From a virus, in IMG/VR virus record IMGVR_UViG_3300007514_000698, positions 1 to 56,882 of that record: DNA of 56,882 nt; one strand, given 5' to 3'. The translations under genes and the position numbers were made by a program. Numbering within the stretch: the stretch's first letter is position 1; each line of letters opens with the position of its first letter. The notes under the pieces are model-generated. The model was not told the DNA's origin. It did not search any database and was given only the letters and a program-made list of their open reading frames with translations. Positions 1 to 56,882 of this stretch are shown here, in pieces.

Positions 1-52
1 CTTGCAAAGATGCATTTGTTTAATGTTGTATAATGATAGAGGACATTACATT

Positions 53-910
53 ATGAAAAAAGTATATGATTTAATGATTTGTGATGATGGTACTACTCGA
101 GCAGTTGAGGTAGTCAATGGTGTTATGGTTGACCCAACTAAGGGTAAACCGAAAGTAGAAGAAAAAGAAGAAAAGAAAGAAAAACCAAAGGTAAATATTC
201 AACAAAGAATCAGGGAACAAGTTGAAGATTTTGTATCTGGTATTGAAGGTAAGATTGACGATTTTATCAATAGTGATTTTAAAATGAAATACGATTGTTA
301 TACCCATTTACAGGATATGGGTTGTAAATCAGTCCATGCAAGGAAAATGCGTGAACTGTATATGACATTGTACAATGAAAGTGTAGATGTTTTCAATGGT
401 GAGGATGATTACTTAAATGAAGCATTTGGTCATCTTAAACCAAAGTATCAAGAAAAGATGATGCACTTCTTTGGAATTATTATTGATGATATTGATCGTC
501 TTATTAAGAACGCAACTGCACAGAGAAAACCTAGAAAGAAAAAGGAACAATCTGCAACTCGACTTATTAAGAATTTGAAGTATCAACTGGAACATCCAGA
601 CCTTAAACTTGTTAGTATCAATGCAGAAAAGATTGTTGGTGCAAGTGAGTTATGGGTGTATAATACAAAGTATAACCGTTTAGGTGTCTATTATGCACAG
701 AATACGGTTAGAGGTCTTAGTGTTAAAGGTTGTACGATATTACACTTTGACGAAGAAACCTCAATGCAAAAAACGGCGAGGAAACCAGATGAAGCATTGA
801 GTAGTCTTAACAAACGATCTTTGCGGAAATCATTGAAAGAGATGAAAACGAAAGATCAATCTATGACAGGGAGAATTAACTCTCAAACTATATTATTAGG
901 AGCTTTTTAA
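53..910 (+). CDS. Conserved phage protein of unknown function
   Basis: The start at 53 follows a GAGGA ribosome site about 9 nt upstream and is preferred to the non-ATG start at 2, giving 285 residues. The N-terminus is followed by a charged Lys/Glu linker near residues 35-50, then a mostly helical acidic and basic middle. The C-terminal half (WVYNTKYNRLGVYYA and following) looks like a beta-rich fold. The last stretch is very basic. I recognise no catalytic motif. It abuts the next gene with no gap, so the two are probably cotranscribed with the nucleotide genes downstream. Function unknown. Confidence 0.75.
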   Translation: MKKVYDLMICDDGTTRAVEVVNGVMVDPTKGKPKVEEKEEKKEKPKVNIQQRIREQVEDFVSGIEGKIDDFINSDFKMKYDCYTHLQDMGCKSVHARKMRELYMTLYNESVDVFNGEDDYLNEAFGHLKPKYQEKMMHFFGIIIDDIDRLIKNATAQRKPRKKKEQSATRLIKNLKYQLEHPDLKLVSINAEKIVGASELWVYNTKYNRLGVYYAQNTVRGLSVKGCTILHFDEETSMQKTARKPDEALSSLNKRSLRKSLKEMKTKDQSMTGRINSQTILLGAF

Positions 911-1177
911 ATGAATATGATTAAGAATTTTATTATTATTGTACAGTTTTTTATTATCTTTTCTTTGATGGTACAGAAACCAGAGAACTTAAATGTTCTT
1001 GTACATGATGCTGCTACTGCGAAGAACATGGTTATAGATGGTGCGGATTATTTGCATGAAACTTTTGATCGTGAATTCGAGGTACATACGGACGAAGAAT
1101 TCAAAAAGGAACATGGAGATCAAGTTTCTATGTTAGATGACAATACTATTCAAGAATGGACATTCTATGAAAAGTAA
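911..1177 (+). CDS. Small membrane-anchored hypothetical protein
   Basis: An 88-residue protein starts directly after the previous stop. Residues 5-22 are strongly hydrophobic and may be a single transmembrane segment or uncleaved signal anchor. The rest is acidic and soluble. Its end overlaps the start of the dCMP deaminase gene. No family recognised. Confidence 0.6.
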   Translation: MNMIKNFIIIVQFFIIFSLMVQKPENLNVLVHDAATAKNMVIDGADYLHETFDREFEVHTDEEFKKEHGDQVSMLDDNTIQEWTFYEK

Positions 1178-1628
1178 GTTTATTCGGGCGCATTTGGAAG
1201 TTGCGAGAATATACGGTGAATTATCTACCGCAGACAGACTCAAGGTAGGTTGTATCATTGTAAAGGATGATAGGATTATTTCTATCGGATATAATGGTAT
1301 GCCTTCTGGTGGTTCAAATGTTTGCGAAGAAAACAATGTTACAAAACCAGAGGTACTCCATGCGGAGGCCAATGCAATTACTAAACTTGCAAAGTCAACA
1401 GAGTCGGGTGATGATTCTTATATGTTTTGTACATATGCACCTTGCGTTGATTGTGCAAAGTTAATAATGCAATCTGGTATTAAAGAATTTCATTATGAAC
1501 ATAGGTATAAGAATAGTGATGGTTTGGACTTGTTACAAGAATATACCGATATTAAAATAGTGAAATACACAGATTATGAATCTAAAGTGGGGTATAGTTA
1601 TGACGAAGAAGCGGGAGATATTGGTTGA
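1167..1628 (+). CDS. cd: Deoxycytidylate (dCMP) deaminase
   Basis: This zinc enzyme deaminates dCMP to dUMP, feeding dTMP synthesis for phage DNA. The zinc and proton-shuttle motif LHAEANAI (His, Glu) is visible, as is the second motif APCVDCAK, which supplies the two zinc cysteines. The 153-residue length from the ATG at 1167 is normal for the family. That start is preferred to 1137 because the family begins close to this point and a GGA lies just upstream. T4-like phages carry this gene beside other nucleotide enzymes. Allosteric control by dCTP and dTTP is known for the family but cannot be judged here. Confidence 0.93.
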   Translation: MKSKFIRAHLEVARIYGELSTADRLKVGCIIVKDDRIISIGYNGMPSGGSNVCEENNVTKPEVLHAEANAITKLAKSTESGDDSYMFCTYAPCVDCAKLIMQSGIKEFHYEHRYKNSDGLDLLQEYTDIKIVKYTDYESKVGYSYDEEAGDIG

Positions 1629-1866
1629 GGGTTTGAAACGTAATGTTATTAAAGTAACATTTACGAAGGTAAACGGTGAAGAACGTGTTATGAATTGTAC
1701 TTTGCATCAATCGGTTTTACCAGAAAAATACATTAGTGAAGATATTATTAAGAAAAAAGAAAATCCTGATGTTTTATCAGTATGGGATATTGATAAAAAT
1801 GGATGGAGAAGTTTTCGTTTAGATTCTGTTAAAGAGATAAAAGTTCTTGAGGGTGTATTGACATGA
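1600..1866 (+). CDS. SH3-like beta-barrel protein (DUF2693-like)
   Basis: The 88-residue product starts at the ATG at 1600 after a GTGGGG ribosome site. The pattern VIKVTFTKVNGEERVMNCTL, then a LPE segment, then WDIDKNGWRSFRLDSVKEI matches the small SH3-fold proteins (DUF2693) common in T4-like marine phages, in my judgement. Their function is unknown. The gene overlaps both neighbours by a few bases, so translation is probably coupled to the deaminase upstream and RNase H downstream. Confidence 0.7.
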   Translation: MTKKREILVEGLKRNVIKVTFTKVNGEERVMNCTLHQSVLPEKYISEDIIKKKENPDVLSVWDIDKNGWRSFRLDSVKEIKVLEGVLT

Positions 1867-2720
1867 TTTTGCTTGATTTTTCAAATATAATAATCGGTAG
1901 TATTATGATTGCACATAAAACTAGCGATCAAGATACGGTGTCCGAAGATTTCATTCGACATTTGGTATTGAATAGTATCAGAAATTATCGTGTGAAGTAT
2001 CGTGCAAAATATGGAGAAATTGTCATTTGTACCGATTTCTTATCAAGCTGGAGAAAAGATGAATTTCCGTATTATAAAGCAAATCGGAAGAAAGTGCGTG
2101 AAAAACAGCAAACTCAAGATGGTATGGATTGGAAGGAACTATTTTCCATCATTAATCAGATCATTGAGGAAATAGATGAGTATTTTCCATATAAGGTGAT
2201 TTCTGTACCTCATGCTGAGGGAGATGATATTATCGCTGTTTTGAGTAAATATATTGATGAAAAGAGTATAATTATCAGTTCTGATAAGGATTTTTCGCAA
2301 TTACAGAAGTTTAAAACGATAAAACAATACTCTCCTATACAAAAAAAGATGATTACTACGTCTGACCCTTATAAATACCTCAAAGAACATATTATTAGAG
2401 GTGATAAAGGAGATGGTATTCCGAACATTCTTTCAGAGGATGCTTGCATAGTTGAGGGTGTTAGACAGAAACCAATATCTAAGAAAAAGGTAGCAGTTTG
2501 GATGAATGAACCTGATATGATAAATACTGATCCTAAGTGGAAAAGGAATCAAAAGTTGATTGATTTTGAGTATATTCCCAAAGATATTGTTGATGCGATT
2601 ATGAGAGAATACACTAAGACTAAAGATAAAGGGAATGGATTACCTGGCCGATTTACCTCATACTTTGTTAAGAACAAATTGAATTATTTAATGGAACATA
2701 AGGGGGATTTTATTCTATGA
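1863..2720 (+). CDS. rnh: RNase H, FEN-1 family 5'-3' exonuclease
   Basis: T4 Rnh removes RNA primers from lagging-strand fragments and works with gp32. This 285-residue protein has the family metal-binding acidic motifs in order: LLDFSN at the N-terminus, TDFLSSWRKDEFPYYKANR, AEGDDIIA, SSDKDFSQL and RGDKGDGIPN. The last is the helix-hairpin region of FEN nucleases. Length is close to T4 Rnh (305). The start overlaps the preceding gene by four bases (ATGA). A TATAAATA at 2370-2377 lies inside the coding sequence and is probably coincidental. Confidence 0.93.
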   Translation: MILLDFSNIIIGSIMIAHKTSDQDTVSEDFIRHLVLNSIRNYRVKYRAKYGEIVICTDFLSSWRKDEFPYYKANRKKVREKQQTQDGMDWKELFSIINQIIEEIDEYFPYKVISVPHAEGDDIIAVLSKYIDEKSIIISSDKDFSQLQKFKTIKQYSPIQKKMITTSDPYKYLKEHIIRGDKGDGIPNILSEDACIVEGVRQKPISKKKVAVWMNEPDMINTDPKWKRNQKLIDFEYIPKDIVDAIMREYTKTKDKGNGLPGRFTSYFVKNKLNYLMEHKGDFIL

Positions 2721-3151
2721 CTGAATACATGAGTGAGATATTTGCGAGAATTAATAATGCAAAGAGTCGAAAACAGAAAAAAGAAATATTGGAATCGGTT
2801 GCGGATAATAATATTTTCAGATTTATATTACAAGGTACATTTGACCCTAGTATAGAATGGAATATTACAAAGTTACCGAAGTACACACCTAGTAATGATA
2901 AACCGATTGATCTACATGAGTTGAATTTGAATGAGTCTGTTCCTAAATGTTCTATATTTGTTAAAGGACATAAACGGTCAGAAAATATAAGTGAGTCAAA
3001 AACTAAAGAATTAGTAATACAGATATTAGAGACAATGCATGAGGACGAATCACTAATTTTTAGTGGTATGTTAAAAAAGAAAATCAAATGTAAAGGATTA
3101 ACGGAAAAACTAGTTCTAGAGGTTTTCCCTGACTTATATAGAAAGGTATGA
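2717..3151 (+). CDS. DUF6433-like protein, resembles DNA ligase N-terminal domain
   Basis: The 144-residue product begins with IFARINNAKSRKQKKEILE, continues with FRFILQGTFDPSIEW, and ends in a helical segment with KGLTEKLVLEVFP. This layout resembles the N-terminal helical DNA-binding region of T4 DNA ligase and the phage DUF6433 family. The adenylation lysine domain is absent, so it cannot itself be a ligase. It overlaps rnh by four bases, so a DNA-replication role beside RNase H is plausible but inferred. Confidence 0.6.
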   Translation: MTEYMSEIFARINNAKSRKQKKEILESVADNNIFRFILQGTFDPSIEWNITKLPKYTPSNDKPIDLHELNLNESVPKCSIFVKGHKRSENISESKTKELVIQILETMHEDESLIFSGMLKKKIKCKGLTEKLVLEVFPDLYRKV

Positions 3152-3154
3152 GTA

Positions 3155-3457
3155 ATGGACATTCAAACTGTATTGAACATTCAAATTTCTAAAAGAAAGA
3201 AAACAAAGAAAAATGCAAATGTTCTTGAAGGTTTCAAACAGAAATATATAAAAGTCGAGCTTGAAGATAATGGTGTAGATCATGTCTTTGATTTAAAATG
3301 GAATGGTTTTATGTATGAAGGACAATTCCTTGATATGGTTATGACTTGTGATTATAAAGTTGAAAGAGACTTTTCCGCAGTTAAGACTAAACAAGGTAGA
3401 ATTGAATCGGGTGTTCCAGTAGTTCTGGAAAGAAAGAAATCGGGATACCCTAAATAA
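3155..3457 (+). CDS. Hypothetical protein, basic N-terminus
   Basis: A 100-residue protein with a lysine-rich stretch (SKRKKTKKN) near residues 12-20, followed by a short beta-rich domain. An AGAAAGGT ribosome site overlaps the end of the upstream gene. No family recognised. The fold may again be a small beta barrel by its strand pattern, but that is a guess. Confidence 0.6.
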   Translation: MDIQTVLNIQISKRKKTKKNANVLEGFKQKYIKVELEDNGVDHVFDLKWNGFMYEGQFLDMVMTCDYKVERDFSAVKTKQGRIESGVPVVLERKKSGYPK

Positions 3458-3473
3458 CTCTATAGGGGGGGAT

Positions 3474-3872
3474 ATGACAAAAGATAATATTGTAATTCGT
3501 ACCCTGAGAGAAAACCTACATAAAAAAGAATATATAGAAACTACTAAACATCTTGTTACAAGATGGCATAACATTTTAAATCGGGAAGTATTTAATCACA
3601 GAATACATCCTTTTAAACATATAGAGATTAAAAGAAAACAAGGTTGTCATGCAGAACATATCGGGGAAACAGATGACCGTGATTATCTTTTCGGAACATT
3701 ATCTATCGCAGACCGATTTGAAAACAAATCTTACTTTATCTACACACTTGCACATGAAATGGTGCATCAATGGCAATGGATGCATTTATACAAAACAGAT
3801 CATGGGAGTACGTTTATGAAGTGGAAAAGTAAGTTAGAGAAATTCGAGATACCATTGGGGGTAAGTATATAA
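3474..3872 (+). CDS. SprT-like zinc metallopeptidase
   Basis: The motif LAHEMVHQW (HExxH) followed by DHGSTFMKW is the SprT/SPRTN active-site arrangement, with Glu as catalytic base and a third zinc ligand downstream. At 132 residues it is a minimal SprT domain. Cellular SPRTN proteases degrade DNA-protein crosslinks. Whether the phage protein does so is unknown. A strong GGGGGGG ribosome site precedes the ATG, and its stop overlaps the next ATG. Confidence 0.82.
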   Translation: MTKDNIVIRTLRENLHKKEYIETTKHLVTRWHNILNREVFNHRIHPFKHIEIKRKQGCHAEHIGETDDRDYLFGTLSIADRFENKSYFIYTLAHEMVHQWQWMHLYKTDHGSTFMKWKSKLEKFEIPLGVSI

Positions 3873-4135
3873 TGCCTTTATACGATTATGAGTGTCAACT
3901 ATGTGAACATTCTTTTGAAGAATTCCGAACTATTGCAGAGATGGATATTCCTTTGGAGAATCCTTGTCCTGATTGTAAAAAGGGAGAAGTTAAAAGAATT
4001 ATAGGTTCTACCCGATTATCCGATCCTACATTATTAGAATCGTCTAAGGGTAGGGTTAAACCAACTTCCGAATTTAGGGAAGTGATGACTAGGATAAAGA
4101 AAAATCATCCTTCATCAAACTTTGAGGTAAGATAA
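3872..4135 (+). CDS. FmdB-family zinc-ribbon protein
   Basis: The first 45 residues match the FmdB/CxxC regulatory family: MPLYDYECQLCEHSFEE, then NPCPDCKKGEVKRII. Two CxxC pairs should bind zinc. The remaining 40 residues are a basic tail. FmdB proteins are small zinc ribbons of poorly known, possibly regulatory, role. It is translationally coupled to the SprT-like peptidase upstream. Confidence 0.82.
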   Translation: MPLYDYECQLCEHSFEEFRTIAEMDIPLENPCPDCKKGEVKRIIGSTRLSDPTLLESSKGRVKPTSEFREVMTRIKKNHPSSNFEVR

Positions 4136-4137
4136 AG

Positions 4138-4473
4138 ATGAAAAAACTGATATTTATCGGCTTGTGTTTATTATTTTTACTAGGTAATAAACCAACTACA
4201 GCCAAGCAACATGAGACAACAGTTCCATTATCCGAGATTTTGTTATATTGTAACACACCTGATTTTATCAAGGAAATGGCGGAAAACGATTATATGTTGG
4301 GATTAGCTGCAAGTGGTGTCGTTAATGACGACAGACATAGAACTTTACTATCTATGGAAATCCTAATGAATCCTAATAATAAACAATGGGCTATTATTTT
4401 TAATTACGCAAAGGGTAATTTATCTTGCATAATCGGGGGTAATAATATAAAGTTGTTCAAGCCCAAAACCTAA
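4138..4473 (+). CDS. Exported hypothetical protein
   Basis: Residues 1-22 form a typical signal peptide (basic start, then a LIFIGLCLLFLLG core, cleavage likely after the TTAKQ region). The mature part is about 88 residues with two cysteines far apart (LLYCNTPD and LSCIIGG) that could form a periplasmic disulfide. No family recognised. It lies just upstream of an exported DegP-like protease and may share its compartment. Confidence 0.65.
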   Translation: MKKLIFIGLCLLFLLGNKPTTAKQHETTVPLSEILLYCNTPDFIKEMAENDYMLGLAASGVVNDDRHRTLLSMEILMNPNNKQWAIIFNYAKGNLSCIIGGNNIKLFKPKT

Positions 4474-4541
4474 AACATAAAGAAGCCTCGTTTGCAAAGT
4501 ACGATCAAGGAAATGCAAGCTGAGATTTAAAGGAGCTTAGA

Positions 4542-5651
4542 ATGTTAAACTTAAAAAGAAATATATTATGTGTATTTTTATTTCTTTACTTGGGTGTAAC
4601 TAATATTTATGCAGAACATACTCATAAAACAAGTATCGTTAAGAAAATCCTTCCATCTGTAGTAGAAGTAATTGCGGAAAAGGATATGGAAAAACTTGAT
4701 AAGGTTTTTACAACGAAACCGAATCAACGTCAAGGGGGATTCAAATTTAGGAATCAACCTCAACAACAACCTAATCCTAGACAACAACCGCAAAGGAGAG
4801 ATGGTGATCCTAAAAAAGAACCAACACATCTTGGTTCGGGATTTGTCGTTAGTCCAACAGGTCATGTTATAACTAACGCACACGTTATAAGTAATTGTAT
4901 TGATCTTTGTTTAAAGATTACAGTTGTTTTTCATAATGAGGAATCACATGAAGCAAAATTAATAAATTATGATGAAGATTCCGATATTGCACTATTAAAG
5001 ATTATTGATACTACAAAGAACTTTGACTATTTAAAGTGGGGAAAGAAACCAGAATTAGGTGGTGATGTAATTGCGATTGGTTCACCTATGAATCAATCTT
5101 TTACAGTTACTACAGGAATCGTATCTTCTCTTGATCGGTTCGTTCCGATGGCCGCATCATTTGTTCCGTTCATTCAGACAGATACTGCTATAAATCCTGG
5201 CAATTCTGGTGGGCCATTATTTAATGAAAATGGAGAAGTTATTGGTATTAATACTATGATTATAACAGGTAGTGGTGGTGCAGGAGCAGGTAGTATTGGT
5301 ATTGGATTTGCGATTGATGGAACGTATGCACAGTCAGTAATTGAAAAATTATATCTAGGTCATAAGATAGAAAGACCTTTTCTTGGAATCATGTATCGTC
5401 CAGTTGAAACTAAGGATTATAGAGATTCCAAACACGGTTACGGTGCATATGTACAAGAGATCGTAAAAGATAGTCCTGCTTTTGGTGTTATCAAAGTAGG
5501 TGATATTATTTTAAAAGTTGATGGTGAGGAAGTTAAATGGAAAATGCTCGCATCAATCGTTAAAATGAAAACTATCGGTGATACTTTAAAATTAGAAATC
5601 TTGAGAGATGGTATGCATATACCATTGGAAATGATATTAAAAGGTAAATAA
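4542..5651 (+). CDS. Exported DegP/HtrA-like serine protease with PDZ domain
   Basis: The protein has a signal peptide of about 24 residues, a Gln/Pro/Arg-rich linker near 60-90, a trypsin-like protease domain and one C-terminal PDZ domain (about 275-369). The catalytic triad is intact: His114 in TNAHVI, Asp148 in DSDIALLK and Ser222 in NPGNSGGPL. HtrA proteases degrade or check misfolded envelope proteins. With a single PDZ and 369 residues it resembles DegS/DegQ-like members. An AAAGGAG site lies upstream of the start. A phage-encoded HtrA is unusual. It could protect the envelope, process phage-encoded exported proteins or alter host stress signalling. These roles are inference. Confidence 0.9.
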   Translation: MLNLKRNILCVFLFLYLGVTNIYAEHTHKTSIVKKILPSVVEVIAEKDMEKLDKVFTTKPNQRQGGFKFRNQPQQQPNPRQQPQRRDGDPKKEPTHLGSGFVVSPTGHVITNAHVISNCIDLCLKITVVFHNEESHEAKLINYDEDSDIALLKIIDTTKNFDYLKWGKKPELGGDVIAIGSPMNQSFTVTTGIVSSLDRFVPMAASFVPFIQTDTAINPGNSGGPLFNENGEVIGINTMIITGSGGAGAGSIGIGFAIDGTYAQSVIEKLYLGHKIERPFLGIMYRPVETKDYRDSKHGYGAYVQEIVKDSPAFGVIKVGDIILKVDGEEVKWKMLASIVKMKTIGDTLKLEILRDGMHIPLEMILKGK

Positions 5652-6358
5652 TGAATAAAAAAGTGAAGAAGAAATTTCATCATTTAAACGATATTAATGA
5701 AAATGGATATGAACCATCTATCAGAGATGAGATAGATGGAAAGAGGGTGTATATCACACCAGCTGGTGATACATACCCATCTATAACCTCAATCCTCGGC
5801 AGTCAGTCAAAGCCGGGGATTGGGGAATGGAGAAAAAGAGTTGGTGCAATAGAAGCAAATAGAATTATACAAGATTCCAGTAAATTAGGAACTGCGGTAC
5901 ATGATCTTTGCGAGAGGTACTTATATAATAATCTCCAACCTACCTTCCAACCAGACCATCCCGAAGCGATTGAGGTGTTTAATCGTCTTAGGTTCAAATT
6001 ATCAAATATTCAAAACATATATGGGTTAGAACTTCCTTTGCATAGTGATATGTTAAAAGTTGCTGGAACTGCGGATTGCGTTGCAGAATATAACGGTGTT
6101 CTTTCAGTCATTGATTTCAAAACTTCACGCAAGTCCAAGAGAGAAGATTGGATTGAAGATTATTATATACAAACCATGTTTTATGCAGCTGCATTTTTTG
6201 AAATGACAGGTGCATTACCAGAACAAGTTGTAATATTAATTGCGGTTCGGGACTCAACTGAAGTTCAAGTTTTTACTAAACCAATTCGAGAAATTGATAC
6301 TTATATGGACAAGCTTTTAACTATTATGAAAGCAAATCCACAAGTTTTACAGCAATAG
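5651..6358 (+). CDS. PD-(D/E)XK exonuclease (RecB/MGME1-like)
   Basis: The nuclease core is visible: GTAVHDLCERYL (the RecB-type motif I His), then GTADCV and VIDFKTSRKSK, giving the D-(x)n-D-x-K active site, then YYIQTMFYAAAF, the QxxxY motif. The 235-residue size fits single-domain Cas4/MGME1-type exonucleases found in T4-like marine phages. It probably processes DNA ends in recombination or host-DNA breakdown. The start overlaps the protease stop by one base. Confidence 0.85.
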   Translation: MNKKVKKKFHHLNDINENGYEPSIRDEIDGKRVYITPAGDTYPSITSILGSQSKPGIGEWRKRVGAIEANRIIQDSSKLGTAVHDLCERYLYNNLQPTFQPDHPEAIEVFNRLRFKLSNIQNIYGLELPLHSDMLKVAGTADCVAEYNGVLSVIDFKTSRKSKREDWIEDYYIQTMFYAAAFFEMTGALPEQVVILIAVRDSTEVQVFTKPIREIDTYMDKLLTIMKANPQVLQQ

Positions 6359-6362
6359 TTCC

Positions 6363-6391
6363 TTACATTTTAGTAGTTTTTTTGGTATTCT
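6363..6391 (+). promoter_or_regulatory. Sigma70-like promoter P1
   Basis: TTACAT (6363-6368), 17-bp spacer, TATTCT (6386-6391). The preceding CC and following TT match the elements at 15777 and 38788. With normal geometry +1 falls at about 6398, exactly on the downstream ATG. Confidence 0.65.
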
Positions 6392-6397
6392 ATATTG

Positions 6398-7516
6398 ATG
6401 ATGATACTTGACAAAAAAGATTCTATTGATGTTGCGTTGAAAATAATTGATTATTTCAAGGACTTCAAACGTATTGATGATTATTTTCGTGAACGGAAAA
6501 TAGAGAGAGTTAAAGACATTCCTCTACCTCTGCCTGGTATGGGTAGTATTGAGGATGAAATGTTTCAAGATTATACAATGCATCCAATGGAGATGAACTT
6601 CCAAGTATGTCAAATTCCTTTAATCAATTTCGATACCATGTTGGAAAAGACCGCATCTTTTTCACCAGACGAAAATCCTGGCAAAACATTAAAACTAGTA
6701 GTAAAGGAAACCAACACTAATACAGTCGTTGGTTTTATTCGTTTTGGTTCACCTTTAATTAATTCTAAACCACGCAACGATTTTCTTGGTGGTGTACCTG
6801 ATCTGGATATATTTAACAAACGTGCGATAATGGGATTTAATATTGTTCCAGTACAACCATTTGGATTTAATTATCTAGGGGGTAAGTTACTTGCATCTAT
6901 TTGTTGTTCCCATGCATCTAGAAAAATGTTAAATAAGAAATACGATACAGAGTTTTGTTTGTTTGAAACTACATCTTTATATGGAAACATAAAGGGTGGA
7001 AGTATGTATGATGGTATGAAACCTTATTTAAGATATAAGGGTGATACTGAATCAAAGTTCCTATTGACGTTAGGTGAGGAAATATACAAAGAGTTGAAGG
7101 ATTGGTTTACTGATAGGAATGATGGAGAGGAATTAATACATAAGGGAGCATCTAGTAGAAAATTGAAGATGCAAACTAAAATGGTTGGTATTGTGAAATC
7201 TTCACTAAAGAAACACGATACTAAAGCATATGATATGTTTGTTAAATGCATGGAAGATGCAACTGGTGTTACTACACAAAAAAGATTTTATATGAGTGAG
7301 TATGGTTATCGTAATGTAAAGGATGTTTTGTTAGGTAAGACAGATAAGTTAGAGGTATCTGATAATTTTGAGAAGTATGAATTCGAGAATGTGATTAAGT
7401 GGTGGAAGAAATATGCAACTAAAAGATATGATAAGTTAGTTAAAGAGAATAGGTTGCGTACTAAGTTAGAAGTTTGGAATTCAAAAACCATGAAGGAGAT
7501 TGATATAATAAGATGA
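6398..7516 (+). CDS. DruA/DUF4338-like protein
   Basis: The 372-residue product has a central segment reading VVGFIRFGSPLINSKPRNDFL, then FNIVPVQPFGFNYLGGKLLAS, then a FETTSLYGN motif. This order matches the GNAT-like core of the DUF4338 family, whose best known member is DruA of the Druantia anti-phage system. Related proteins occur in T4-like marine phages, from memory. Their activity is unknown. ATG 6398 is chosen; the TTG just before it lies within the promoter discriminator. No Shine-Dalgarno is visible, consistent with a leaderless message from P1. Confidence 0.6.
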   Translation: MMILDKKDSIDVALKIIDYFKDFKRIDDYFRERKIERVKDIPLPLPGMGSIEDEMFQDYTMHPMEMNFQVCQIPLINFDTMLEKTASFSPDENPGKTLKLVVKETNTNTVVGFIRFGSPLINSKPRNDFLGGVPDLDIFNKRAIMGFNIVPVQPFGFNYLGGKLLASICCSHASRKMLNKKYDTEFCLFETTSLYGNIKGGSMYDGMKPYLRYKGDTESKFLLTLGEEIYKELKDWFTDRNDGEELIHKGASSRKLKMQTKMVGIVKSSLKKHDTKAYDMFVKCMEDATGVTTQKRFYMSEYGYRNVKDVLLGKTDKLEVSDNFEKYEFENVIKWWKKYATKRYDKLVKENRLRTKLEVWNSKTMKEIDIIR

Positions 7517-8058
7517 AACAAGTAAATAAAAAACAAATTAATGAGTGGGGTGGTGATTTTTCTGATAGAAAGAATAACTTTGATGATAGTCCTGATGTTA
7601 GGGCATTTATTAAACATACTCTAAATGATACGAAATTGCAACAATATCTATTAAATTACATACCAGATGGTATAGCTTGTAAATGGCAATATCATCCAGA
7701 CGATAAATATGGAATTGATGTTGCGTTGGTAGATGAAACAGGTAAAAAACATTTACTTATTGATTTAGAAAGATGGAAACAATGGGATGATGAATGGCCT
7801 GATAAGTATAAGTATATCTCTTTTCTTGCAAGAAAAAGTCATTTCTTAGAAGAAACTGTACCATTCCTTATGGTATTCATGTCGAATAGACTTAATAAAC
7901 TTCTCATAGTGGATAAAGAATCAATAAAAAAATATAAGATAGTTGATAAGGATTTTGTGAAATGGGGTAAAAAGGATAAGGTAAGAAAGTTGGAATTTAA
8001 TGAAGGTAATTTATTTGGAACTAATACTACTGATCTAGAAAGAAATCTTTTCGGATGA
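7513..8058 (+). CDS. Hypothetical protein, possibly nuclease-like
   Basis: A 181-residue protein overlapping the previous gene by ATGA. A central GIDVALVDETGKKHLLIDLER segment has the spacing of acidic residues seen in some PD-(D/E)XK folds, but there is no clear catalytic lysine, so this is only a hint. The C-terminus repeats the NLFG tetrapeptide at residues about 164-181. It sits between the DruA-like gene and the glycosyltransferases and is probably coexpressed with them. Confidence 0.6.
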   Translation: MKQVNKKQINEWGGDFSDRKNNFDDSPDVRAFIKHTLNDTKLQQYLLNYIPDGIACKWQYHPDDKYGIDVALVDETGKKHLLIDLERWKQWDDEWPDKYKYISFLARKSHFLEETVPFLMVFMSNRLNKLLIVDKESIKKYKIVDKDFVKWGKKDKVRKLEFNEGNLFGTNTTDLERNLFG

Positions 8059-9038
8059 AAATTACTATTGCAAGATTACGTTCAAACGTAAAATATAATG
8101 GGCCATTAGAAACCGTATTGGATAGTTTTTTTGAGAACTATGTAAGATGGATGAATAACAATCCACAATATGAATATGATACTTATAATGTTTCCTTTTA
8201 TAGTGATGATAGACCCAAGAGAACTCCCGAATCAATTAAAGATGCAGATGTAATAGTAATCCCTAGTGATTCAGAATTTCGTTATCATGGGGAATTGCAA
8301 ATGAATCCAAAAGACCTTGCGAAGTCTGAATCTCATATAGATAATATAAGACCATATTTTGAAGGTAAGAAGGTTATTATGTGGAGATCGGATAGAGGTG
8401 ATACCGAAGAATTATATAGGACAGAAACTTTAAAGGGTGTTGATTTAGATTCATTTCATACTATTGATGAAATAGATTTCTCAGGAAATATTCATGGTAT
8501 GAAATATCATTTTATACAGACCCTAACAAACCCTCTTGCAGATATGATGGGTAATGAAAAAACTATTGATTTTGCGTATTGGGGTAGAATGAAACACGGA
8601 CACGATAGAGAAAAAACTATTCGTAAAATTTATAGGGATAAAGATATTTCCACAGTATTAGTTGGTGGATTTCCTTCTGGTGTAAAGAGACAGTCTGCAT
8701 GGATTAAAGATTGGAAACAATTATATCCAATGTTGAAACCTGCTAGATGTACTTTGTGTTTTAATTGGTTAGACCCAAAAGCTACTACCTCTAGGTATCC
8801 CGAAGCTTTATCTATTGGTATGGTGCCGTTTGTTTGGAGAGATTATGATAGCAATAATACATATAACATTGATTCATGGCAAAGAGTAAATACCTTTGAG
8901 GAATTTAAGGATAAGGTCATGTCTTTGGATGATTCAAAGGTTGACGAGTATAGAGAGAATTATAAGAAAGTTTTACTTTCAGAGGATCAATATTATGAAA
9001 AGTTTAGTGAAATGATGGATGGATTTTTAAATGATTGA
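8055..9038 (+). CDS. GT-B-type glycosyltransferase-like protein
   Basis: The 327-residue protein has a GT-B appearance: an N-terminal half ending with IDFAYWGR, then a second Rossmann-like half with a LVGGFPSG strand-loop. The segment ATTSRYPEALSIGMVPFVWRDYD resembles the sugar-nucleotide-binding element of GT-B enzymes (E-A-L followed by G-x-V/P). The gene overlaps its neighbours by four to eight bases and immediately precedes a TAGT-like gene. The acceptor is unknown. Phage DNA base modification is one possibility, protein or surface glycan another. Confidence 0.6.
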   Translation: MKITIARLRSNVKYNGPLETVLDSFFENYVRWMNNNPQYEYDTYNVSFYSDDRPKRTPESIKDADVIVIPSDSEFRYHGELQMNPKDLAKSESHIDNIRPYFEGKKVIMWRSDRGDTEELYRTETLKGVDLDSFHTIDEIDFSGNIHGMKYHFIQTLTNPLADMMGNEKTIDFAYWGRMKHGHDREKTIRKIYRDKDISTVLVGGFPSGVKRQSAWIKDWKQLYPMLKPARCTLCFNWLDPKATTSRYPEALSIGMVPFVWRDYDSNNTYNIDSWQRVNTFEEFKDKVMSLDDSKVDEYRENYKKVLLSEDQYYEKFSEMMDGFLND

Positions 9039-9810
9039 TAGAATTTATATTCCAACTTTAGGTAGAAGTCATAATCAAATTACATTTGACAATATGACAA
9101 AGAACGCACAAGAAATAACTCGACTTGTGGTACAACCTAAAGAACAAGATTTATATCCAAATTATCCAATAATTGTTTTACCTGACAATGATATTGGAAT
9201 TACTGCAACTAGACGTTGGATATATAATTACGCAAGATGTCAAAAATATGGTGTTTTTGATGATGATCTTAAATTTATTGAAAGAACACCTAATGGGGAG
9301 AAATCTAAGAAACCAGTAGATTCGGATGGTTGGGATTACCTTATAAATACTACAAGTGATTGGTTAGATGATTTCCCTTTTTCTGGATTTCGTCAAGGAA
9401 ATTTGCCACCTACAGGAGTTGAGTATATAGATTCTGCTGCTGTTAATTGTGGTTTCTTTTTCAATGATAATTTATTACCAAGTGATGAAGAACTTGATTG
9501 GTCATTACCTGTATGTGAAGATATACATATGGTTTTACAGTTCTTTAAAATGGGTTTCAATAATCGTGTATGGGATCGGTTTGGGTATATAAGTAAAATA
9601 TTAGTAGAGGGTGGATGTAATGAATGGAGAACTTTAGAACTTATTAATGATACACACGCAAAACTTATTGAGATGTACCCTAATTATGTTTCATGGAATG
9701 GGATTAGAGAAAACGTAATGGGTGGTGATTTTAAAAAGATTAAGATAAAATGGAAAAAGATGTTTACTGATAATCAAGGTTCTACATTAGAGAATTTTAT
9801 AGGGGAATAG
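9031..9810 (+). CDS. TET-associated glycosyltransferase (TAGT)-like protein
   Basis: The N-terminus RIYIPTLGRSHNQITFDNM, the LVVQPKEQDLYP strand, LPDNDIGITATRRWIYNYA and then GVFDDDLKF match, in order, the GT-A fold of TAGT enzymes. DDD is the metal and sugar-nucleotide site. TAGTs in other phages are thought to attach sugars to hydroxymethylated bases made by TET/JBP or related oxygenases. No TET/JBP gene is recognised here, though five other 2OG oxygenases are present. At 259 residues the domain looks complete. The DNA target is inference. Confidence 0.7.
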   Translation: MIDRIYIPTLGRSHNQITFDNMTKNAQEITRLVVQPKEQDLYPNYPIIVLPDNDIGITATRRWIYNYARCQKYGVFDDDLKFIERTPNGEKSKKPVDSDGWDYLINTTSDWLDDFPFSGFRQGNLPPTGVEYIDSAAVNCGFFFNDNLLPSDEELDWSLPVCEDIHMVLQFFKMGFNNRVWDRFGYISKILVEGGCNEWRTLELINDTHAKLIEMYPNYVSWNGIRENVMGGDFKKIKIKWKKMFTDNQGSTLENFIGE

Positions 9811-9812
9811 AT

Positions 9813-10184
9813 ATGGCAGATAAACAAGAAGTAAATATTTCAGATTATGATGAATTTGATTTTGGATTTTCAACTGTTGATGAAGCAGAGGTTGAAGAAT
9901 TTGAATCAAAAGTTCGATCAAAAGTTGCGGAAGAAAGTGCAAGTATCTCAAATGATCTTGAACAAAAGATTAATAAACTTTTAGAAATAAGAAGTGGTGA
10001 TACTTCTAAAGTGCAAGAATTGGAAAAGAAACGTAAGGATGACTTAATAAATGTAGAAAAGATCATTATGCCATTATTGAGGAATCTACAAAAGAATCCT
10101 GACGACATCTATATAAAATGGCCAAATAGGAAGGATGTAATCGAAAAACAAATAAAAAAGATTGTCGCAATTACTAGGAGTTAA
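9813..10184 (+). CDS. Conserved acidic coiled-coil phage protein
   Basis: The 123-residue protein has an acidic N-terminus (DYDEFDFGFSTVDEAEVEEFE), a predicted coiled coil over residues 25-90, and a C-terminal IMPLLRNLQKNPDDIYIKWPNRKDVIEKQI motif that I associate with a conserved family of T4-like marine phages. Function unknown. The ribosome site of the next gene (TAGGAG) lies within its last codons. Confidence 0.65.
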   Translation: MADKQEVNISDYDEFDFGFSTVDEAEVEEFESKVRSKVAEESASISNDLEQKINKLLEIRSGDTSKVQELEKKRKDDLINVEKIIMPLLRNLQKNPDDIYIKWPNRKDVIEKQIKKIVAITRS

Positions 10185-10188
10185 TCTT

Positions 10189-10515
10189 ATGGACTTTGTA
10201 ACTATTACTAATGATGCAGATTTACAAGTGAAAACTTTGTTAAATTCGTTACCTGATGATGTTGGGTTACGACTCGCAGTAAAAGGTGGTGGTTGTTCGG
10301 GTTTGTCTTATGATTTACAATTTGGTAATGAAGAAGAAAATGATACTATCTTGGAAAAGGATGGTTATAGTGTTTACATAGATCAAAAGAGTATGATCTA
10401 TCTTAAAGGAATGTCCTTAGACTTTGATTCAAGTTTACAAGGAAAGGGTTTTGTTTTTGTTAATCCCAATGCAACTCAAACTTGTGGTTGTGGGGAGAGT
10501 TTTTCAATGACTTAA
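10189..10515 (+). CDS. HesB/IscA-type iron-sulfur cluster assembly protein
   Basis: A-type Fe-S carrier of 108 residues. The three conserved cysteines are present: Cys in GGGCSGLSY and the pair in CGCGESF at the C-terminus. Such proteins pass Fe-S clusters or iron to target enzymes in the cytoplasm. The start at 10189 follows AGGAG with proper spacing and removes a poorly matching N-terminal extension. HesB-like genes are known auxiliary genes of T4-like cyanophages. A ferredoxin and a NifU-type scaffold elsewhere in this window point to a shared Fe-S theme. Confidence 0.92.
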   Translation: MDFVTITNDADLQVKTLLNSLPDDVGLRLAVKGGGCSGLSYDLQFGNEEENDTILEKDGYSVYIDQKSMIYLKGMSLDFDSSLQGKGFVFVNPNATQTCGCGESFSMT

Positions 10516-10529
10516 ATAAGGAGTTTATT

Positions 10530-10714
10530 ATGTCTATTTTATTAATGATTGTTGGATTGACGTTTGGTTCTTATTTAATCGAACCAGACTTGTTTAAAGA
10601 AGAAACCTATGTTGCAATATCTAAACATGAAACATTAAAACAATGTAAAGTAGTACAAAAAGAAAAACAAATATGTGTTGGTGATGAACCATCCTTTTTA
10701 TATGTAAGGAGTGA

Positions 10715-10718
<4 letters not shown>
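10530..10718 (+). CDS. Small membrane protein
   Basis: A 62-residue product from the ATG at 10530 behind TAAGGAG. Residues 2-17 are hydrophobic (SILLMIVGLTFGSYL), followed by a soluble tail with two cysteines spaced 9 apart. It may be a signal-anchored periplasmic peptide. No family recognised. It overlaps the aldehyde dehydrogenase start by four bases. Confidence 0.55.
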
Positions 10719-12535
<1,817 letters not shown>

Positions 12536-12536
<1 letters not shown>

Positions 12537-12727
12537 TGTTCTTTAAAACTATTATAATTGTATTGATGTTGTCGGGTGGCAAAGCTTATGTTGATGTTCC
12601 ATACAAGGGTTATCCTGATATTAAAGCTTTATTTTTGAACGAATATCATTGTGAAGAAGTTAAAACTAACAACGAACAATGTGTTCGTATCAATAAAGAA
12701 TATGTAGGTTTAATAGAAAGGAAATAA
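12536..12727 (+). CDS. Small exported hypothetical protein
   Basis: A 63-residue product with a signal-like start (FFKTIIIVLMLSGGKAYV) and a short mature part with two cysteines (HCEEV and QCVRI) that could pair in the periplasm. Its layout recalls the small exported protein at 10530. TAATG overlap with the ferredoxin gene. Unrecognised. Confidence 0.55.
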
Positions 12728-12728
12728 A

Positions 12729-13553
12729 ATGACTGATTATTATTTAGATAATCCTGACCATCCTTTGAATGGAAAGTTCCGTTCTGAAAAGGATTGGGGA
12801 ACTGATATTTTTGCAATTAATTTTAATTTACCAGAAGAAACTAGGTATAGTTTAATTAAAACTATTGCGAAACACGCATATCAGGAATATGATGATTATA
12901 GACCTGATGGTAGGAATAGTGGATATTCCAGTAGACATCATTATAATATGTTTGGAACGCCTGAATGGAAAAGTGATGTTAACGATTATAAAGAAATTGC
13001 GAATGAGTTAATTCGTTATTATGTTGCAAATGCTTGGGATGTTGAAGATGTTGAGAATATGGTTATAAAAGCTAAATGTTTTGGTAATATTCAAACATAC
13101 GGTCAACGTACTTATCCACACTATCATCATGGTTTTGATGGTGTTTTGATAACTTATCTTACAGTTGGTGAAGAATTTACAATTAGTAAGGAATGTATGG
13201 ATAATGGTGATTGGGATAATTTTGTAGGTGTTTTAGAAAAACCCGAAATAAAAGAAGGTTATGCAAGTATTAATGTGAATGATATGATGAACGCACAAAC
13301 ATTTAGACCCCCAAGTACACATCCTAAAGAATTTGAAAAAGGTGGAAATATGTTGTTACTAGACCCACTATCTAGGTCATATCCCTATAATAGAAAAGCA
13401 AGAGCAATTACACCAGAAAACGGATTGAGTGTATTACATCCAGGCTATTTGTACCATGAATCGAATACTTATACTGGTGCTGGGATTCGTGTAGCAATTA
13501 TTATTAATTTTAATGTACACAATAGTTCCGCAGACTCATTGACTGACTTATGA
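12729..13553 (+). CDS. Putative 2OG-Fe(II) oxygenase
   Basis: The 274-residue product carries a probable metal site in YPHYHHGFDGVLITYL (HxH/HxD-like) and a distal histidine followed by the 2-oxoglutarate arginine in HPGYLYHESNTYTGAGIRVAIIINFN. Between them lies MLLLDPLSRSYPYNRKA, the strand before the distal histidine. This is the double-stranded beta-helix order. The N-terminal 100 residues do not match a domain I know. Substrate unknown. It overlaps a second oxygenase gene by four bases. Confidence 0.6.
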   Translation: MTDYYLDNPDHPLNGKFRSEKDWGTDIFAINFNLPEETRYSLIKTIAKHAYQEYDDYRPDGRNSGYSSRHHYNMFGTPEWKSDVNDYKEIANELIRYYVANAWDVEDVENMVIKAKCFGNIQTYGQRTYPHYHHGFDGVLITYLTVGEEFTISKECMDNGDWDNFVGVLEKPEIKEGYASINVNDMMNAQTFRPPSTHPKEFEKGGNMLLLDPLSRSYPYNRKARAITPENGLSVLHPGYLYHESNTYTGAGIRVAIIINFNVHNSSADSLTDL

Positions 13554-14179
13554 ACACAAATTTGATTAAACTTTTTCCTACAACGATTTCGATAACAGAA
13601 AACTTTTTAACGAATGATGAGTTAGAATTTCTTTTGAAAGTGGTGAGAGATTTAGAGACTGATAAACATGAGGTAATATTAGGAAAAGGTGTTTCAAGTA
13701 ATACTGTTAAAGATTATTTTCCATTTGATCGTGGGGTGAAAGATAAGTTAGTAGAAAAAATAAATGAGTATACAGATACTATGGGTTTGTATAGAGTGTC
13801 GATAGATAATTCTTGGTTTAATATACAATACCCTGATAGTCATTTAGAGATTCACAATCATCCAAATTCAAAAGTTTCTGGTGCATTGTACTTGAAGATT
13901 GATGAAAAAAGTAGTGAACTTGTTTTCCATGATGCACATCCATATCATACTTGGAGAGAACATACTACCAATAATAATTATAATGGTGATAAGTGTTCAA
14001 TAAAACCAAGTGTCGGTATGTTAGTTTTATTTCCATCTTGGTTAAAACATTCGAGTAATATTAATAAATCTAGTGAAAGAATTGTTATTAGTTTTAATAC
14101 AAATGATTTGGACTTGCCATTAGTTCAATATAGAACTTTACCTGGCGAAAGAATGAAAACTAAGAATTTTCAAAAATGA
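13550..14179 (+). CDS. 2OG-Fe(II) oxygenase (2OG-FeII_Oxy_5-like)
   Basis: The signature HLEIHNHPNSKVSGALYLK supplies the first two iron ligands and the following strand. PSVGMLVLFPSWLKHSSNINKSSERIVISFN supplies the distal His and the Arg that binds 2-oxoglutarate. This matches the Oxy_5 family frequent in T4-like marine phages. The enzyme would hydroxylate an unknown substrate using Fe(II), O2 and 2-oxoglutarate. The gene ends four bases before tRNA-Thr. Confidence 0.8.
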   Translation: MNTNLIKLFPTTISITENFLTNDELEFLLKVVRDLETDKHEVILGKGVSSNTVKDYFPFDRGVKDKLVEKINEYTDTMGLYRVSIDNSWFNIQYPDSHLEIHNHPNSKVSGALYLKIDEKSSELVFHDAHPYHTWREHTTNNNYNGDKCSIKPSVGMLVLFPSWLKHSSNINKSSERIVISFNTNDLDLPLVQYRTLPGERMKTKNFQK

Positions 14180-14182
14180 TTT

Positions 14183-14258
14183 GCCCTCGTAGCTCAGTTG
14201 ATAGAGCACCTGATTTGTAATCAGGATGTCGGGAGTTTGAACCTCTCCGAGGGCTCCA
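14183..14258 (+). tRNA. tRNA-Thr (UGU anticodon)
   Basis: The acceptor stem GCCCTCG pairs with CGAGGGC. The anticodon stem CCTGA/TCAGG encloses a TTTGTAA loop with anticodon TGT. The T-arm loop is TTTGAAC. CCA is encoded at 14256-14258. It reads ACA codons, frequent in this AT-rich genome. Confidence 0.93.
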
Positions 14259-14271
14259 AAAAGGAGAAAAA

Positions 14272-14643
14272 ATGAAAGTTAATCATGTAACCCATACACC
14301 ACAGTCTTTTAATTCTCTACACGGTAAACAATATCCTAGACCATACGATAATGTAATGTTATATTGTCGTTATTGTCAAACAAGGATAGAGATTAAAGTT
14401 TATCACCCTACCGCACAACTGGAACATTACCAGTTAATCAACCTACCAGAAAGAATTGCAAAACATATGGAAGATCGTAAGGTACATTGTAAAACTTGTG
14501 ATAAGGATTTTCTTCTTGAGAAACAACATAAGGAAGAAAAGTTTGACTTTCATTTAAAATTAGACTGTTCTAATATGTCGGGTGGAATGGAAGAATGGTA
14601 CGAAGATTCTATTCCAAAATACTCTAATGATACTTACGCATGA
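14272..14643 (+). CDS. Zinc-ribbon-like hypothetical protein
   Basis: The 123-residue product has two CxxC knuckles, LYCRYCQTRIE near residue 33 and VHCKTCDKDFL near 67, spaced as in a zinc ribbon. A strong AAGGAG site follows the tRNA directly. No other domain recognised. It overlaps the transporter gene by ATGA, so the two are likely translated together. Confidence 0.6.
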   Translation: MKVNHVTHTPQSFNSLHGKQYPRPYDNVMLYCRYCQTRIEIKVYHPTAQLEHYQLINLPERIAKHMEDRKVHCKTCDKDFLLEKQHKEEKFDFHLKLDCSNMSGGMEEWYEDSIPKYSNDTYA

Positions 14644-15653
14644 TAAAATCTTTCTTTGCAAGTAAAAAATGGGCATTATGGGCATATGGTGGTTTATTGT
14701 TCATATTGGTATCTATGTGGGCACAAGTATCACTTACTGTTGCAATCAATGAATGGTATGGTGGGTTCTATGATCTCATGCAAAAGTCAGGTGAGTATGT
14801 TAATAACCCACAAGTCGGGATAGATTTATTTTATGAAAGGTTAATATCATTTGACCTAGAGGATAAGTCATTCTTTATGCTTGCAATGCCATTCATGCTT
14901 ATTCAAACTTTTACTGATTATTTTATAAGATGGTATGGTTTACGCTGGAGAGAATCTTTGACATTTTACTATATGCCACAATGGATGAATGTTGAGGAAG
15001 AAATTGAAGGTGCATCACAGAGAATACAAGAAGATATAAAACGATTCATAATGATACTAGAAAATCTTGGTGTCAACCTTATTCGTACTGTAATGGTTTT
15101 GATTGCATTTATTCCTTTGTTGCATGGATTAAGTGAAAAAGTAATTATTCCTTATTATGGGAGATTTGACGGAAGTTTGGTTTGGATTGCATTTGGAATA
15201 TCCATTGGTGGATTGATTATTACATGGATTGTGGGTTCAAAACTCCCAGGCCTTGAATATAACAATCAGAAGGTTGAAGCTGCATTTCGTAAAGAATTGG
15301 TATTTGCAGAGGATGATAAAAAGAATTACGCAAAACCTGATACGATACTGGAATTGTTTACTGGTATCAGAATTAATTATCAGAGACTATTTAATCATTA
15401 TGGATATACCGAAGGATGGATAAATGCATATAATCAATTTATGGTTATAGTTCCTTACCTATTAGTTGGTTCGGGATTGTTTACAAAATTAATTACACTT
15501 GGGGTTGTAGTTCAAGTTTCTAATGCGTTTGGTAAAGTACATGAAGGACTCGCATTTTTCCTGTTTCGTTGGGTTTTGATAACTGAATTCCGATCCATAT
15601 ATAAGAGATTATCCGAATTTGAGGGGAATTTAAGACGATTTAAGACCAAATAA
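14640..15653 (+). CDS. SbmA/BacA-family inner-membrane transporter
   Basis: A multi-span membrane protein of 337 residues strongly resembling E. coli SbmA. Shared blocks are VAINEWYGGFYDLMQ near the start, RWRESLTFYYMPQW, EGASQRIQEDIKRF, LENLGVN, the long KLPGLEYNNQKVEAAFRKEL stretch followed by VFAEDD, and RINYQRLFNHY. SbmA/BacA import antimicrobial peptides, microcins, vitamin B12 and other substrates using the proton gradient; unlike true ABC exporters they have no nucleotide-binding domain, and none is seen here. It is shorter than SbmA (406), mainly at the N-terminus. It is cotranscribed with the zinc-ribbon gene and followed by a terminator. A phage copy might raise host nutrient uptake or change peptide sensitivity; this is inference. 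Confidence 0.88.
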   Translation: MIKSFFASKKWALWAYGGLLFILVSMWAQVSLTVAINEWYGGFYDLMQKSGEYVNNPQVGIDLFYERLISFDLEDKSFFMLAMPFMLIQTFTDYFIRWYGLRWRESLTFYYMPQWMNVEEEIEGASQRIQEDIKRFIMILENLGVNLIRTVMVLIAFIPLLHGLSEKVIIPYYGRFDGSLVWIAFGISIGGLIITWIVGSKLPGLEYNNQKVEAAFRKELVFAEDDKKNYAKPDTILELFTGIRINYQRLFNHYGYTEGWINAYNQFMVIVPYLLVGSGLFTKLITLGVVVQVSNAFGKVHEGLAFFLFRWVLITEFRSIYKRLSEFEGNLRRFKTK

Positions 15654-15701
15654 TGGCGTGGCGAATACCCTAGTAAGGCATTAATAATTTAACCTCAAAT
15701 C

Positions 15702-15763
15702 GACTCTGAGAGAGTCAAAAAGTCCTTTAGAATCAATAACTTATAACCCATTGATTTTAAAGG
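15702..15763 (+). terminator. Two consecutive hairpins after the SbmA-like gene
   Basis: GACTC/GAGTC (15702-15716) is followed by a 14-bp stem at 15724-15737 and 15750-15763 with one wobble pair. A T-rich stretch (ATTTAACTTTT) follows, so this probably ends the upstream transcript just before P2. Confidence 0.6.
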
Positions 15764-15776
15764 ATTTAACTTTTCC

Positions 15777-15805
15777 TTACATTCCTGACCTTTTTTTGGT
15801 ATATT
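15777..15805 (+). promoter_or_regulatory. Sigma70-like promoter P2
   Basis: TTACAT (15777-15782), 17-bp spacer, TATATT (15800-15805), in the same CCTTACATT context as P1 and P4. It would drive the small genes, dNMP kinase and the envelope cassette. Confidence 0.7.
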
Positions 15806-15835
15806 ATTAACAGAATATTAAAATTGGAGCAAATT

Positions 15836-15952
15836 ATGGAATCTATTTTTAAGATGATTACTGGAATATTCTTTGTAACATTTGTACTTTGTTATTTCCT
15901 TGCGGCTGTATTTGCACCATTTGGTATTGTTTGGTTAGTCCTTGCACATTAA
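15836..15952 (+). CDS. Tiny membrane protein (38 residues)
   Basis: ATG 15836 follows TTGGAGC. The peptide is almost entirely hydrophobic (FKMITGIFFVTFVLCYFLAA) and should form one transmembrane helix. First gene after promoter P2. Confidence 0.55.
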   Translation: MESIFKMITGIFFVTFVLCYFLAAVFAPFGIVWLVLAH

Positions 15953-15968
15953 TAAGTGGAGTTGAAAA

Positions 15969-16148
15969 ATGAAGAAACTTTTTAAAGTTGGGAAGGAATA
16001 CTTTGAAAAAAAGTCTGATGCAAAATTATATCGGAATAAGTTAGAGGGTTATACTCCTACTCCCGATAAAGACGGAAAGTACCCTGACCACAAATGGAAG
16101 TATGAGATTAAACGTGGCCCAGACCATTGGAAAGGGGAATCAAAATGA
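15969..16148 (+). CDS. Small charged hypothetical protein
   Basis: A 59-residue basic protein behind GTGGAG. It contains YTPTPDKDGKYPDHKWKYEI and ends overlapping the dNMP kinase start by ATGA. Unrecognised, but spacing and coupling support translation. Confidence 0.55.
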   Translation: MKKLFKVGKEYFEKKSDAKLYRNKLEGYTPTPDKDGKYPDHKWKYEIKRGPDHWKGESK

Positions 16149-16726
16149 AACCATTTCCTATTTGCGGTTGGGTAAATCAAAATGGTGATCCTGCTATTAT
16201 TGGGTTTGCAGGAAAAGCAAGAAGTGGTAAAGATACTGCTGGAAAATATCTAGTAGATACTTATCAGTTTCAACATTATTATTTCGCAAAACCTCTTAAA
16301 GAGGGTGTGAATAAAATGTTCAATCTTACCGAAGAACAGATAAAGAACAAAGAGAAGGTTGTAGAGCCTTGGGGTAAGTCTCCAAGAGAACTTTATCAGT
16401 TATTGGGTACAGACGTTGCAAGAAAGATTGACCCGAATGTTTGGATAAAAAATGCAGAAATGTTTCTAAAGAGATGTTCTGGATTTTCTGTTGCGATTAC
16501 TGACGTTAGGTTCGCAAACGAAGCAAAATGGATTCGGGATAAAGGTGGTGTCGTTGTATTTCTTACAAGTGAGACAAGAGGTATAACAGACCATACAAGT
16601 CATGCATCTGAAAACGGTTTAACTGGTGATGATGTTGATGTTGTTATTCAGAATGATGGTACAATCGCTGGTCTTTATGCACAATTAGAAGGTTTAAGGA
16701 GTGAACAAAATGAAGTCATGCAGTAA
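16145..16726 (+). CDS. 1: Deoxynucleoside monophosphate kinase (T4 gp1-like)
   Basis: The P-loop GFAGKARSGKDTAG lies near residue 20, followed by YYFAKPLKEGVNKMF, a WGKSPRELYQLLGTDVAR core and ITDVRFANEAKWIRDKGG, matching T4 gp1-type dNMP kinases. These phosphorylate dTMP, dGMP and hydroxymethyl-dCMP in T4 for DNA synthesis. The start at 16145 is preferred because of the ATGA overlap and the conserved N-terminus. In T4 the same enzyme serves the modified-base pathway, which is of interest beside the glycosyltransferases at 8-10 kb, but no hydroxymethylase is seen in this window. Confidence 0.88.
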   Translation: MKPFPICGWVNQNGDPAIIGFAGKARSGKDTAGKYLVDTYQFQHYYFAKPLKEGVNKMFNLTEEQIKNKEKVVEPWGKSPRELYQLLGTDVARKIDPNVWIKNAEMFLKRCSGFSVAITDVRFANEAKWIRDKGGVVVFLTSETRGITDHTSHASENGLTGDDVDVVIQNDGTIAGLYAQLEGLRSEQNEVMQ

Positions 16727-16817
16727 ATTTGAAACAGTTTGTTGGTTTGCACTAGGAGTTGTTTGTGCAATATGTTTGATATTCGCATTTCAAGGAGTTG
16801 CGGATTTACTTTATTAA
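16710..16817 (+). CDS. Tiny membrane protein (35 residues)
   Basis: ATG 16710 overlaps the end of the kinase gene and follows TAAGGAG. The peptide has four cysteines and a hydrophobic core (CWFALGVVCAICLIFAFQG), likely one transmembrane helix. It precedes the outer-membrane protein gene. Confidence 0.5.
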   Translation: MKSCSKFETVCWFALGVVCAICLIFAFQGVADLLY

Positions 16818-16833
16818 TTAGGAGTGTTTTACA

Positions 16834-18027
16834 ATGAAACATCTTGCGTTGATCGCATCCTTCTGGATGTGGAGCATATCGGTTGCATTTGCGACTGATA
16901 CATTTGAAGATCGTTTTTTAAATCTTGGTGTTGATGAAGATTTCACAAAGTTAGAACGTGGAATGATTAAAGACCAAGTTAAAAACTTTATTCCCCCTTT
17001 ACTAGTTCCTGCCGTTACTGGACACGCATACGTCCTACCGCCAGGTCTATTCAATTTTTCTACAAGTTTTAAATTTGTTAATGTTGATGAAGATGATTGG
17101 TATAAAGATGGTGTTAGTAGTGATCCTATTCATAGAGAGAATCAGGTTCAACGCCGTTTTTTAACGTCATCCTTAAAATATGGTTTTGATCTTAACCGAA
17201 AATACTTTCACAGTTTTACTGCGGTTGTTAACTTAACATACGAAAGTTCTGTTAATAGAGGCCCAGTACGTTTACCTGACATTGGAAACAATGCAAAGTC
17301 TGTTTTTAATACAGGAACATCCGAAGGGTTGCAAGACCTCAATATTATGATTAAGAAGAAAATTTGGGATCAAGGTAATAAACCTCTAGGATGGGCGATT
17401 GCGTTTGGAGTGTACTTACCTACTGGTGATAACAATTCTAAAGCGGGTGATAATGGTGTCATCTCTGTTAAGGATGATACAACTGGAACGGTTACTAAAC
17501 CTACATTCAAAAGATTTACTGATACTGGTGAATTACCAGCAGGGAGACAATTAGGACAGGGTAACATTTCTTATAAATTTGCATCTTTTTGGACTAGACA
17601 AATGTTGCCTGGCGATATGCCCAGTTTCCTAGAAGGTACAGTATTCGATAGAATGGCCGTACATTGGGGATTTGCGTATCGTTGGAATTCTGAACATGAA
17701 GGAGTAGATGCTGGTGATACTGCAACAATCTTTGCATCAACAGTTGTTCCAGTATATAAAGATTATTTGTCTTTACAGATGTCTCAAGTGCATAAATGGC
17801 AAGAGAACGATAGTTATGATGGAGACTTTAAATTTCCCAATGCGAGTACCGCAAAACCTAGACCCGATTTTCGAGGGGGTTGGTTGAGTTTGGTAGGGCC
17901 CAGTATAATATACAGTCCTGACCCATTGGTTCGATTTACTGCATCATACTTACATAGACTACGTGCTCCTGATTTGGGGCCAAGTCCAAGTTATGTTGTA
18001 AACTTTAGTGCTGCTGTAACTTTCTAG
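16834..18027 (+). CDS. Outer-membrane beta-barrel protein (MetA/phenol-degradation transporter-like)
   Basis: The signal peptide ends in VAFA near residue 21. The mature protein has many alternating amphipathic strands (FNFSTSFKFVNV, FGVYLPTGDN, NISYKFASFW) and ends with a C-terminal Phe (VVNFSAAVTF), the outer-membrane assembly signal. FGVYLPTGDN followed by a strand-rich C-terminus recalls the MetA-pathway-of-phenol-degradation/transporter family. It should sit in the host outer membrane as a channel. A good TTAGGAG site precedes it. It is followed by a secreted cytochrome gene at 12 bp and a cupredoxin-like gene overlapping that one, forming a tight cassette. A porin partner for a periplasmic redox protein is a reasonable guess. 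Confidence 0.78.
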   Translation: MKHLALIASFWMWSISVAFATDTFEDRFLNLGVDEDFTKLERGMIKDQVKNFIPPLLVPAVTGHAYVLPPGLFNFSTSFKFVNVDEDDWYKDGVSSDPIHRENQVQRRFLTSSLKYGFDLNRKYFHSFTAVVNLTYESSVNRGPVRLPDIGNNAKSVFNTGTSEGLQDLNIMIKKKIWDQGNKPLGWAIAFGVYLPTGDNNSKAGDNGVISVKDDTTGTVTKPTFKRFTDTGELPAGRQLGQGNISYKFASFWTRQMLPGDMPSFLEGTVFDRMAVHWGFAYRWNSEHEGVDAGDTATIFASTVVPVYKDYLSLQMSQVHKWQENDSYDGDFKFPNASTAKPRPDFRGGWLSLVGPSIIYSPDPLVRFTASYLHRLRAPDLGPSPSYVVNFSAAVTF

Positions 18028-18038
18028 GAGATTATATA

Positions 18039-20864
18039 ATGTTTAAATTGATTTTCACAATCCTGTTTTTGATACCATCTTTAGTGAGTGCGGAATATAT
18101 TATGAACGCACCAGATGGTAGGAGATTACATCTTAAAGAGGGAACTTTTCAACCTGATCTAAGTCCGTACCGAAGTAAACTTCCAGAGGTAAAAATTCTG
18201 GATAGAACTTTTAAACCAAAATACCAACAATGGGCGGCAAATGAGGAATTCGAGATTTCTCAAACTGGTTTGAATAACATGGTTCGTGCATCATTACCCC
18301 TTGCACATAACTCTGCATTTATTTGGATGACAAACCAACAAATGTATTGGAACGCAAGGAATAATTTGGGATTTGGGTTTGCTGCTAGTCATGCTGGAAT
18401 TAATTTTGTAAACGGCCCTTATTTCACTTTAAAAGCAATAGAGTTGTCAAAGTATAATCGACTCTATCGGGATAGAGGGGAACGTACTTTGTCTAATAAA
18501 GATGTATTGTTACAATGGTACTTACCTCTAGTTTGGAAACGTGTTGGTATTCCAAGATTCCCTGATGATGGTTCTCCATCCTATTTGGAATTTGAAAGTG
18601 GTGATCCTCATTTCGTTGCACCTACTCCGATTGAAGATACGTTTAATGATCCTCAATCTGGAAAGAATGGTAAGTGGGGTGTACCAGAATATTTCCTACA
18701 AAATCGACAATGGAGATGGGATAGGGATGGAATGTCAAAATATCTTGACATGGGTAGTATTGGTATTATGTTGAAACGTGCTAGTATGTGGGTTGATTAT
18801 ATGTGGAAGTCAACCCATAGTGGAAAATCACCTACAACTCAAGATGCACGAATTACTCTAGCGGGTAATGATGCGGAAGAAGGGTTTAGAGGAATGGCAC
18901 TTGCAACAACTAGGGTGAATCAGGTACTTGCATTGAAATCACAGTTAGTTGCAGATGAACATGGAAAACTTGGTGGGGTTAATCCTAAGACGTATGACCC
19001 AAGAAACGGACTGAAATATTTTCCTCATAGAATATGGCCCAATTTACTACTTGCTGGAGATTTACCAGAAAGACAATGGGATTTTGAAATTGATGACCCT
19101 CGAAGTCTTTTGTTCGATCAGTCTGCATTACTTTGGGGTAATGCACATTTCTTTCAATCAACATATCGAATGACTGAAATGTTTACAGACAATCCCCCTG
19201 TAGATGGTGGAATTCTTGAAAAGAATCTTGGTGCAGTACCACACTATCTTGCAAATATGCAGATAAAGAATATTGTGCAGATGCATACAAGGGATGATCT
19301 TTTAGTTTCAGAATGGGATAAGGGTACAAAATGGGAGATGAAACTCATTGATGTCGGATTGACGTTTATTGCTATGAAAGAGTATGTTGACCGTATGCGT
19401 GATCCTCAAGCATTATTGGGAAAAGATGTAGATGACCTTGAACCTGTACTAACTAAAACTGCAACAAGAATCGTTACAAGAAATGCAGATTATCTATTAA
19501 AGTTACAGGGTGAGGATGGATCGTTTTGTCAGTCTTATGATGTTATGACCAATGATCCTATTGGTGCGTGTAACAAGTCAAGACCGAACTTTGTCGGTAT
19601 CTTTGCGTTACTTGAATCGCATAAACTTACACAAGAAACCAAGTACATTGAAGGTGCAAGAAAGACTTGGAACTATGTATGGGAAAACTATTGGGATGAA
19701 CCATCAGGATTATTCCGTAGTACATTAGGTGATGATACAGTTATCATTCATGCATTGGATGTTACTGCACAATTACGAGCATATAGAGAGATGTTGTTCG
19801 CAACACCTATCCATATGTCAAAACCATTTATTACTAAATTTTCTCGGTGGGCAGTACAAACTTTGATGATGTCGGGAATGATTCAATCTGAGGAAAATCG
19901 TAGTGGTGAACTCGGATTAGGTATAGGCACAGCAGATTGGGATAATGATGGTGTGCCGTGGTTAGGTAAGGGTGATGGTGAATTCGGTATTGCACCAACA
20001 CTTGCGTTAAAAGTTGCAGTTAACATTGGTAGGGTTGGAAATAATAAATCCTTCAATGCATTGAATGGACAGAAACATTATGCAGAGATGTATGGTGGTA
20101 AGATTAAATATGCATATCAAACATCTTCCATTGATGGAATGAAATTACCAGTTAAAATGGATATGGAAGATTGGGTAGAACGTGATGAGTTTTTAAGATG
20201 GGATGGTACAGTTATGATGTTACCCCCATCTAAAAAGTTTGAACGTGGTAGTGATTTGTCAGGGAGACAAATATTCGAGATGAATTGTGCTCATTGCCAT
20301 GGATATACTGGTGAGGGAATTACTGGAATATCTTATGCTTCGGACTCTTTGGTGAGAACTAGAGATGATATGTTTGAAGTTCCTAACAATGGAAGATTTA
20401 CTCGACTGATGCCAGAGTGGGGTATTGGTAACAGGGATGAACATGGTGGGGTATTAACCAAAGATGAAATCTATAAAATAGTTGATTACATTCAGAGTGA
20501 TGGATTTAAGAAAGTATTTAAGGATGTTCAAAAGGGTTATGCATTACCTAATTATCCCCCTAAAGACCCTTACTTCTTTATCTCTAGGTCTTATGATATG
20601 GGTAAGAAGAAACCAGCAACAAAAGAGGATATTGCATTAATTATGAATTTGCAAAGAGATGTCTCTAAAACTGGTAAACCTGTTAATATCATTAAACGAC
20701 TTATTGATGCAGAACATAATGGGGGTGCAAAAGGTCAGGTAAAAACTGCGACAGGATGGAATGATGAAAGTTATGGTGCAATTCTATCCTACGACAATAA
20801 GTTACAAATGCATTATGCAACAAAACCATTAATTATTATTGAGGAGACAGAAGAAGATGAATAA
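18039..20864 (+). CDS. Secreted (alpha/alpha)-barrel protein with C-terminal c-type cytochrome domain
   Basis: The signal peptide (residues 1-19, ending LVSA) is followed by about 700 residues of alternating helical and Trp/Gly-rich loops. RNADYLLKLQGEDGSF, RPNFVGIFALLESHK and ARKTWNYVWENYWDEPSGLF are typical of a six-hairpin (alpha/alpha toroid) domain as in glycan-active enzymes. Near residue 740 a cytochrome c domain begins: GRQIFEMNCAHCHGYTGEG has CxxCH at Cys750, Cys753 and His754, and Met791 in FTRLMPEWG is a candidate axial ligand. Haem attachment would need host Ccm proteins in the periplasm. Substrate and redox partner are unknown. I know of no phage precedent for this architecture. 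Confidence 0.8.
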   Translation: MFKLIFTILFLIPSLVSAEYIMNAPDGRRLHLKEGTFQPDLSPYRSKLPEVKILDRTFKPKYQQWAANEEFEISQTGLNNMVRASLPLAHNSAFIWMTNQQMYWNARNNLGFGFAASHAGINFVNGPYFTLKAIELSKYNRLYRDRGERTLSNKDVLLQWYLPLVWKRVGIPRFPDDGSPSYLEFESGDPHFVAPTPIEDTFNDPQSGKNGKWGVPEYFLQNRQWRWDRDGMSKYLDMGSIGIMLKRASMWVDYMWKSTHSGKSPTTQDARITLAGNDAEEGFRGMALATTRVNQVLALKSQLVADEHGKLGGVNPKTYDPRNGLKYFPHRIWPNLLLAGDLPERQWDFEIDDPRSLLFDQSALLWGNAHFFQSTYRMTEMFTDNPPVDGGILEKNLGAVPHYLANMQIKNIVQMHTRDDLLVSEWDKGTKWEMKLIDVGLTFIAMKEYVDRMRDPQALLGKDVDDLEPVLTKTATRIVTRNADYLLKLQGEDGSFCQSYDVMTNDPIGACNKSRPNFVGIFALLESHKLTQETKYIEGARKTWNYVWENYWDEPSGLFRSTLGDDTVIIHALDVTAQLRAYREMLFATPIHMSKPFITKFSRWAVQTLMMSGMIQSEENRSGELGLGIGTADWDNDGVPWLGKGDGEFGIAPTLALKVAVNIGRVGNNKSFNALNGQKHYAEMYGGKIKYAYQTSSIDGMKLPVKMDMEDWVERDEFLRWDGTVMMLPPSKKFERGSDLSGRQIFEMNCAHCHGYTGEGITGISYASDSLVRTRDDMFEVPNNGRFTRLMPEWGIGNRDEHGGVLTKDEIYKIVDYIQSDGFKKVFKDVQKGYALPNYPPKDPYFFISRSYDMGKKKPATKEDIALIMNLQRDVSKTGKPVNIIKRLIDAEHNGGAKGQVKTATGWNDESYGAILSYDNKLQMHYATKPLIIIEETEEDE

Positions 20865-21744
20865 CATTTTGAAGATTTTACTACAATCTATTGCTATCAT
20901 TGGACTCATTTTTGTAGCATTTAGTATATCGGATGCAAAACCGAAATACAAAGAAATTGAGATAAAAAACGGTACTACTCTAAAAGGTAAAGTAACTTGG
21001 ATGGGTAAGATTCCAACACTACCGAAGATCACCGTATTCAAACATATGGATAAGTGTGGTCAAGAGGTTGTAAATCCAGCACTACAAGTCAATCCTTCTA
21101 ACAAGGGAGTAAAGTTTACCGTTGTCTATCTTGAGAAAGTTAAAGAGGGTAAACCACTAAATCAGGATAAACTCAAGGTTGGGAGACAAGGGGTACTTCA
21201 TGCTGGATTGGACAAAAAACAGCAACCTGATAGTCAGTTGTGTAATTTCCAAGAACACGTTTTTGCATTTGTAAGAACAAAAAGAATTGGAATGTATAAC
21301 ATGGAAGATTTACTACATAATCCTCATGCATTTGGTTCTAATGGTGCAACACTTTTTAATGTTCCATTACCTGATAGGAATAGAATGACTAAGAAGAAAT
21401 TTAAACGTGTTAAAGGTGTCAACCGATACCAATGTGATACTCATATTCATATGAACGGTTGGATGCATGGATTCGATCATCCTTACTTTGCGGTTACTGA
21501 TGCGAATGGGAACTATGAAATCACAGATGTTCCGAATGGTGAGTATAACCTAATTACATGGCATGAAGGATATAACATTGAATCTTTTGCAGAGGACAAA
21601 AGACCTGTATATGATGCACCTCATGTTATAAATACAAAAATAAATGTTAAGGATGGGGAAGTATTGAAATTTGATTTTCAACTACCAGTTCGAGAGGTAG
21701 AGGTTAATCAAAAGAAAATGTCCAGACAAGTTTCTGGACATTGA
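20857..21744 (+). CDS. Periplasmic cupredoxin-like / carboxypeptidase-regulatory-like protein
   Basis: The start at 20857 follows GAGGAGA and overlaps the cytochrome gene by eight bases. The signal peptide ends in ISDA near residue 29. A beta-sandwich repeat pattern follows: GKVTWMGKIP, a CGQEVVNPALQVN segment, LLHNPHAFGSNG, then CDTHIHMNGWMHGFDHPYFAVTDANGNYEITDVPNGEYNLITWHEGY. The His/Cys/Met-rich core resembles plastocyanin-like proteins. The last part is the carboxypeptidase-regulatory-like fold. Conserved histidines and a Cys could bind copper, though the exact ligand set is not certain. It probably acts with the cytochrome and the beta-barrel as one exported system. Confidence 0.72.
   Translation: MNNILKILLQSIAIIGLIFVAFSISDAKPKYKEIEIKNGTTLKGKVTWMGKIPTLPKITVFKHMDKCGQEVVNPALQVNPSNKGVKFTVVYLEKVKEGKPLNQDKLKVGRQGVLHAGLDKKQQPDSQLCNFQEHVFAFVRTKRIGMYNMEDLLHNPHAFGSNGATLFNVPLPDRNRMTKKKFKRVKGVNRYQCDTHIHMNGWMHGFDHPYFAVTDANGNYEITDVPNGEYNLITWHEGYNIESFAEDKRPVYDAPHVINTKINVKDGEVLKFDFQLPVREVEVNQKKMSRQVSGH
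21718..21741 (+). other. Perfect hairpin over the end of the cupredoxin-like gene
   Basis: A 9-bp perfect stem ATGTCCAGA/TCTGGACAT with a 6-nt loop covers the last codons, ending one base before the last base of the stop region. No T-tract follows, so it is more likely an RNA processing or 3'-protection element ahead of tmRNA than a terminator. Confidence 0.55.
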
Positions 21745-21996
21745 TTGTCGTATATCTGTTATATTTGAAACATATTGGACAGGGGTTCGATTCCCCTCTC
21801 CTACACCAAAACCTACAATATGTGGGAGAATTGGTTTCGACAGTATGAGGGAGAATATCACGGCGACAGGATGTGAGTGTGGCATCCTAAAAACACTCAA
21901 CAACTAAACGCAAACTCTAACGAGTATGCATTGGCTGCGTAAGTAGTCGGAGTCCGAGGGTACTTGGCAACAGAAACCCTCACAGCTATAGAATTA
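21745..21996 (+). ncRNA. ssrA: Circularly permuted two-piece tmRNA
   Basis: The acceptor piece comes first: T-arm AGGGGTTCGATTCCCCT (21781-21797), acceptor strand CTCCTAC, then CCA at 21806-21808. A 13-nt spacer follows, then the coding piece beginning GTGGGAG at 21822, which pairs with CTCCTAC over 7 bp. CAGTATG (21841-21847) pairs with CATATTG (21771-21777) as helix P2. The tag frame at 21910-21942 reads A-N-S-N-E-Y-A-L-A-A-stop. tmRNA with SmpB rescues stalled ribosomes and tags the peptide for Clp proteolysis. The permuted layout is known in alphaproteobacteria, cyanobacteria and some betaproteobacteria. The outer ends are approximate. A ClpP-like gene lies 1 kb downstream. Confidence 0.93.
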
Positions 21997-22071
21997 GCGG
22001 GTGTAGCTCAGAGGCAGAGCAGTACGTTGCCAACGTACAGGTCAGGATTTCAAAATTCCTCACCCGCTCCA
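21997..22071 (+). tRNA. tRNA-Gly (GCC anticodon)
   Basis: Acceptor GCGGGTG pairs with CACCCGC. The anticodon stem GTACG/CGTAC (extended by T-A) carries anticodon GCC. CCA is encoded at 22069-22071. The T-arm AGGAT/TTCCT has a U-U mismatch where the conserved G53-C61 pair is expected, which is odd and could reduce stability. It directly follows the tmRNA coding piece, so the two are probably one precursor. Confidence 0.88.
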
Positions 22072-22091
22072 GATTACAGGGAAAAAGTTCC

Positions 22092-22120
22092 TTGTATTTA
22101 CAATCAGTTTATGATAAGCT
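22092..22120 (+). promoter_or_regulatory. Sigma70-like promoter P3
   Basis: TTGTAT (22092-22097), 17-bp spacer, TAAGCT (22115-22120). The CCTTGTATT context matches P5, and the TAAGCT box matches the minus-strand promoters P6 and P7. Confidence 0.65.
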
Positions 22121-22165
22121 GGTTATGTTGTTAAATTGAATTTTTAATTTTGAGAAGGAGATTGT

Positions 22166-22378
22166 ATGTCAAAGACAATGGGAAAACCGAAAGTCGGTAT
22201 GAAGAAGGCTCGTAAAATTACTCGAGCGGAAGCGGATGCTACAGGATTGCCACGTTGGGTGGAAATCTATACTTCACCAGCAACTGGTGAAACTGCGTTC
22301 AAAAATTGTCAACTACAGGGTGGTGCAAAAACTGTATTTGCTTGTCGTAGGGCGTTGAATAAATATTGGGGTGTGTAA
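22166..22378 (+). CDS. Small basic hypothetical protein
   Basis: A 70-residue protein behind GAAGGAG and between promoter P3 and a strong terminator, so it may be a single-gene unit expressed on its own. The N-terminus is lysine/arginine rich. The C-terminus has two cysteines (KNCQLQGG and FACRRALNKYWG). Unrecognised. The dedicated promoter and terminator suggest strong early expression. Confidence 0.65.
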   Translation: MSKTMGKPKVGMKKARKITRAEADATGLPRWVEIYTSPATGETAFKNCQLQGGAKTVFACRRALNKYWGV

Positions 22379-22396
22379 ACTCTAATAAAACTTTTA

Positions 22397-22424
22397 GGGG
22401 TATGGGAAACCATACCCCTTTTTT
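22397..22424 (+). terminator. Rho-independent terminator
   Basis: Perfect 9-bp stem GGGGTATGG/CCATACCCC with a GAAA tetraloop, followed by six T. It ends the 22166 gene five bases before the next start codon. Confidence 0.93.
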
Positions 22425-22428
22425 AATT

Positions 22429-22929
22429 ATGAAATACTTATTGATTGTTATTTCCTTTTTGTTCTTGACAGGATTTTCTAAACAAGAAACTACTTGTCTT
22501 GCACAAAACATCTATTTTGAAGCAAGAGATCAAAATATTAAAGGACAAATTGCAGTTGCATTAGTTACTATAAATAGAGTAAAGAGTAAAAGATTTCCAA
22601 ATACGTTTTGTAAAGTAGTAAAACAAGCAAGATATAGGAATGGTAGGTTAGTTAAACATAAGTGTCATTTCAGTTGGTTTTGTGATGGTTTATCTGATAT
22701 ACCTAAAGATAGGATTGCATGGAAAGTCTCTTTAACTATTGCAAATGCTATGTTAGAACATTCTGGTTCTCATATATCAAAGAACGGTACAAAATGGAAG
22801 GTCAATGATTTTTTGAATGGTGCAACACACTATCATAGATCAGACGTTAATCCATATTGGAATCGTAATATGTTAAAAGTTGCAGAGATTGGGAATCACA
22901 TATTTTACATTGATCCATATAGATTTTAA
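22429..22929 (+). CDS. SleB/CwlJ-type cell-wall hydrolase (exported)
   Basis: From the ATG at 22429 the product is 166 residues with a signal-like start (KYLLIVISFLFLTGF). ETTCLAQNIYFEARDQNIKGQIAVALVTINR is the hallmark of the Hydrolase_2 family, with Glu in YFEAR as the likely catalytic residue. Later THYHRSDVNPYW supports the call. It cleaves peptidoglycan and may be an endolysin using a signal peptide for export. The start sits right after the terminator with no Shine-Dalgarno visible, so its transcription and translation start are puzzling. Confidence 0.85.
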   Translation: MKYLLIVISFLFLTGFSKQETTCLAQNIYFEARDQNIKGQIAVALVTINRVKSKRFPNTFCKVVKQARYRNGRLVKHKCHFSWFCDGLSDIPKDRIAWKVSLTIANAMLEHSGSHISKNGTKWKVNDFLNGATHYHRSDVNPYWNRNMLKVAEIGNHIFYIDPYRF

Positions 22930-22946
22930 CTGTCGAGGAATGAAAT

Positions 22947-23501
22947 ATGTCAGAGAAAAAAGAAAAACAATCATTAACTCCCGAAGAAAAGGGTGTTTAC
23001 CTTTTCATGGAAGAAGTAAATACAGAAACGTGCAAAGAACTTATTTCGTTTATTCTTACTAAAAGTTTTCAAAGACCAAGACCTAAGAGTTTACAGATTA
23101 TTATTAATTCGCCTGGTGGTGATTTGAATGCTGCTTTTGCAGTTATAGATATTATGAGGGGTTGTCCTATACCAGTTCATACAGTTGGTTTAGGACAAAT
23201 TGCATCCGCTGGGTTTATGATGTTTATTGCTGGGAAAAAGGGTGAAAGGATTTTAACTCCTAATACTTCTATTATGTCTCATCAATGGAGTTGGGGTTCA
23301 TGGGGTAAAGAACATGAATTGGTTGCAGTAAGTAAAGAACATGACTTAACATCTCAAAGGATGGTCAATCATTATAAAAAATGTACTGGTATGACTGAAC
23401 AGAAAATACGAAAATATCTATTACCCGCTACAGATGTTTGGATGTCTGCGAAAGAAGCATTAAAACTAAAATGTTGCGACAAAATAAAGGATTTTAAATG
23501 A
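22947..23501 (+). CDS. ClpP-like serine protease
   Basis: A ClpP-family protease of 184 residues with an intact triad: Ser87 in GQIASAGF, His112 in IMSHQW, and Asp163 in ATDVWMSAKEAL. INSPGGDL near residue 53 is the oxyanion region. ClpP forms tetradecamers that degrade unfolded or tagged proteins with a Clp ATPase. The nearby tmRNA makes tagged peptides suited to such a protease. Marine T4-like phages often carry ClpP homologues; assembly with the host enzyme is possible. Confidence 0.88.
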   Translation: MSEKKEKQSLTPEEKGVYLFMEEVNTETCKELISFILTKSFQRPRPKSLQIIINSPGGDLNAAFAVIDIMRGCPIPVHTVGLGQIASAGFMMFIAGKKGERILTPNTSIMSHQWSWGSWGKEHELVAVSKEHDLTSQRMVNHYKKCTGMTEQKIRKYLLPATDVWMSAKEALKLKCCDKIKDFK

Positions 23502-23707
23502 GTATAGATGTTAATGCGACTATTGAGAAATTAGTTATTGAAAAGAAAATATCATATATGGATGCGGTTGTTCATTATACAGATGATGTTGATTGTGAGA
23601 TTGAAATGGTTGCAAAAATGTTGAATAGGTCTATTAAGGATAAACTGGAAGCAGAAGCACAAGACTTGAATATGATGAAAAAGAAATGTTCAAGACTTCC
23701 TTTGTAA
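23498..23707 (+). CDS. 33: Late-promoter transcription coactivator gp33
   Basis: The 69-residue product matches the gp33 family of T4-like marine phages: SYMDAVVHYTDDVDCEIEMVAKML, then AEAQDLNMMKKKCSRLPL at the end. gp33 binds the RNA polymerase beta flap and links the late sigma gp55 to the sliding clamp gp45 at TATAAATA promoters. It overlaps the ClpP-like gene by ATGA and lies directly before gp32, as is usual for the group. gp55 and gp45 are not in this window. Confidence 0.82.
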   Translation: MSIDVNATIEKLVIEKKISYMDAVVHYTDDVDCEIEMVAKMLNRSIKDKLEAEAQDLNMMKKKCSRLPL

Positions 23708-23778
23708 TGTATTGTGATGACCGTTTGTAATTATACAACGTAATATAACGTAATATAACTATCTAGAAGGAGTAAAAT
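23708..23778 (+). promoter_or_regulatory. AT-rich leader of gene 32 with tandem repeat
   Basis: The 71-nt region is almost all A/T and contains two copies of ACGTAATATA in tandem (23738-23757), ending in AGAAGGAG. In T4, gp32 represses its own translation by binding an unstructured AT-rich leader. This leader has suitable composition. The autoregulation is inference. I see no clear -35/-10 pair. Confidence 0.45.
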
Positions 23779-24678
23779 ATGGCTACAAATTTTGCAGATT
23801 TAAAGAAGAACAAAGCAAATAAGTTTGAATCTTTGGTTCAACAATCAGAGAAGTTGAACGAAAAAGTATCATACGTTGATGAACGTATCTGGAAATGTGA
23901 ACGTGATAAGAACGGTAATGGATATGCAGTTATTCGTTTTCTTCCCGAATGTAAGGGTGAGACAAATGATTTTGTTACAATGTTCACTCATGGGTTTAAA
24001 GGGCCTGGTGGGTGGTATATTGAGAATTGTCTAACGACACCAGTTAAAGGGGCACCAAAAGGATTTGATGATCCTGTTGCACAATCTAATAGTAAGTTGT
24101 GGAATTCTGGTATTGAGTCAGATAAAAATATTGCGAGAGATCGTAAACGTAAACAGAATTTCTATTCTAATATTCTGGTTATCGAAGATTCCGCAAATAA
24201 AGAGAATGAAGGTAAAGTCTTTTTGTTTAGGTATGGTAAGAAGATTTTCGATAAGACACAACAAGTATTAAAACCCGAATTTGCAGATGAAGTTGGTTTT
24301 AATCCATTCGACTTTTGGGATGGTGCAAACTTCAAGATCAAAATCCGTCAGGTAGATGGATATGCGAATTATGATAAGTCTGAATTCTGCGAACCATCTG
24401 CATTGTTTGATGGGGATGAAGAAAAGATTAAGAAGGTTTGGGAATCACAATATTCTTTGGAAGAACTGTTGAGTCCTGATAAGTTTAAATCTTATGCAGA
24501 ATTAAATGCAAGGTTTAAAACTGTTACTGGTGGTCATAGTGCGGATTATGCTGAGACTATTGAGGAAAGTGCAGAACCAGTTGCAGTATCTTCAAACTCT
24601 GCACCGTCAGAGAATTCTGAAAGTGAACCGAATAATGATGAAACAATGGATTACTTTAAGAAACTAGCAGATCAGTAA
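23779..24678 (+). CDS. 32: Single-stranded DNA-binding protein gp32
   Basis: A 299-residue homologue of T4 gp32. The N-terminal basic cooperativity region, the OB-fold core (YSNILVIEDSANKENEGKVFLFRYGKKIFDK, FNPFDFWDGANFKIKIRQVDGYANYDKSEF) and the acidic C-terminus used for partner contacts (ESAEPVAVSSNSAPSENSESEPNNDE) are all visible. The T4 zinc ligands CPVC are replaced: the aligned segment reads GFDDPVAQSNSKLWNSG, so zinc binding is probably lost, as in many marine relatives. It coats single-stranded DNA during replication and recombination. Confidence 0.95.
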   Translation: MATNFADLKKNKANKFESLVQQSEKLNEKVSYVDERIWKCERDKNGNGYAVIRFLPECKGETNDFVTMFTHGFKGPGGWYIENCLTTPVKGAPKGFDDPVAQSNSKLWNSGIESDKNIARDRKRKQNFYSNILVIEDSANKENEGKVFLFRYGKKIFDKTQQVLKPEFADEVGFNPFDFWDGANFKIKIRQVDGYANYDKSEFCEPSALFDGDEEKIKKVWESQYSLEELLSPDKFKSYAELNARFKTVTGGHSADYAETIEESAEPVAVSSNSAPSENSESEPNNDETMDYFKKLADQ

Positions 24679-24685
24679 ATAATGA

Positions 24686-24785
24686 GGGGGAGTGTCTATT
24701 ACAATATTGGTGTATCACCAATAGTATGAATGAATGACCTAGGCATCGCTGTGAAATCCGTTAGACGGTGATACTCCCCCTTTTT
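24686..24785 (+). terminator. Branched terminator / structured RNA after gene 32
   Basis: An outer stem GGGGGAGT (24686-24693) pairs with ACTCCCCC (24773-24780), followed by five T. Unlike a normal terminator the loop is 79 nt and holds two further helices: TATTGGTG/CACCAATA (24705-24723) and ATCGCTG/CGGTGAT. It forms a three-way junction. It separates the plus-strand gp32 gene from the converging minus-strand tail gene. Confidence 0.7.
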
Positions 24786-27201
24786 ATCTTTGTTGTGGTG
24801 ATAATCCCTTAAACTCGTTATTGTCTGCACTTTTTATTCCCGAATCAATTTTTACATCACTTGTACTGAAGGAGTAACTATCTTGCGAACCATTATTATT
24901 CATATAAACATTACCCCCTTGTTTGCCCGCAAATTGATAATCAGGTAGTACAGGGGCGATATTCATCCCTCTTTGTTTTGAGTATGCACCTTGTAATAAT
25001 GTAAGATTTTCAACAGCTCTTTTTCCAACATCCATAAAATAATCACTAGGCCCATCACCTTTAGTATTCCATAAAACACCCATATTAAGATTATACCCCG
25101 GCCCACTATCATTTCCATCTAAGATTGCTTTCTTTAAACCTGGCCAGTTGCCTTGTGTATAAAAGCTAGAACCCATATTGTATGCCATATCTGTTAATGC
25201 AACTTTCGCAGAACCAGTTAAACCTCTCCAATTATCTTCACCTATCCACTTCTTGGCCATTGCTTGAAAGAATGGCCATTCAAGTCTCATTAATGCTCGA
25301 CCTTCTGTTTCGCTTATTCCTCTTTTACCGTCATATAATTCTTTTAAGGTTCTATCGGTGATTCCAACAAATTTTAATTGGTCTGCGGCACCATCTTTAT
25401 CTAAATTGAAACCATAACCAATACTCTTACCTATTGATCCATCTTGTCGTTTATCGTCATAAGAGAATGTTCTAAATTGTTCATAACCCATAGTATTTTT
25501 AATACCAAGAAATATATCATCACCTACGACTGTTTTAAAATCATCTTTGAGTGCTTTACCAATCGATCCTTCACCTAAAACATTAGCAACTTTTCTAGTG
25601 GATTCCCCTAGTGCAGCCTTGATGTCAAGAAAATCTTCTCCGATTTTTGGTTGATCTGTTTTACTAATAAATGCTACATTCTTTTTTAAGATTTCTAGAT
25701 TTTTCTTTGCTTTCTGTAAATCCTTTTCTGCTTTATTTAATGTTGATTGATCTTCATCAGGATCAAACAATTTTCCTTTACCTAATTTCTTCCCTTCAAA
25801 TTGGTTGCCTCCTGGGCCAGACATTTGTTTCCATAGTTTTAAATCTTTTACTCGTTTTTCTAAATTAATTGCCTTCTCCTCTGCCTCTTGAATCATTTTT
25901 TGATTACCTTCATCATAATTAAATGCTCCACGAGGCGCCTTTCTTTTCCATCCTAAAAATTCGGCACCTTTCGGGTATTTATCCATAATCCAATTATGTA
26001 TTGAATCTGTATAACTCAAAAAGGTATGCGCCATCAACTGCAAAGTTTCATCTACTCCTCTTGTTACTTCATGTCTGTAGTGCCAAGCGAGTGCGGTCAG
26101 ACCGACAGCAATACCGATAGGACTCAAAGCAAGTCTTACTGCACCTATAAGTAACATGATACTACCACGAAGTAATGCACCGACTTTTGTAACAAAAGAT
26201 TTTGTTGACATACCAAATATTTTTGAGATAAGAAACATCCCAACAATGGTATTAAGAAATGATGTGAAACCCTCTGTAAGTGTGGGGCCAAACCAACTGG
26301 TAAACACCTTATTAATATCTTTTGTTAATGTTCCATCATATCCAAATATAGCAGTTGCAACCCAATTTGCCATGTTTTTAAAAAAGTCAAGTGCAAACTC
26401 TCCAATACTTTCTATTGATTTTGTAATACTCCACATTTTTGCAAAAAAATCACCTTCTTGCCAACCTTCAAAGTCTTTCGTTAAATTATCCATTAACTTT
26501 TTTAGATCATCCATTGTGTCCATGAAAAAATTGAAAGTTGCTGGGAGAGTATACTTCTTGAACCAATCAACAAAGGGTGTCATAAACTCAATCATTTTAA
26601 AGAATAATTCTTTCATATTGGTAAGAAACTTTTTTGTATTTTCCCATAGTTTCTTTATATCACCAACACTTAGATTTTTACCGAGTGCAAAAGCAGTCAT
26701 AATTCCTAAGAACCACATAAAATATGTTTTGATTTTATCCCAAACTTTTTTCATACCATCCCATATATTATCTCGTTTTTGTATCATCCAATCTTTCAAT
26801 CCCATCCAACCTGACGAAAACTTTTCACCCAATTTTTCAAACATCTTTTTGAGTTCTTTTTTAGTCTCTGATTCTTTTTCTACTGTTTTCATTCCAAGTT
26901 GTGCATTAATATCACTTGTTTTTTTAGTTTCTTCTACAATTTCTTTAGTTTGTTCTTTCGTTTGTTTTTCAATATCTTTAGTTTGTTTATCTGTTTTTTC
27001 TTTTAGATCATCTCGTAACCCTTGTAGTTCTTTAACAACTGCGGCCAATCCTTCTTTATTATCTTTTGCTTGCATGAGTCCGATTGCCCAACCATCTGCT
27101 CCTTTGGACATATCTAAGCCACCAGAAGATTTTTGTTGTCCTTCTTCTCCTACTCCTCTTGGATCGGGTGGTGTTCCCCCTTTACTGGGTGGTTTTTTCA
27201 T
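24784..27201 (-). CDS. Tape-measure-like tail protein with C-terminal lysozyme domain
   Basis: The 805-residue protein has a Pro/Gly-rich start, a long coiled coil (about 60-130, KEKTDKQTKDIEKQTKEQ), several hydrophobic segments (FMWFLGIMTAFALG, MFLISKIFGM, LIGAVRLALSPIGIAVGLTALAW), then a second coiled coil near 440-520. Residues about 590-735 form a T4-lysozyme-like GH24 domain: YEQFRTFSYDDK, SIGKSIGYGFNLD, ETEGRALMRLEW and LTGSAKVALTDMAYNMG. Its place after gp26/gp51 matches T4 gene 29. It probably sets tail length and digests peptidoglycan at infection, replacing the lysozyme missing from gp5. Confidence 0.78.
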   Translation of the reverse strand: MKKPPSKGGTPPDPRGVGEEGQQKSSGGLDMSKGADGWAIGLMQAKDNKEGLAAVVKELQGLRDDLKEKTDKQTKDIEKQTKEQTKEIVEETKKTSDINAQLGMKTVEKESETKKELKKMFEKLGEKFSSGWMGLKDWMIQKRDNIWDGMKKVWDKIKTYFMWFLGIMTAFALGKNLSVGDIKKLWENTKKFLTNMKELFFKMIEFMTPFVDWFKKYTLPATFNFFMDTMDDLKKLMDNLTKDFEGWQEGDFFAKMWSITKSIESIGEFALDFFKNMANWVATAIFGYDGTLTKDINKVFTSWFGPTLTEGFTSFLNTIVGMFLISKIFGMSTKSFVTKVGALLRGSIMLLIGAVRLALSPIGIAVGLTALAWHYRHEVTRGVDETLQLMAHTFLSYTDSIHNWIMDKYPKGAEFLGWKRKAPRGAFNYDEGNQKMIQEAEEKAINLEKRVKDLKLWKQMSGPGGNQFEGKKLGKGKLFDPDEDQSTLNKAEKDLQKAKKNLEILKKNVAFISKTDQPKIGEDFLDIKAALGESTRKVANVLGEGSIGKALKDDFKTVVGDDIFLGIKNTMGYEQFRTFSYDDKRQDGSIGKSIGYGFNLDKDGAADQLKFVGITDRTLKELYDGKRGISETEGRALMRLEWPFFQAMAKKWIGEDNWRGLTGSAKVALTDMAYNMGSSFYTQGNWPGLKKAILDGNDSGPGYNLNMGVLWNTKGDGPSDYFMDVGKRAVENLTLLQGAYSKQRGMNIAPVLPDYQFAGKQGGNVYMNNNGSQDSYSFSTSDVKIDSGIKSADNNEFKGLSPQQR

Positions 27202-27219
27202 TTTTTAAATCCTTATAGG

Positions 27220-27408
27220 TTACTTGTTACGTTGTTGTTCTTGTTGTTTTCGTTCTTCTTCTAAATGTTGACTTAATAATTGTAAATATATTTCTTTTTC
27301 CCAAGGCAACATACCTTCAACCTCAGATAATGACCATTTGTGATGGTGTATCAGACTAAAATTTGTATTATAATAGTTCTGTAGACTTTCACTACTGAGG
27401 CTTAACCG
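27220..27408 (-). CDS. 51: gp51-like extension reached by -1 frameshift from gp26
   Basis: This frame has 62 codons from the slip site to TAA at 27220. It reads LIHHHKWSLSEVEGMLPWEKEIYLQ followed by a Gln/Glu/Arg-rich tail, a pattern known from gp51-like baseplate hub chaperones. No ATG, GTG or TTG start lies between the slip site and the conserved part; the only internal Met would leave 30 residues. It is therefore best read as the tail of a gp26-gp51 fusion made by a -1 slip. A rare non-standard start is the alternative. Confidence 0.7.
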   Translation of the reverse strand, partial: RLSLSSESLQNYYNTNFSLIHHHKWSLSEVEGMLPWEKEIYLQLLSQHLEEERKQQEQQRNK

Positions 27409-28142
27409 AAAAAAGACTGTAGACCCTCCAAGACTTTTTTATCTTTCCATCCACAGACTTTTTTATCTTTTCCCTTACCTGTTTTAAAATTACATTTAAG
27501 TTCAACTTCATGTGATAATTTTGGCATTGTATTAAAGAATTCTTTGATCTTCTGAAACTCTGTATCGGGTAATGATTCAAAGAATTCATGTAATTCTTCT
27601 TTCGTATGATCTTTAGCAGGATATGTACTATCTTTATCCCATATAGTTTCTAGACAACTTACTAATGAAGTGAATATCATTTCTACATCTGAATCTGATC
27701 CATTTTCTTCCATACCTATTTTACTTTCAATCGAAGGGTATTTCATTATTATACCAATGTTATCAGTTAATTCAATTTTATTAGTATGTTCCTTTTCAGT
27801 TTTAACACCTACATTCATTAAATTGACATTGAAACTAATTGGATTTTTACATTCTTGACATTCTATTTCTAAATCTATTTCTTCACCTTTAGATTTTGCT
27901 CTTAATTGTAAAAAGATATACTCAAGATCAAACATTGGTAAAGTTTTTGCATTGACTTTTTCTGATACACAACTATCAATAATATCTGCTACAGCATTCA
28001 TTATAGTTTCTTCTTTTTCTGTCTCTAATGCTAAAAGAAGTATTTTTTCTTCTTTAACTAAGAAGGGTCTGTAGTTTAACACGTTCCCTGTTGAGGGTAA
28101 GGTTAATTGATATTTTGGTGTAGTTATTCTTGGTAATGCCAT
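27402..28142 (-). CDS. 26: Baseplate hub assembly chaperone gp26
   Basis: The 246-residue product begins ALPRITTPKYQLTLPSTGNVLNYRPFLVKEEKILLLA, typical of gp26 in T4-like marine phages. A zinc-ribbon-like pair ECQECKNPISFNV sits near residue 95, and a second cysteine set (LKCNF, KVCGWKDKK) near the C-terminus. gp26 helps assemble the baseplate hub and is not a major virion protein. Its last codons carry a T TTT TTC slippery site, six bases before the stop, giving a probable -1 frameshift product. RBS AAAGGAG lies upstream. Confidence 0.9.
   Translation of the reverse strand: MALPRITTPKYQLTLPSTGNVLNYRPFLVKEEKILLLALETEKEETIMNAVADIIDSCVSEKVNAKTLPMFDLEYIFLQLRAKSKGEEIDLEIECQECKNPISFNVNLMNVGVKTEKEHTNKIELTDNIGIIMKYPSIESKIGMEENGSDSDVEMIFTSLVSCLETIWDKDSTYPAKDHTKEELHEFFESLPDTEFQKIKEFFNTMPKLSHEVELKCNFKTGKGKDKKVCGWKDKKVLEGLQSFFG
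27408..27414 (-). other. -1 frameshift slippery heptamer T TTT TTC
   Basis: On the minus strand the gp26 codons TCT TTT TTC GGT TAA contain T TTT TTC in the correct zero-frame phase for a -1 slip. After the slip, codons CGG TTA AGC lead straight into the gp51-like frame. This is a canonical X XXY YYZ site. Confidence 0.75.
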
Positions 28143-28189
28143 TTCATGTCTCCTTTAATTTAATAATATAAAATTATGTATTAATCTTA

Positions 28190-29149
28190 TTATGCTTCGA
28201 ATACGTCTAAATTAGAATTATTTCCTCTGGTATTTACTCCCTTTGGTGGATCATTGTTTACGCCAGGTTGTCGTCTATCGGTCAGTCTCTTTTGGAGTTC
28301 TTCAAATTCTGAAAACGCATCATCAGATTCTATGTTACTTAAATCGGGTAGAGGTGAATTAGGTATATCTTCAAATATCTTTCCCCCTGACAATCCCTTG
28401 CGAGGTTCTACTATCATATCTCTAAAAGTCCAATTTACTGTCATCCTTTGGATAGTATTTGATGCACTATAATCTAGTTGCAAAGGTGAAAGTAGTTTTG
28501 GGTATGCATCAACTAATGTATATTTACACACACTTCCTATATCACTAGTTGTAGCAAATTTTTGATGTTTAGATAATTGATGTATTTCTAATGTTCCAAC
28601 ATATTCATTAAACCAACCAACACTTTGATTTGGTTTATACATTAGGTCTTGCCAAGTTTCAAAGAAATGATACTCATCCATTGATTCACTCACATAAAAT
28701 GATGATGAAATTTCATCAAAGAGTTTATCGTATACATATTCCTTTTTAAGTCCATATGTCTTGAGTGCTTTAGTTGCTATATTATTGCCAGGTATAGAGA
28801 TTTGATGACAATTAAATCCAATCTGTCTAAGTTTAGAAAGTCCCCATTTTTTTATTAATTTTGAAGCAGGAGTCATTACAATTTTAAATAAGGAAGGTCT
28901 TGCCCACAATCCTGATTCATTACCAATATCCCTGACGAATTTACTAAGTGTATTATCATGCGTAGTTCTCGCATCACCTACATCTGGATTTACAACTCTA
29001 CTGAAACCTATAGGAATATTTGTTCCAATAGTAATTCCTGGCCCAAAAACACCAGAACCGCCCCCTCCGAAGATTCTTTGGAGATTTAGATTTCCCCCAA
29101 CACCTCTACCTCTTTGGTTAAATATATTTCCGCCTAGTCTTATAGCCAT
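28190..29149 (-). CDS. 54: Baseplate tail-tube initiator gp54
   Basis: The 319-residue protein has the tail-tube-like core RPSLFKIVMTP, GFNCHQISIPGNNIATKALKTYG, then LVDAYPKLLSPLQLDYSASNTIQRMTVNWTFRDM. These match the tail-tube fold shared by gp19, gp48 and gp54; position beside gp4 and length favour gp54. gp54 caps the baseplate hub and starts tube polymerisation. The first 45 residues are Gly-rich. It overlaps the next upstream gene by one base. Confidence 0.82.
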   Translation of the reverse strand: MAIRLGGNIFNQRGRGVGGNLNLQRIFGGGGSGVFGPGITIGTNIPIGFSRVVNPDVGDARTTHDNTLSKFVRDIGNESGLWARPSLFKIVMTPASKLIKKWGLSKLRQIGFNCHQISIPGNNIATKALKTYGLKKEYVYDKLFDEISSSFYVSESMDEYHFFETWQDLMYKPNQSVGWFNEYVGTLEIHQLSKHQKFATTSDIGSVCKYTLVDAYPKLLSPLQLDYSASNTIQRMTVNWTFRDMIVEPRKGLSGGKIFEDIPNSPLPDLSNIESDDAFSEFEELQKRLTDRRQPGVNNDPPKGVNTRGNNSNLDVFEA

Positions 29150-29673
29150 TAGTTGTTAGTTCCTTTTAGTATTTTTAATCGTTGTTGTTCCCAAATGAGT
29201 TCACTTTTTACTGGAACTCTGTTTTTTGTTATTAGGTTAGTTCTAAAGAACATTTCATAAGAACTTCTCATTACATTTTCCCATTCATCATCATAAATTT
29301 GAATTAATGGAGTTTGTAAATTATCATATCTATAACTACGCATACAAACTAATGCTGATCGCCATGGTCTTTGTTGCAATACTCTTAGAAATCCTTTATA
29401 CTCGAAGAATCTTAAATTACCTCTTACCCGAAAGAATCTACTCAAAGATTTTATTAGATCATCTCTCATATCATTTTTAAGGTAATTAAAATTTAATCCT
29501 TGAAATCCCCCTTGAAACAAGCGAGTTACCAAGACAACAGGGTACATATCCCAATAGGGTATACTGTCTTTTGTAACAGTTGTAGCAATATACCTATAAG
29601 TGTATAGTCTGCCCCTTAAAGCGACTCCTACTGGATTACCCAGTTTCATTAATTCTGATGGTGAGTTTAACAT
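29149..29673 (-). CDS. Conserved phage structural protein, unnamed
   Basis: The 174-residue product has a segment IPYWDMYPVVLVTRLFQGGFQGLNFNYLKNDMRDDLI, which I recognise as a conserved motif of T4-like phages without a secure name. A virion or DNA-end role is possible from its place between gp54 and gp4. TATAAATA lies 6 nt upstream of the ATG and no Shine-Dalgarno is visible, suggesting a leaderless late message. Confidence 0.7.
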   Translation of the reverse strand: MLNSPSELMKLGNPVGVALRGRLYTYRYIATTVTKDSIPYWDMYPVVLVTRLFQGGFQGLNFNYLKNDMRDDLIKSLSRFFRVRGNLRFFEYKGFLRVLQQRPWRSALVCMRSYRYDNLQTPLIQIYDDEWENVMRSSYEMFFRTNLITKNRVPVKSELIWEQQRLKILKGTNN

Positions 29674-29679
29674 TTCTTT

Positions 29680-29687
29680 TATTTATA
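29680..29687 (-). promoter_or_regulatory. T4-type late promoter (TATAAATA), leaderless geometry
   Basis: Minus-strand TATAAATA is followed by AAAGAA and ATG. With T4 spacing +1 would be one base before the ATG. It lies in the short gap between the gp4 gene and this gene. Confidence 0.5.
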
Positions 29688-29690
29688 AGG

Positions 29691-30140
29691 TTAATGCTTG
29701 ATTCCTAGTTCTTTTTCTGTAATAACTACAAATTTCCAATCTCTTTTTTCTGCATATAAGTACGCAGCTCTCCATTTTGCCTGATTTACCATGTATGCCA
29801 TGACTGCTTCTCTATAACCTTTCGTCTTTCTAACTGGTTCTTTAGGTGGGAAACATTGATTACTGGGTTTGATCTCAATAATGTATTTTTGTACTTTTGA
29901 ATGTTTATCCCTAACTTTTACATAAAAATCCACTAGGTATTTCCTAGTTTTCTTTTCTACTGGATTATAGTAGGGTATTCTGATTGTTTCTGATCCCCAT
30001 TCCAATACGAATGGATTATTATCTAGGTATTTCATGTAAATTAGTTCCCATCCAGAGCGATGTTCACATTCTTGGAGATTTCCTACATATTTCTCTTTAT
30101 TCTTTACTTTATATTTTCCAACTTTAGGATATTTTTTCAT
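29691..30140 (-). CDS. 4: Head completion nuclease gp4
   Basis: The 149-residue product matches T4 gp4: ECEHRSGWELIYMKYLD, then LEWGSETIRIPYYNPVEKKTRKYLVDFYV and YIIEIKPSNQ. Together they form a TnsA-like PD-(D/E)XK nuclease core (Glu, Asp, E-x-K). The C-terminal QAKWRAAYLYAEKRDWKFVVITEKELG is also conserved. gp4 finishes packaged heads before tail joining. A minus-strand TATAAATA lies about 38 nt upstream. Confidence 0.9.
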   Translation of the reverse strand: MKKYPKVGKYKVKNKEKYVGNLQECEHRSGWELIYMKYLDNNPFVLEWGSETIRIPYYNPVEKKTRKYLVDFYVKVRDKHSKVQKYIIEIKPSNQCFPPKEPVRKTKGYREAVMAYMVNQAKWRAAYLYAEKRDWKFVVITEKELGIKH

Positions 30141-30148
30141 AAAACTCT

Positions 30149-30185
30149 TATAAATACTGTTATAGAATATATAGTAGTATTTATA
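30149..30185. promoter_or_regulatory. Face-to-face late promoters for gp48 and gp4
   Basis: TATAAATA on the plus strand (30149-30156) points to gp48. TATAAATA on the minus strand (30178-30185) points to gp4. Each lies inside the other's leader, so the two 5' untranslated regions overlap. The boxes plus flanking CT/AG make an inverted repeat TATAAATACT...AGTATTTATA. Confidence 0.7.
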
Positions 30186-30199
30186 ACAGGGAGAAGCAA

Positions 30200-31474
30200 A
30201 TGGCAGAAATTAGACCAGACGGTACTGTTGTTTTGGACGAAGTAGTGGTACAGGGTAAGGCAGAGACTAGTAGACTTAGTAGGGGAGCTTTTAAATCGAA
30301 TAATGCGACTATTCATAAGTACCCATTATTTCTAGATAGGGGAGCACCAGGCCCAGAAAAACAAAGAAGAATTGAAGAACGATCTAGGGAATGTATAAGA
30401 TTTACTGCTATTAGACAGCCTGGTCTTACTCTAAGCAAGAAGGATATAGAAGCAATTCGTTTAGCTGTTCTGCAAGGGAAAACACAGAAACAAAAACAGA
30501 TTGCAGCTACAGAAAGACAACTTAATGGTGTTGATTTTCTGGAACAACAAGGAGTTCGTACTGAGGCAGAATCAAAACAGTTAAGGGATAAATTGATCTC
30601 GCAATTAGCTCGAGAAAAAGGAGAAAGATCAGATATTGATAAATTTCTACAAACTGGTGGTGCAGAAGGAAGTATAGATGGTTTGAAACTTCTCGAATCT
30701 CTTGGTTTTGGAATTGAAGCTTTTATTGACATAGGTAGAACTCAACTCAAACAACCCTCGGTTGCGTTAGAACATTGTTTTCTTTATATGCCCGCATCTG
30801 TCGTTTACAATGAAAGTGCAACATGGAATACGGAAGGTATAGGTGCTTTGGGTCAGGGGGTTAGAGAACTTATCAAGAGTGATGCTGGTATAAGTGATAT
30901 AATGAAAAGATTTGGTTCTGGAATTGTAACAAATCTTGCAAAAACTGCTGCTGTTGCTGGTGGTGCTATGATCGCTGGTACATTTGGTGCAGTTGCAACT
31001 GCGCTCGGTGGTGGTGGTGTTACTAGTGCGATTGGTCAATCTTTTAGACTTGCACAGAATCCTTATGAAGAACAATTATTTCAAGGTATTCCATTTAGAG
31101 TGTTTAATTTTACTTTTGATTTTATTGCAACATCAGAAACAGAATATCTACAAGTTCAGAAGATAATTAAAATGTTTAGGAAACATTCTAGACCAACATT
31201 TGCAATAAATGATGGTAGTGGAACTCAAAACGAAGCACTTTACAGTTACCCTAATGAATTTAATATTGAGTTTATGCATTTAGAGGATGATGTATACCAG
31301 ACAAATCCTCATTTACCTAGATTGCACAATACTGTATTAACAAACATTACAACTAACTTTGCACCTGATGGATGGATTGCACATGACAAAGGTGAACCAC
31401 TTTCTATTGTTGTCCAAATGGCATTTACCGAAGTTAGAAAGAATACAAGTGAAGATATAGATAAAGGTTACTAA
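30200..31474 (+). CDS. 48: Baseplate tail-tube cap gp48
   Basis: The 424-residue protein ends with the gp48 signature: NPYEEQLFQGIPFRVFNFTFDFIATSETEY, IIKMFRKHSRPTF, LPRLHNTVLTNITTNFAPDGWIAHDKGEP. A hydrophobic Gly/Ala stretch near residues 245-280 (AAVAGGAMIAGTFGAVATALGGGG) is a tape-measure-contact region in relatives. gp48 sits between hub and tube. First gene of the plus-strand tail operon, with a late promoter 40 nt upstream and GGGAG ribosome site. Confidence 0.9.
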   Translation: MAEIRPDGTVVLDEVVVQGKAETSRLSRGAFKSNNATIHKYPLFLDRGAPGPEKQRRIEERSRECIRFTAIRQPGLTLSKKDIEAIRLAVLQGKTQKQKQIAATERQLNGVDFLEQQGVRTEAESKQLRDKLISQLAREKGERSDIDKFLQTGGAEGSIDGLKLLESLGFGIEAFIDIGRTQLKQPSVALEHCFLYMPASVVYNESATWNTEGIGALGQGVRELIKSDAGISDIMKRFGSGIVTNLAKTAAVAGGAMIAGTFGAVATALGGGGVTSAIGQSFRLAQNPYEEQLFQGIPFRVFNFTFDFIATSETEYLQVQKIIKMFRKHSRPTFAINDGSGTQNEALYSYPNEFNIEFMHLEDDVYQTNPHLPRLHNTVLTNITTNFAPDGWIAHDKGEPLSIVVQMAFTEVRKNTSEDIDKGY

Positions 31475-31484
31475 GGAGATACTA

Positions 31485-32024
31485 ATGTCATATTTTAATA
31501 GGTTTCAACTCATAGGTTATGATATTGAAGGGAAAGAGGATCAACTTAATGTCAAACCGATAACAAATATACTGCAAAGAGTAAGAATGAAGATGGATTT
31601 TATTAAGAATAGAGTATTATATGTGGATTTTTCTATTACTGATGGTGATACACCTGAGTCTATTTCTTATGATTATTATGGTACTAGTGGTTTGCATTGG
31701 ATTGTTTTATTTGCACAACAAATTACCAATCCATATTATGAATGGCCCTTAACATATTATGATTTGAATAGATATGTTGACAAGAAATATGGTTCAACTA
31801 AACTTGACCCTCATCATTACGAAGATACGGATGGTAATATAGTTAATGAACCAGGCACACCTATTGGAAATGGTACTACGGATGTTTATGGTAATGCGAC
31901 TACCATAAGTAATATGAAATATGAAGAACTGGAAAATGATAAACGTAGACTCATAAATCTTATCAAACCAGAATATACTGGTGGAATTGAAAAAGAATTA
32001 AGTAACCTATTATCGAAACCATAA
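31485..32024 (+). CDS. 53: Baseplate wedge protein gp53
   Basis: The start MSYFNRFQLIGYDIEG and the LysM-like segment ITDGDTPESISYDYYGTSGLHWIVLFAQQITNPYYEWPLT are diagnostic of gp53 in T4-like phages. It joins wedges to the central hub. 179 residues, near the usual size. RBS AAGGAG. Confidence 0.92.
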   Translation: MSYFNRFQLIGYDIEGKEDQLNVKPITNILQRVRMKMDFIKNRVLYVDFSITDGDTPESISYDYYGTSGLHWIVLFAQQITNPYYEWPLTYYDLNRYVDKKYGSTKLDPHHYEDTDGNIVNEPGTPIGNGTTDVYGNATTISNMKYEELENDKRRLINLIKPEYTGGIEKELSNLLSKP

Positions 32025-32025
32025 A

Positions 32026-33447
32026 ATGCCAAAATCACCAGTTACATTTAGAGCGTCTGATGTAGACATAGAATTCATGGAGTTGTTGACCGCAAGTGGA
32101 ACATTCGAGATACTTCCACAAGCTATATCTTTGAATTTATATGAAGATATATACAGACCTAACATTAGTATTGAAATTGGAATGAATGATTCTAAGGATA
32201 TTCCTTTTTTAGGCCCAATCGTGGGTGAAGAATATTTGAATATGAGATGGGCAACAAAATCAACAGGTGGTATGGACACACAATCAGAAGTTTGGCCTGG
32301 TGATATGCATTTGACAAGTATTAAACAAAGACGTATAACAAAAGATCGTCAACAGATATATGTTCTTGAGTTTACTTCTAACCAATCAATAATAAATCAA
32401 AATAGTAAAATTAGTAAATCATATAAAGGAAAGAGAATAGATCAGATTGTATCTGATATTGTTGATAATTGGTTGGATTTAGATGGTCATGCAGATAATG
32501 TTGTTATAGAAGCAACTAAGGGTATAGAGAACATTGTAATACCGAACTGGAAACCATTTGATGCGATTAACTGGTTATGTAAACGTGCAATCAATGAAAA
32601 TAATGTTCCGAACTTTATGTATTGGGAATCTAATGGTGTATATTACTTTAGAAGTATAGATACGTTATTGAAAGCACCAACTGTACAAAAGTTTAGATTG
32701 AATCCAATATCTACTGATTCTACTAAATTGCAAAGTGCAAAAGAAGGTGTAATGGAACTAAATAATCTTGAAATTGCTAGTCAATTTGACGTTATAAGTA
32801 ATGTAAGGAATGGTATGTATGCATCAAAGTTAATTACCCATGATATTACTAAAAAGAAAATAGAAGAAAGAGTATTGGGTTTGGAAGAACTCTATAATAA
32901 TCATATAAATCATGCAGACCCATTTATGCCTATAAGTTTTTCGGAAACAGAATTTACAGTACAAGATAGATATGAGTTTGCAAATTCTATTAGTCCTAAT
33001 AAAAAGAGTGGTGGTCAATTTCAAAGATTCTATGATAGTAACATTAGTTTTTATCCAAAACACGATCAGATGTATGCAGAAAGTGTGAATGATCTTTATG
33101 ATAATAATGTTGAGGAATGGTACTTGAAAAGAAATGCATTGATGAGTACACTAAATCAGATAACATTGAATATTCGGTTTCCTGCTATTTCTGGTTTGCA
33201 AGTTGGACATATGGTTGAAATTGATGTTCCTGCGGCGAGTAAGGTATTGAAGGATTCAAGAGGTAGAGTTGCAAATCCAGAAGATTTAAGAGATAAGTTT
33301 TTGTCGGGTAGATATATCATAACAAAAATAAATCATCATCTTGATATGGTTGATGCTATAGCTCCTATAAAATATACAATGTCTGCACAATTAACAAAAG
33401 ATGCGGTTGGTAGTCCGATACCAGGCACATCAATACCTAAAGGTTAG
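32026..33447 (+). CDS. 27: Baseplate central hub protein gp27
   Basis: The 473-residue protein follows gp53 and precedes gp5, the usual hub position. It has the gp27/GpD-like order: an N-terminal barrel (ISLNLYEDIYRPNISIEIGM), a middle IVIPNWKPFDAINWLCKRAI block and a C-terminal barrel FPAISGLQVGHMVEIDVP. gp27 trimers hold the gp5 spike under the tube. It starts one base after the previous stop with no strong Shine-Dalgarno, so coupling is likely. Confidence 0.85.
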   Translation: MPKSPVTFRASDVDIEFMELLTASGTFEILPQAISLNLYEDIYRPNISIEIGMNDSKDIPFLGPIVGEEYLNMRWATKSTGGMDTQSEVWPGDMHLTSIKQRRITKDRQQIYVLEFTSNQSIINQNSKISKSYKGKRIDQIVSDIVDNWLDLDGHADNVVIEATKGIENIVIPNWKPFDAINWLCKRAINENNVPNFMYWESNGVYYFRSIDTLLKAPTVQKFRLNPISTDSTKLQSAKEGVMELNNLEIASQFDVISNVRNGMYASKLITHDITKKKIEERVLGLEELYNNHINHADPFMPISFSETEFTVQDRYEFANSISPNKKSGGQFQRFYDSNISFYPKHDQMYAESVNDLYDNNVEEWYLKRNALMSTLNQITLNIRFPAISGLQVGHMVEIDVPAASKVLKDSRGRVANPEDLRDKFLSGRYIITKINHHLDMVDAIAPIKYTMSAQLTKDAVGSPIPGTSIPKG

Positions 33448-33457
33448 ATAGACTATG

Positions 33458-34852
33458 ATGAATATATGGCAAGGTGTAGTTGAAGATAGATATGACCCAT
33501 TGAAGTTGGGTAGATGTCGAGTGCGTATTCTTGGATTGCATACTACAAATAAGATAGATGGTGAAGGAATACCAACAGAACATTTACCGTGGGCAACTCC
33601 AAGTCAACCGATAACATCTGCAGCTATGAATGGTATTGGTACGACACCAATGGGGCCTGTTGAAGGTACTTGGGTGTTTGGTTTCTTTCGTGATGGTGGT
33701 AATGAACAAGAACCAGTTATGATTGGAACATTCGGGGGTATTCCCGAAAAGGATTATAAACATGATCCCCAAAAAGGTTTCAATGATCCTTTTGGTACTT
33801 ATCCATTAACTACTCATCTTGGAGAACCTGATACAAATAGAGCAGCAAGAGGTGGTGGTGCAATACCAGTACCGTTGCCTGGTTCTTTAGATACGCCTGG
33901 TTCAGAGGATTCACCACACTTAGTTAAGAAACGGAAGGTAAGGAACAAAGGAATTCCTACTGCTGTTGCAGGGGATATTTCAGCAGCTATTGCAAATACT
34001 GGTAATAGTGGATTGTATGGTTTTTCGCCTTGGAACGAACCTAATCCTAGATATGGTGGGGTAAGTGATAGTGATACTGAATATAATATATCAGGTGGTA
34101 TCAGTTCTCTTTATCCATTCAATCATGTTCGCATGAGTGAATCGGGTCATGTTGAAGAATGGGATGACACACCATCTGCGGAGAGGATGCACCGTTATCA
34201 CAAGTCAGGTACGTTTGAAGAAATACAACAGGACGGAACAAAGATTGTTAAGGTAGTGGGTAATGATTATGAAATCATCTTGGGAGATAATGATGTTTAC
34301 ATAAATGGAGTTTGTAATGTTACTATTCAAGGTGATTGTCGTATGTTATATCAAGGTGATCTTGTCCAAGAGGTTTATGGTGATTATCATTTGAACGTAC
34401 AGGGTGATATGAGAACAAAGATAACTGGAAATTGTGCAACTGAAATGTTAGAAGATAGAAAAACTATCGTCAATGGTTTTGATGATCTATTGGTTGGTGA
34501 TGATGCATTATTGAATGTTGGTGGGAATCAACAGATAGGAATAGGTGGAGATATATCAGAGGTAGTTTCGGGAGATGTACAGAATGTCTATCTTGGTGGT
34601 TGTACGGAAACAACTGGTCTTGGTGGACATCGCCTGTTAAGTGCTGGAAGTATAGATATTTCTGCATTGATGAATTTAGGTTTATCATCTATTCTTAATT
34701 ACAATCGAACTACTATGGGATTATCAACAGAAACCACAACATTATTGCATAGTGAAATATGTCTAGGTGGTAGAGCTGAAGCAACTACTGGTTTTAGTAA
34801 TGTATTCGCAGGCACCTATATTAACAGATCAGGAACAATTAATTTGAACTAA
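33458..34852 (+). CDS. 5: Central spike gp5 lacking the lysozyme domain
   Basis: The N-terminal OB domain (NIWQGVVEDRYDPLKLGRCRVRI, HLPWATPSQPI) is followed by GNDYEIILGDNDVYINGVCNVTIQG and many short VxVxGD-type repeats forming the triple beta-helix needle. T4 gp5 has a lysozyme domain between these parts; here a 100-residue Pro/Gly-rich linker takes its place. The second Met (33458) matches the family start. It pierces the outer membrane during infection. Confidence 0.9.
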   Translation: MNIWQGVVEDRYDPLKLGRCRVRILGLHTTNKIDGEGIPTEHLPWATPSQPITSAAMNGIGTTPMGPVEGTWVFGFFRDGGNEQEPVMIGTFGGIPEKDYKHDPQKGFNDPFGTYPLTTHLGEPDTNRAARGGGAIPVPLPGSLDTPGSEDSPHLVKKRKVRNKGIPTAVAGDISAAIANTGNSGLYGFSPWNEPNPRYGGVSDSDTEYNISGGISSLYPFNHVRMSESGHVEEWDDTPSAERMHRYHKSGTFEEIQQDGTKIVKVVGNDYEIILGDNDVYINGVCNVTIQGDCRMLYQGDLVQEVYGDYHLNVQGDMRTKITGNCATEMLEDRKTIVNGFDDLLVGDDALLNVGGNQQIGIGGDISEVVSGDVQNVYLGGCTETTGLGGHRLLSAGSIDISALMNLGLSSILNYNRTTMGLSTETTTLLHSEICLGGRAEATTGFSNVFAGTYINRSGTINLN

Positions 34853-34862
34853 GGAGTATATA

Positions 34863-35846
34863 ATGCCAATTACATTTACAGAAGGGTTAACACCTAATTT
34901 TCCCCCTGACAGTTTTGATACTGAACGTGAACATATCAAATTGTTGTATCAACAAGTTATAATAGGTGGTGCATATGTTAATCCACTAGAACCAGAAGTA
35001 ACTACGTTAATTACAAAGATTAAAGATCGCAAGACTGAATTGACTAATGCAAAAACTACGGTTGATGCAAATATAGTAACTTTGGAAGGATATGTAGTTC
35101 CAGTTGATCCTCCGACCAATCCTCCGACTACTAATCTTCCTCCTTGTTGGGAACAAGCTGGATTTGGTACAAGTGGTATTAATACAATTATAAGTGCATT
35201 ACAATCATTGTCTAGTTCATTACAAACTGGGATTGATACAACAGAAGCTTTGAGAAATGAACTTGAGACTGTTGATATTAACAATTTCAAATTGCACATG
35301 GAATTATTATCGGGAGTGGATGAATTACCCCCATTTGATATTATTAAACCAAATCAACAAGAACTTATGGGTTTAGTTCGTGCGATAACAGATATTGAAC
35401 ACCGATTCGGTGTTACGTTTACAAATTATTTGGTACTGGTATTCGAGACATTATTTCTTGCAGACTTAACTGTTGCAAATGCACAGACATCAGTAAATGT
35501 AGACCCTCTAAGTGGTACTTACCCTGACGTAATCACTAGAGTCAATGCGTGTCCTACTGAAGCAAATGCACCAACTAATATTTCTAATGATATAAATGCA
35601 TATGCAACTCCCCTTAATGCATGGAATACTGACGTTGCAACACACAAACCGATTTTTGAACAACATATTGCAGATGATACTGCGGAGTATGATTCGTTGA
35701 GAGATAAACTTGACCGATATATTCAAGCATATAATATATCACAATATATTACTGACCCTTACTATGCGTTCATGTATACAGATGTTTTTGGTAGTAGTGC
35801 GGTCATAAATATTATTAATCAATTACAATCAGGGGAAATACAATAA
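34863..35846 (+). CDS. Tail structural protein of unknown role
   Basis: The 327-residue product sits between the gp5 spike and a PAAR-like tip, so it is likely virion associated. It has helical segments around a PVDPPTNPPTTNLPPCW proline-rich hinge near residues 80-95. A coiled coil may run over 105-150. No family recognised. RBS AAGGAG. Confidence 0.65.
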   Translation: MPITFTEGLTPNFPPDSFDTEREHIKLLYQQVIIGGAYVNPLEPEVTTLITKIKDRKTELTNAKTTVDANIVTLEGYVVPVDPPTNPPTTNLPPCWEQAGFGTSGINTIISALQSLSSSLQTGIDTTEALRNELETVDINNFKLHMELLSGVDELPPFDIIKPNQQELMGLVRAITDIEHRFGVTFTNYLVLVFETLFLADLTVANAQTSVNVDPLSGTYPDVITRVNACPTEANAPTNISNDINAYATPLNAWNTDVATHKPIFEQHIADDTAEYDSLRDKLDRYIQAYNISQYITDPYYAFMYTDVFGSSAVINIINQLQSGEIQ

Positions 35847-36283
35847 TGTCATTTAATCCAACTGATAGTCTTTCAAATGCAACTACAGTAACTATAATGG
35901 GTCAAGAGTTTACCTTACCATTTGCTACTGGTCTTGGTTTGGCTGAAACTTTTGCAAGTGGTACTTTTGGCCCGCAAGGTGGTCGATCTGCAGCTAGATT
36001 TATGGATAAGGATGGAGTCCATTGTATTGGACACCCTCGAAGATTAATTGTTCAAGGTACGGTTTTCATAAATCAACGACTTGCTTCTACATTTGCCGCT
36101 CCTAATACACCACATCTTAGACCAGCTTCGTGTCCAGTTTGTTGTACTATACATTCTGCACCTTTGATTCAAGGTAGTAGTACGGTGTTTATTGGTTCTT
36201 TACCAGCAGGTAGATGGTTAGATAGAGTTTCTGGTTGTACTTATGTTGCATCTGGAAGTATGAATGTTTTTATAGGGGGGTAA
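35846..36283 (+). CDS. PAAR-like spike-tip protein
   Basis: The 145-residue protein shows the PAAR layout with repeated short strands ending in hydrophobic-Gly turns: TVFINQRLAS near residue 72, CCTIHSAPLIQGSSTVFIGS near 100, and SMNVFIGG at the end. Conserved His/Cys residues (HCIGH, CPVCCTIH) could bind the metal at the tip. It would sharpen the gp5 needle as T4 gp5.4 does. It overlaps the preceding gene by one base. Confidence 0.82.
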   Translation: MSFNPTDSLSNATTVTIMGQEFTLPFATGLGLAETFASGTFGPQGGRSAARFMDKDGVHCIGHPRRLIVQGTVFINQRLASTFAAPNTPHLRPASCPVCCTIHSAPLIQGSSTVFIGSLPAGRWLDRVSGCTYVASGSMNVFIGG

Positions 36284-36284
36284 C

Positions 36285-36422
36285 ATGAATAATAGTAGTA
36301 ACTGGTTACTATTATTATGTGCAACAATGATGATTGGAGTCTTATTATTTTTCACAATACCGAGTTGTATAGGTAAAGATTTACATTGGGGTAGTTTGCA
36401 TAGTAAATCTCAATTTAAATAA
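36285..36422 (+). CDS. Small membrane protein
   Basis: A 45-residue product behind GGGGGG. Residues 8-28 are hydrophobic (LLLLCATMMIGVLLFFTIPSC). A single membrane span; could be a holin-like or lipoprotein-like peptide but the evidence is too slight to decide. Confidence 0.5.
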   Translation: MNNSSNWLLLLCATMMIGVLLFFTIPSCIGKDLHWGSLHSKSQFK

Positions 36423-36433
36423 AGGAGTATAAA

Positions 36434-37213
36434 ATGGCAAATCCAATATGTAATTTATCTGCGGATTTAAGTAAACTTACAAGTGCTATAGGAGAGGGGA
36501 TTGGTGATCTACTAAACTTTTCTGGTCTATTCGGGACACCCGCTGGTTTGTTAGCATTACAAGCAAGATTAGCATCTACTCTAGCTACGATTGGTGCTGA
36601 TTTATCCAAACTACTTCCCGATATACCATTCTCGAAACAGTTTGAAAGTTTAGCAGATACGTTAGGTGATCTCGCAAATGGAATTGGTGGTGGTCTTACT
36701 TCCGTACTTAATAAGTTTGGTGATCTTCAAAATCTTATAGGAACATCCATAACCGATCTTGCAAATGGGGCACTTAATGCAGTCGGTGGTCTTTTAAACT
36801 TTAACCCATGTGGTGATGGTAGTGCGATTCCTAATATTGCAAGAGACTTAGCAACTGGTCAACTTATACAAAGACCGAACATAGGGATAAATAGAGGGTT
36901 GACTAATTTTGCTGGAAGAATAGCATTAGGAAGGCAACTATTCAATAATCCTTTGAGTATAGTTTCAAGTGCAAACATCAATCTTGGAAGTATCACTAAT
37001 GTATTAGATGGTGCAAATGCATTAAAGAATAATGTCATGGGTTCAATTACTGGAATGGGTAACGCAATAGTAAAGTTACCAAGTGGTGAAGAAATATTCC
37101 AAACACAAGATCAGTATATTTCAAGACTTAAAAAACTTGCAGAAGATAGGTTACTTGAACAAAACAAACCAAAGATTACAACAACCGAGAATACTGTATC
37201 AACACAAGTATAA
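36434..37213 (+). CDS. Gly/Ala/Leu-rich tail-associated protein
   Basis: The 259-residue protein is built of amphipathic helices with many Gly, Ala, Leu and Asn. SADLSKLTSAIGEGIGDLLNF and FESLADTLGDLANGIGGG repeat the same style. No enzyme motif. Position after the PAAR gene suggests a virion component. RBS AAAGGAG. Confidence 0.6.
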   Translation: MANPICNLSADLSKLTSAIGEGIGDLLNFSGLFGTPAGLLALQARLASTLATIGADLSKLLPDIPFSKQFESLADTLGDLANGIGGGLTSVLNKFGDLQNLIGTSITDLANGALNAVGGLLNFNPCGDGSAIPNIARDLATGQLIQRPNIGINRGLTNFAGRIALGRQLFNNPLSIVSSANINLGSITNVLDGANALKNNVMGSITGMGNAIVKLPSGEEIFQTQDQYISRLKKLAEDRLLEQNKPKITTTENTVSTQV

Positions 37214-37222
37214 GGGGGTAAT

Positions 37223-37450
37223 ATGAATAGTCATCATGCTAACTGGTCAACTGATTCACAGACCCACACTCAAATATGCATACTCGAATCACAGATCGGT
37301 GTTAAAGACAATACGATAAAGGATTTGAAAGAGAAGAATGATTTGTTGGAGTTAAAACACATGGAACTCAAGGATGAGGTAGATAGATTAAACAACTTGG
37401 TTCGTACCCTTACTGTAGGTGGTACGGACGTATTAGATAGATTTAAATAG
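37223..37450 (+). CDS. Small coiled-coil protein
   Basis: A 75-residue product whose residues 20-65 form a heptad-rich coiled coil (IKDLKEKNDLLELKHMELKD). RBS AAGGGGG. Role unknown. Confidence 0.6.
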   Translation: MNSHHANWSTDSQTHTQICILESQIGVKDNTIKDLKEKNDLLELKHMELKDEVDRLNNLVRTLTVGGTDVLDRFK

Positions 37451-37459
37451 AGAGGACTT

Positions 37460-37888
37460 ATGAAAGACTATAGTTATTTTATCGGAGAAGCTCTTGGAGT
37501 ACCAGAAACGATTAAGGGTCTTGGTAAACGATTTCGAGGTATGAAACAAATCAAGAGAGATAAACCTAAGATGGGTAGGTTGAAGGGTACTGTTGCAAGT
37601 GGTTACACTATCCCTAAAGTCAAATCCCAAGATGTTAGGGATTATCTCTTGGGATTAGGTTACAAGGTTGAAGAAGAATTTGATGGGTTTATTGATATGT
37701 ATTGTACCATTCATAAACTAGGTATCAATTATAAAGCAACTATAGTCCAAATGGAGAAAGACGTAGAGGTTCGTCTTTCTAGTCATCAAAAGGGAAAGAG
37801 TAGTAAGGAATTTAGGAAGGACACATTTAGTCAATCATCCGCTATAGCAGGTAACAAGTTTAGTGGTAAATCACCTAGATATAGGTAA
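37460..37888 (+). CDS. Basic hypothetical protein
   Basis: The 142-residue product is basic at both ends, with a central domain VRDYLLGLGYKVEEEFDGFIDMYCTI. No family recognised. RBS AGAGAGG; closely packed with its neighbours. Confidence 0.6.
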   Translation: MKDYSYFIGEALGVPETIKGLGKRFRGMKQIKRDKPKMGRLKGTVASGYTIPKVKSQDVRDYLLGLGYKVEEEFDGFIDMYCTIHKLGINYKATIVQMEKDVEVRLSSHQKGKSSKEFRKDTFSQSSAIAGNKFSGKSPRYR

Positions 37889-37899
37889 AGGAGAGTGAA

Positions 37900-38682
37900 A
37901 TGAAAAAGATTATATTGATGTTTGCGTTGTTATTTTGTTTGACAACAACTACTGCATATACTGCTGAGTTGTTGATGTTCTCAATGAAGTCTTGTCGTTA
38001 TTGTCGATCCTACTTAAAAGAAGTTGCACAAGAATACAAGAACACAGAATACGCAAAGGTATTACCATTACGCATTATCTCTATGGATAGGACTAGTGCT
38101 CCAAAATGGTTTGATCTCGCATATGACCAACAAAGGATTGATCCTATTCGTGGAACACCTACGTTTATTGTTTGGGATAATGGTCAAGAGGTTGCGAGGT
38201 TGATTGGTTACAATGGTAAACAGAAATGGTATGATGACATATCAAGGTTTATCAATGACAATAGACAAAAACTAACGGAACGAATAGGTCGTAACCCATT
38301 AGTGTTTGAACCAGAAACAGAAATGACTCCCGAATTTGCATTGAAGGAATCATTGGGTGATGTACCAGATCAAACTGGTGGTGGTTTCGCACCAAGAAGT
38401 GAGGGTAGTGGTACTAAACATATGGGTAAACCATCTTCACAAATGCAACATCCTACTGTTCCATTCTTTGCACCCCCATTAGGTGCAGAGAAACAGAAAC
38501 CTAAAGTGAAAGAAGTACCTGAGAAGAACGAAGATGGAGTATTCATGTCTGATGATATAATGGATCATATCTACGATACGCATGAAGAAGCAATTAAAGC
38601 CGCATTGTGGTTTGGTTGTGAAGGAGTGCATACTCACAAAATGAATGGTAAACTGATCTGGATGCCATGTCGGATGGAATGA
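37900..38682 (+). CDS. Exported thioredoxin-fold protein with DUF3721-like tail
   Basis: Signal peptide (residues 1-22, ending AYTA), then a thioredoxin domain with redox pair Cys32-Arg-Tyr-Cys35 and the cis-Pro loop RGTPTFIV near residue 88. A Pro/Gln-rich linker leads to a C-terminal segment HIYDTHEEAIKAALWFGCEG followed by a WMPC end that resembles DUF3721. It should act in the periplasm as a thiol oxidoreductase. It could assist disulfide or haem-protein maturation, perhaps of the phage's own exported proteins; this link is inference. Confidence 0.8.
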   Translation: MKKIILMFALLFCLTTTTAYTAELLMFSMKSCRYCRSYLKEVAQEYKNTEYAKVLPLRIISMDRTSAPKWFDLAYDQQRIDPIRGTPTFIVWDNGQEVARLIGYNGKQKWYDDISRFINDNRQKLTERIGRNPLVFEPETEMTPEFALKESLGDVPDQTGGGFAPRSEGSGTKHMGKPSSQMQHPTVPFFAPPLGAEKQKPKVKEVPEKNEDGVFMSDDIMDHIYDTHEEAIKAALWFGCEGVHTHKMNGKLIWMPCRME

Positions 38683-38810
38683 TGAAAGAGACAAGCTACG
38701 AATGGTTAATACCAGAAGCACGCTTTGAAATGGAGCAAAGACTCCCAAATGACGATCCTAACAGTCTTTGGGGGTTTGGTCTTTTCCTTACATTTCGCTG
38801 GTATTTTTGA
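38679..38810 (+). CDS. Possible small ORF (43 residues)
   Basis: ATG overlaps the previous stop by ATGA. The peptide SYEWLIPEARFEMEQRLPND then ends in an aromatic LFLTFRWYF. Promoter P4 lies within its 3' part, which weakens the case, but coupling is good. Confidence 0.4.
   Translation: MMKETSYEWLIPEARFEMEQRLPNDDPNSLWGFGLFLTFRWYF
38736..38770 (+). terminator. Weak terminator-like hairpin
   Basis: A perfect 8-bp stem CAAAGACT/AGTCTTTG with a 19-nt loop, followed by GGGGTTTGGTCTTTT. The T-tract is interrupted, so termination is only possible. Confidence 0.35.
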
Positions 38811-38816
38811 TATACT
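38788..38816 (+). promoter_or_regulatory. Sigma70-like promoter P4
   Basis: TTACAT (38788-38793), 17-bp spacer, TATACT (38811-38816), in the CCTTACATT context of P1 and P2. The gene start at 38834 lies 11 nt after the predicted +1. Confidence 0.7.
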
Positions 38817-38833
38817 ACAATGGAGACAAAACA

Positions 38834-39118
38834 ATGGGCAAAATTGATATGAAGGGATTGGAGACTACCGCATGGTGGAAGAATCTAGTTCCTGTAATAA
38901 TGGGAGTGATACTGTCAGGATTGGGTACTCTCACTAATTTCGCATATGACCGAATAGATGAATTGCATAATGAGGTTGTTGAACACCGAATGATGTTATC
39001 GAAATTGGTAACACCTGATGGTAAGGTGATTCAATCTGCAAAGTCAAATGAATCAAAACAGAAGTTATCGGAACGGATAACTGTACTAGAAACTAAGATG
39101 GAATACTTGGAGAAGTAA
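38834..39118 (+). CDS. Membrane-anchored coiled-coil protein
   Basis: From ATG 38834 (after TGGAG and P4) the product is 94 residues. Residues 16-36 (NLVPVIMGVILSGLGTLTNFA) form one membrane span, followed by a coiled coil to the C-terminus. This is a spanin- or holin-like layout, but no specific family is recognised. Confidence 0.6.
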   Translation: MGKIDMKGLETTAWWKNLVPVIMGVILSGLGTLTNFAYDRIDELHNEVVEHRMMLSKLVTPDGKVIQSAKSNESKQKLSERITVLETKMEYLEK

Positions 39119-39119
39119 G

Positions 39120-39293
39120 ATGGACAATGATATGACATATGATGATAAATTGATGGGGGTTATAAATCAACCCGAAGTGATTAACAACACTATTTTCGAT
39201 ATGAACTTGACGACTAACACTACACTATGGATTTCGATTGGTGCAGTTATTTTATTAGTAACGTGTTTGAGGGTAGTAGTGAAACACTATTAA
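39120..39293 (+). CDS. Small membrane protein (57 residues)
   Basis: Soluble acidic N-terminus, then a span LWISIGAVILLVTCLRVVV near the C-terminus. Starts two bases after the previous stop. Role unknown. Confidence 0.5.
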   Translation: MDNDMTYDDKLMGVINQPEVINNTIFDMNLTTNTTLWISIGAVILLVTCLRVVVKHY

Positions 39294-39294
39294 T

Positions 39295-39302
39295 TATAAA
39301 TA
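39295..39302 (+). promoter_or_regulatory. T4-type late promoter (TATAAATA)
   Basis: Intergenic TATAAATA 31 nt upstream of the 39334 gene, which has an AGAGGG ribosome site. Confidence 0.5.
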
Positions 39303-39333
39303 AATGTATGTACAACTGTAATAAGAGGGAAAC

Positions 39334-39570
39334 ATGGAATATCTAATAGCTATAATCATTGGTATCGGATTATATTTCATTACACCATGCAATCTGATGG
39401 ATAAGTTTAAGAAGGATAGAGATGCAAAATTAGATGGTGGTTACTTTGGTAAGAAACCTAAGTCAGTTAAGAAAAAGACTCGAAAGAAAGTCGCAAAGGT
39501 ACGCAAACCAAAGTCTGTTAAAAGAAAAGTAGTTAAGAAGAAAACTACAAAGAGGAAATCTAAAAAATAG
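39334..39570 (+). CDS. Membrane protein with histone-like lysine-rich tail
   Basis: Residues 2-20 form a membrane span (EYLIAIIIGIGLYFITPC). From residue 40 on, the chain is almost wholly Lys/Arg with Ser, Val and Thr (KSVKKKTRKKVAKVRKPKSV), like a histone H1 tail. It would be a membrane-tethered DNA- or RNA-binding peptide. A late promoter lies upstream. Odd and unrecognised. Confidence 0.65.
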   Translation: MEYLIAIIIGIGLYFITPCNLMDKFKKDRDAKLDGGYFGKKPKSVKKKTRKKVAKVRKPKSVKRKVVKKKTTKRKSKK

Positions 39571-39585
39571 AGGTGCAAATGAACC

Positions 39586-39678
39586 ATGCAACCAAGACAT
39601 ACATTCGGTGAATGGTTTATGATGATCGTATCAATGATATTTATTATTAGTTTATTATTGCGTATAGGTAATATGTAA
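39586..39678 (+). CDS. Tiny membrane peptide (30 residues)
   Basis: ATG 39586 is 15 nt behind AGGTG. The peptide has one hydrophobic span (WFMMIVSMIFIISLLL). Low confidence because of size. Confidence 0.35.
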   Translation: MQPRHTFGEWFMMIVSMIFIISLLLRIGNM

Positions 39679-39687
39679 GGAGTTGTT

Positions 39688-39846
39688 ATGTCTAGTGAAA
39701 ACAAAATAGTCCTACGTTATATGGGGAAGGAAACTTCCCCTATAGTCTCTACCACAATCCCTAAGCAAAAAGAATGGAAATTCTTTAATGAATACTTTAT
39801 GAAATATAGGAGAAAACGTAATGGTGAGTCCCATCAGTTATTTTAA
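39688..39846 (+). CDS. Small basic hypothetical protein (52 residues)
   Basis: ATG 39688 follows AAGGAG with correct spacing. Basic C-terminus (KYRRKRNG). It ends 20 nt before the purC start. Unrecognised. Confidence 0.5.
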   Translation: MSSENKIVLRYMGKETSPIVSTTIPKQKEWKFFNEYFMKYRRKRNGESHQLF

Positions 39847-39865
39847 ACCAGAAGGAGAGGATGAT

Positions 39866-40642
39866 ATGAATGTAGCAGAAATGTTGGAAGTCAGGGATGG
39901 AGTAACACAGAACCTATTGTACGAAGGTAAAGCAAAACGTATATATGAGACAAATGACCCAAATGTGTATCGCATGGTATTTAAGGATGATATAACGGCG
40001 GGTGATGGTGAGAAAAAGGACACTCTACTGAACAAGGGAAAACTCAATCAAACAATATCCAAGAAGATATTTGAACATCTCCATAGTAAACAAATAGGGA
40101 GAGATGGTTCTACTATGAAAACACACTACTTGTCTAGTCCTAGTGTTAATGAACAACTAGTCAAGAATCTTCACATCATTCCAGTTGAAGTGATTGTTAG
40201 GAATTTTGCAGCTGGATCATTTTGCAGACGATATGGTATTGAAAAGGGTTTGAAGTTTAGTACACCACTACTCGAATTGTTCTATAAGAATGATGACTTG
40301 CATGACCCACTATGTAGTGAAGCTGTTGCGATTGAAATGGGTTGGTGTGATCCATCACAACTTAGACTTATAAAAGAACAAGCACATATACTCAATTTCC
40401 AGATGTTACATTTCTGGGCAAAATATGGACTTACACTAGTCGATCAGAAATTTGAGTTTGGTATGGATAAGGAAGGAAACCTAATGTTAGCAGATGAGAT
40501 AACACCCGACTCACAACGTCTTTGGGATAAGGATGGAAAATCCTTAGACAAGGATGTATTTCGTAAGGGTGATAATATGCAAGATGTTTCGGATGTCTAT
40601 AACTACGTTCACAAATTAATTGGTGCAGACCCAATAGACTAA
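39866..40642 (+). CDS. purC: SAICAR synthetase PurC
   Basis: Purine synthesis step joining CAIR and aspartate with ATP. Conserved blocks: LLYEGKAKRIYETND, FKDDITAGDGEKKDTLLNKGKLN, then THYLSSPSVNEQLVKN and IPVEVIVRNFAAGSFCRRYGIEKG, and LMLADEITPDSQRLWDKDG near the C-terminus. The 258-residue length is near normal. The start at 39866 follows GAAGGAGAGG; the upstream in-frame ATG lies inside the previous gene. purC is a known auxiliary gene of T4-like marine phages, raising nucleotide supply. Confidence 0.95.
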   Translation: MNVAEMLEVRDGVTQNLLYEGKAKRIYETNDPNVYRMVFKDDITAGDGEKKDTLLNKGKLNQTISKKIFEHLHSKQIGRDGSTMKTHYLSSPSVNEQLVKNLHIIPVEVIVRNFAAGSFCRRYGIEKGLKFSTPLLELFYKNDDLHDPLCSEAVAIEMGWCDPSQLRLIKEQAHILNFQMLHFWAKYGLTLVDQKFEFGMDKEGNLMLADEITPDSQRLWDKDGKSLDKDVFRKGDNMQDVSDVYNYVHKLIGADPID

Positions 40643-40740
40643 TGGACTATTTAGTGTTTTGGATTGCACCTATAATATGTCTGATAATATTTACGGACAA
40701 CCCTATAATGAAAAGGATTGACAGATGGATGAAAGAGTAG
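40642..40740 (+). CDS. Tiny membrane protein (32 residues)
   Basis: Begins inside the purC stop (TAATG) and overlaps the next gene. One span, LVFWIAPIICLIIF. Weakly supported. Confidence 0.4.
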   Translation: MDYLVFWIAPIICLIIFTDNPIMKRIDRWMKE

Positions 40741-41540
40741 TGGACAAGACAAGGATTAATCATTCAGAAGAAACGGATGAGAGATATTGGATAACAAAGG
40801 AAATCGCAAAAGTCAAGGTAAATGACAATCTTGGGGAGATATGGACATATCCAGCAGTTCATATTTTTCATGGTAAAATGTCTGCGGATATTATCAGGGA
40901 TGTAACTGAATACTGTAATATGACTAATGATAACTCGGCCGCAAATAAACTAATTGCGAACATAGAAGGGTTACAAGACAACTTGGACGTAAACCATCCC
41001 CTTATGAAAGGGTATGTAGATATAATGATGCGGTCTGCGTGTACATTTGTTGAGAATTGTCAAATGGATCATGGGGGTAAATCAGAAAAGAGAGTTGAAA
41101 TACAAGAGATATGGGATGTAAAGATGAAACCTGGCGATTACAACCCAATGCATATACACGGTACTGCATCAACTGAAGGATTGTCTAGTATATTCTATCT
41201 TAAAGTACCGCATCAATTTGCAAAAGCTGCAGACAGAGGTGAGAATGACCCTAAGTATTCATATTCTTTCAAACGTGATGGATGGTTAAAATTCTTGTGG
41301 GGGTTATCAAAATATGAAAATTCAGATCATTTTTCGTGTGCGACTAATGCGTATATACTACCGAGGATAGGAGATTTCTACATATTTCCTAAATCACTAA
41401 ATCACATGGTATATCCATTTCGTGATAAAGAGGATAGGTGGTCTGTACAATGTAACTTCAATGTTTGGGAAAAGGGTGAGGAAGAAGCATATGAGATAAT
41501 GAAAGAGAATGGTGTTCTTAGGGGAGGGCTATTTAAGTAA
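40725..41540 (+). CDS. 2OG-Fe(II) oxygenase (Oxy_5-like), paralogue A
   Basis: The metal site NPMHIHGTASTEGLSSIFYLK gives the first two ligands. GDFYIFPKSLNHMVYPFRDKEDRWSVQCNFN gives the distal His and the 2-oxoglutarate Arg. The protein (271 residues) shares layout with the following gene, so the two are tandem paralogues. The N-terminal third differs. Substrate unknown. It overlaps the small membrane gene at its start and its stop overlaps the next ATG. Confidence 0.78.
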   Translation: MDERVVDKTRINHSEETDERYWITKEIAKVKVNDNLGEIWTYPAVHIFHGKMSADIIRDVTEYCNMTNDNSAANKLIANIEGLQDNLDVNHPLMKGYVDIMMRSACTFVENCQMDHGGKSEKRVEIQEIWDVKMKPGDYNPMHIHGTASTEGLSSIFYLKVPHQFAKAADRGENDPKYSYSFKRDGWLKFLWGLSKYENSDHFSCATNAYILPRIGDFYIFPKSLNHMVYPFRDKEDRWSVQCNFNVWEKGEEEAYEIMKENGVLRGGLFK

Positions 41541-42223
41541 TGCATAATGTAACCGAAACAGAAACTATGACAGGTTACACTATAGAGAGTCATCCTTCTG
41601 TACATATCATGCATGGACGATTATCTGATCTTGCATTAAAGAAAACATTGGATTTCGTAACAACTTTGTCTGAATCTAACGCAACTACCTATTCACTAGA
41701 CAATATCAATCCGCCTAGTATACAGACATGGGTGGACTATGGAAATGAAATGATGAAACCCTATGTAGATGAAACCGAAAATGCAATAAAGGAATACATC
41801 TCACATTGTTGCGATCCACTAAATCCGAAATACCAACAAAAACTGGAAAGAACTATTACCATTCAAGACTGTTGGTGTATTAAAATGAACAAGGGTGATT
41901 ATATGCCCATGCACTCTCATAGGACAACTGCAAAGACAGGAATATCTACGGTACTCTACTTAAAAGTACCTGATAAACTCGCAGACCCTAAGAATCAATA
42001 TGCATCCATTGGTGGTGGACTGACATTATCCTGGCCTTCAAATAACGTATCAGTAATGGAAGATGATGTTAACCCTTCTAACGCAAGACACATTTATCCA
42101 GTAGTAGGTGAGTTTTGGATATTCCCTAAATGGTTATCCCATGTTCTTAATCCATATAGGTTCGAGGGTGAGAGATGGGGAATGGCCTCTAACTGGAATA
42201 TCTGGATGGAAGATGGAAGATAA
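41540..42223 (+). CDS. 2OG-Fe(II) oxygenase (Oxy_5-like), paralogue B
   Basis: YMPMHSHRTTAKTGISTVLYLKVP holds the first ligands and VGEFWIFPKWLSHVLNPYRFEGERW the distal His and Arg, in the same order as paralogue A. At 227 residues it is shorter. The tandem pair suggests duplication and divergence. Coupled by TAATG. Substrate unknown. Confidence 0.78.
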   Translation: MHNVTETETMTGYTIESHPSVHIMHGRLSDLALKKTLDFVTTLSESNATTYSLDNINPPSIQTWVDYGNEMMKPYVDETENAIKEYISHCCDPLNPKYQQKLERTITIQDCWCIKMNKGDYMPMHSHRTTAKTGISTVLYLKVPDKLADPKNQYASIGGGLTLSWPSNNVSVMEDDVNPSNARHIYPVVGEFWIFPKWLSHVLNPYRFEGERWGMASNWNIWMEDGR

Positions 42224-42225
42224 CC

Positions 42226-42681
42226 ATGTTGGAGATTCGAGAAAATTTTATCTCACTATATGATTGTGAGATGATGATAGCATATTACGAAGATAACAAG
42301 GACAAGTCATATCATTGGCAACCCAATGACACAAGACCCCTAGACATAATTCACAAGTTCCCCGAACTGGATGCGAAGATCATGTCATGGGTTACTGAGT
42401 TGGATGATGCATATTTGTATATTGCAACAAATGAGATAGTGAAGTGGGTTACAGGGAATAAGATGCATTTGCATTTAGACGCACCTTGCGATTTTTGGTC
42501 TGCACTTATATATCTGAATGATGATTTCACAGGTGGAGTAACGATACTGGAAGATGGAACACAAATCATCCCAAAGACAGGGAAGTGTGTGTTATTTAGT
42601 GGTAACAAAATTAAACATGGAGTAACTATGGTTCAAGGAATGAGATACACTCTACCTTACTGGTTAAGGAGATACGCATAA
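42226..42681 (+). CDS. 2OG-Fe(II) oxygenase (prolyl-4-hydroxylase-like)
   Basis: A compact 151-residue domain with classic HxD at HLHLDAPCDFWSALIYLN, then GGVTILEDGTQIIPKTGKCVLF, distal His in IKHGVTM and Arg in RYTLPYWL. This order is the P4H/2OG core. It differs from the two upstream genes, so three oxygenase types lie together. Substrate unknown. Confidence 0.82.
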   Translation: MLEIRENFISLYDCEMMIAYYEDNKDKSYHWQPNDTRPLDIIHKFPELDAKIMSWVTELDDAYLYIATNEIVKWVTGNKMHLHLDAPCDFWSALIYLNDDFTGGVTILEDGTQIIPKTGKCVLFSGNKIKHGVTMVQGMRYTLPYWLRRYA

Positions 42682-42875
42682 TGACTGTATATAGTGAGAC
42701 TGTTATAGAGGATTTGAGAAAACAAGTAGAGGATAAGGATAAAGAGATACAAAGGCTAGAAAAAATTATCACTAAGTTTAAGAAATTTTATGATAGTTGG
42801 CCTAAATTCATCACTCAACTAGGACTCGAAACCAATGATCCCAAACAACAAGAAACCGATAGAAAGAGGGTTTGA
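42681..42875 (+). CDS. Small coiled-coil protein
   Basis: 64 residues with a coiled coil over residues 8-40 (LRKQVEDKDKEIQRLEKIIT). It overlaps the next gene by 41 bases. Role unknown. Confidence 0.55.
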   Translation: MTVYSETVIEDLRKQVEDKDKEIQRLEKIITKFKKFYDSWPKFITQLGLETNDPKQQETDRKRV

Positions 42876-43215
42876 GGATAATCAATACTATATACCGAGA
42901 GAGACATTTAATGAAATACCGAACTGGAAACCGACATTCAATTACGCACATCCCCCACTATTCACGGAAGGACATAGATACGAACCAACTGAAGCGATTG
43001 AACGTCATATCAAACACAACGATTGGGAGACAGGAATCAAATTTGTGAATGAAGTGTCAGAGTGTGCGATAAAGTATAATCATCACCCGAAGATCATTAT
43101 CAACTACGATATTGTAACGGTGCAATACTATACCCATACAAAATCGTGTACTATTACCAATAAAGACCTATTCATGGCAAAGAAGATAGATGAGATAGTC
43201 GCAAAATATGAATGA
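42835..43215 (+). CDS. Pterin-4a-carbinolamine dehydratase
   Basis: The active-site pattern ECAIKYNHHPKIIINYDIVTVQYYTH with the HHP core, followed by TNKDLFMAKKIDEI, matches the PCD/DCoH family. The enzyme recycles oxidised pterin cofactors; in bacteria some members also help Moco or folate-related chemistry. PCD genes occur in T4-like cyanophages. The 126-residue size is normal with a short N-terminal extension. It overlaps both neighbours, in a group with folate and Fe-S genes. Confidence 0.85.
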   Translation: MIPNNKKPIERGFEDNQYYIPRETFNEIPNWKPTFNYAHPPLFTEGHRYEPTEAIERHIKHNDWETGIKFVNEVSECAIKYNHHPKIIINYDIVTVQYYTHTKSCTITNKDLFMAKKIDEIVAKYE

Positions 43216-43534
43216 TATAGACCTATATAACAAGATTGAGGAATACTTCACGGACTTGGTTAGACCCCTACTCCATGCAGACGGTGGTGATATAACCCTC
43301 TTGGAAGTAGCATATCCAAAGGTTATCGTACAATTTAGTGGTGCGTGTGGTACTTGTCCATCCTCAGCGGGTGGTACACTAAGGGGTATTCAGAGAGGTG
43401 TCGAGACTATTGATCCCGAACTCCTGTTAGTACCCATTGAACCCGAAATAACATCCCCGAATACTGGTCAAGTTCATCCTTTCGGGGGTGAAACATACAA
43501 TGAAACTCTTAAACGTAAGGAGAATCGTACATAA
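43208..43534 (+). CDS. NifU-like Fe-S scaffold protein
   Basis: LRPLL-type start followed by HADGGDITLLEV, then VIVQFSGACGTCPSSAGGTLRGIQRGVE: the CxxC motif that holds a [4Fe-4S] cluster for transfer. It matches the C-terminal NifU/NfuA domain. A 30-residue tail follows. With IscA-like (10189) and ferredoxin (12210) genes it makes a third Fe-S gene in this window. Overlaps its neighbours. Confidence 0.9.
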   Translation: MNDIDLYNKIEEYFTDLVRPLLHADGGDITLLEVAYPKVIVQFSGACGTCPSSAGGTLRGIQRGVETIDPELLLVPIEPEITSPNTGQVHPFGGETYNETLKRKENRT

Positions 43535-43920
43535 TGAAAACCATATATCGTGGAAAAGGAGAGGTTATAGTCTCCGAAGGTGAAGAAACGGATGATGCAT
43601 ATGTCATACTGGATGGTGAAATTGAGGTATTCAAACACAATCAACTAGTCGCAACTCTCCGAGAGAACCAAATATTCGGTGAAATTGCGTTAGTGGATCA
43701 ACGTCCTAGAACCGCAACGTGTATTGCAAAGACCCCTGTAACACTAGGACAAGTAACACGAAAAAACTACTTATCACTACTGAAACACAGACCAGAAGCA
43801 ATTAACCCTATACTAAGGATAGTTGCAGATCGTATGAGAAACTTAATGGAAATGGTAGAGGAGATCGCAACTGCAAAGAAAGACTACCATGAACAACCAA
43901 GAAAGACAGGACAAGAGTAA
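43534..43920 (+). CDS. Stand-alone cyclic-nucleotide-binding domain protein
   Basis: A cNMP-binding beta roll of 128 residues: VIVSEGEETDDAYVILDGEIEV, then IFGEIALVDQRPRTATCIA, which carries the phosphate-binding Gly-Glu and Arg-x-x-Thr/Ala of the family. There is a C-terminal helix but no helix-turn-helix, so it is not a Crp-like activator. It might sense cAMP or bind partner proteins; a regulatory decoy role is speculative. Begins TAATG. Confidence 0.85.
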   Translation: MKTIYRGKGEVIVSEGEETDDAYVILDGEIEVFKHNQLVATLRENQIFGEIALVDQRPRTATCIAKTPVTLGQVTRKNYLSLLKHRPEAINPILRIVADRMRNLMEMVEEIATAKKDYHEQPRKTGQE

Positions 43921-44356
43921 GGAAATAACCTTACACTTACTACGTTCTGATATGTACACTAAATGCAACTCCGTACATATCTTCAATTCCCTCAAGGATG
44001 AACCTGATACCCAGTATATCCTAAACCATATCAAGAAATCCTCAAGGGATTACTACACTCCAACTGCATTTCCTGAAGATAACCCCAAAACCGATATAGT
44101 CCTTGTGCCGGGTACAAAATTCGATAGACATATGAATAGGAAGGGTAGAGGGGGTGGTTACTATGATCGCTTTTTAAGTGGTGCTTCGGGGATAAAAATA
44201 GGAATTGCGTATTATTCTCAGTTATACTCTAAATTAACAGCAATTAACGATTGGGATGTAAAAATGGACTATATCATTACTGAGAGAGGATTGCTACAAA
44301 AAAGGGATGCGAATGAATCACATCCCTTTGGTTATCCTTTCTGGACTTTTTACTGA
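43889..44356 (+). CDS. 5-formyltetrahydrofolate cyclo-ligase
   Basis: DIVLVPGTKFDRHMNRKGRGGGYYDRFL is the signature of the 5-FTHF cyclo-ligase (MTHFS) family, which converts 5-formyl-THF to 5,10-methenyl-THF using ATP. The following KIGIAYYSQL fits. At 155 residues it is shorter than bacterial enzymes (about 180-200), with a reduced N-terminal half, so activity is likely but not certain. It may feed one-carbon units to purine and thymidylate synthesis beside purC. Confidence 0.85.
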   Translation: MNNQERQDKSKEITLHLLRSDMYTKCNSVHIFNSLKDEPDTQYILNHIKKSSRDYYTPTAFPEDNPKTDIVLVPGTKFDRHMNRKGRGGGYYDRFLSGASGIKIGIAYYSQLYSKLTAINDWDVKMDYIITERGLLQKRDANESHPFGYPFWTFY

Positions 44357-44781
44357 TTTGTAATGGTATTAATCATACCCTGTACCATACGAGTCTTTTC
44401 TGTTTCTTCTGCATACTTATAGGTATAATACTGTCTTAGAAATTCATCCTGTACATGGTCAGGTTCAACGATTTCTGCATATTCATAGATTAAATCTTTA
44501 ACATTTCTCATTGTGAAGGTTTTTGTCATTATATAGTGTCCTTTCGGTTGTTTAGTGATGTATATAGTGGTTCTGAATGGTGCGAAGTGTTGCAAAGTGT
44601 CGAATAGTGGTGTTTCATGGAGAATAGTTGATGTTGAATCGAAACTATCAGACTTAGTGAGGACGCATTTTTCAACGGTGATGCTGTTAATTTCTGCAAT
44701 CCTCTGAAATTCTCTATGTTTCTCAACGTATTCACGAATAATACTCCAAGTTTTCCACATCAACTTCTTTAATTGACCCAT
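44350..44781 (-). CDS. Hypothetical protein, uncertain start
   Basis: From ATG 44781 the product is 143 residues. An internal ATG at 44529 has an excellent AAAGGA site and would give a 59-residue protein (MRNVKDLIYEYAEIVEPDHVQ...). The long form overlaps the upstream gene by 50 bases. I list the long form because the upstream segment reads like coding sequence, but the short form is equally possible. Function unknown. Confidence 0.5.
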   Translation of the reverse strand: MGQLKKLMWKTWSIIREYVEKHREFQRIAEINSITVEKCVLTKSDSFDSTSTILHETPLFDTLQHFAPFRTTIYITKQPKGHYIMTKTFTMRNVKDLIYEYAEIVEPDHVQDEFLRQYYTYKYAEETEKTRMVQGMINTITNQ

Positions 44782-45055
44782 TATAAGAGTCAATATCCCT
44801 ACCGTCTTTATCCTTGCGTACCGTAGGATATACAGGAGTACATAGAATGGTTTCCATATTAAACGGTGCAAATGTTACATGACAGGGATTCCAATAATGA
44901 CGAGGCCCACCATTCACGATATTATACAGACCCATCAGTTTTTTCTTACGACTCGCACCATAAGAAGTATAGATAACATTCGCAATAAAACTCAGAGGCG
45001 AGTTGGGTTCTTTCGTCAAACTTCTGTAAATATCTGTTAACTTTCGAGGTATCAT
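44732..45055 (-). CDS. Hypothetical early-type protein
   Basis: The start at 45055 follows TTGGAGA; the upstream in-frame ATG overlaps the promoter leader. 107 residues with a DIYRSLTKEPNSPLSFIANVIY segment and a Cys-rich middle (NPCHV, ILCTP). First gene after promoter P6. Unrecognised. Confidence 0.6.
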   Translation of the reverse strand: MIPRKLTDIYRSLTKEPNSPLSFIANVIYTSYGASRKKKLMGLYNIVNGGPRHYWNPCHVTFAPFNMETILCTPVYPTVRKDKDGRDIDSYNGSIKEVDVENLEYYS

Positions 45056-45091
45056 CTTATCTCCAATTTTGTTATTAATCATCATAGGTAT

Positions 45092-45120
45092 AGCTTACCA
45101 AAATGCTACATATTTGTCAA
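45092..45120 (-). promoter_or_regulatory. Sigma70-like promoter P6 (minus strand)
   Basis: On the minus strand: TTGACA (45120-45115), 17-bp spacer, TAAGCT (45097-45092). The same two hexamers recur at P7. It would transcribe the 44.35-45.06 kb genes. Confidence 0.8.
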
Positions 45121-45223
45121 GTATTATCTGAGGCCCTCTGTCGTTTTCTGAGGAACTCGTTATTTTACAAGGATTTAGTCAGGCCACTCAAAGGACAGTA
45201 TATTGAGAATAGGGGCGGGCTAA

Positions 45224-45269
45224 TTGAGAAACCCTACACCGATAGATATAAATGGGTTCTCAACTTTTT
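45224..45269 (+). terminator. Possible terminator hairpin
   Basis: TTGAGA-A-ACCC pairs with GGGT-TCTCAA, then CTTTTT. The T-tract favours the plus strand, although no plus gene lies close upstream. It sits between the minus-strand small-gene array and P6. The rest of 45056-45291 holds nothing else I can support. Confidence 0.45.
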
Positions 45270-45291
45270 CCCTACGGTTTTCCGAATAACC

Positions 45292-45534
45292 CTATAATAT
45301 AGTCAATCCGAAAATTTTCCCCAGCAAAAAATCTACTATCATAATCCCGCCAGACGCAACCCAGCAGAATACAATAACCAGCAGTATGCATTGGATGCCA
45401 ACTCCACAGCAGAGACAAGCATACTGCCACATTTTCATATCGTGCTTGAGAGTATTCCAGTTATAAAACTCCCCTGTAATTCTCCCTGTCTTTTTTCCCT
45501 TACCTACTCTTTTACTAGCATTCTTCATGTTCAT
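45292..45534 (-). CDS. Small membrane protein
   Basis: 80 residues: a basic N-terminal half, then two spans rich in Cys, Ile and Val (CLCCGVGIQCILLVIVFCWVA and IMIVDFLLGKIFGLTIL). Overlaps the upstream gene by 20 bases. Last gene of the array. Unrecognised. Confidence 0.5.
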   Translation of the reverse strand: MNMKNASKRVGKGKKTGRITGEFYNWNTLKHDMKMWQYACLCCGVGIQCILLVIVFCWVASGGIMIVDFLLGKIFGLTIL

Positions 45535-45721
45535 TCTCAGCTCTTTCTAATAGTTCTCTAGGAGTAGTGATGTTTTTGCATACGTTACATATTAGGACTT
45601 CGTTGGGGATGTCGGCCCTGTATTCTATATCTATTGGCGAGTCCATGAAATTGATATAGTTATGGATTCCTAATTGACAGCGGCGTTCTTGGAATGATTT
45701 GTCGAATATGGATTTCTTCAT
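45515..45721 (-). CDS. Small zinc-knuckle-like protein
   Basis: 68 residues with ICNVCKN (CxxC) in the C-terminal half, a start RRCQLGIHNYI, and a last Cys. A phage-coded zinc finger of unknown role. It overlaps its upstream neighbour by ATGA. Confidence 0.55.
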   Translation of the reverse strand: MKKSIFDKSFQERRCQLGIHNYINFMDSPIDIEYRADIPNEVLICNVCKNITTPRELLERAENEHEEC

Positions 45722-46209
45722 GCTATTCTATTTCCTTCATAATAAGTTCTTTGGGTTTGAAGCGATCCATCTGGATTGTATATTAAATATTCACCGTGGC
45801 GCTTACCGTGTTCATAGGTATAGATGTATTCAAGAGAACCGTCTTTTCTCCAGCTCGTTTGTTTCCCATGGCGTTTAGCGTCATGGTAGGATAGAGTATA
45901 ATGCAATTCTCCATTCGGAAACCAGGCGGTTGAAGTTCCATGGCGTTCACCATTCTTATAGTGCTTCTCGAATTTTTTAAAACCAGTATCAGGATAATAC
46001 CCTGTACCTAGTCCATGACGTTCACCGTTGACGTATTCGTATTTCCATTGTAGTTTACCTTCCTCGGAATACTCTAGTTGTGTACCATGTTTTTCTTCGT
46101 TGAGGAACTGGTATCGGGTTTTGATGTTACCGTTTGGCCAATGGGATTCGTGAAGGGTTAAGGAATCTTTAAAGCGTTGGTATTGGTGATTTAATATTCT
46201 ATTCGTCAT
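45718..46209 (-). CDS. MORN/YwqK-repeat protein
   Basis: The 163-residue protein has six or so repeats of about 23 residues of the form YxNGxxHGxxxxWxxDGxLxxxxxY (NGERHGLGTGYY, NGERHGTSTAWFPNGEL, DAKRHGKQTSWRKDGSL, HGKRHGEYLIYNPDGSL). These are MORN-type beta-hairpins, known from the YwqK antitoxin family among others. It probably binds another protein. Toxin neutralisation or host interaction is speculative. Confidence 0.8.
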   Translation of the reverse strand: MTNRILNHQYQRFKDSLTLHESHWPNGNIKTRYQFLNEEKHGTQLEYSEEGKLQWKYEYVNGERHGLGTGYYPDTGFKKFEKHYKNGERHGTSTAWFPNGELHYTLSYHDAKRHGKQTSWRKDGSLEYIYTYEHGKRHGEYLIYNPDGSLQTQRTYYEGNRIA

Positions 46210-46309
46210 TGTTATTGTTCCAGTAATCGGTGATAACCCATAGGGTTAGAATAATAAACGGTGTGAGTTGTAATCCCATTATCAATGTTTCTTTGTATGC
46301 ATCCATCAT
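46199..46309 (-). CDS. Tiny membrane protein (36 residues)
   Basis: ATG 46309 follows AAAAGGAG. One span (LQLTPFIILTLWVITDYW). Ends overlapping the MORN gene start (ATGACGAATAG). Confidence 0.55.
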   Translation of the reverse strand: MMDAYKETLIMGLQLTPFIILTLWVITDYWNNNNDE

Positions 46310-46686
46310 AATTTCTCCTTTTAGGGTTAGGCAAAGAATGTACTTATCACAGCAATTATTTACGTTCCTCAAGGGAACATGGCTCCGAACTCTTATCCTA
46401 CCCCGAAAGGCAGTTTACTTACCACTAAGATACAGGTCTGCATCTCTGGCGTTTCAACTGAAACCCATAGGAGCGCCCAATAGGTTATAGGTTAAGAGAA
46501 AACTTCCAGAGGCGGAAGCTATCCACTTACCTCGCTGCTGTACATCCTACTAACGACAATGCCGTGCCGATCTTATCCCCGATAAGGAATCGCTGTTATT
46601 AATCAAATAACTTCTCATCATGTGCGACACACTAGGCGCTGACTAAACGCCACGTCTATTTGAAGCGAAAACCGAGCGAACAAATC
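46310..46686 (-). ncRNA. Gene-free structured segment, candidate non-coding RNA
   Basis: 377 nt without a convincing ORF on either strand, in an array where genes otherwise overlap. It is visibly richer in G/C and in local hairpins: GTTCC/GGAAC, GTTTC/GAAAC, CTTCC/GGAAG, CTTATC/GATAAG and GGCG/CGCC. It lies between two minus-strand genes and would be transcribed with them. I searched by eye for RNase P, group I intron and tRNA signatures and found none convincing. Identity unknown. Confidence 0.5.
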
Positions 46687-46839
46687 TTATTTCAAACCCT
46701 GTTTTACTTTTAGTTTATGTACAGCAAGGTTCACTTCATATTTGTTTGCGATACGCAATCGTTTACGGTTTGCGTTTCTTTCTACTCTTTTTCGATTTAG
46801 TTTCGCCAGACGTTTCCTGACTAGGTTTCTCTTATTCAT
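46687..46839 (-). CDS. Very basic small protein (50 residues)
   Basis: Starts ATG 46839 after AAAGGAG. About 40 percent Lys/Arg (KRNLVRKRLAKLNRKRVERN), like a ribosomal or nucleic-acid-binding peptide. It ends right before the structured RNA segment, so it might bind it; this is a guess. Confidence 0.6.
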   Translation of the reverse strand: MNKRNLVRKRLAKLNRKRVERNANRKRLRIANKYEVNLAVHKLKVKQGLK

Positions 46840-47045
46840 AAGCTCTCCTTTACATAACCGACATACTTTAATGCTTCTTTAATATCTGTTTCAACATCAT
46901 CAAGGATGGGTCTGCCCGCACAAACCTTGAGTAAGTCCTTGAGAGTATCTTCAACGTGAATCATCATATCCATTGGACTTGGTTCACATTCCCAACCTTC
47001 TTTTTTATATTCTTCACCGATTACGTCATCATTATATATAGACAT
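46836..47045 (-). CDS. Small acidic hypothetical protein
   Basis: 69 residues, helical and acidic, with SPMDMMIHVEDTLKDLLKVC. Overlaps its downstream neighbour by ATGA. Unrecognised. Confidence 0.55.
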   Translation of the reverse strand: MSIYNDDVIGEEYKKEGWECEPSPMDMMIHVEDTLKDLLKVCAGRPILDDVETDIKEALKYVGYVKESL

Positions 47046-47344
47046 TAGTTTAATTTATCCTTATCAATTTTGGGTTCACCGAATTCAACTTCATACCCTT
47101 GCTCATGTATAAGTTGTTTCACCATCGCTTCCAATACTTCCAATCGTTTGTGCAGACCGATACAAGTTCCAGCTACTGTATCAATAGCATCCATAACCTG
47201 TATACGTTCCTGTTTCTTTTTCTCTGCGACTTCTTCGAGAGACTTTTCAAGTTGCTTCAAAGATTTGTCTCGGAACTTTCTAATATCTTCCATTGACATA
47301 CTTTGCATTTCTTCATAGGTAATTTCTACTGGATGTTCTTTCAT
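47045..47344 (-). CDS. Coiled-coil hypothetical protein
   Basis: Start 47344 follows AAAGGAAAG and is preferred to 47488, whose extension is a different real gene in another frame. 99 residues with a heptad-rich segment (FRDKSLKQLEKSLEEVAEKK). Unrecognised. Confidence 0.6.
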   Translation of the reverse strand: MKEHPVEITYEEMQSMSMEDIRKFRDKSLKQLEKSLEEVAEKKKQERIQVMDAIDTVAGTCIGLHKRLEVLEAMVKQLIHEQGYEVEFGEPKIDKDKLN

Positions 47345-47354
47345 ACTTTCCTTT

Positions 47355-47492
47355 CTAAAACCAAAGATAGATCGCTCCCCAAATAAGACCGCCCAGTAAT
47401 GTCGCATCTGCGACAATGCACCAAGCGATATAAACTTTGAGAAGCGTTTTGGAATGTTTACTCTTTTTAATTTTATCAACCAGCCCATACAT
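47355..47492 (-). CDS. Small membrane protein (45 residues)
   Basis: ATG 47492 overlaps the previous stop (TAATG) behind TGGAGCG. Basic start, then one long span (YIAWCIVADATLLGGLIWGA). Confidence 0.55.
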   Translation of the reverse strand: MYGLVDKIKKSKHSKTLLKVYIAWCIVADATLLGGLIWGAIYLWF

Positions 47493-47626
47493 TATCTCGC
47501 TCCAGGCTTTCGATAGATACGAGGCATGGGTACAGGTTTTGGTTTACGCATTTCGTATCGTGTAACCTTTACACCATTCTCTTTATACTCTTTGATTATT
47601 TTTGGTTTTGAATATACTGGTTTCAT
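47492..47626 (-). CDS. Small basic proline-rich protein (44 residues)
   Basis: ATG 47626 after TGAGGTGA. Lys/Pro/Arg rich, ending MRKPKPVPMPRIYRKPGAR. Unrecognised. Confidence 0.55.
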   Translation of the reverse strand: MKPVYSKPKIIKEYKENGVKVTRYEMRKPKPVPMPRIYRKPGAR

Positions 47627-47886
47627 ACGTTCACCTCATATTGTTTAATGTTGCGTGGCAGGAAAATTTGCGTAATGATATGAGTCGCTCTAAACTTTTT
47701 AGGTATTGCTTTGTTTTCTTCTTTAGATGCATACTTACTATATCGTAAACGCTGTTCTTCACTCATCTTAAATGTAACCGTATCTTTCTTGGGATCGAAT
47801 TTAATAAACCAGACATCATCCCATTCAAAAGCATTCGCCAATCTATCGTATTGGTTTCTCGGTATTTCTAAAACGTACTCTTTCAT
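47623..47886 (-). CDS. Hypothetical protein
   Basis: 87 residues, mixed alpha/beta, with FEWDDVWFIKFDPKKDTVTF. RBS AAGG. A TATAAATA directly touches its ATG but cannot be its promoter. Ends overlapping the next gene by ATGA. Confidence 0.55.
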   Translation of the reverse strand: MKEYVLEIPRNQYDRLANAFEWDDVWFIKFDPKKDTVTFKMSEEQRLRYSKYASKEENKAIPKKFRATHIITQIFLPRNIKQYEVNV

Positions 47887-47894
47887 TATTTATA

Positions 47895-48098
47895 TTACCT
47901 TGTTAAAGTATTGTTGATAATTTGATAATCATAATTGGAAGGTAAACCATTTAGGATATTTTGAAGTTCATCTTCTTCATAATCCTGTTCCAGTAATGAA
48001 ATCCGGCGGGTGTTGATTAACTTCATAACCCTGTATATGGGTTTGCCATTTTTAACTCTATTCAATTTTGATATTACAATTTTTGCTTTTCCGCTCAT
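47895..48098 (-). CDS. Small hypothetical protein
   Basis: Start 48098 follows GGGAGTT. 67 residues, basic first half, acidic C-terminal helix (EQDYEEDELQNILNGLP). Unrecognised. Confidence 0.5.
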   Translation of the reverse strand: MSGKAKIVISKLNRVKNGKPIYRVMKLINTRRISLLEQDYEEDELQNILNGLPSNYDYQIINNTLTR

Positions 48099-48322
48099 CT
48101 TATTAACTCCCAATCAAAGTTTTTATCGTGAAAGCGTTGAATCCAACGCCCGTTTTTAGGATTGTCTATCGACTGTAAATCAATCCAATCTTTTCCCTCA
48201 TCAAACATAACTGTTTCCGAAAACGATTGAACCTTGAAAAGACAGCCATCCCTATGGATGACTTGTTTCGCCTTTCCAGTTTTCGGATGTAATTTAACTG
48301 TATCACCTTCAAGGATTGTCAT
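48095..48322 (-). CDS. Small hypothetical protein, SH3-like strand pattern
   Basis: 75 residues with short strands (GDTVKLHPKTGKAKQVIH, CLFKVQSFSETVMF) as in a small beta-barrel. Overlaps the next gene by ATGA. Unrecognised. Confidence 0.5.
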   Translation of the reverse strand: MTILEGDTVKLHPKTGKAKQVIHRDGCLFKVQSFSETVMFDEGKDWIDLQSIDNPKNGRWIQRFHDKNFDWELIR

Positions 48323-48525
48323 TTTTCTGCGAGCTCCTTTAATTCTTTAAAGGACATATTATCTACAATGTCCATTAGTTCAGCCAGGGTTACAATTTTT
48401 CCAGAATAATCTCTCCATGAGATATATCCGTTGGTATAGTTGGGCATACGTTTCATGCCCTGTACCGTTACCAGTTTATGAACATAACCCATTTGAGACA
48501 TCATAGGTGTATAAGAATTATTCAC
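48319..48525 (-). CDS. Small hypothetical protein
   Basis: 68 residues behind GGAGGC. Contains TNGYISWRDYSGKIVTLAEL and an acidic C-terminal helix. Unrecognised. Confidence 0.5.
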   Translation of the reverse strand: MNNSYTPMMSQMGYVHKLVTVQGMKRMPNYTNGYISWRDYSGKIVTLAELMDIVDNMSFKELKELAEK

Positions 48526-48625
48526 TATAGCCTCCTAAATAAAGTACCAATAAAGTTTGAAACAATGCTCCTGCAAGAGCACAACCGATAAAACTACATA
48601 TAATAATTTTAAGTGCAGTTAACAT
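48518..48625 (-). CDS. Tiny membrane protein (35 residues)
   Basis: ATG 48625 after GGAGGCG. One span (ALKIIICSFIGCALAGALFQ). Overlaps genes at both ends. Confidence 0.5.
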   Translation of the reverse strand: MLTALKIIICSFIGCALAGALFQTLLVLYLGGYSE

Positions 48626-48894
48626 TAGTACATCGCCTCCTTCCGCATCTCCCGCTCATATTCTCTTTCGAGATACAGTTCCAGATCAGCAACGGTATGA
48701 ACACCATACTCTGCCCAATGATGAATATCATTAGTCAGCATACCGATAAAAAGATCAGGATTATTATCCATCTCTTTTTGGGATTCAAGATTGATTGAAT
48801 CAATATGTTTCACAAGCAGTTCTGCTTGTTCCGCATACCATTCATTAGCGGATTCAATCATATAGTTAACGTGTTGTGATTTCATATATCCCAT
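48625..48894 (-). CDS. Hypothetical helical protein
   Basis: Start 48894 follows GAGGTG; the upstream ATG is less well placed. 89 residues, mostly helical, with LFIGMLTNDIHHWAEYGVHT. Unrecognised. Confidence 0.5.
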   Translation of the reverse strand: MGYMKSQHVNYMIESANEWYAEQAELLVKHIDSINLESQKEMDNNPDLFIGMLTNDIHHWAEYGVHTVADLELYLEREYEREMRKEAMY

Positions 48895-48895
48895 A

Positions 48896-49087
48896 TTAAC
48901 ACCTCGCTTCTGCTTCATTAATAAGACGGTTCATCATTTCATCTTCAGAGATTCCAGATTCCCAATCTCTATCGCCTTTCGTTATAGCAACCCAACCTTT
49001 ATGACCCCAGCCTTTTTTCTGGCATTTCACAAAGCGGACTTCTATTAATTCTTTTAAAATTGATTCTGATTTTTTAGAAAGTTTCAT
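48896..49087 (-). CDS. Small hypothetical protein
   Basis: 63 residues; CQKKGWGHKGWVAITKGDRDW in the middle and an acidic C-terminus. Unrecognised. Confidence 0.5.
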   Translation of the reverse strand: MKLSKKSESILKELIEVRFVKCQKKGWGHKGWVAITKGDRDWESGISEDEMMNRLINEAEARC

Positions 49088-49097
49088 TATATAGCTC

Positions 49098-49367
49098 CTA
49101 CCAATTATCGTCAGTTGACATTAATTTAAAATTTTCCTTTGCGATTTTCGCATTAGGATATTTCCAAGATTCAAAAGGATTTGAATGTTCACAATGTTTA
49201 TATTCACCTAATATCCAATTTTCAGAAATCCAATATTTATTTCCATTAGGTTTAACCATATACATTGTACAGTTATCCATAATTTTTCGATAATGCTTCG
49301 CATTATCTAATAGGGGTTTAACCATCTTTTTTAAATTCTTTTCAGTAGTAGTATCTAACATATTCAT
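49098..49367 (-). CDS. Hypothetical protein
   Basis: 89 residues with a Trp-rich C-terminal half (YWISENWILGEYKHC). Near the promoter end of the minus-strand array. Unrecognised. Confidence 0.55.
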   Translation of the reverse strand: MNMLDTTTEKNLKKMVKPLLDNAKHYRKIMDNCTMYMVKPNGNKYWISENWILGEYKHCEHSNPFESWKYPNAKIAKENFKLMSTDDNW

Positions 49368-49370
49368 TCC

Positions 49371-49451
49371 TTATAAACACATCATTAAAATTATTGTTAT
49401 TGCAAGACCAGCAAAGAGTAGAAGGTCAGTTATTAAGTCCATTAAGTTCAT
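49371..49451 (-). CDS. Tiny membrane peptide (26 residues)
   Basis: ATG 49451 after AAGGA. A single hydrophobic helix (DLITDLLLFAGLAITIILMM). First gene behind promoter P7. Confidence 0.5.
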   Translation of the reverse strand: MNLMDLITDLLLFAGLAITIILMMCL

Positions 49452-49485
49452 TTATTAAATCCTTATTAATTATTAATACAAGACC

Positions 49486-49514
49486 AGCTTATCAGAAAAC
49501 CCCATATATGTCAA
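49486..49514 (-). promoter_or_regulatory. Sigma70-like promoter P7 (minus strand)
   Basis: Minus strand: TTGACA (49514-49509), 17-bp spacer, TAAGCT (49491-49486). Consensus -35. Drives the array of small minus-strand genes. The 49515-49673 gap to P5 holds a G/C-rich patch and a CCCCT/AGGGG stem, with no gene seen. Confidence 0.85.
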
Positions 49515-49673
49515 GAGAAAAATGCACTTTTTTTCATTTATTTTTACTATGTCGCTAAGTCCTTTAAAAACAAGGAGTTATCCATTCGCCTTTTATTCTC
49601 CCCCCTATAATTCCCCTAAGTCCTTGTATCTAAAGGGGTTACGGAGAAAACGACGGGCCGCCACGCTTTTTCC

Positions 49674-49702
49674 TTGTATTAATTGGTAGAATAGTATAGG
49701 CT
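49674..49702 (+). promoter_or_regulatory. Sigma70-like promoter P5
   Basis: TTGTAT (49674-49679), 17-bp spacer, TAGGCT (49697-49702), in the CCTTGTATT context of P3. It diverges from P7. Confidence 0.55.
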
Positions 49703-49733
49703 GAGTATGTTAATAATAATTGAGGTAATTGAT

Positions 49734-49904
49734 ATGAAGTCTATGGTGAATGTTTTTAGATGGAATGAAAATCGCAATACCAGTTGTGTCGAAAAACGTG
49801 AGTATGATAGTTCTCGAAAAACTACCCTAGAGGATATTGAGAAAAGGCGTAGAATGAGAGATAAGAAGAATGTACAAAAGAGTTTTGTCGTTACATATAA
49901 TTAA
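49734..49904 (+). CDS. Small basic hypothetical protein
   Basis: Start 49734 follows TTGAGGT; 56 residues with a charged helix LEDIEKRRRMRDKKNVQKS. First gene behind P5. Unrecognised. Confidence 0.55.
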   Translation: MKSMVNVFRWNENRNTSCVEKREYDSSRKTTLEDIEKRRRMRDKKNVQKSFVVTYN

Positions 49905-49945
49905 GTATGTAACAATCCCCTGTAACTTAAGCGAAAGGAATTATA

Positions 49946-50074
49946 ATGCAATTAATGAAAGAGATTAAACAAGAGGTTTACCCTTTGACTGCTGAAGAAT
50001 TCAAACAGACTGAGAAGATTACCAATCAGGATGTTTTGATTATCATTAATGAAGCGGATGTTGAAGTAGAGTAA
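49946..50074 (+). CDS. Small acidic protein (42 residues)
   Basis: ATG 49946 after GAAAGGA. QEVYPLTAEEFKQTEK then VLIIINEADVEVE. Unrecognised. Confidence 0.5.
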   Translation: MQLMKEIKQEVYPLTAEEFKQTEKITNQDVLIIINEADVEVE

Positions 50075-50150
50075 ACAAGTGAAATTTACCGAAGTAAAAT
50101 CCCTTGAGTTGATCGTCAAGGAATGTAGGTAAGCTGAAATCACAAATATA

Positions 50151-50195
50151 GGGAGATGGGGAATTGCACACGAGGCCGCCCATCTCCCTTTTTTT
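50151..50195 (+). terminator. Rho-independent terminator
   Basis: Perfect 10-bp stem GGGAGATGGG/CCCATCTCCC (50151-50160, 50179-50188), then seven T. Closes the short P5 transcription unit. Confidence 0.93.
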
Positions 50196-50197
50196 AT

Positions 50198-50284
50198 TTA
50201 ATGTATTCCTGCCATAGCAGATAACAATTTTAAACCGTAGTATAGAACAACCCCTATTCCTACAATCCACAATATAGTTTTCAT
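50198..50284 (-). CDS. Tiny membrane protein (28 residues)
   Basis: ATG overlaps the methyltransferase stop by ATGA, behind GGGGGTG. One span (TILWIVGIGVVLYYGLKLL). Confidence 0.5.
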   Translation of the reverse strand: MKTILWIVGIGVVLYYGLKLLSAMAGIH

Positions 50285-51015
50285 GGACACCCCCATACGT
50301 TAAGTGTTATTAACCAGAATTTCCTACCCCCCGAAACATGAGGATTATCCCAACCATCTATAACGTATGGTTCTGGACACGGATTCCCTTCTTTATTCAT
50401 TGGTAATTTAAATCTGTATTTGCTTTTCTTTGTATAGATTAGATTATTGACATTTAAATCTTCATCATCATATCTAGTATATTCATAAGGACTTAATATA
50501 TTTTCTATACTTGATATAGATGGCAAACTACCTACCCCATTCATAGGGCCGTGATATATGTGATGAGGATGATAATCTTTTATTTGAAAACAAATGTCGT
50601 GGGAGAATTTATTTACAGCAGTTTCAAAAGCAACATATTGTTTAGAACTGTTAATCGTATTAACTAAGTCTCTTTTCCAGTTCCTTAAATTATAAGACAA
50701 TCCAAAGTGAATCACTAGGTCATATTGTTCTTTGAATTCCCAATGACCATCTTGGTCGAGAAGTGTTATGTTGGCATCGGGGTCTTTATCTAAAATAACT
50801 TCTAAACATTCAGCACGAGCATCGGTCATGGTAACGTCTGCACCTAGGCTCTTAAAGTATAATCCTACATTTCCAAATCCAGCACCTAGTTCTAAAATTG
50901 ACTTTCCTTCAAACCAATCTTTACCTAGAATGTTCTCTAGTTTTTTAACTCTTACTTTTCGCCACTCATTAAACCATCCGCCAAAGACTTCATTTTCTTC
51001 ATCTAGTATATTCAA
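50281..51015 (-). CDS. Class I SAM-dependent methyltransferase
   Basis: Motif I ILELGAGFGNVGLYF near residue 40, the acidic loop DVTMTDAR, and LVIHFGLSYNL as the motif IV region. 244 residues. The substrate is not evident; no DNA-methylase (N/D/S)PP(Y/F) motif is seen, so a small molecule or protein target is more likely. It overlaps the M15 peptidase gene by four bases. Confidence 0.82.
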   Translation of the reverse strand: MNILDEENEVFGGWFNEWRKVRVKKLENILGKDWFEGKSILELGAGFGNVGLYFKSLGADVTMTDARAECLEVILDKDPDANITLLDQDGHWEFKEQYDLVIHFGLSYNLRNWKRDLVNTINSSKQYVAFETAVNKFSHDICFQIKDYHPHHIYHGPMNGVGSLPSISSIENILSPYEYTRYDDEDLNVNNLIYTKKSKYRFKLPMNKEGNPCPEPYVIDGWDNPHVSGGRKFWLITLNVWGCP

Positions 51016-51419
51016 TAAACAAAAACTCCATTTGGTTTTTCACCATCAACGTCAACGTGGATAAACTCTTTGTGTACACCTAGTCTTGGAAAATACTTTA
51101 AAAGGATTTCTAGTAATTGTTTTCTTTCTTCCATACCGACACAACCCACATCAGCTGCTACACATTTAATATGTGAAGATGTATCTCTGCTTCCTATGGA
51201 ACGATTATGTTCTAAGCATCTTATGCCACTATTAATTCTGATAGGTTGTTTATAATCTCTACGAGCCATTTCTAGTTTTTGTACCAGTACCATATTTATT
51301 TGACCAGTACCACAGCCACATTGGCAATCGAATTCTTTTTTATTAAAATGCTCAGTTAATCTTCCTTGCCGTAGTTCTGTTTTGTTTCCTTCCATATCAT
51401 ATACGAAAGCGTTGGGCAT
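51012..51419 (-). CDS. M15-family peptidase (endolysin-like)
   Basis: The zinc site is visible: SSHIKCVAADVGC (His and Asp) and FIHVDVDG (His), with INSGIRCLEHN before it. This matches Peptidase_M15_3, which cuts peptide cross-links in the cell wall. 135 residues and no signal peptide, so a holin would be needed. A second lysin (SleB-like, 22429) is present. Confidence 0.88.
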   Translation of the reverse strand: MPNAFVYDMEGNKTELRQGRLTEHFNKKEFDCQCGCGTGQINMVLVQKLEMARRDYKQPIRINSGIRCLEHNRSIGSRDTSSHIKCVAADVGCVGMEERKQLLEILLKYFPRLGVHKEFIHVDVDGEKPNGVFVY

Positions 51420-51674
51420 TTATCGTGCCTTCTTGGATGCAAGTTCTAATGCTTTACTTGGAGATTTCTTATCAGCGTATTTGACTTTCTTTCCTGATTT
51501 GACAACCCATACCTCATAACCACTAGATGTCAAATTGAACTCCTCTATTTCCCATCCCTTTTTCTGTAATTCCTTGACATACTTTTCGTCAGACTTTTCG
51601 AGCATACCAAGAGTTACCGCCGCCTTGAAATTGAACTTTGCTTTTTCACTCATTAAATCTTTATACGTTTTCAT
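51420..51674 (-). CDS. Small basic hypothetical protein
   Basis: 84 residues: a helical half, then WEIEEFNLTSSGYEVWVVKSG strands and a Lys-rich end. AAAGGAA ribosome site, with a minus-strand TATAAATA about 32 nt upstream. Unrecognised. Confidence 0.6.
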   Translation of the reverse strand: MKTYKDLMSEKAKFNFKAAVTLGMLEKSDEKYVKELQKKGWEIEEFNLTSSGYEVWVVKSGKKVKYADKKSPSKALELASKKAR

Positions 51675-51705
51675 AGGATTCCTTTTAAACTATTAATGAT
51701 ACTAG

Positions 51706-51736
51706 TATTTATAATCTCGAAAAAGTCTTATAAATA
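51706..51736. promoter_or_regulatory. Divergent late promoters
   Basis: TATAAATA on the minus strand (51706-51713) faces the 51674 gene. TATAAATA on the plus strand (51729-51736) faces the 51742 gene, where +1 by T4 spacing is the A of the ATG. Confidence 0.6.
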
Positions 51737-51741
51737 GTTCC

Positions 51742-52191
51742 ATGAAATTATCACAAGCAATCAAACAATTTAAATCTGCGGATACTTATAAGAATCAGGG
51801 TAGTATTCATTGGTTCGTATGGTTATTAGAAAACCCGAACTCACCTATTGCTATGGCGGGTGCTGTGGATTTATATAACCATGATATTATTCATATCTTG
51901 CTGGATAGGGGCATGAACACCAAAGATGAAGCTATGGTCATAGGGTTTACAATGGGGAATTCAGATACTACCTCAGAATGGGTTAAGCGTTTGTTCTTAT
52001 TTTGTGCGAAATGGTTATATCCTGATGGGTATAGATTTCTGGAAGATGAGATTATCGAATACGAGAGGGGCTATGCTTATGGTCAATCTTTGAAAAGGCG
52101 GAACATTCATCTAGAAACATTTAACACCAGCGAGGATATTCGGGATATTAGAAAGCGATTTGGGATTAATTACATAGAAACAAGGAATTAA
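51742..52191 (+). CDS. Coq4-like protein
   Basis: The 149-residue product contains HDIIHILLDRGMNTKDEAM, a full HDxxH-x11-E motif, the zinc ligand set of the ubiquinone-biosynthesis protein Coq4. The start MKLSQAIKQFK is that of related phage proteins I recall. Coq4 organises or catalyses steps of ubiquinone synthesis. The phage role is unknown. It lacks a Shine-Dalgarno and begins on the predicted +1 of its late promoter. Confidence 0.65.
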   Translation: MKLSQAIKQFKSADTYKNQGSIHWFVWLLENPNSPIAMAGAVDLYNHDIIHILLDRGMNTKDEAMVIGFTMGNSDTTSEWVKRLFLFCAKWLYPDGYRFLEDEIIEYERGYAYGQSLKRRNIHLETFNTSEDIRDIRKRFGINYIETRN

Positions 52192-52224
52192 TTTAAATAT
52201 GCTATTAAAAATTAAGATAAGTTT

Positions 52225-52232
52225 TATAAATA
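52225..52232 (+). promoter_or_regulatory. T4-type late promoter (TATAAATA)
   Basis: Intergenic TATAAATA 15 nt before the next start codon; +1 at about 52238 gives a 10-nt leader containing AGAAGGT only partly. Probable. Confidence 0.5.
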
Positions 52233-52247
52233 AGAAGGTAACGTCAG

Positions 52248-52382
52248 ATGAAGGCAAAAGAGTTTACTAGAAAAGAGAGAATCAGGAAAGTTACATCTAT
52301 TGGGAATTCTGTTCGCTCATGTCCAAAGAACAAGCATAAGAGAAGATGTTGGAAAAGGTATAGAGGACAAGGCAGAAGATAA
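52248..52382 (+). CDS. Small basic conserved phage protein (44 residues)
   Basis: Lys/Arg-rich (KAKEFTRKERIRKVTSIGNS, then CPKNKHKRRCWKRYRGQG). I recall similar tiny proteins beside baseplate genes of marine T4-like phages. Likely nucleic-acid binding; role unknown. Confidence 0.65.
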   Translation: MKAKEFTRKERIRKVTSIGNSVRSCPKNKHKRRCWKRYRGQGRR

Positions 52383-52450
52383 TACTTGACCCAGCCGACA
52401 AGCATAAGCTAACATAAATCAAAATCGAATGTAAGGAAAAAGTTAATAAA

Positions 52451-52864
52451 ATGCCTATTTTTACCAAACCATTAAGTACGACAAATCGGACTTGGAGCGA
52501 TATAGATTTAGATTTTACATCCCATCCAGTAACAGGGGATATTAATAGGAAAAGGGGCGTAGAAGCTATTAAGAGATCAGTAAGAAATCTGATTTTGACC
52601 GATAAGTATGAACGTCCATTTAATCCAGAACTGGGAAGCGGATTGGCTGGATTATTGTTTGAGTTGGTTACACCGACAACAGCAACTGTTATTAAATTGC
52701 AGATTAAGGAATTACTAGAGAATTATGAACCTAGAATTATTCTTGATGATATTAAGATACAAGGTGATATAGACAGAAACGGATATTTCGTTACTTTAAA
52801 ATTTACACCAATTAATACAATACAGCCAGTCGTATTAGAGCTGTTCTTGGAGAGACTACGATAA
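52451..52864 (+). CDS. 25: Baseplate wedge protein gp25
   Basis: The GPW/gp25 family core is evident: SDIDLDFTSHPVTGDINRKRGVEAIKRSVRNLILT, then ERPFNPELGSGLAGLLFE and FVTLKFTP. 137 residues, typical. gp25 joins the inner baseplate to the sheath and has a sheath-initiator fold. Overlaps gp6 by one base. Confidence 0.95.
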   Translation: MPIFTKPLSTTNRTWSDIDLDFTSHPVTGDINRKRGVEAIKRSVRNLILTDKYERPFNPELGSGLAGLLFELVTPTTATVIKLQIKELLENYEPRIILDDIKIQGDIDRNGYFVTLKFTPINTIQPVVLELFLERLR

Positions 52865-54693
52865 TGCCAATATCAAATAAACTACGGATTACAGATTTAG
52901 ATTTTGAACAGATTAAAATAAACTTGAAGGAATATCTGAGAGCTCAAACTGAATTTGAAGATTATGATTTTGAGGGAAGTGGTCTAGCGATCCTTATTGA
53001 CCTTCTTGCATACAATACTCATTACATGGGTTACTATGCTAATATGCTTGCGAATGAAATGTTTTTGGATTCTTCCGCATTAAGAGAGTCTATCCTATCT
53101 CACGCAAAACACCTCAACGTATTTCCAACATCCAGACGTTCCGCATCTGCAATGCTAAACATGACCTTCTCTCCAAGTGGTGCTCCAACCGCTTTACTAA
53201 TCGACAAAGGAACAAGATTCACAACAAGTATTAATGGAATTAGATATGGATTTCTGACTCCAACATCTACTACTGTTCCGAGATCAGCAACTGGAACTTA
53301 CTCTGTTACAAATTTAAAAATAGTCGAGGGTCAGATATTACGAAGATCGTATGTTGTAAATGGTGCCGATCCAGAACAAAGATTTATACTTCCAAATACA
53401 AATGTAGATACCACAACTATTACTGTAACGGTACAAAAATCAGCAAGTGATACTACGTTAACGACATATAAAGATGCAACCAGTTTGGATGTTAATACTG
53501 TTAAGTCATCAGACAACGTATTCTTTTTAGAAGAAATAGAAGGAAGTACATACGAACTTTTCTTTGGTGATGGTTCTGTTGGTACACAGGTTGAGGATGG
53601 TAATATTATTTTTATTGAATATATTACAACTTTAGGAGCTGCAGCGAATCAAGCAAATGTATTTACTGCTGTTGGTACTGTTGCATCTTTAACATCTAAT
53701 CAATATATTTTAGAAACTTCTGTTGCGGCAACTGGTGGGAGTGAGAAACAATCAGATCGTTCTCTTAAATTTCAAGCACCTAAACTTTATTCCGCACAAA
53801 GACGTGCTACAACAAAAGAAGATTATAAAGCAATTATATTAGAACAAAGACCTGACATAGAATCTATAACTGTTTATGGTGGTGAGGATGCAGACCCAGT
53901 ACAGTATGGAAAAGTTTTTGTTGCTGTCAAACCATCTGGTAATAATACATTTAGTACAACAACAAAGGATGAAATCAAAACTACTATTCTTGATAAGGTG
54001 AATGTTGTTACAGTACAACCTGAGATAATTGATCCTATATTCTTTTATCTTCTAATAGATGCTACGGTAAACTATGATCCTGTTAAACTCTTAACTGATG
54101 CGGCATCACTTGAAATAAATATTGATACTTCTATCCAAAGTTATTTCCAAACAGATTTGGAAAAGTTCGATCAGAAGTTTAGATACTCACAGTTAGTTCA
54201 AGACATTGATCTTACGGATAGTGCTGTTAGGAATAATAAAACGAATATAAGATACCAACAAAGAATTGTACCAAATAATTTTAGTGTTGCTCAAACATTT
54301 ACGCAATACTTTACTAATGCATTGAAGAAGGGAAGTTTTGTTTCAACTTCATTTACAGGTGCTGATGGTAATACATATTCTTTGGTTGATGATTCTTCAG
54401 GAAATATTAAAGCTGCAAGAACAACAAGCGGTGTAGTAGATAGTCCTGCTGTATATTTAACACAACCAGACGGTACAAAGAATCAGGGAACGATTGATTA
54501 CGATACTGGAAAAGTAGAATTGAATGGATTGATTATTGCAACGATTTCGGATGGAACACAGACGGTTCGATTAACCGTTACACCCGAAGTAAACAATTCT
54601 GATATTATACCATTGAGGGAACAGGTTTTAACTTATGATGTTACAGATACAGAATCTATTAAAATAACCATGAACTCTGAGACAATAATCTAA
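52864..54693 (+). CDS. 6: Baseplate wedge protein gp6
   Basis: The 609-residue gp6 homologue starts with LRITDLDFEQIKINLKEYLR, continues GLAILIDLLAYNTHYMGYYANMLANEMFLDSA-type sequence, and has the GpJ-like block RATTKEDYKAIILEQRPDIESI. gp6 forms the iris ring of the wedge. Its stop overlaps the next ATG. Confidence 0.93.
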   Translation: MPISNKLRITDLDFEQIKINLKEYLRAQTEFEDYDFEGSGLAILIDLLAYNTHYMGYYANMLANEMFLDSSALRESILSHAKHLNVFPTSRRSASAMLNMTFSPSGAPTALLIDKGTRFTTSINGIRYGFLTPTSTTVPRSATGTYSVTNLKIVEGQILRRSYVVNGADPEQRFILPNTNVDTTTITVTVQKSASDTTLTTYKDATSLDVNTVKSSDNVFFLEEIEGSTYELFFGDGSVGTQVEDGNIIFIEYITTLGAAANQANVFTAVGTVASLTSNQYILETSVAATGGSEKQSDRSLKFQAPKLYSAQRRATTKEDYKAIILEQRPDIESITVYGGEDADPVQYGKVFVAVKPSGNNTFSTTTKDEIKTTILDKVNVVTVQPEIIDPIFFYLLIDATVNYDPVKLLTDAASLEINIDTSIQSYFQTDLEKFDQKFRYSQLVQDIDLTDSAVRNNKTNIRYQQRIVPNNFSVAQTFTQYFTNALKKGSFVSTSFTGADGNTYSLVDDSSGNIKAARTTSGVVDSPAVYLTQPDGTKNQGTIDYDTGKVELNGLIIATISDGTQTVRLTVTPEVNNSDIIPLREQVLTYDVTDTESIKITMNSETII

Positions 54694-56768
54694 TGGCAAA
54701 GGTAAATCCGAATCAACCATTTCATCCTACGTTTGATGAACGGATAAGTGTCAAGGTAGAGAATCAGCTTCCTGCTTTTATTACACAGGATCATCCTACC
54801 TTTATATCGTTTATGCAAGCGTATTATGAGTATATGGAACAAAAGGGGAAACCCTATGAGATCATTGGTAATTTAAATAATTACGCAGACCTCGGAAAAA
54901 CTACGGATGAATTTTTAAAGTATTTTAAAAGTCAGTTCGCAGTAGATATTCCAGAGATTGCATTTAACTCTGCTAACAAACCTCTTGCATTAAAACGATT
55001 AAGAGATTTCTATCGTGCAAAGGGTAGTGAGAAATCATTTGATTTTTTCTTTAGGTTATTATATAATCAGGAAATTGAATTGTACTATCCCTCTGTTGAT
55101 ATACTTAGAACCTCGGATGGTAGATATGATAAAAGTCAAATTGTTAGGTGTGTTGATGCGAGTGGTACAGACCAAGTATTTAATTTAATTGGAAAGAAAA
55201 TTACTGGATCGGTTTCTGGTGCAACTGCTCTTGTTGAATCTATATTAAAAGAGAGTGTTGGTTCTACATTGGTTTCAACAATTTATCTTTCTGGAACGAT
55301 TGGAATTTTTGTAGGTGGTGAAACAATAACAGATGGTAATATTACTTTTGATCTTGGAAAGATGTTAACGGAAGTAGAAGTAGTTGTTGCTGGAAATAAT
55401 TATCCTCTTGGGGCTACAGTTCCCATTAGTGGTGGTGGTGTCGTAAACTCTGGTGCTGTTTGTAAGATTGCAGAATTGAGTGAAGGATCAATACTGACTG
55501 TTACGATTGCTGATGGTGGAAGTGGTTATATTGTCGGTGATAAGTTTACAGTTGACGATACAAATGTTCTATCTATTAATGGTAGAAGCGCTAGTGTTAT
55601 TGTTAAAGCGGTAGATGGTTCTGGTGCAGTTACCGAAGTTGAATTGGAAAATACTGGAAGGGGTTATACTGGTATACCAGTTCTTACTGGTGGGAGTGGT
55701 GTTGGTTTTATTCCTACTATAGTTGGTTGGGATATTGGTGGTATTAAAAAGATAAGTATAGATAACAATGGTTTTGGATTTACCTCAGAACCAGATTTAG
55801 ACTTAACAGGACTTGGAGATGGAAGTGCATCTGCATTTGCTAGTGTAGGTGCTTATGTTGGAAATTATAATGTCGGGTTTACTGGTGATAAAGGATTTTT
55901 ATCTGCTAATAAATATATCCAAGATAGTAGTTATTATCAACTATATTCTTATGTAATTACTTCTGGCGAAACAATCGACAAATGGCGTAATTTTGTAAAG
56001 AGAGCAATACATCCTGCTGGTTTAGCATTGTTTGGTAGGTATCAATTAATATCAAACTTAAAAACTAATTTACGAATTACTGGAATACCACAGACATCTA
56101 AATATAAAATTATTTTCCATGATGGTTCGATTGAACCGCCAAAAATATTAAATTTGAAAATAGATTCATGCGAAGGTGTAACGTGGGTTGTTGATGGTGA
56201 AGATTATGATTTAATAGCTAATGCTGTAACTGAAACCGAGGATGATGGTTTACTAACTGGAATTATAGATGATGGTGAAGATTTTGAAACCATCACCGAG
56301 TTTGTTGGTGTTTATATTGAACCAACTAAATGTCAGATTTATGAGCAAGACTTAGGTATTCAGAAATTAGTTGATGGGGGATTTGATGATTATCTTTTTG
56401 TCGATATAGTTGCTACGAGGATGGGTAATTTTGGATTGATAGATGAAGCAACTACTAATCCACAAGACTATGGTTGGCTTGGACAAACCATGTCTTTTGA
56501 ATCACAGTTGAGGTTAGGCCCAATCAAACGAAGTTTAGATAGACTGAAATTTAATATGCAAGGTGGATATAGTCAGAAGTGGGGTGTTGTGGTAAATGGG
56601 TGGCAACAATCAGGAACATCTATTGAGTCTTTTAAGAATGACAAGGTTTCAGATTATATATTCTTTGCTGGAAGTAAACATAAGAAAGTAACAAACGCTA
56701 CAATAACACAGTTCGTAACGGCAGATGAGGCAAGTTGGCCTGCAAATACTACTCTGCCATTTTCATAA
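54693..56768 (+). CDS. Large baseplate wedge/structural protein (gp7 position)
   Basis: The 691-residue protein begins NQLPAFITQDHPTFISFMQAYYEYME and has LRDFYRAKGSEKSFDFFFRLLYNQEIELYYP, a block typical of a conserved virion protein after gp6 in T4-like marine phages. The middle has repeated Gly-rich strands (VTIADGGSGYIVGDKF, VELENTGRGYTGIPVL). It occupies the gp7 slot, but similarity to T4 gp7 is not visible, so I do not name it. Confidence 0.8.
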   Translation: MAKVNPNQPFHPTFDERISVKVENQLPAFITQDHPTFISFMQAYYEYMEQKGKPYEIIGNLNNYADLGKTTDEFLKYFKSQFAVDIPEIAFNSANKPLALKRLRDFYRAKGSEKSFDFFFRLLYNQEIELYYPSVDILRTSDGRYDKSQIVRCVDASGTDQVFNLIGKKITGSVSGATALVESILKESVGSTLVSTIYLSGTIGIFVGGETITDGNITFDLGKMLTEVEVVVAGNNYPLGATVPISGGGVVNSGAVCKIAELSEGSILTVTIADGGSGYIVGDKFTVDDTNVLSINGRSASVIVKAVDGSGAVTEVELENTGRGYTGIPVLTGGSGVGFIPTIVGWDIGGIKKISIDNNGFGFTSEPDLDLTGLGDGSASAFASVGAYVGNYNVGFTGDKGFLSANKYIQDSSYYQLYSYVITSGETIDKWRNFVKRAIHPAGLALFGRYQLISNLKTNLRITGIPQTSKYKIIFHDGSIEPPKILNLKIDSCEGVTWVVDGEDYDLIANAVTETEDDGLLTGIIDDGEDFETITEFVGVYIEPTKCQIYEQDLGIQKLVDGGFDDYLFVDIVATRMGNFGLIDEATTNPQDYGWLGQTMSFESQLRLGPIKRSLDRLKFNMQGGYSQKWGVVVNGWQQSGTSIESFKNDKVSDYIFFAGSKHKKVTNATITQFVTADEASWPANTTLPFS

Positions 56769-56783
56769 ATTTTAAAAAAGTAT

Positions 56784-56791
56784 TATAAATA
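56784..56791 (+). promoter_or_regulatory. T4-type late promoter (TATAAATA)
   Basis: Intergenic TATAAATA 33 nt upstream of the final gene, which has AAAGGA before its ATG. Good context for a late structural gene. Confidence 0.65.
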
Positions 56792-56824
56792 TACAAAGAC
56801 AAACATTAAAAGGAAAATGTAATT

Positions 56825-56882
56825 ATGAGTGCTATAATCCATAACAGTTTTAGAAAATACAATGCAGATAACTTTATCACAT
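56825..56882 (+). CDS. 8: gp8-like baseplate wedge protein (5' end only)
   Basis: Only 19 residues lie in the window (SAIIHNSFRKYNADNFIT). The start resembles gp8-like wedge proteins of marine T4-like phages, and the position after gp25-gp6-wedge fits. Truncated by the window edge. Confidence 0.6.
   Translation, partial: MSAIIHNSFRKYNADNFIT

Follow-up and report, generated by a model that had tools for sequence, protein, structure and literature searches.

The locus examined here raises the question of how a gp51-like stretch, which lies just past the stop codon of a gp26 homologue, is read. The window, that is, the whole stretch of 56,882 nt analysed, is the IMG/VR record IMGVR_UViG_3300007514_000698, an unannotated virus record. 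Frameshifting in tail chaperone genes is textbook knowledge for long-tailed phages. The gp26 homologue and the gp51-like stretch are very probably one tail assembly chaperone gene that is read two ways via a programmed −1 frameshift. A likeness to the G/GT chaperone frameshift of other tailed phages had been proposed in the first-pass annotation of this DNA, and sequence conservation strongly supports that reading.

The probable slip site and its reading frames

All features of the locus are on the minus strand (Table 1). The terminal codons of the gp26 homologue are CAG TCT TTT TTC GGT TAA, and the TAA is at 27404..27402. The first-pass annotation placed an in-phase T TTT TTC six bases before this stop; the heptamer and its phase are correct, while the spacing is three bases (GGT). 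A −1 slip leads, as was claimed, into 62 gp51-like codons, with the translation RLSLSSESLQNYYNTNFSLIHHHKWSLSEVEGMLPWEKEIYLQLLSQHLEEERKQQEQQRNK followed by a stop codon. The family that this extension matches best in Table 1, phrog_634, is the baseplate hub assembly catalyst (gp51). The claim that the −1 frame has no usable start also stands for the window: between the last upstream stop and the conserved core, ATG, GTG and TTG are all absent, and the first ATG of the frame falls within the core, at GMLPW.

For a check on chance, in-phase heptamers of the tested types were counted in ATG-started window ORFs of at least 100 aa. There are 24 of them, of which three have a stop no more than 45 nt away. 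Among these three, a long −1 extension is seen only at gp26 (62 codons, versus 21 and 5).

Table 1. Positions in the window of the features at the gp26–gp51 locus
Feature	Position	Strand	Remarks
Tail tube (gp54-type) gene	28190..29149	−	Immediately upstream of gp26; phrog_45, E = 1.1e-35
gp26 homologue, 246 aa; predicted short product (TAC-N) when no slip occurs	27402..28142	−	PF12322 T4_baseplate, E = 8e-61; phrog_150 baseplate hub, E = 6.6e-66
Shine-Dalgarno-like GGAGGG, putative frameshift stimulator	27424..27429	−	Ends 9 nt upstream of the heptamer
Slippery heptamer T_TTT_TTC, in gp26 phase	27414..27408	−	X_XXY_YYZ type; 3 nt (GGT) ahead of the gp26 stop
−1 extension, gp51-like, 62 codons and stop; predicted C-terminal part of the long product (TAC-NC)	27220..27408	−	phrog_634, E = 5.6e-28; phrog_150 C-terminus, E = 4.5e-6
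Weak imperfect hairpin TCAGTAG...CTACAGA, predicted	27378..27398	−	About 9 nt past the heptamer; z = +0.5 versus shuffles
Next gene, 805 aa, likely tape measure, C-terminus weakly lysozyme-like	24784..27201	−	phrog_167, E = 0.033, marginal

Conservation and spread among relatives

Relatives were collected in two protein-similarity scans of viral contigs, which gave 135 distinct loci. The scans used peptide patterns inside gp26, and the heptamer played no part in the selection. With four isolate phage genomes and the window, the set amounts to 140 loci; these share ancestry and are not independent, so that the conservation statistics are indicative only. Conservation of the heptamer, which the first-pass annotation had named as a check, was found throughout: all 140 loci contain an in-phase TTTTTTC (126) or TTTTTTT (14) not more than 34 nt from the gp26 end. 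In 138 loci, the downstream part is sufficiently long for gp51 to be recognised, and every one of them has it in frame −1. As a control, the remaining Phe-Phe pairs of these gp26 genes were examined, and only 18 of 161 read T_TTT_TTY. A chance heptamer in an AT-rich genome is ruled out by the conservation in relatives together with this Phe-Phe control.

In principle, faulty sequencing or assembly could have produced the frame break, or a fused gene could have been broken by a real mutation. The window does come from a record of the unannotated IMG/VR type, and T4 gp51 shows that an unbroken long gene is possible. However, every one of the 138 readable relatives, isolate genomes included, has the break in the identical position. 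This explanation is already refuted, and its probability is practically nil.

The length of the −1 extension is 56–69 codons in 137 complete relatives. Its conservation is of the protein type from the first post-slip codon onward. The entropies by codon position are 1.13, 0.89 and 1.58 for codons 1–15, a region upstream of most possible starts, and the third codon position is the most variable there. Post-slip residues R1 and L9 are kept in 103 and 118 of 121 loci, respectively.

These data also bear on the alternative that gp51 is a separate short protein, made from an independent start or by re-initiation just past the gp26 stop. A separate gp51 coding sequence is annotated right at the gp26 stop in S-PM2, S-SSM7, P-SSM3, Rhizobium AF3 and S-RIM44, and an ATG is present in frame before the core in 61 of the 140 loci. 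However, ATG is absent before the core in the other 79, and ATG, GTG and TTG are wholly absent in 60, the window among them. A start with a Shine-Dalgarno-like sequence is seen in only 3 of 140. Besides, some annotated gp51 starts (Mosig, HTVC008M, C48C1 and D479) cut off conserved residues, and a separate gp51 leaves the invariant heptamer without explanation. The combination that had been named as refuting the frameshift, an ATG-started gp51 in relatives with no conserved heptamer, was looked for in this survey, and the heptamer is kept in every locus. The survey of 140 loci rejects an independent gp51 start both for the window and in general, and this alternative can be regarded as very improbable. 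The programmed −1 frameshift is the preferred reading.

The frameshift layout is widespread. It is the same in S-SSM7, HTVC008M, Melnitz-2, Stenotrophomonas BUCT608 (Menderavirus) and Desulfovibrio phage 7757, in KVP40-type phi-pp2, BUCT-ZZ01, C48C1, Vibrio D479 and S-RIM44, in Aeromonas AsFcp_4 (Straboviridae, Angelvirus), and in three more divergent contigs (L155–L157). Erwinia phage Kaldavass has the same layout with a diverged extension, and Rhizobium AF3 (Pootjesviridae) has it with the site TTTTTTG. The layout reaches Straboviridae (the KVP40 and Aeromonas groups), Pootjesviridae and others. A very large group of marine phages appears to make its tail chaperone by frameshifting, as supported from sequence. 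The gp26–gp51 join is annotated in none of the isolate records examined; in several of them, the gp51 stretch is blank or begun at an internal codon. If the chaperone is made by frameshifting, the small gp51 genes routinely annotated in genomes of cyanophages and pelagiphages, like the gaps left blank there, probably represent C-terminal parts that are mis-annotated.

Two variants of the site were observed. The distance between heptamer and gp26 stop is 24 nt instead of 3 nt in a subgroup which includes Pelagibacter phage Mosig (L001, L024, L026, L055, L078, L082, L094, L095, L100, L104, L114, L117, L119 and L127). With this distance, the tail of the short product becomes seven residues longer and overlaps the extension. 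Ackermannviridae-type relatives, namely Vibrio VP-1 (L147), Vibrio D531 (L148), SUMAE (L150), Klebsiella May (L151) and Cygsa01 (L172), have a gp51-like extension in the −1 frame that contains a PW motif, and lack the canonical heptamer. Their sites at the gp26 end are shorter T runs (GTTTTTC, CTTTTC and ATTTTC), which recall the slip in T7 gene 10.

Candidate stimulators

The GGAGGG upstream of the heptamer is a candidate stimulator, judging from its distribution. GAGGG is at exactly 9 nt spacing in 77 of 140 relatives. The codon choice GAG:GAA for Glu-Gly near the site is 77:19, versus 29:66 at other Glu-Gly in gp26 (Fisher p = 3e-12, uncorrected for relatedness). Shine-Dalgarno-like four-mers are seen in 73% of the upstream 22-mers; synonymous resampling gave 44% (56% at most in 300). 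GAGG is at 9 nt also in the KVP40-type, Aeromonas and Rhizobium phages, despite Arg-Gly codons there instead of Glu-Gly. Several other relatives are without the upstream GAGG element. No description of a Shine-Dalgarno-like element at the gp26 site was found in searchable papers. This element and the quantified conservation of the heptamer are the additions made here, and the candidate upstream stimulator is testable.

The spacing is relevant to another explanation, that RNA polymerase slips on the T run and joins the frames, instead of the ribosome. All relatives do have six or seven T in a row. Transcriptional slippage usually needs eight or more T, and runs of six T are short for it. In 126 of 140 loci, the six T are still followed by C, and the heptamer keeps its ribosomal phase and GAGGG its spacing, which argues against the polymerase. 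Polymerase slippage is therefore very improbable, and slippage by the ribosome remains the favoured reading.

Downstream of the slip site, no strong hairpin was found in the window, and the weak one listed in Table 1 is doubtful as a stimulator. Among relatives as a group, downstream structure is enriched, with a mean z of −1.0 to −1.5 versus −0.2 in control stretches. Alignment-wide covariation gives a modest signal, in which columns 12–19 pair with 35–42 in a shifting register. Several cyanophages (L002, L142 and L063) have strong hairpins of differing sequences just past the slip site; the size is about 14 bp in S-PM2 and about 10 bp in S-SSM7. These cyanophage hairpins are probably lineage-specific stimulators.

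In E. coli dnaX, the slippery heptamer is preceded by a Shine-Dalgarno-like stimulator at a distance of about 10 nt, the downstream hairpin is strong, and the frameshift product is truncated. The window resembles dnaX in the Shine-Dalgarno-like element upstream of the heptamer. It is unlike dnaX in that the product of dnaX is the truncated one and in that the window is without a strong hairpin.

Proposed chaperone function and the T4 genes 26 and 51

A scheme for the locus can be proposed as follows. Most ribosomes would end at the gp26 stop and release the short protein (TAC-N). A fraction may be held by the pairing of GGAGGG, nine bases behind the slippery site, with 16S rRNA. The held ribosomes would slip back by one base, with both Phe tRNAs on T TTT TTC, and read the 62 further codons to produce the long protein TAC-NC, gp26–gp51. 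By analogy with lambda G/GT, the mixture of TAC-N and TAC-NC would coat the likely tape measure protein, whose gene follows next, while tail tube subunits would be recruited by the gp51 part. In this scheme we infer the slippage itself, its rate, the role of the stimulator and the chaperone action; the heptamer, the frames and their conservation are directly established.

Xu, Hendrix and Duda are said to have described a conserved tail-gene frameshift, lambda G/GT, in 2004. The present locus is similar to lambda G/GT in layout, with a short protein and a predicted −1 extended long protein, a heptamer close to where the first ORF ends, and a position just before what is here the likely tape measure gene. 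The slippery heptamer in lambda is G_GGA_AAG, unlike T_TTT_TTC here.

With the tail tube gene on one side and the 805-aa gene on the other, gp26/gp51 occupies the place that is classic for chaperone genes, ahead of the tape measure gene, although the tape measure assignment in the window is marginal. The 805-aa protein has a hydrophobic segment at 336–373. Its C-terminal part, at 24877–25536 (−), looks like a phage lysozyme by eye, with Pfam Phage_lysozyme at E = 0.05, below the cut-off. In HTVC008M, the annotated tape measure gene is one hypothetical ORF further on, and of the several tape measure families that it matches, the best is phrog_58 (E = 8.4e-12).

The predicted fold of gp26 (pLDDT 92.8) matches many T4-type hub proteins. 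Its comparison with solved tail chaperones gave no significant match (HK97 2OB9, E = 2.4, TM 0.22/0.40), and neither did a sequence search of solved structures for chaperones. The −1 extension is predicted to be helical (pLDDT 77), and its fold alone has no significant structural match.

Homology to the T4 proteins, in contrast to the chaperone action, is directly observed. T4 genes 26 and 51 are adjacent and divergent. T4 gp26 (208 aa) matches phrog_150 at 14–235, while T4 gp51 (249 aa) matches phrog_150 at 13–280 and phrog_634 besides. The profile of the relatives' gp26 matches T4 gp26 (E = 5.6e-21). The profile of the −1 extension matches the C-terminus of T4 gp51 (209–243; E = 5.8e-7) and shows no match to T4 gp26 (E = 0.39). 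These matches indicate that the whole frameshift fusion has its counterpart in T4 gp51, and the short product in T4 gp26. On these profiles, T4 gp51 has the same two-part architecture as the fusion, gp26 being the short form and gp51 the long one. T4 has separate short and long genes, whereas the window has the frameshift form. The frameshift could have been replaced by two genes in T4; the reverse is less likely. In this way, T4 genes 26 and 51, the classical hub-assembly genes, would fall into the lambda G/GT scheme. A more tentative proposal, with a chance slightly below even, combines two points: that a conserved internal Shine-Dalgarno sequence 9–10 nt upstream of the slippery site is, as in dnaX, the main driver of the frameshift in T4-like phages generally, and that the frameshift is ancestral, the T4 group having escaped it via duplication into a short (26) and a long (51) copy.

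Vladimirov, Gautam and Davidson reportedly identified genes 26 and 51 as the tail assembly chaperone genes of T4-like phages in 2022. Literature searches for an open description of the gp26–gp51 frameshift gave only papers which cite that work. One of them credits Vladimirov et al. 2022 with the observation that TAC-N genes in T4-like phages contain poly-T slippery sequences (PMC12846349), a feature shared by the window. Another, citing the same work, mentions T4-like phages with a short gene and a longer fusion gene in place of the frameshift (PMC10885494). The mechanism is of the standard tail-chaperone kind and, according to these papers, has already been linked to T4-like phages, so the first-pass claim that a gp26–gp51 frameshift is undescribed in T4-like phages does not hold. 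The tail chaperone frameshift of Vandenendeviridae and Andersonviridae likewise has a −1 extension, of about 200 bp, at the TAC-N end and a poly-T motif (PMC12846349). The motif there is GTTTTT, and the phage lineage is different (PMC12846349).

Three further observations concern the window. The gp26 homologue keeps four cysteines, in CQEC and CNF...VCGW, with an insert of 9–10 residues. NPKTG is seen in most cyanophage relatives where the window has cysteines, and T4 gp26 has CTC and CPEC at the same places. This pattern suggests a zinc-ribbon that was lost in most Kyanoviridae. On the plus strand, 23779–24678 encodes a T4-type gp32 ssDNA-binding protein (PF08804, E = 8e-48), and 30200–31474 encodes a baseplate tail tube cap (phrog_230, E = 7.9e-47).
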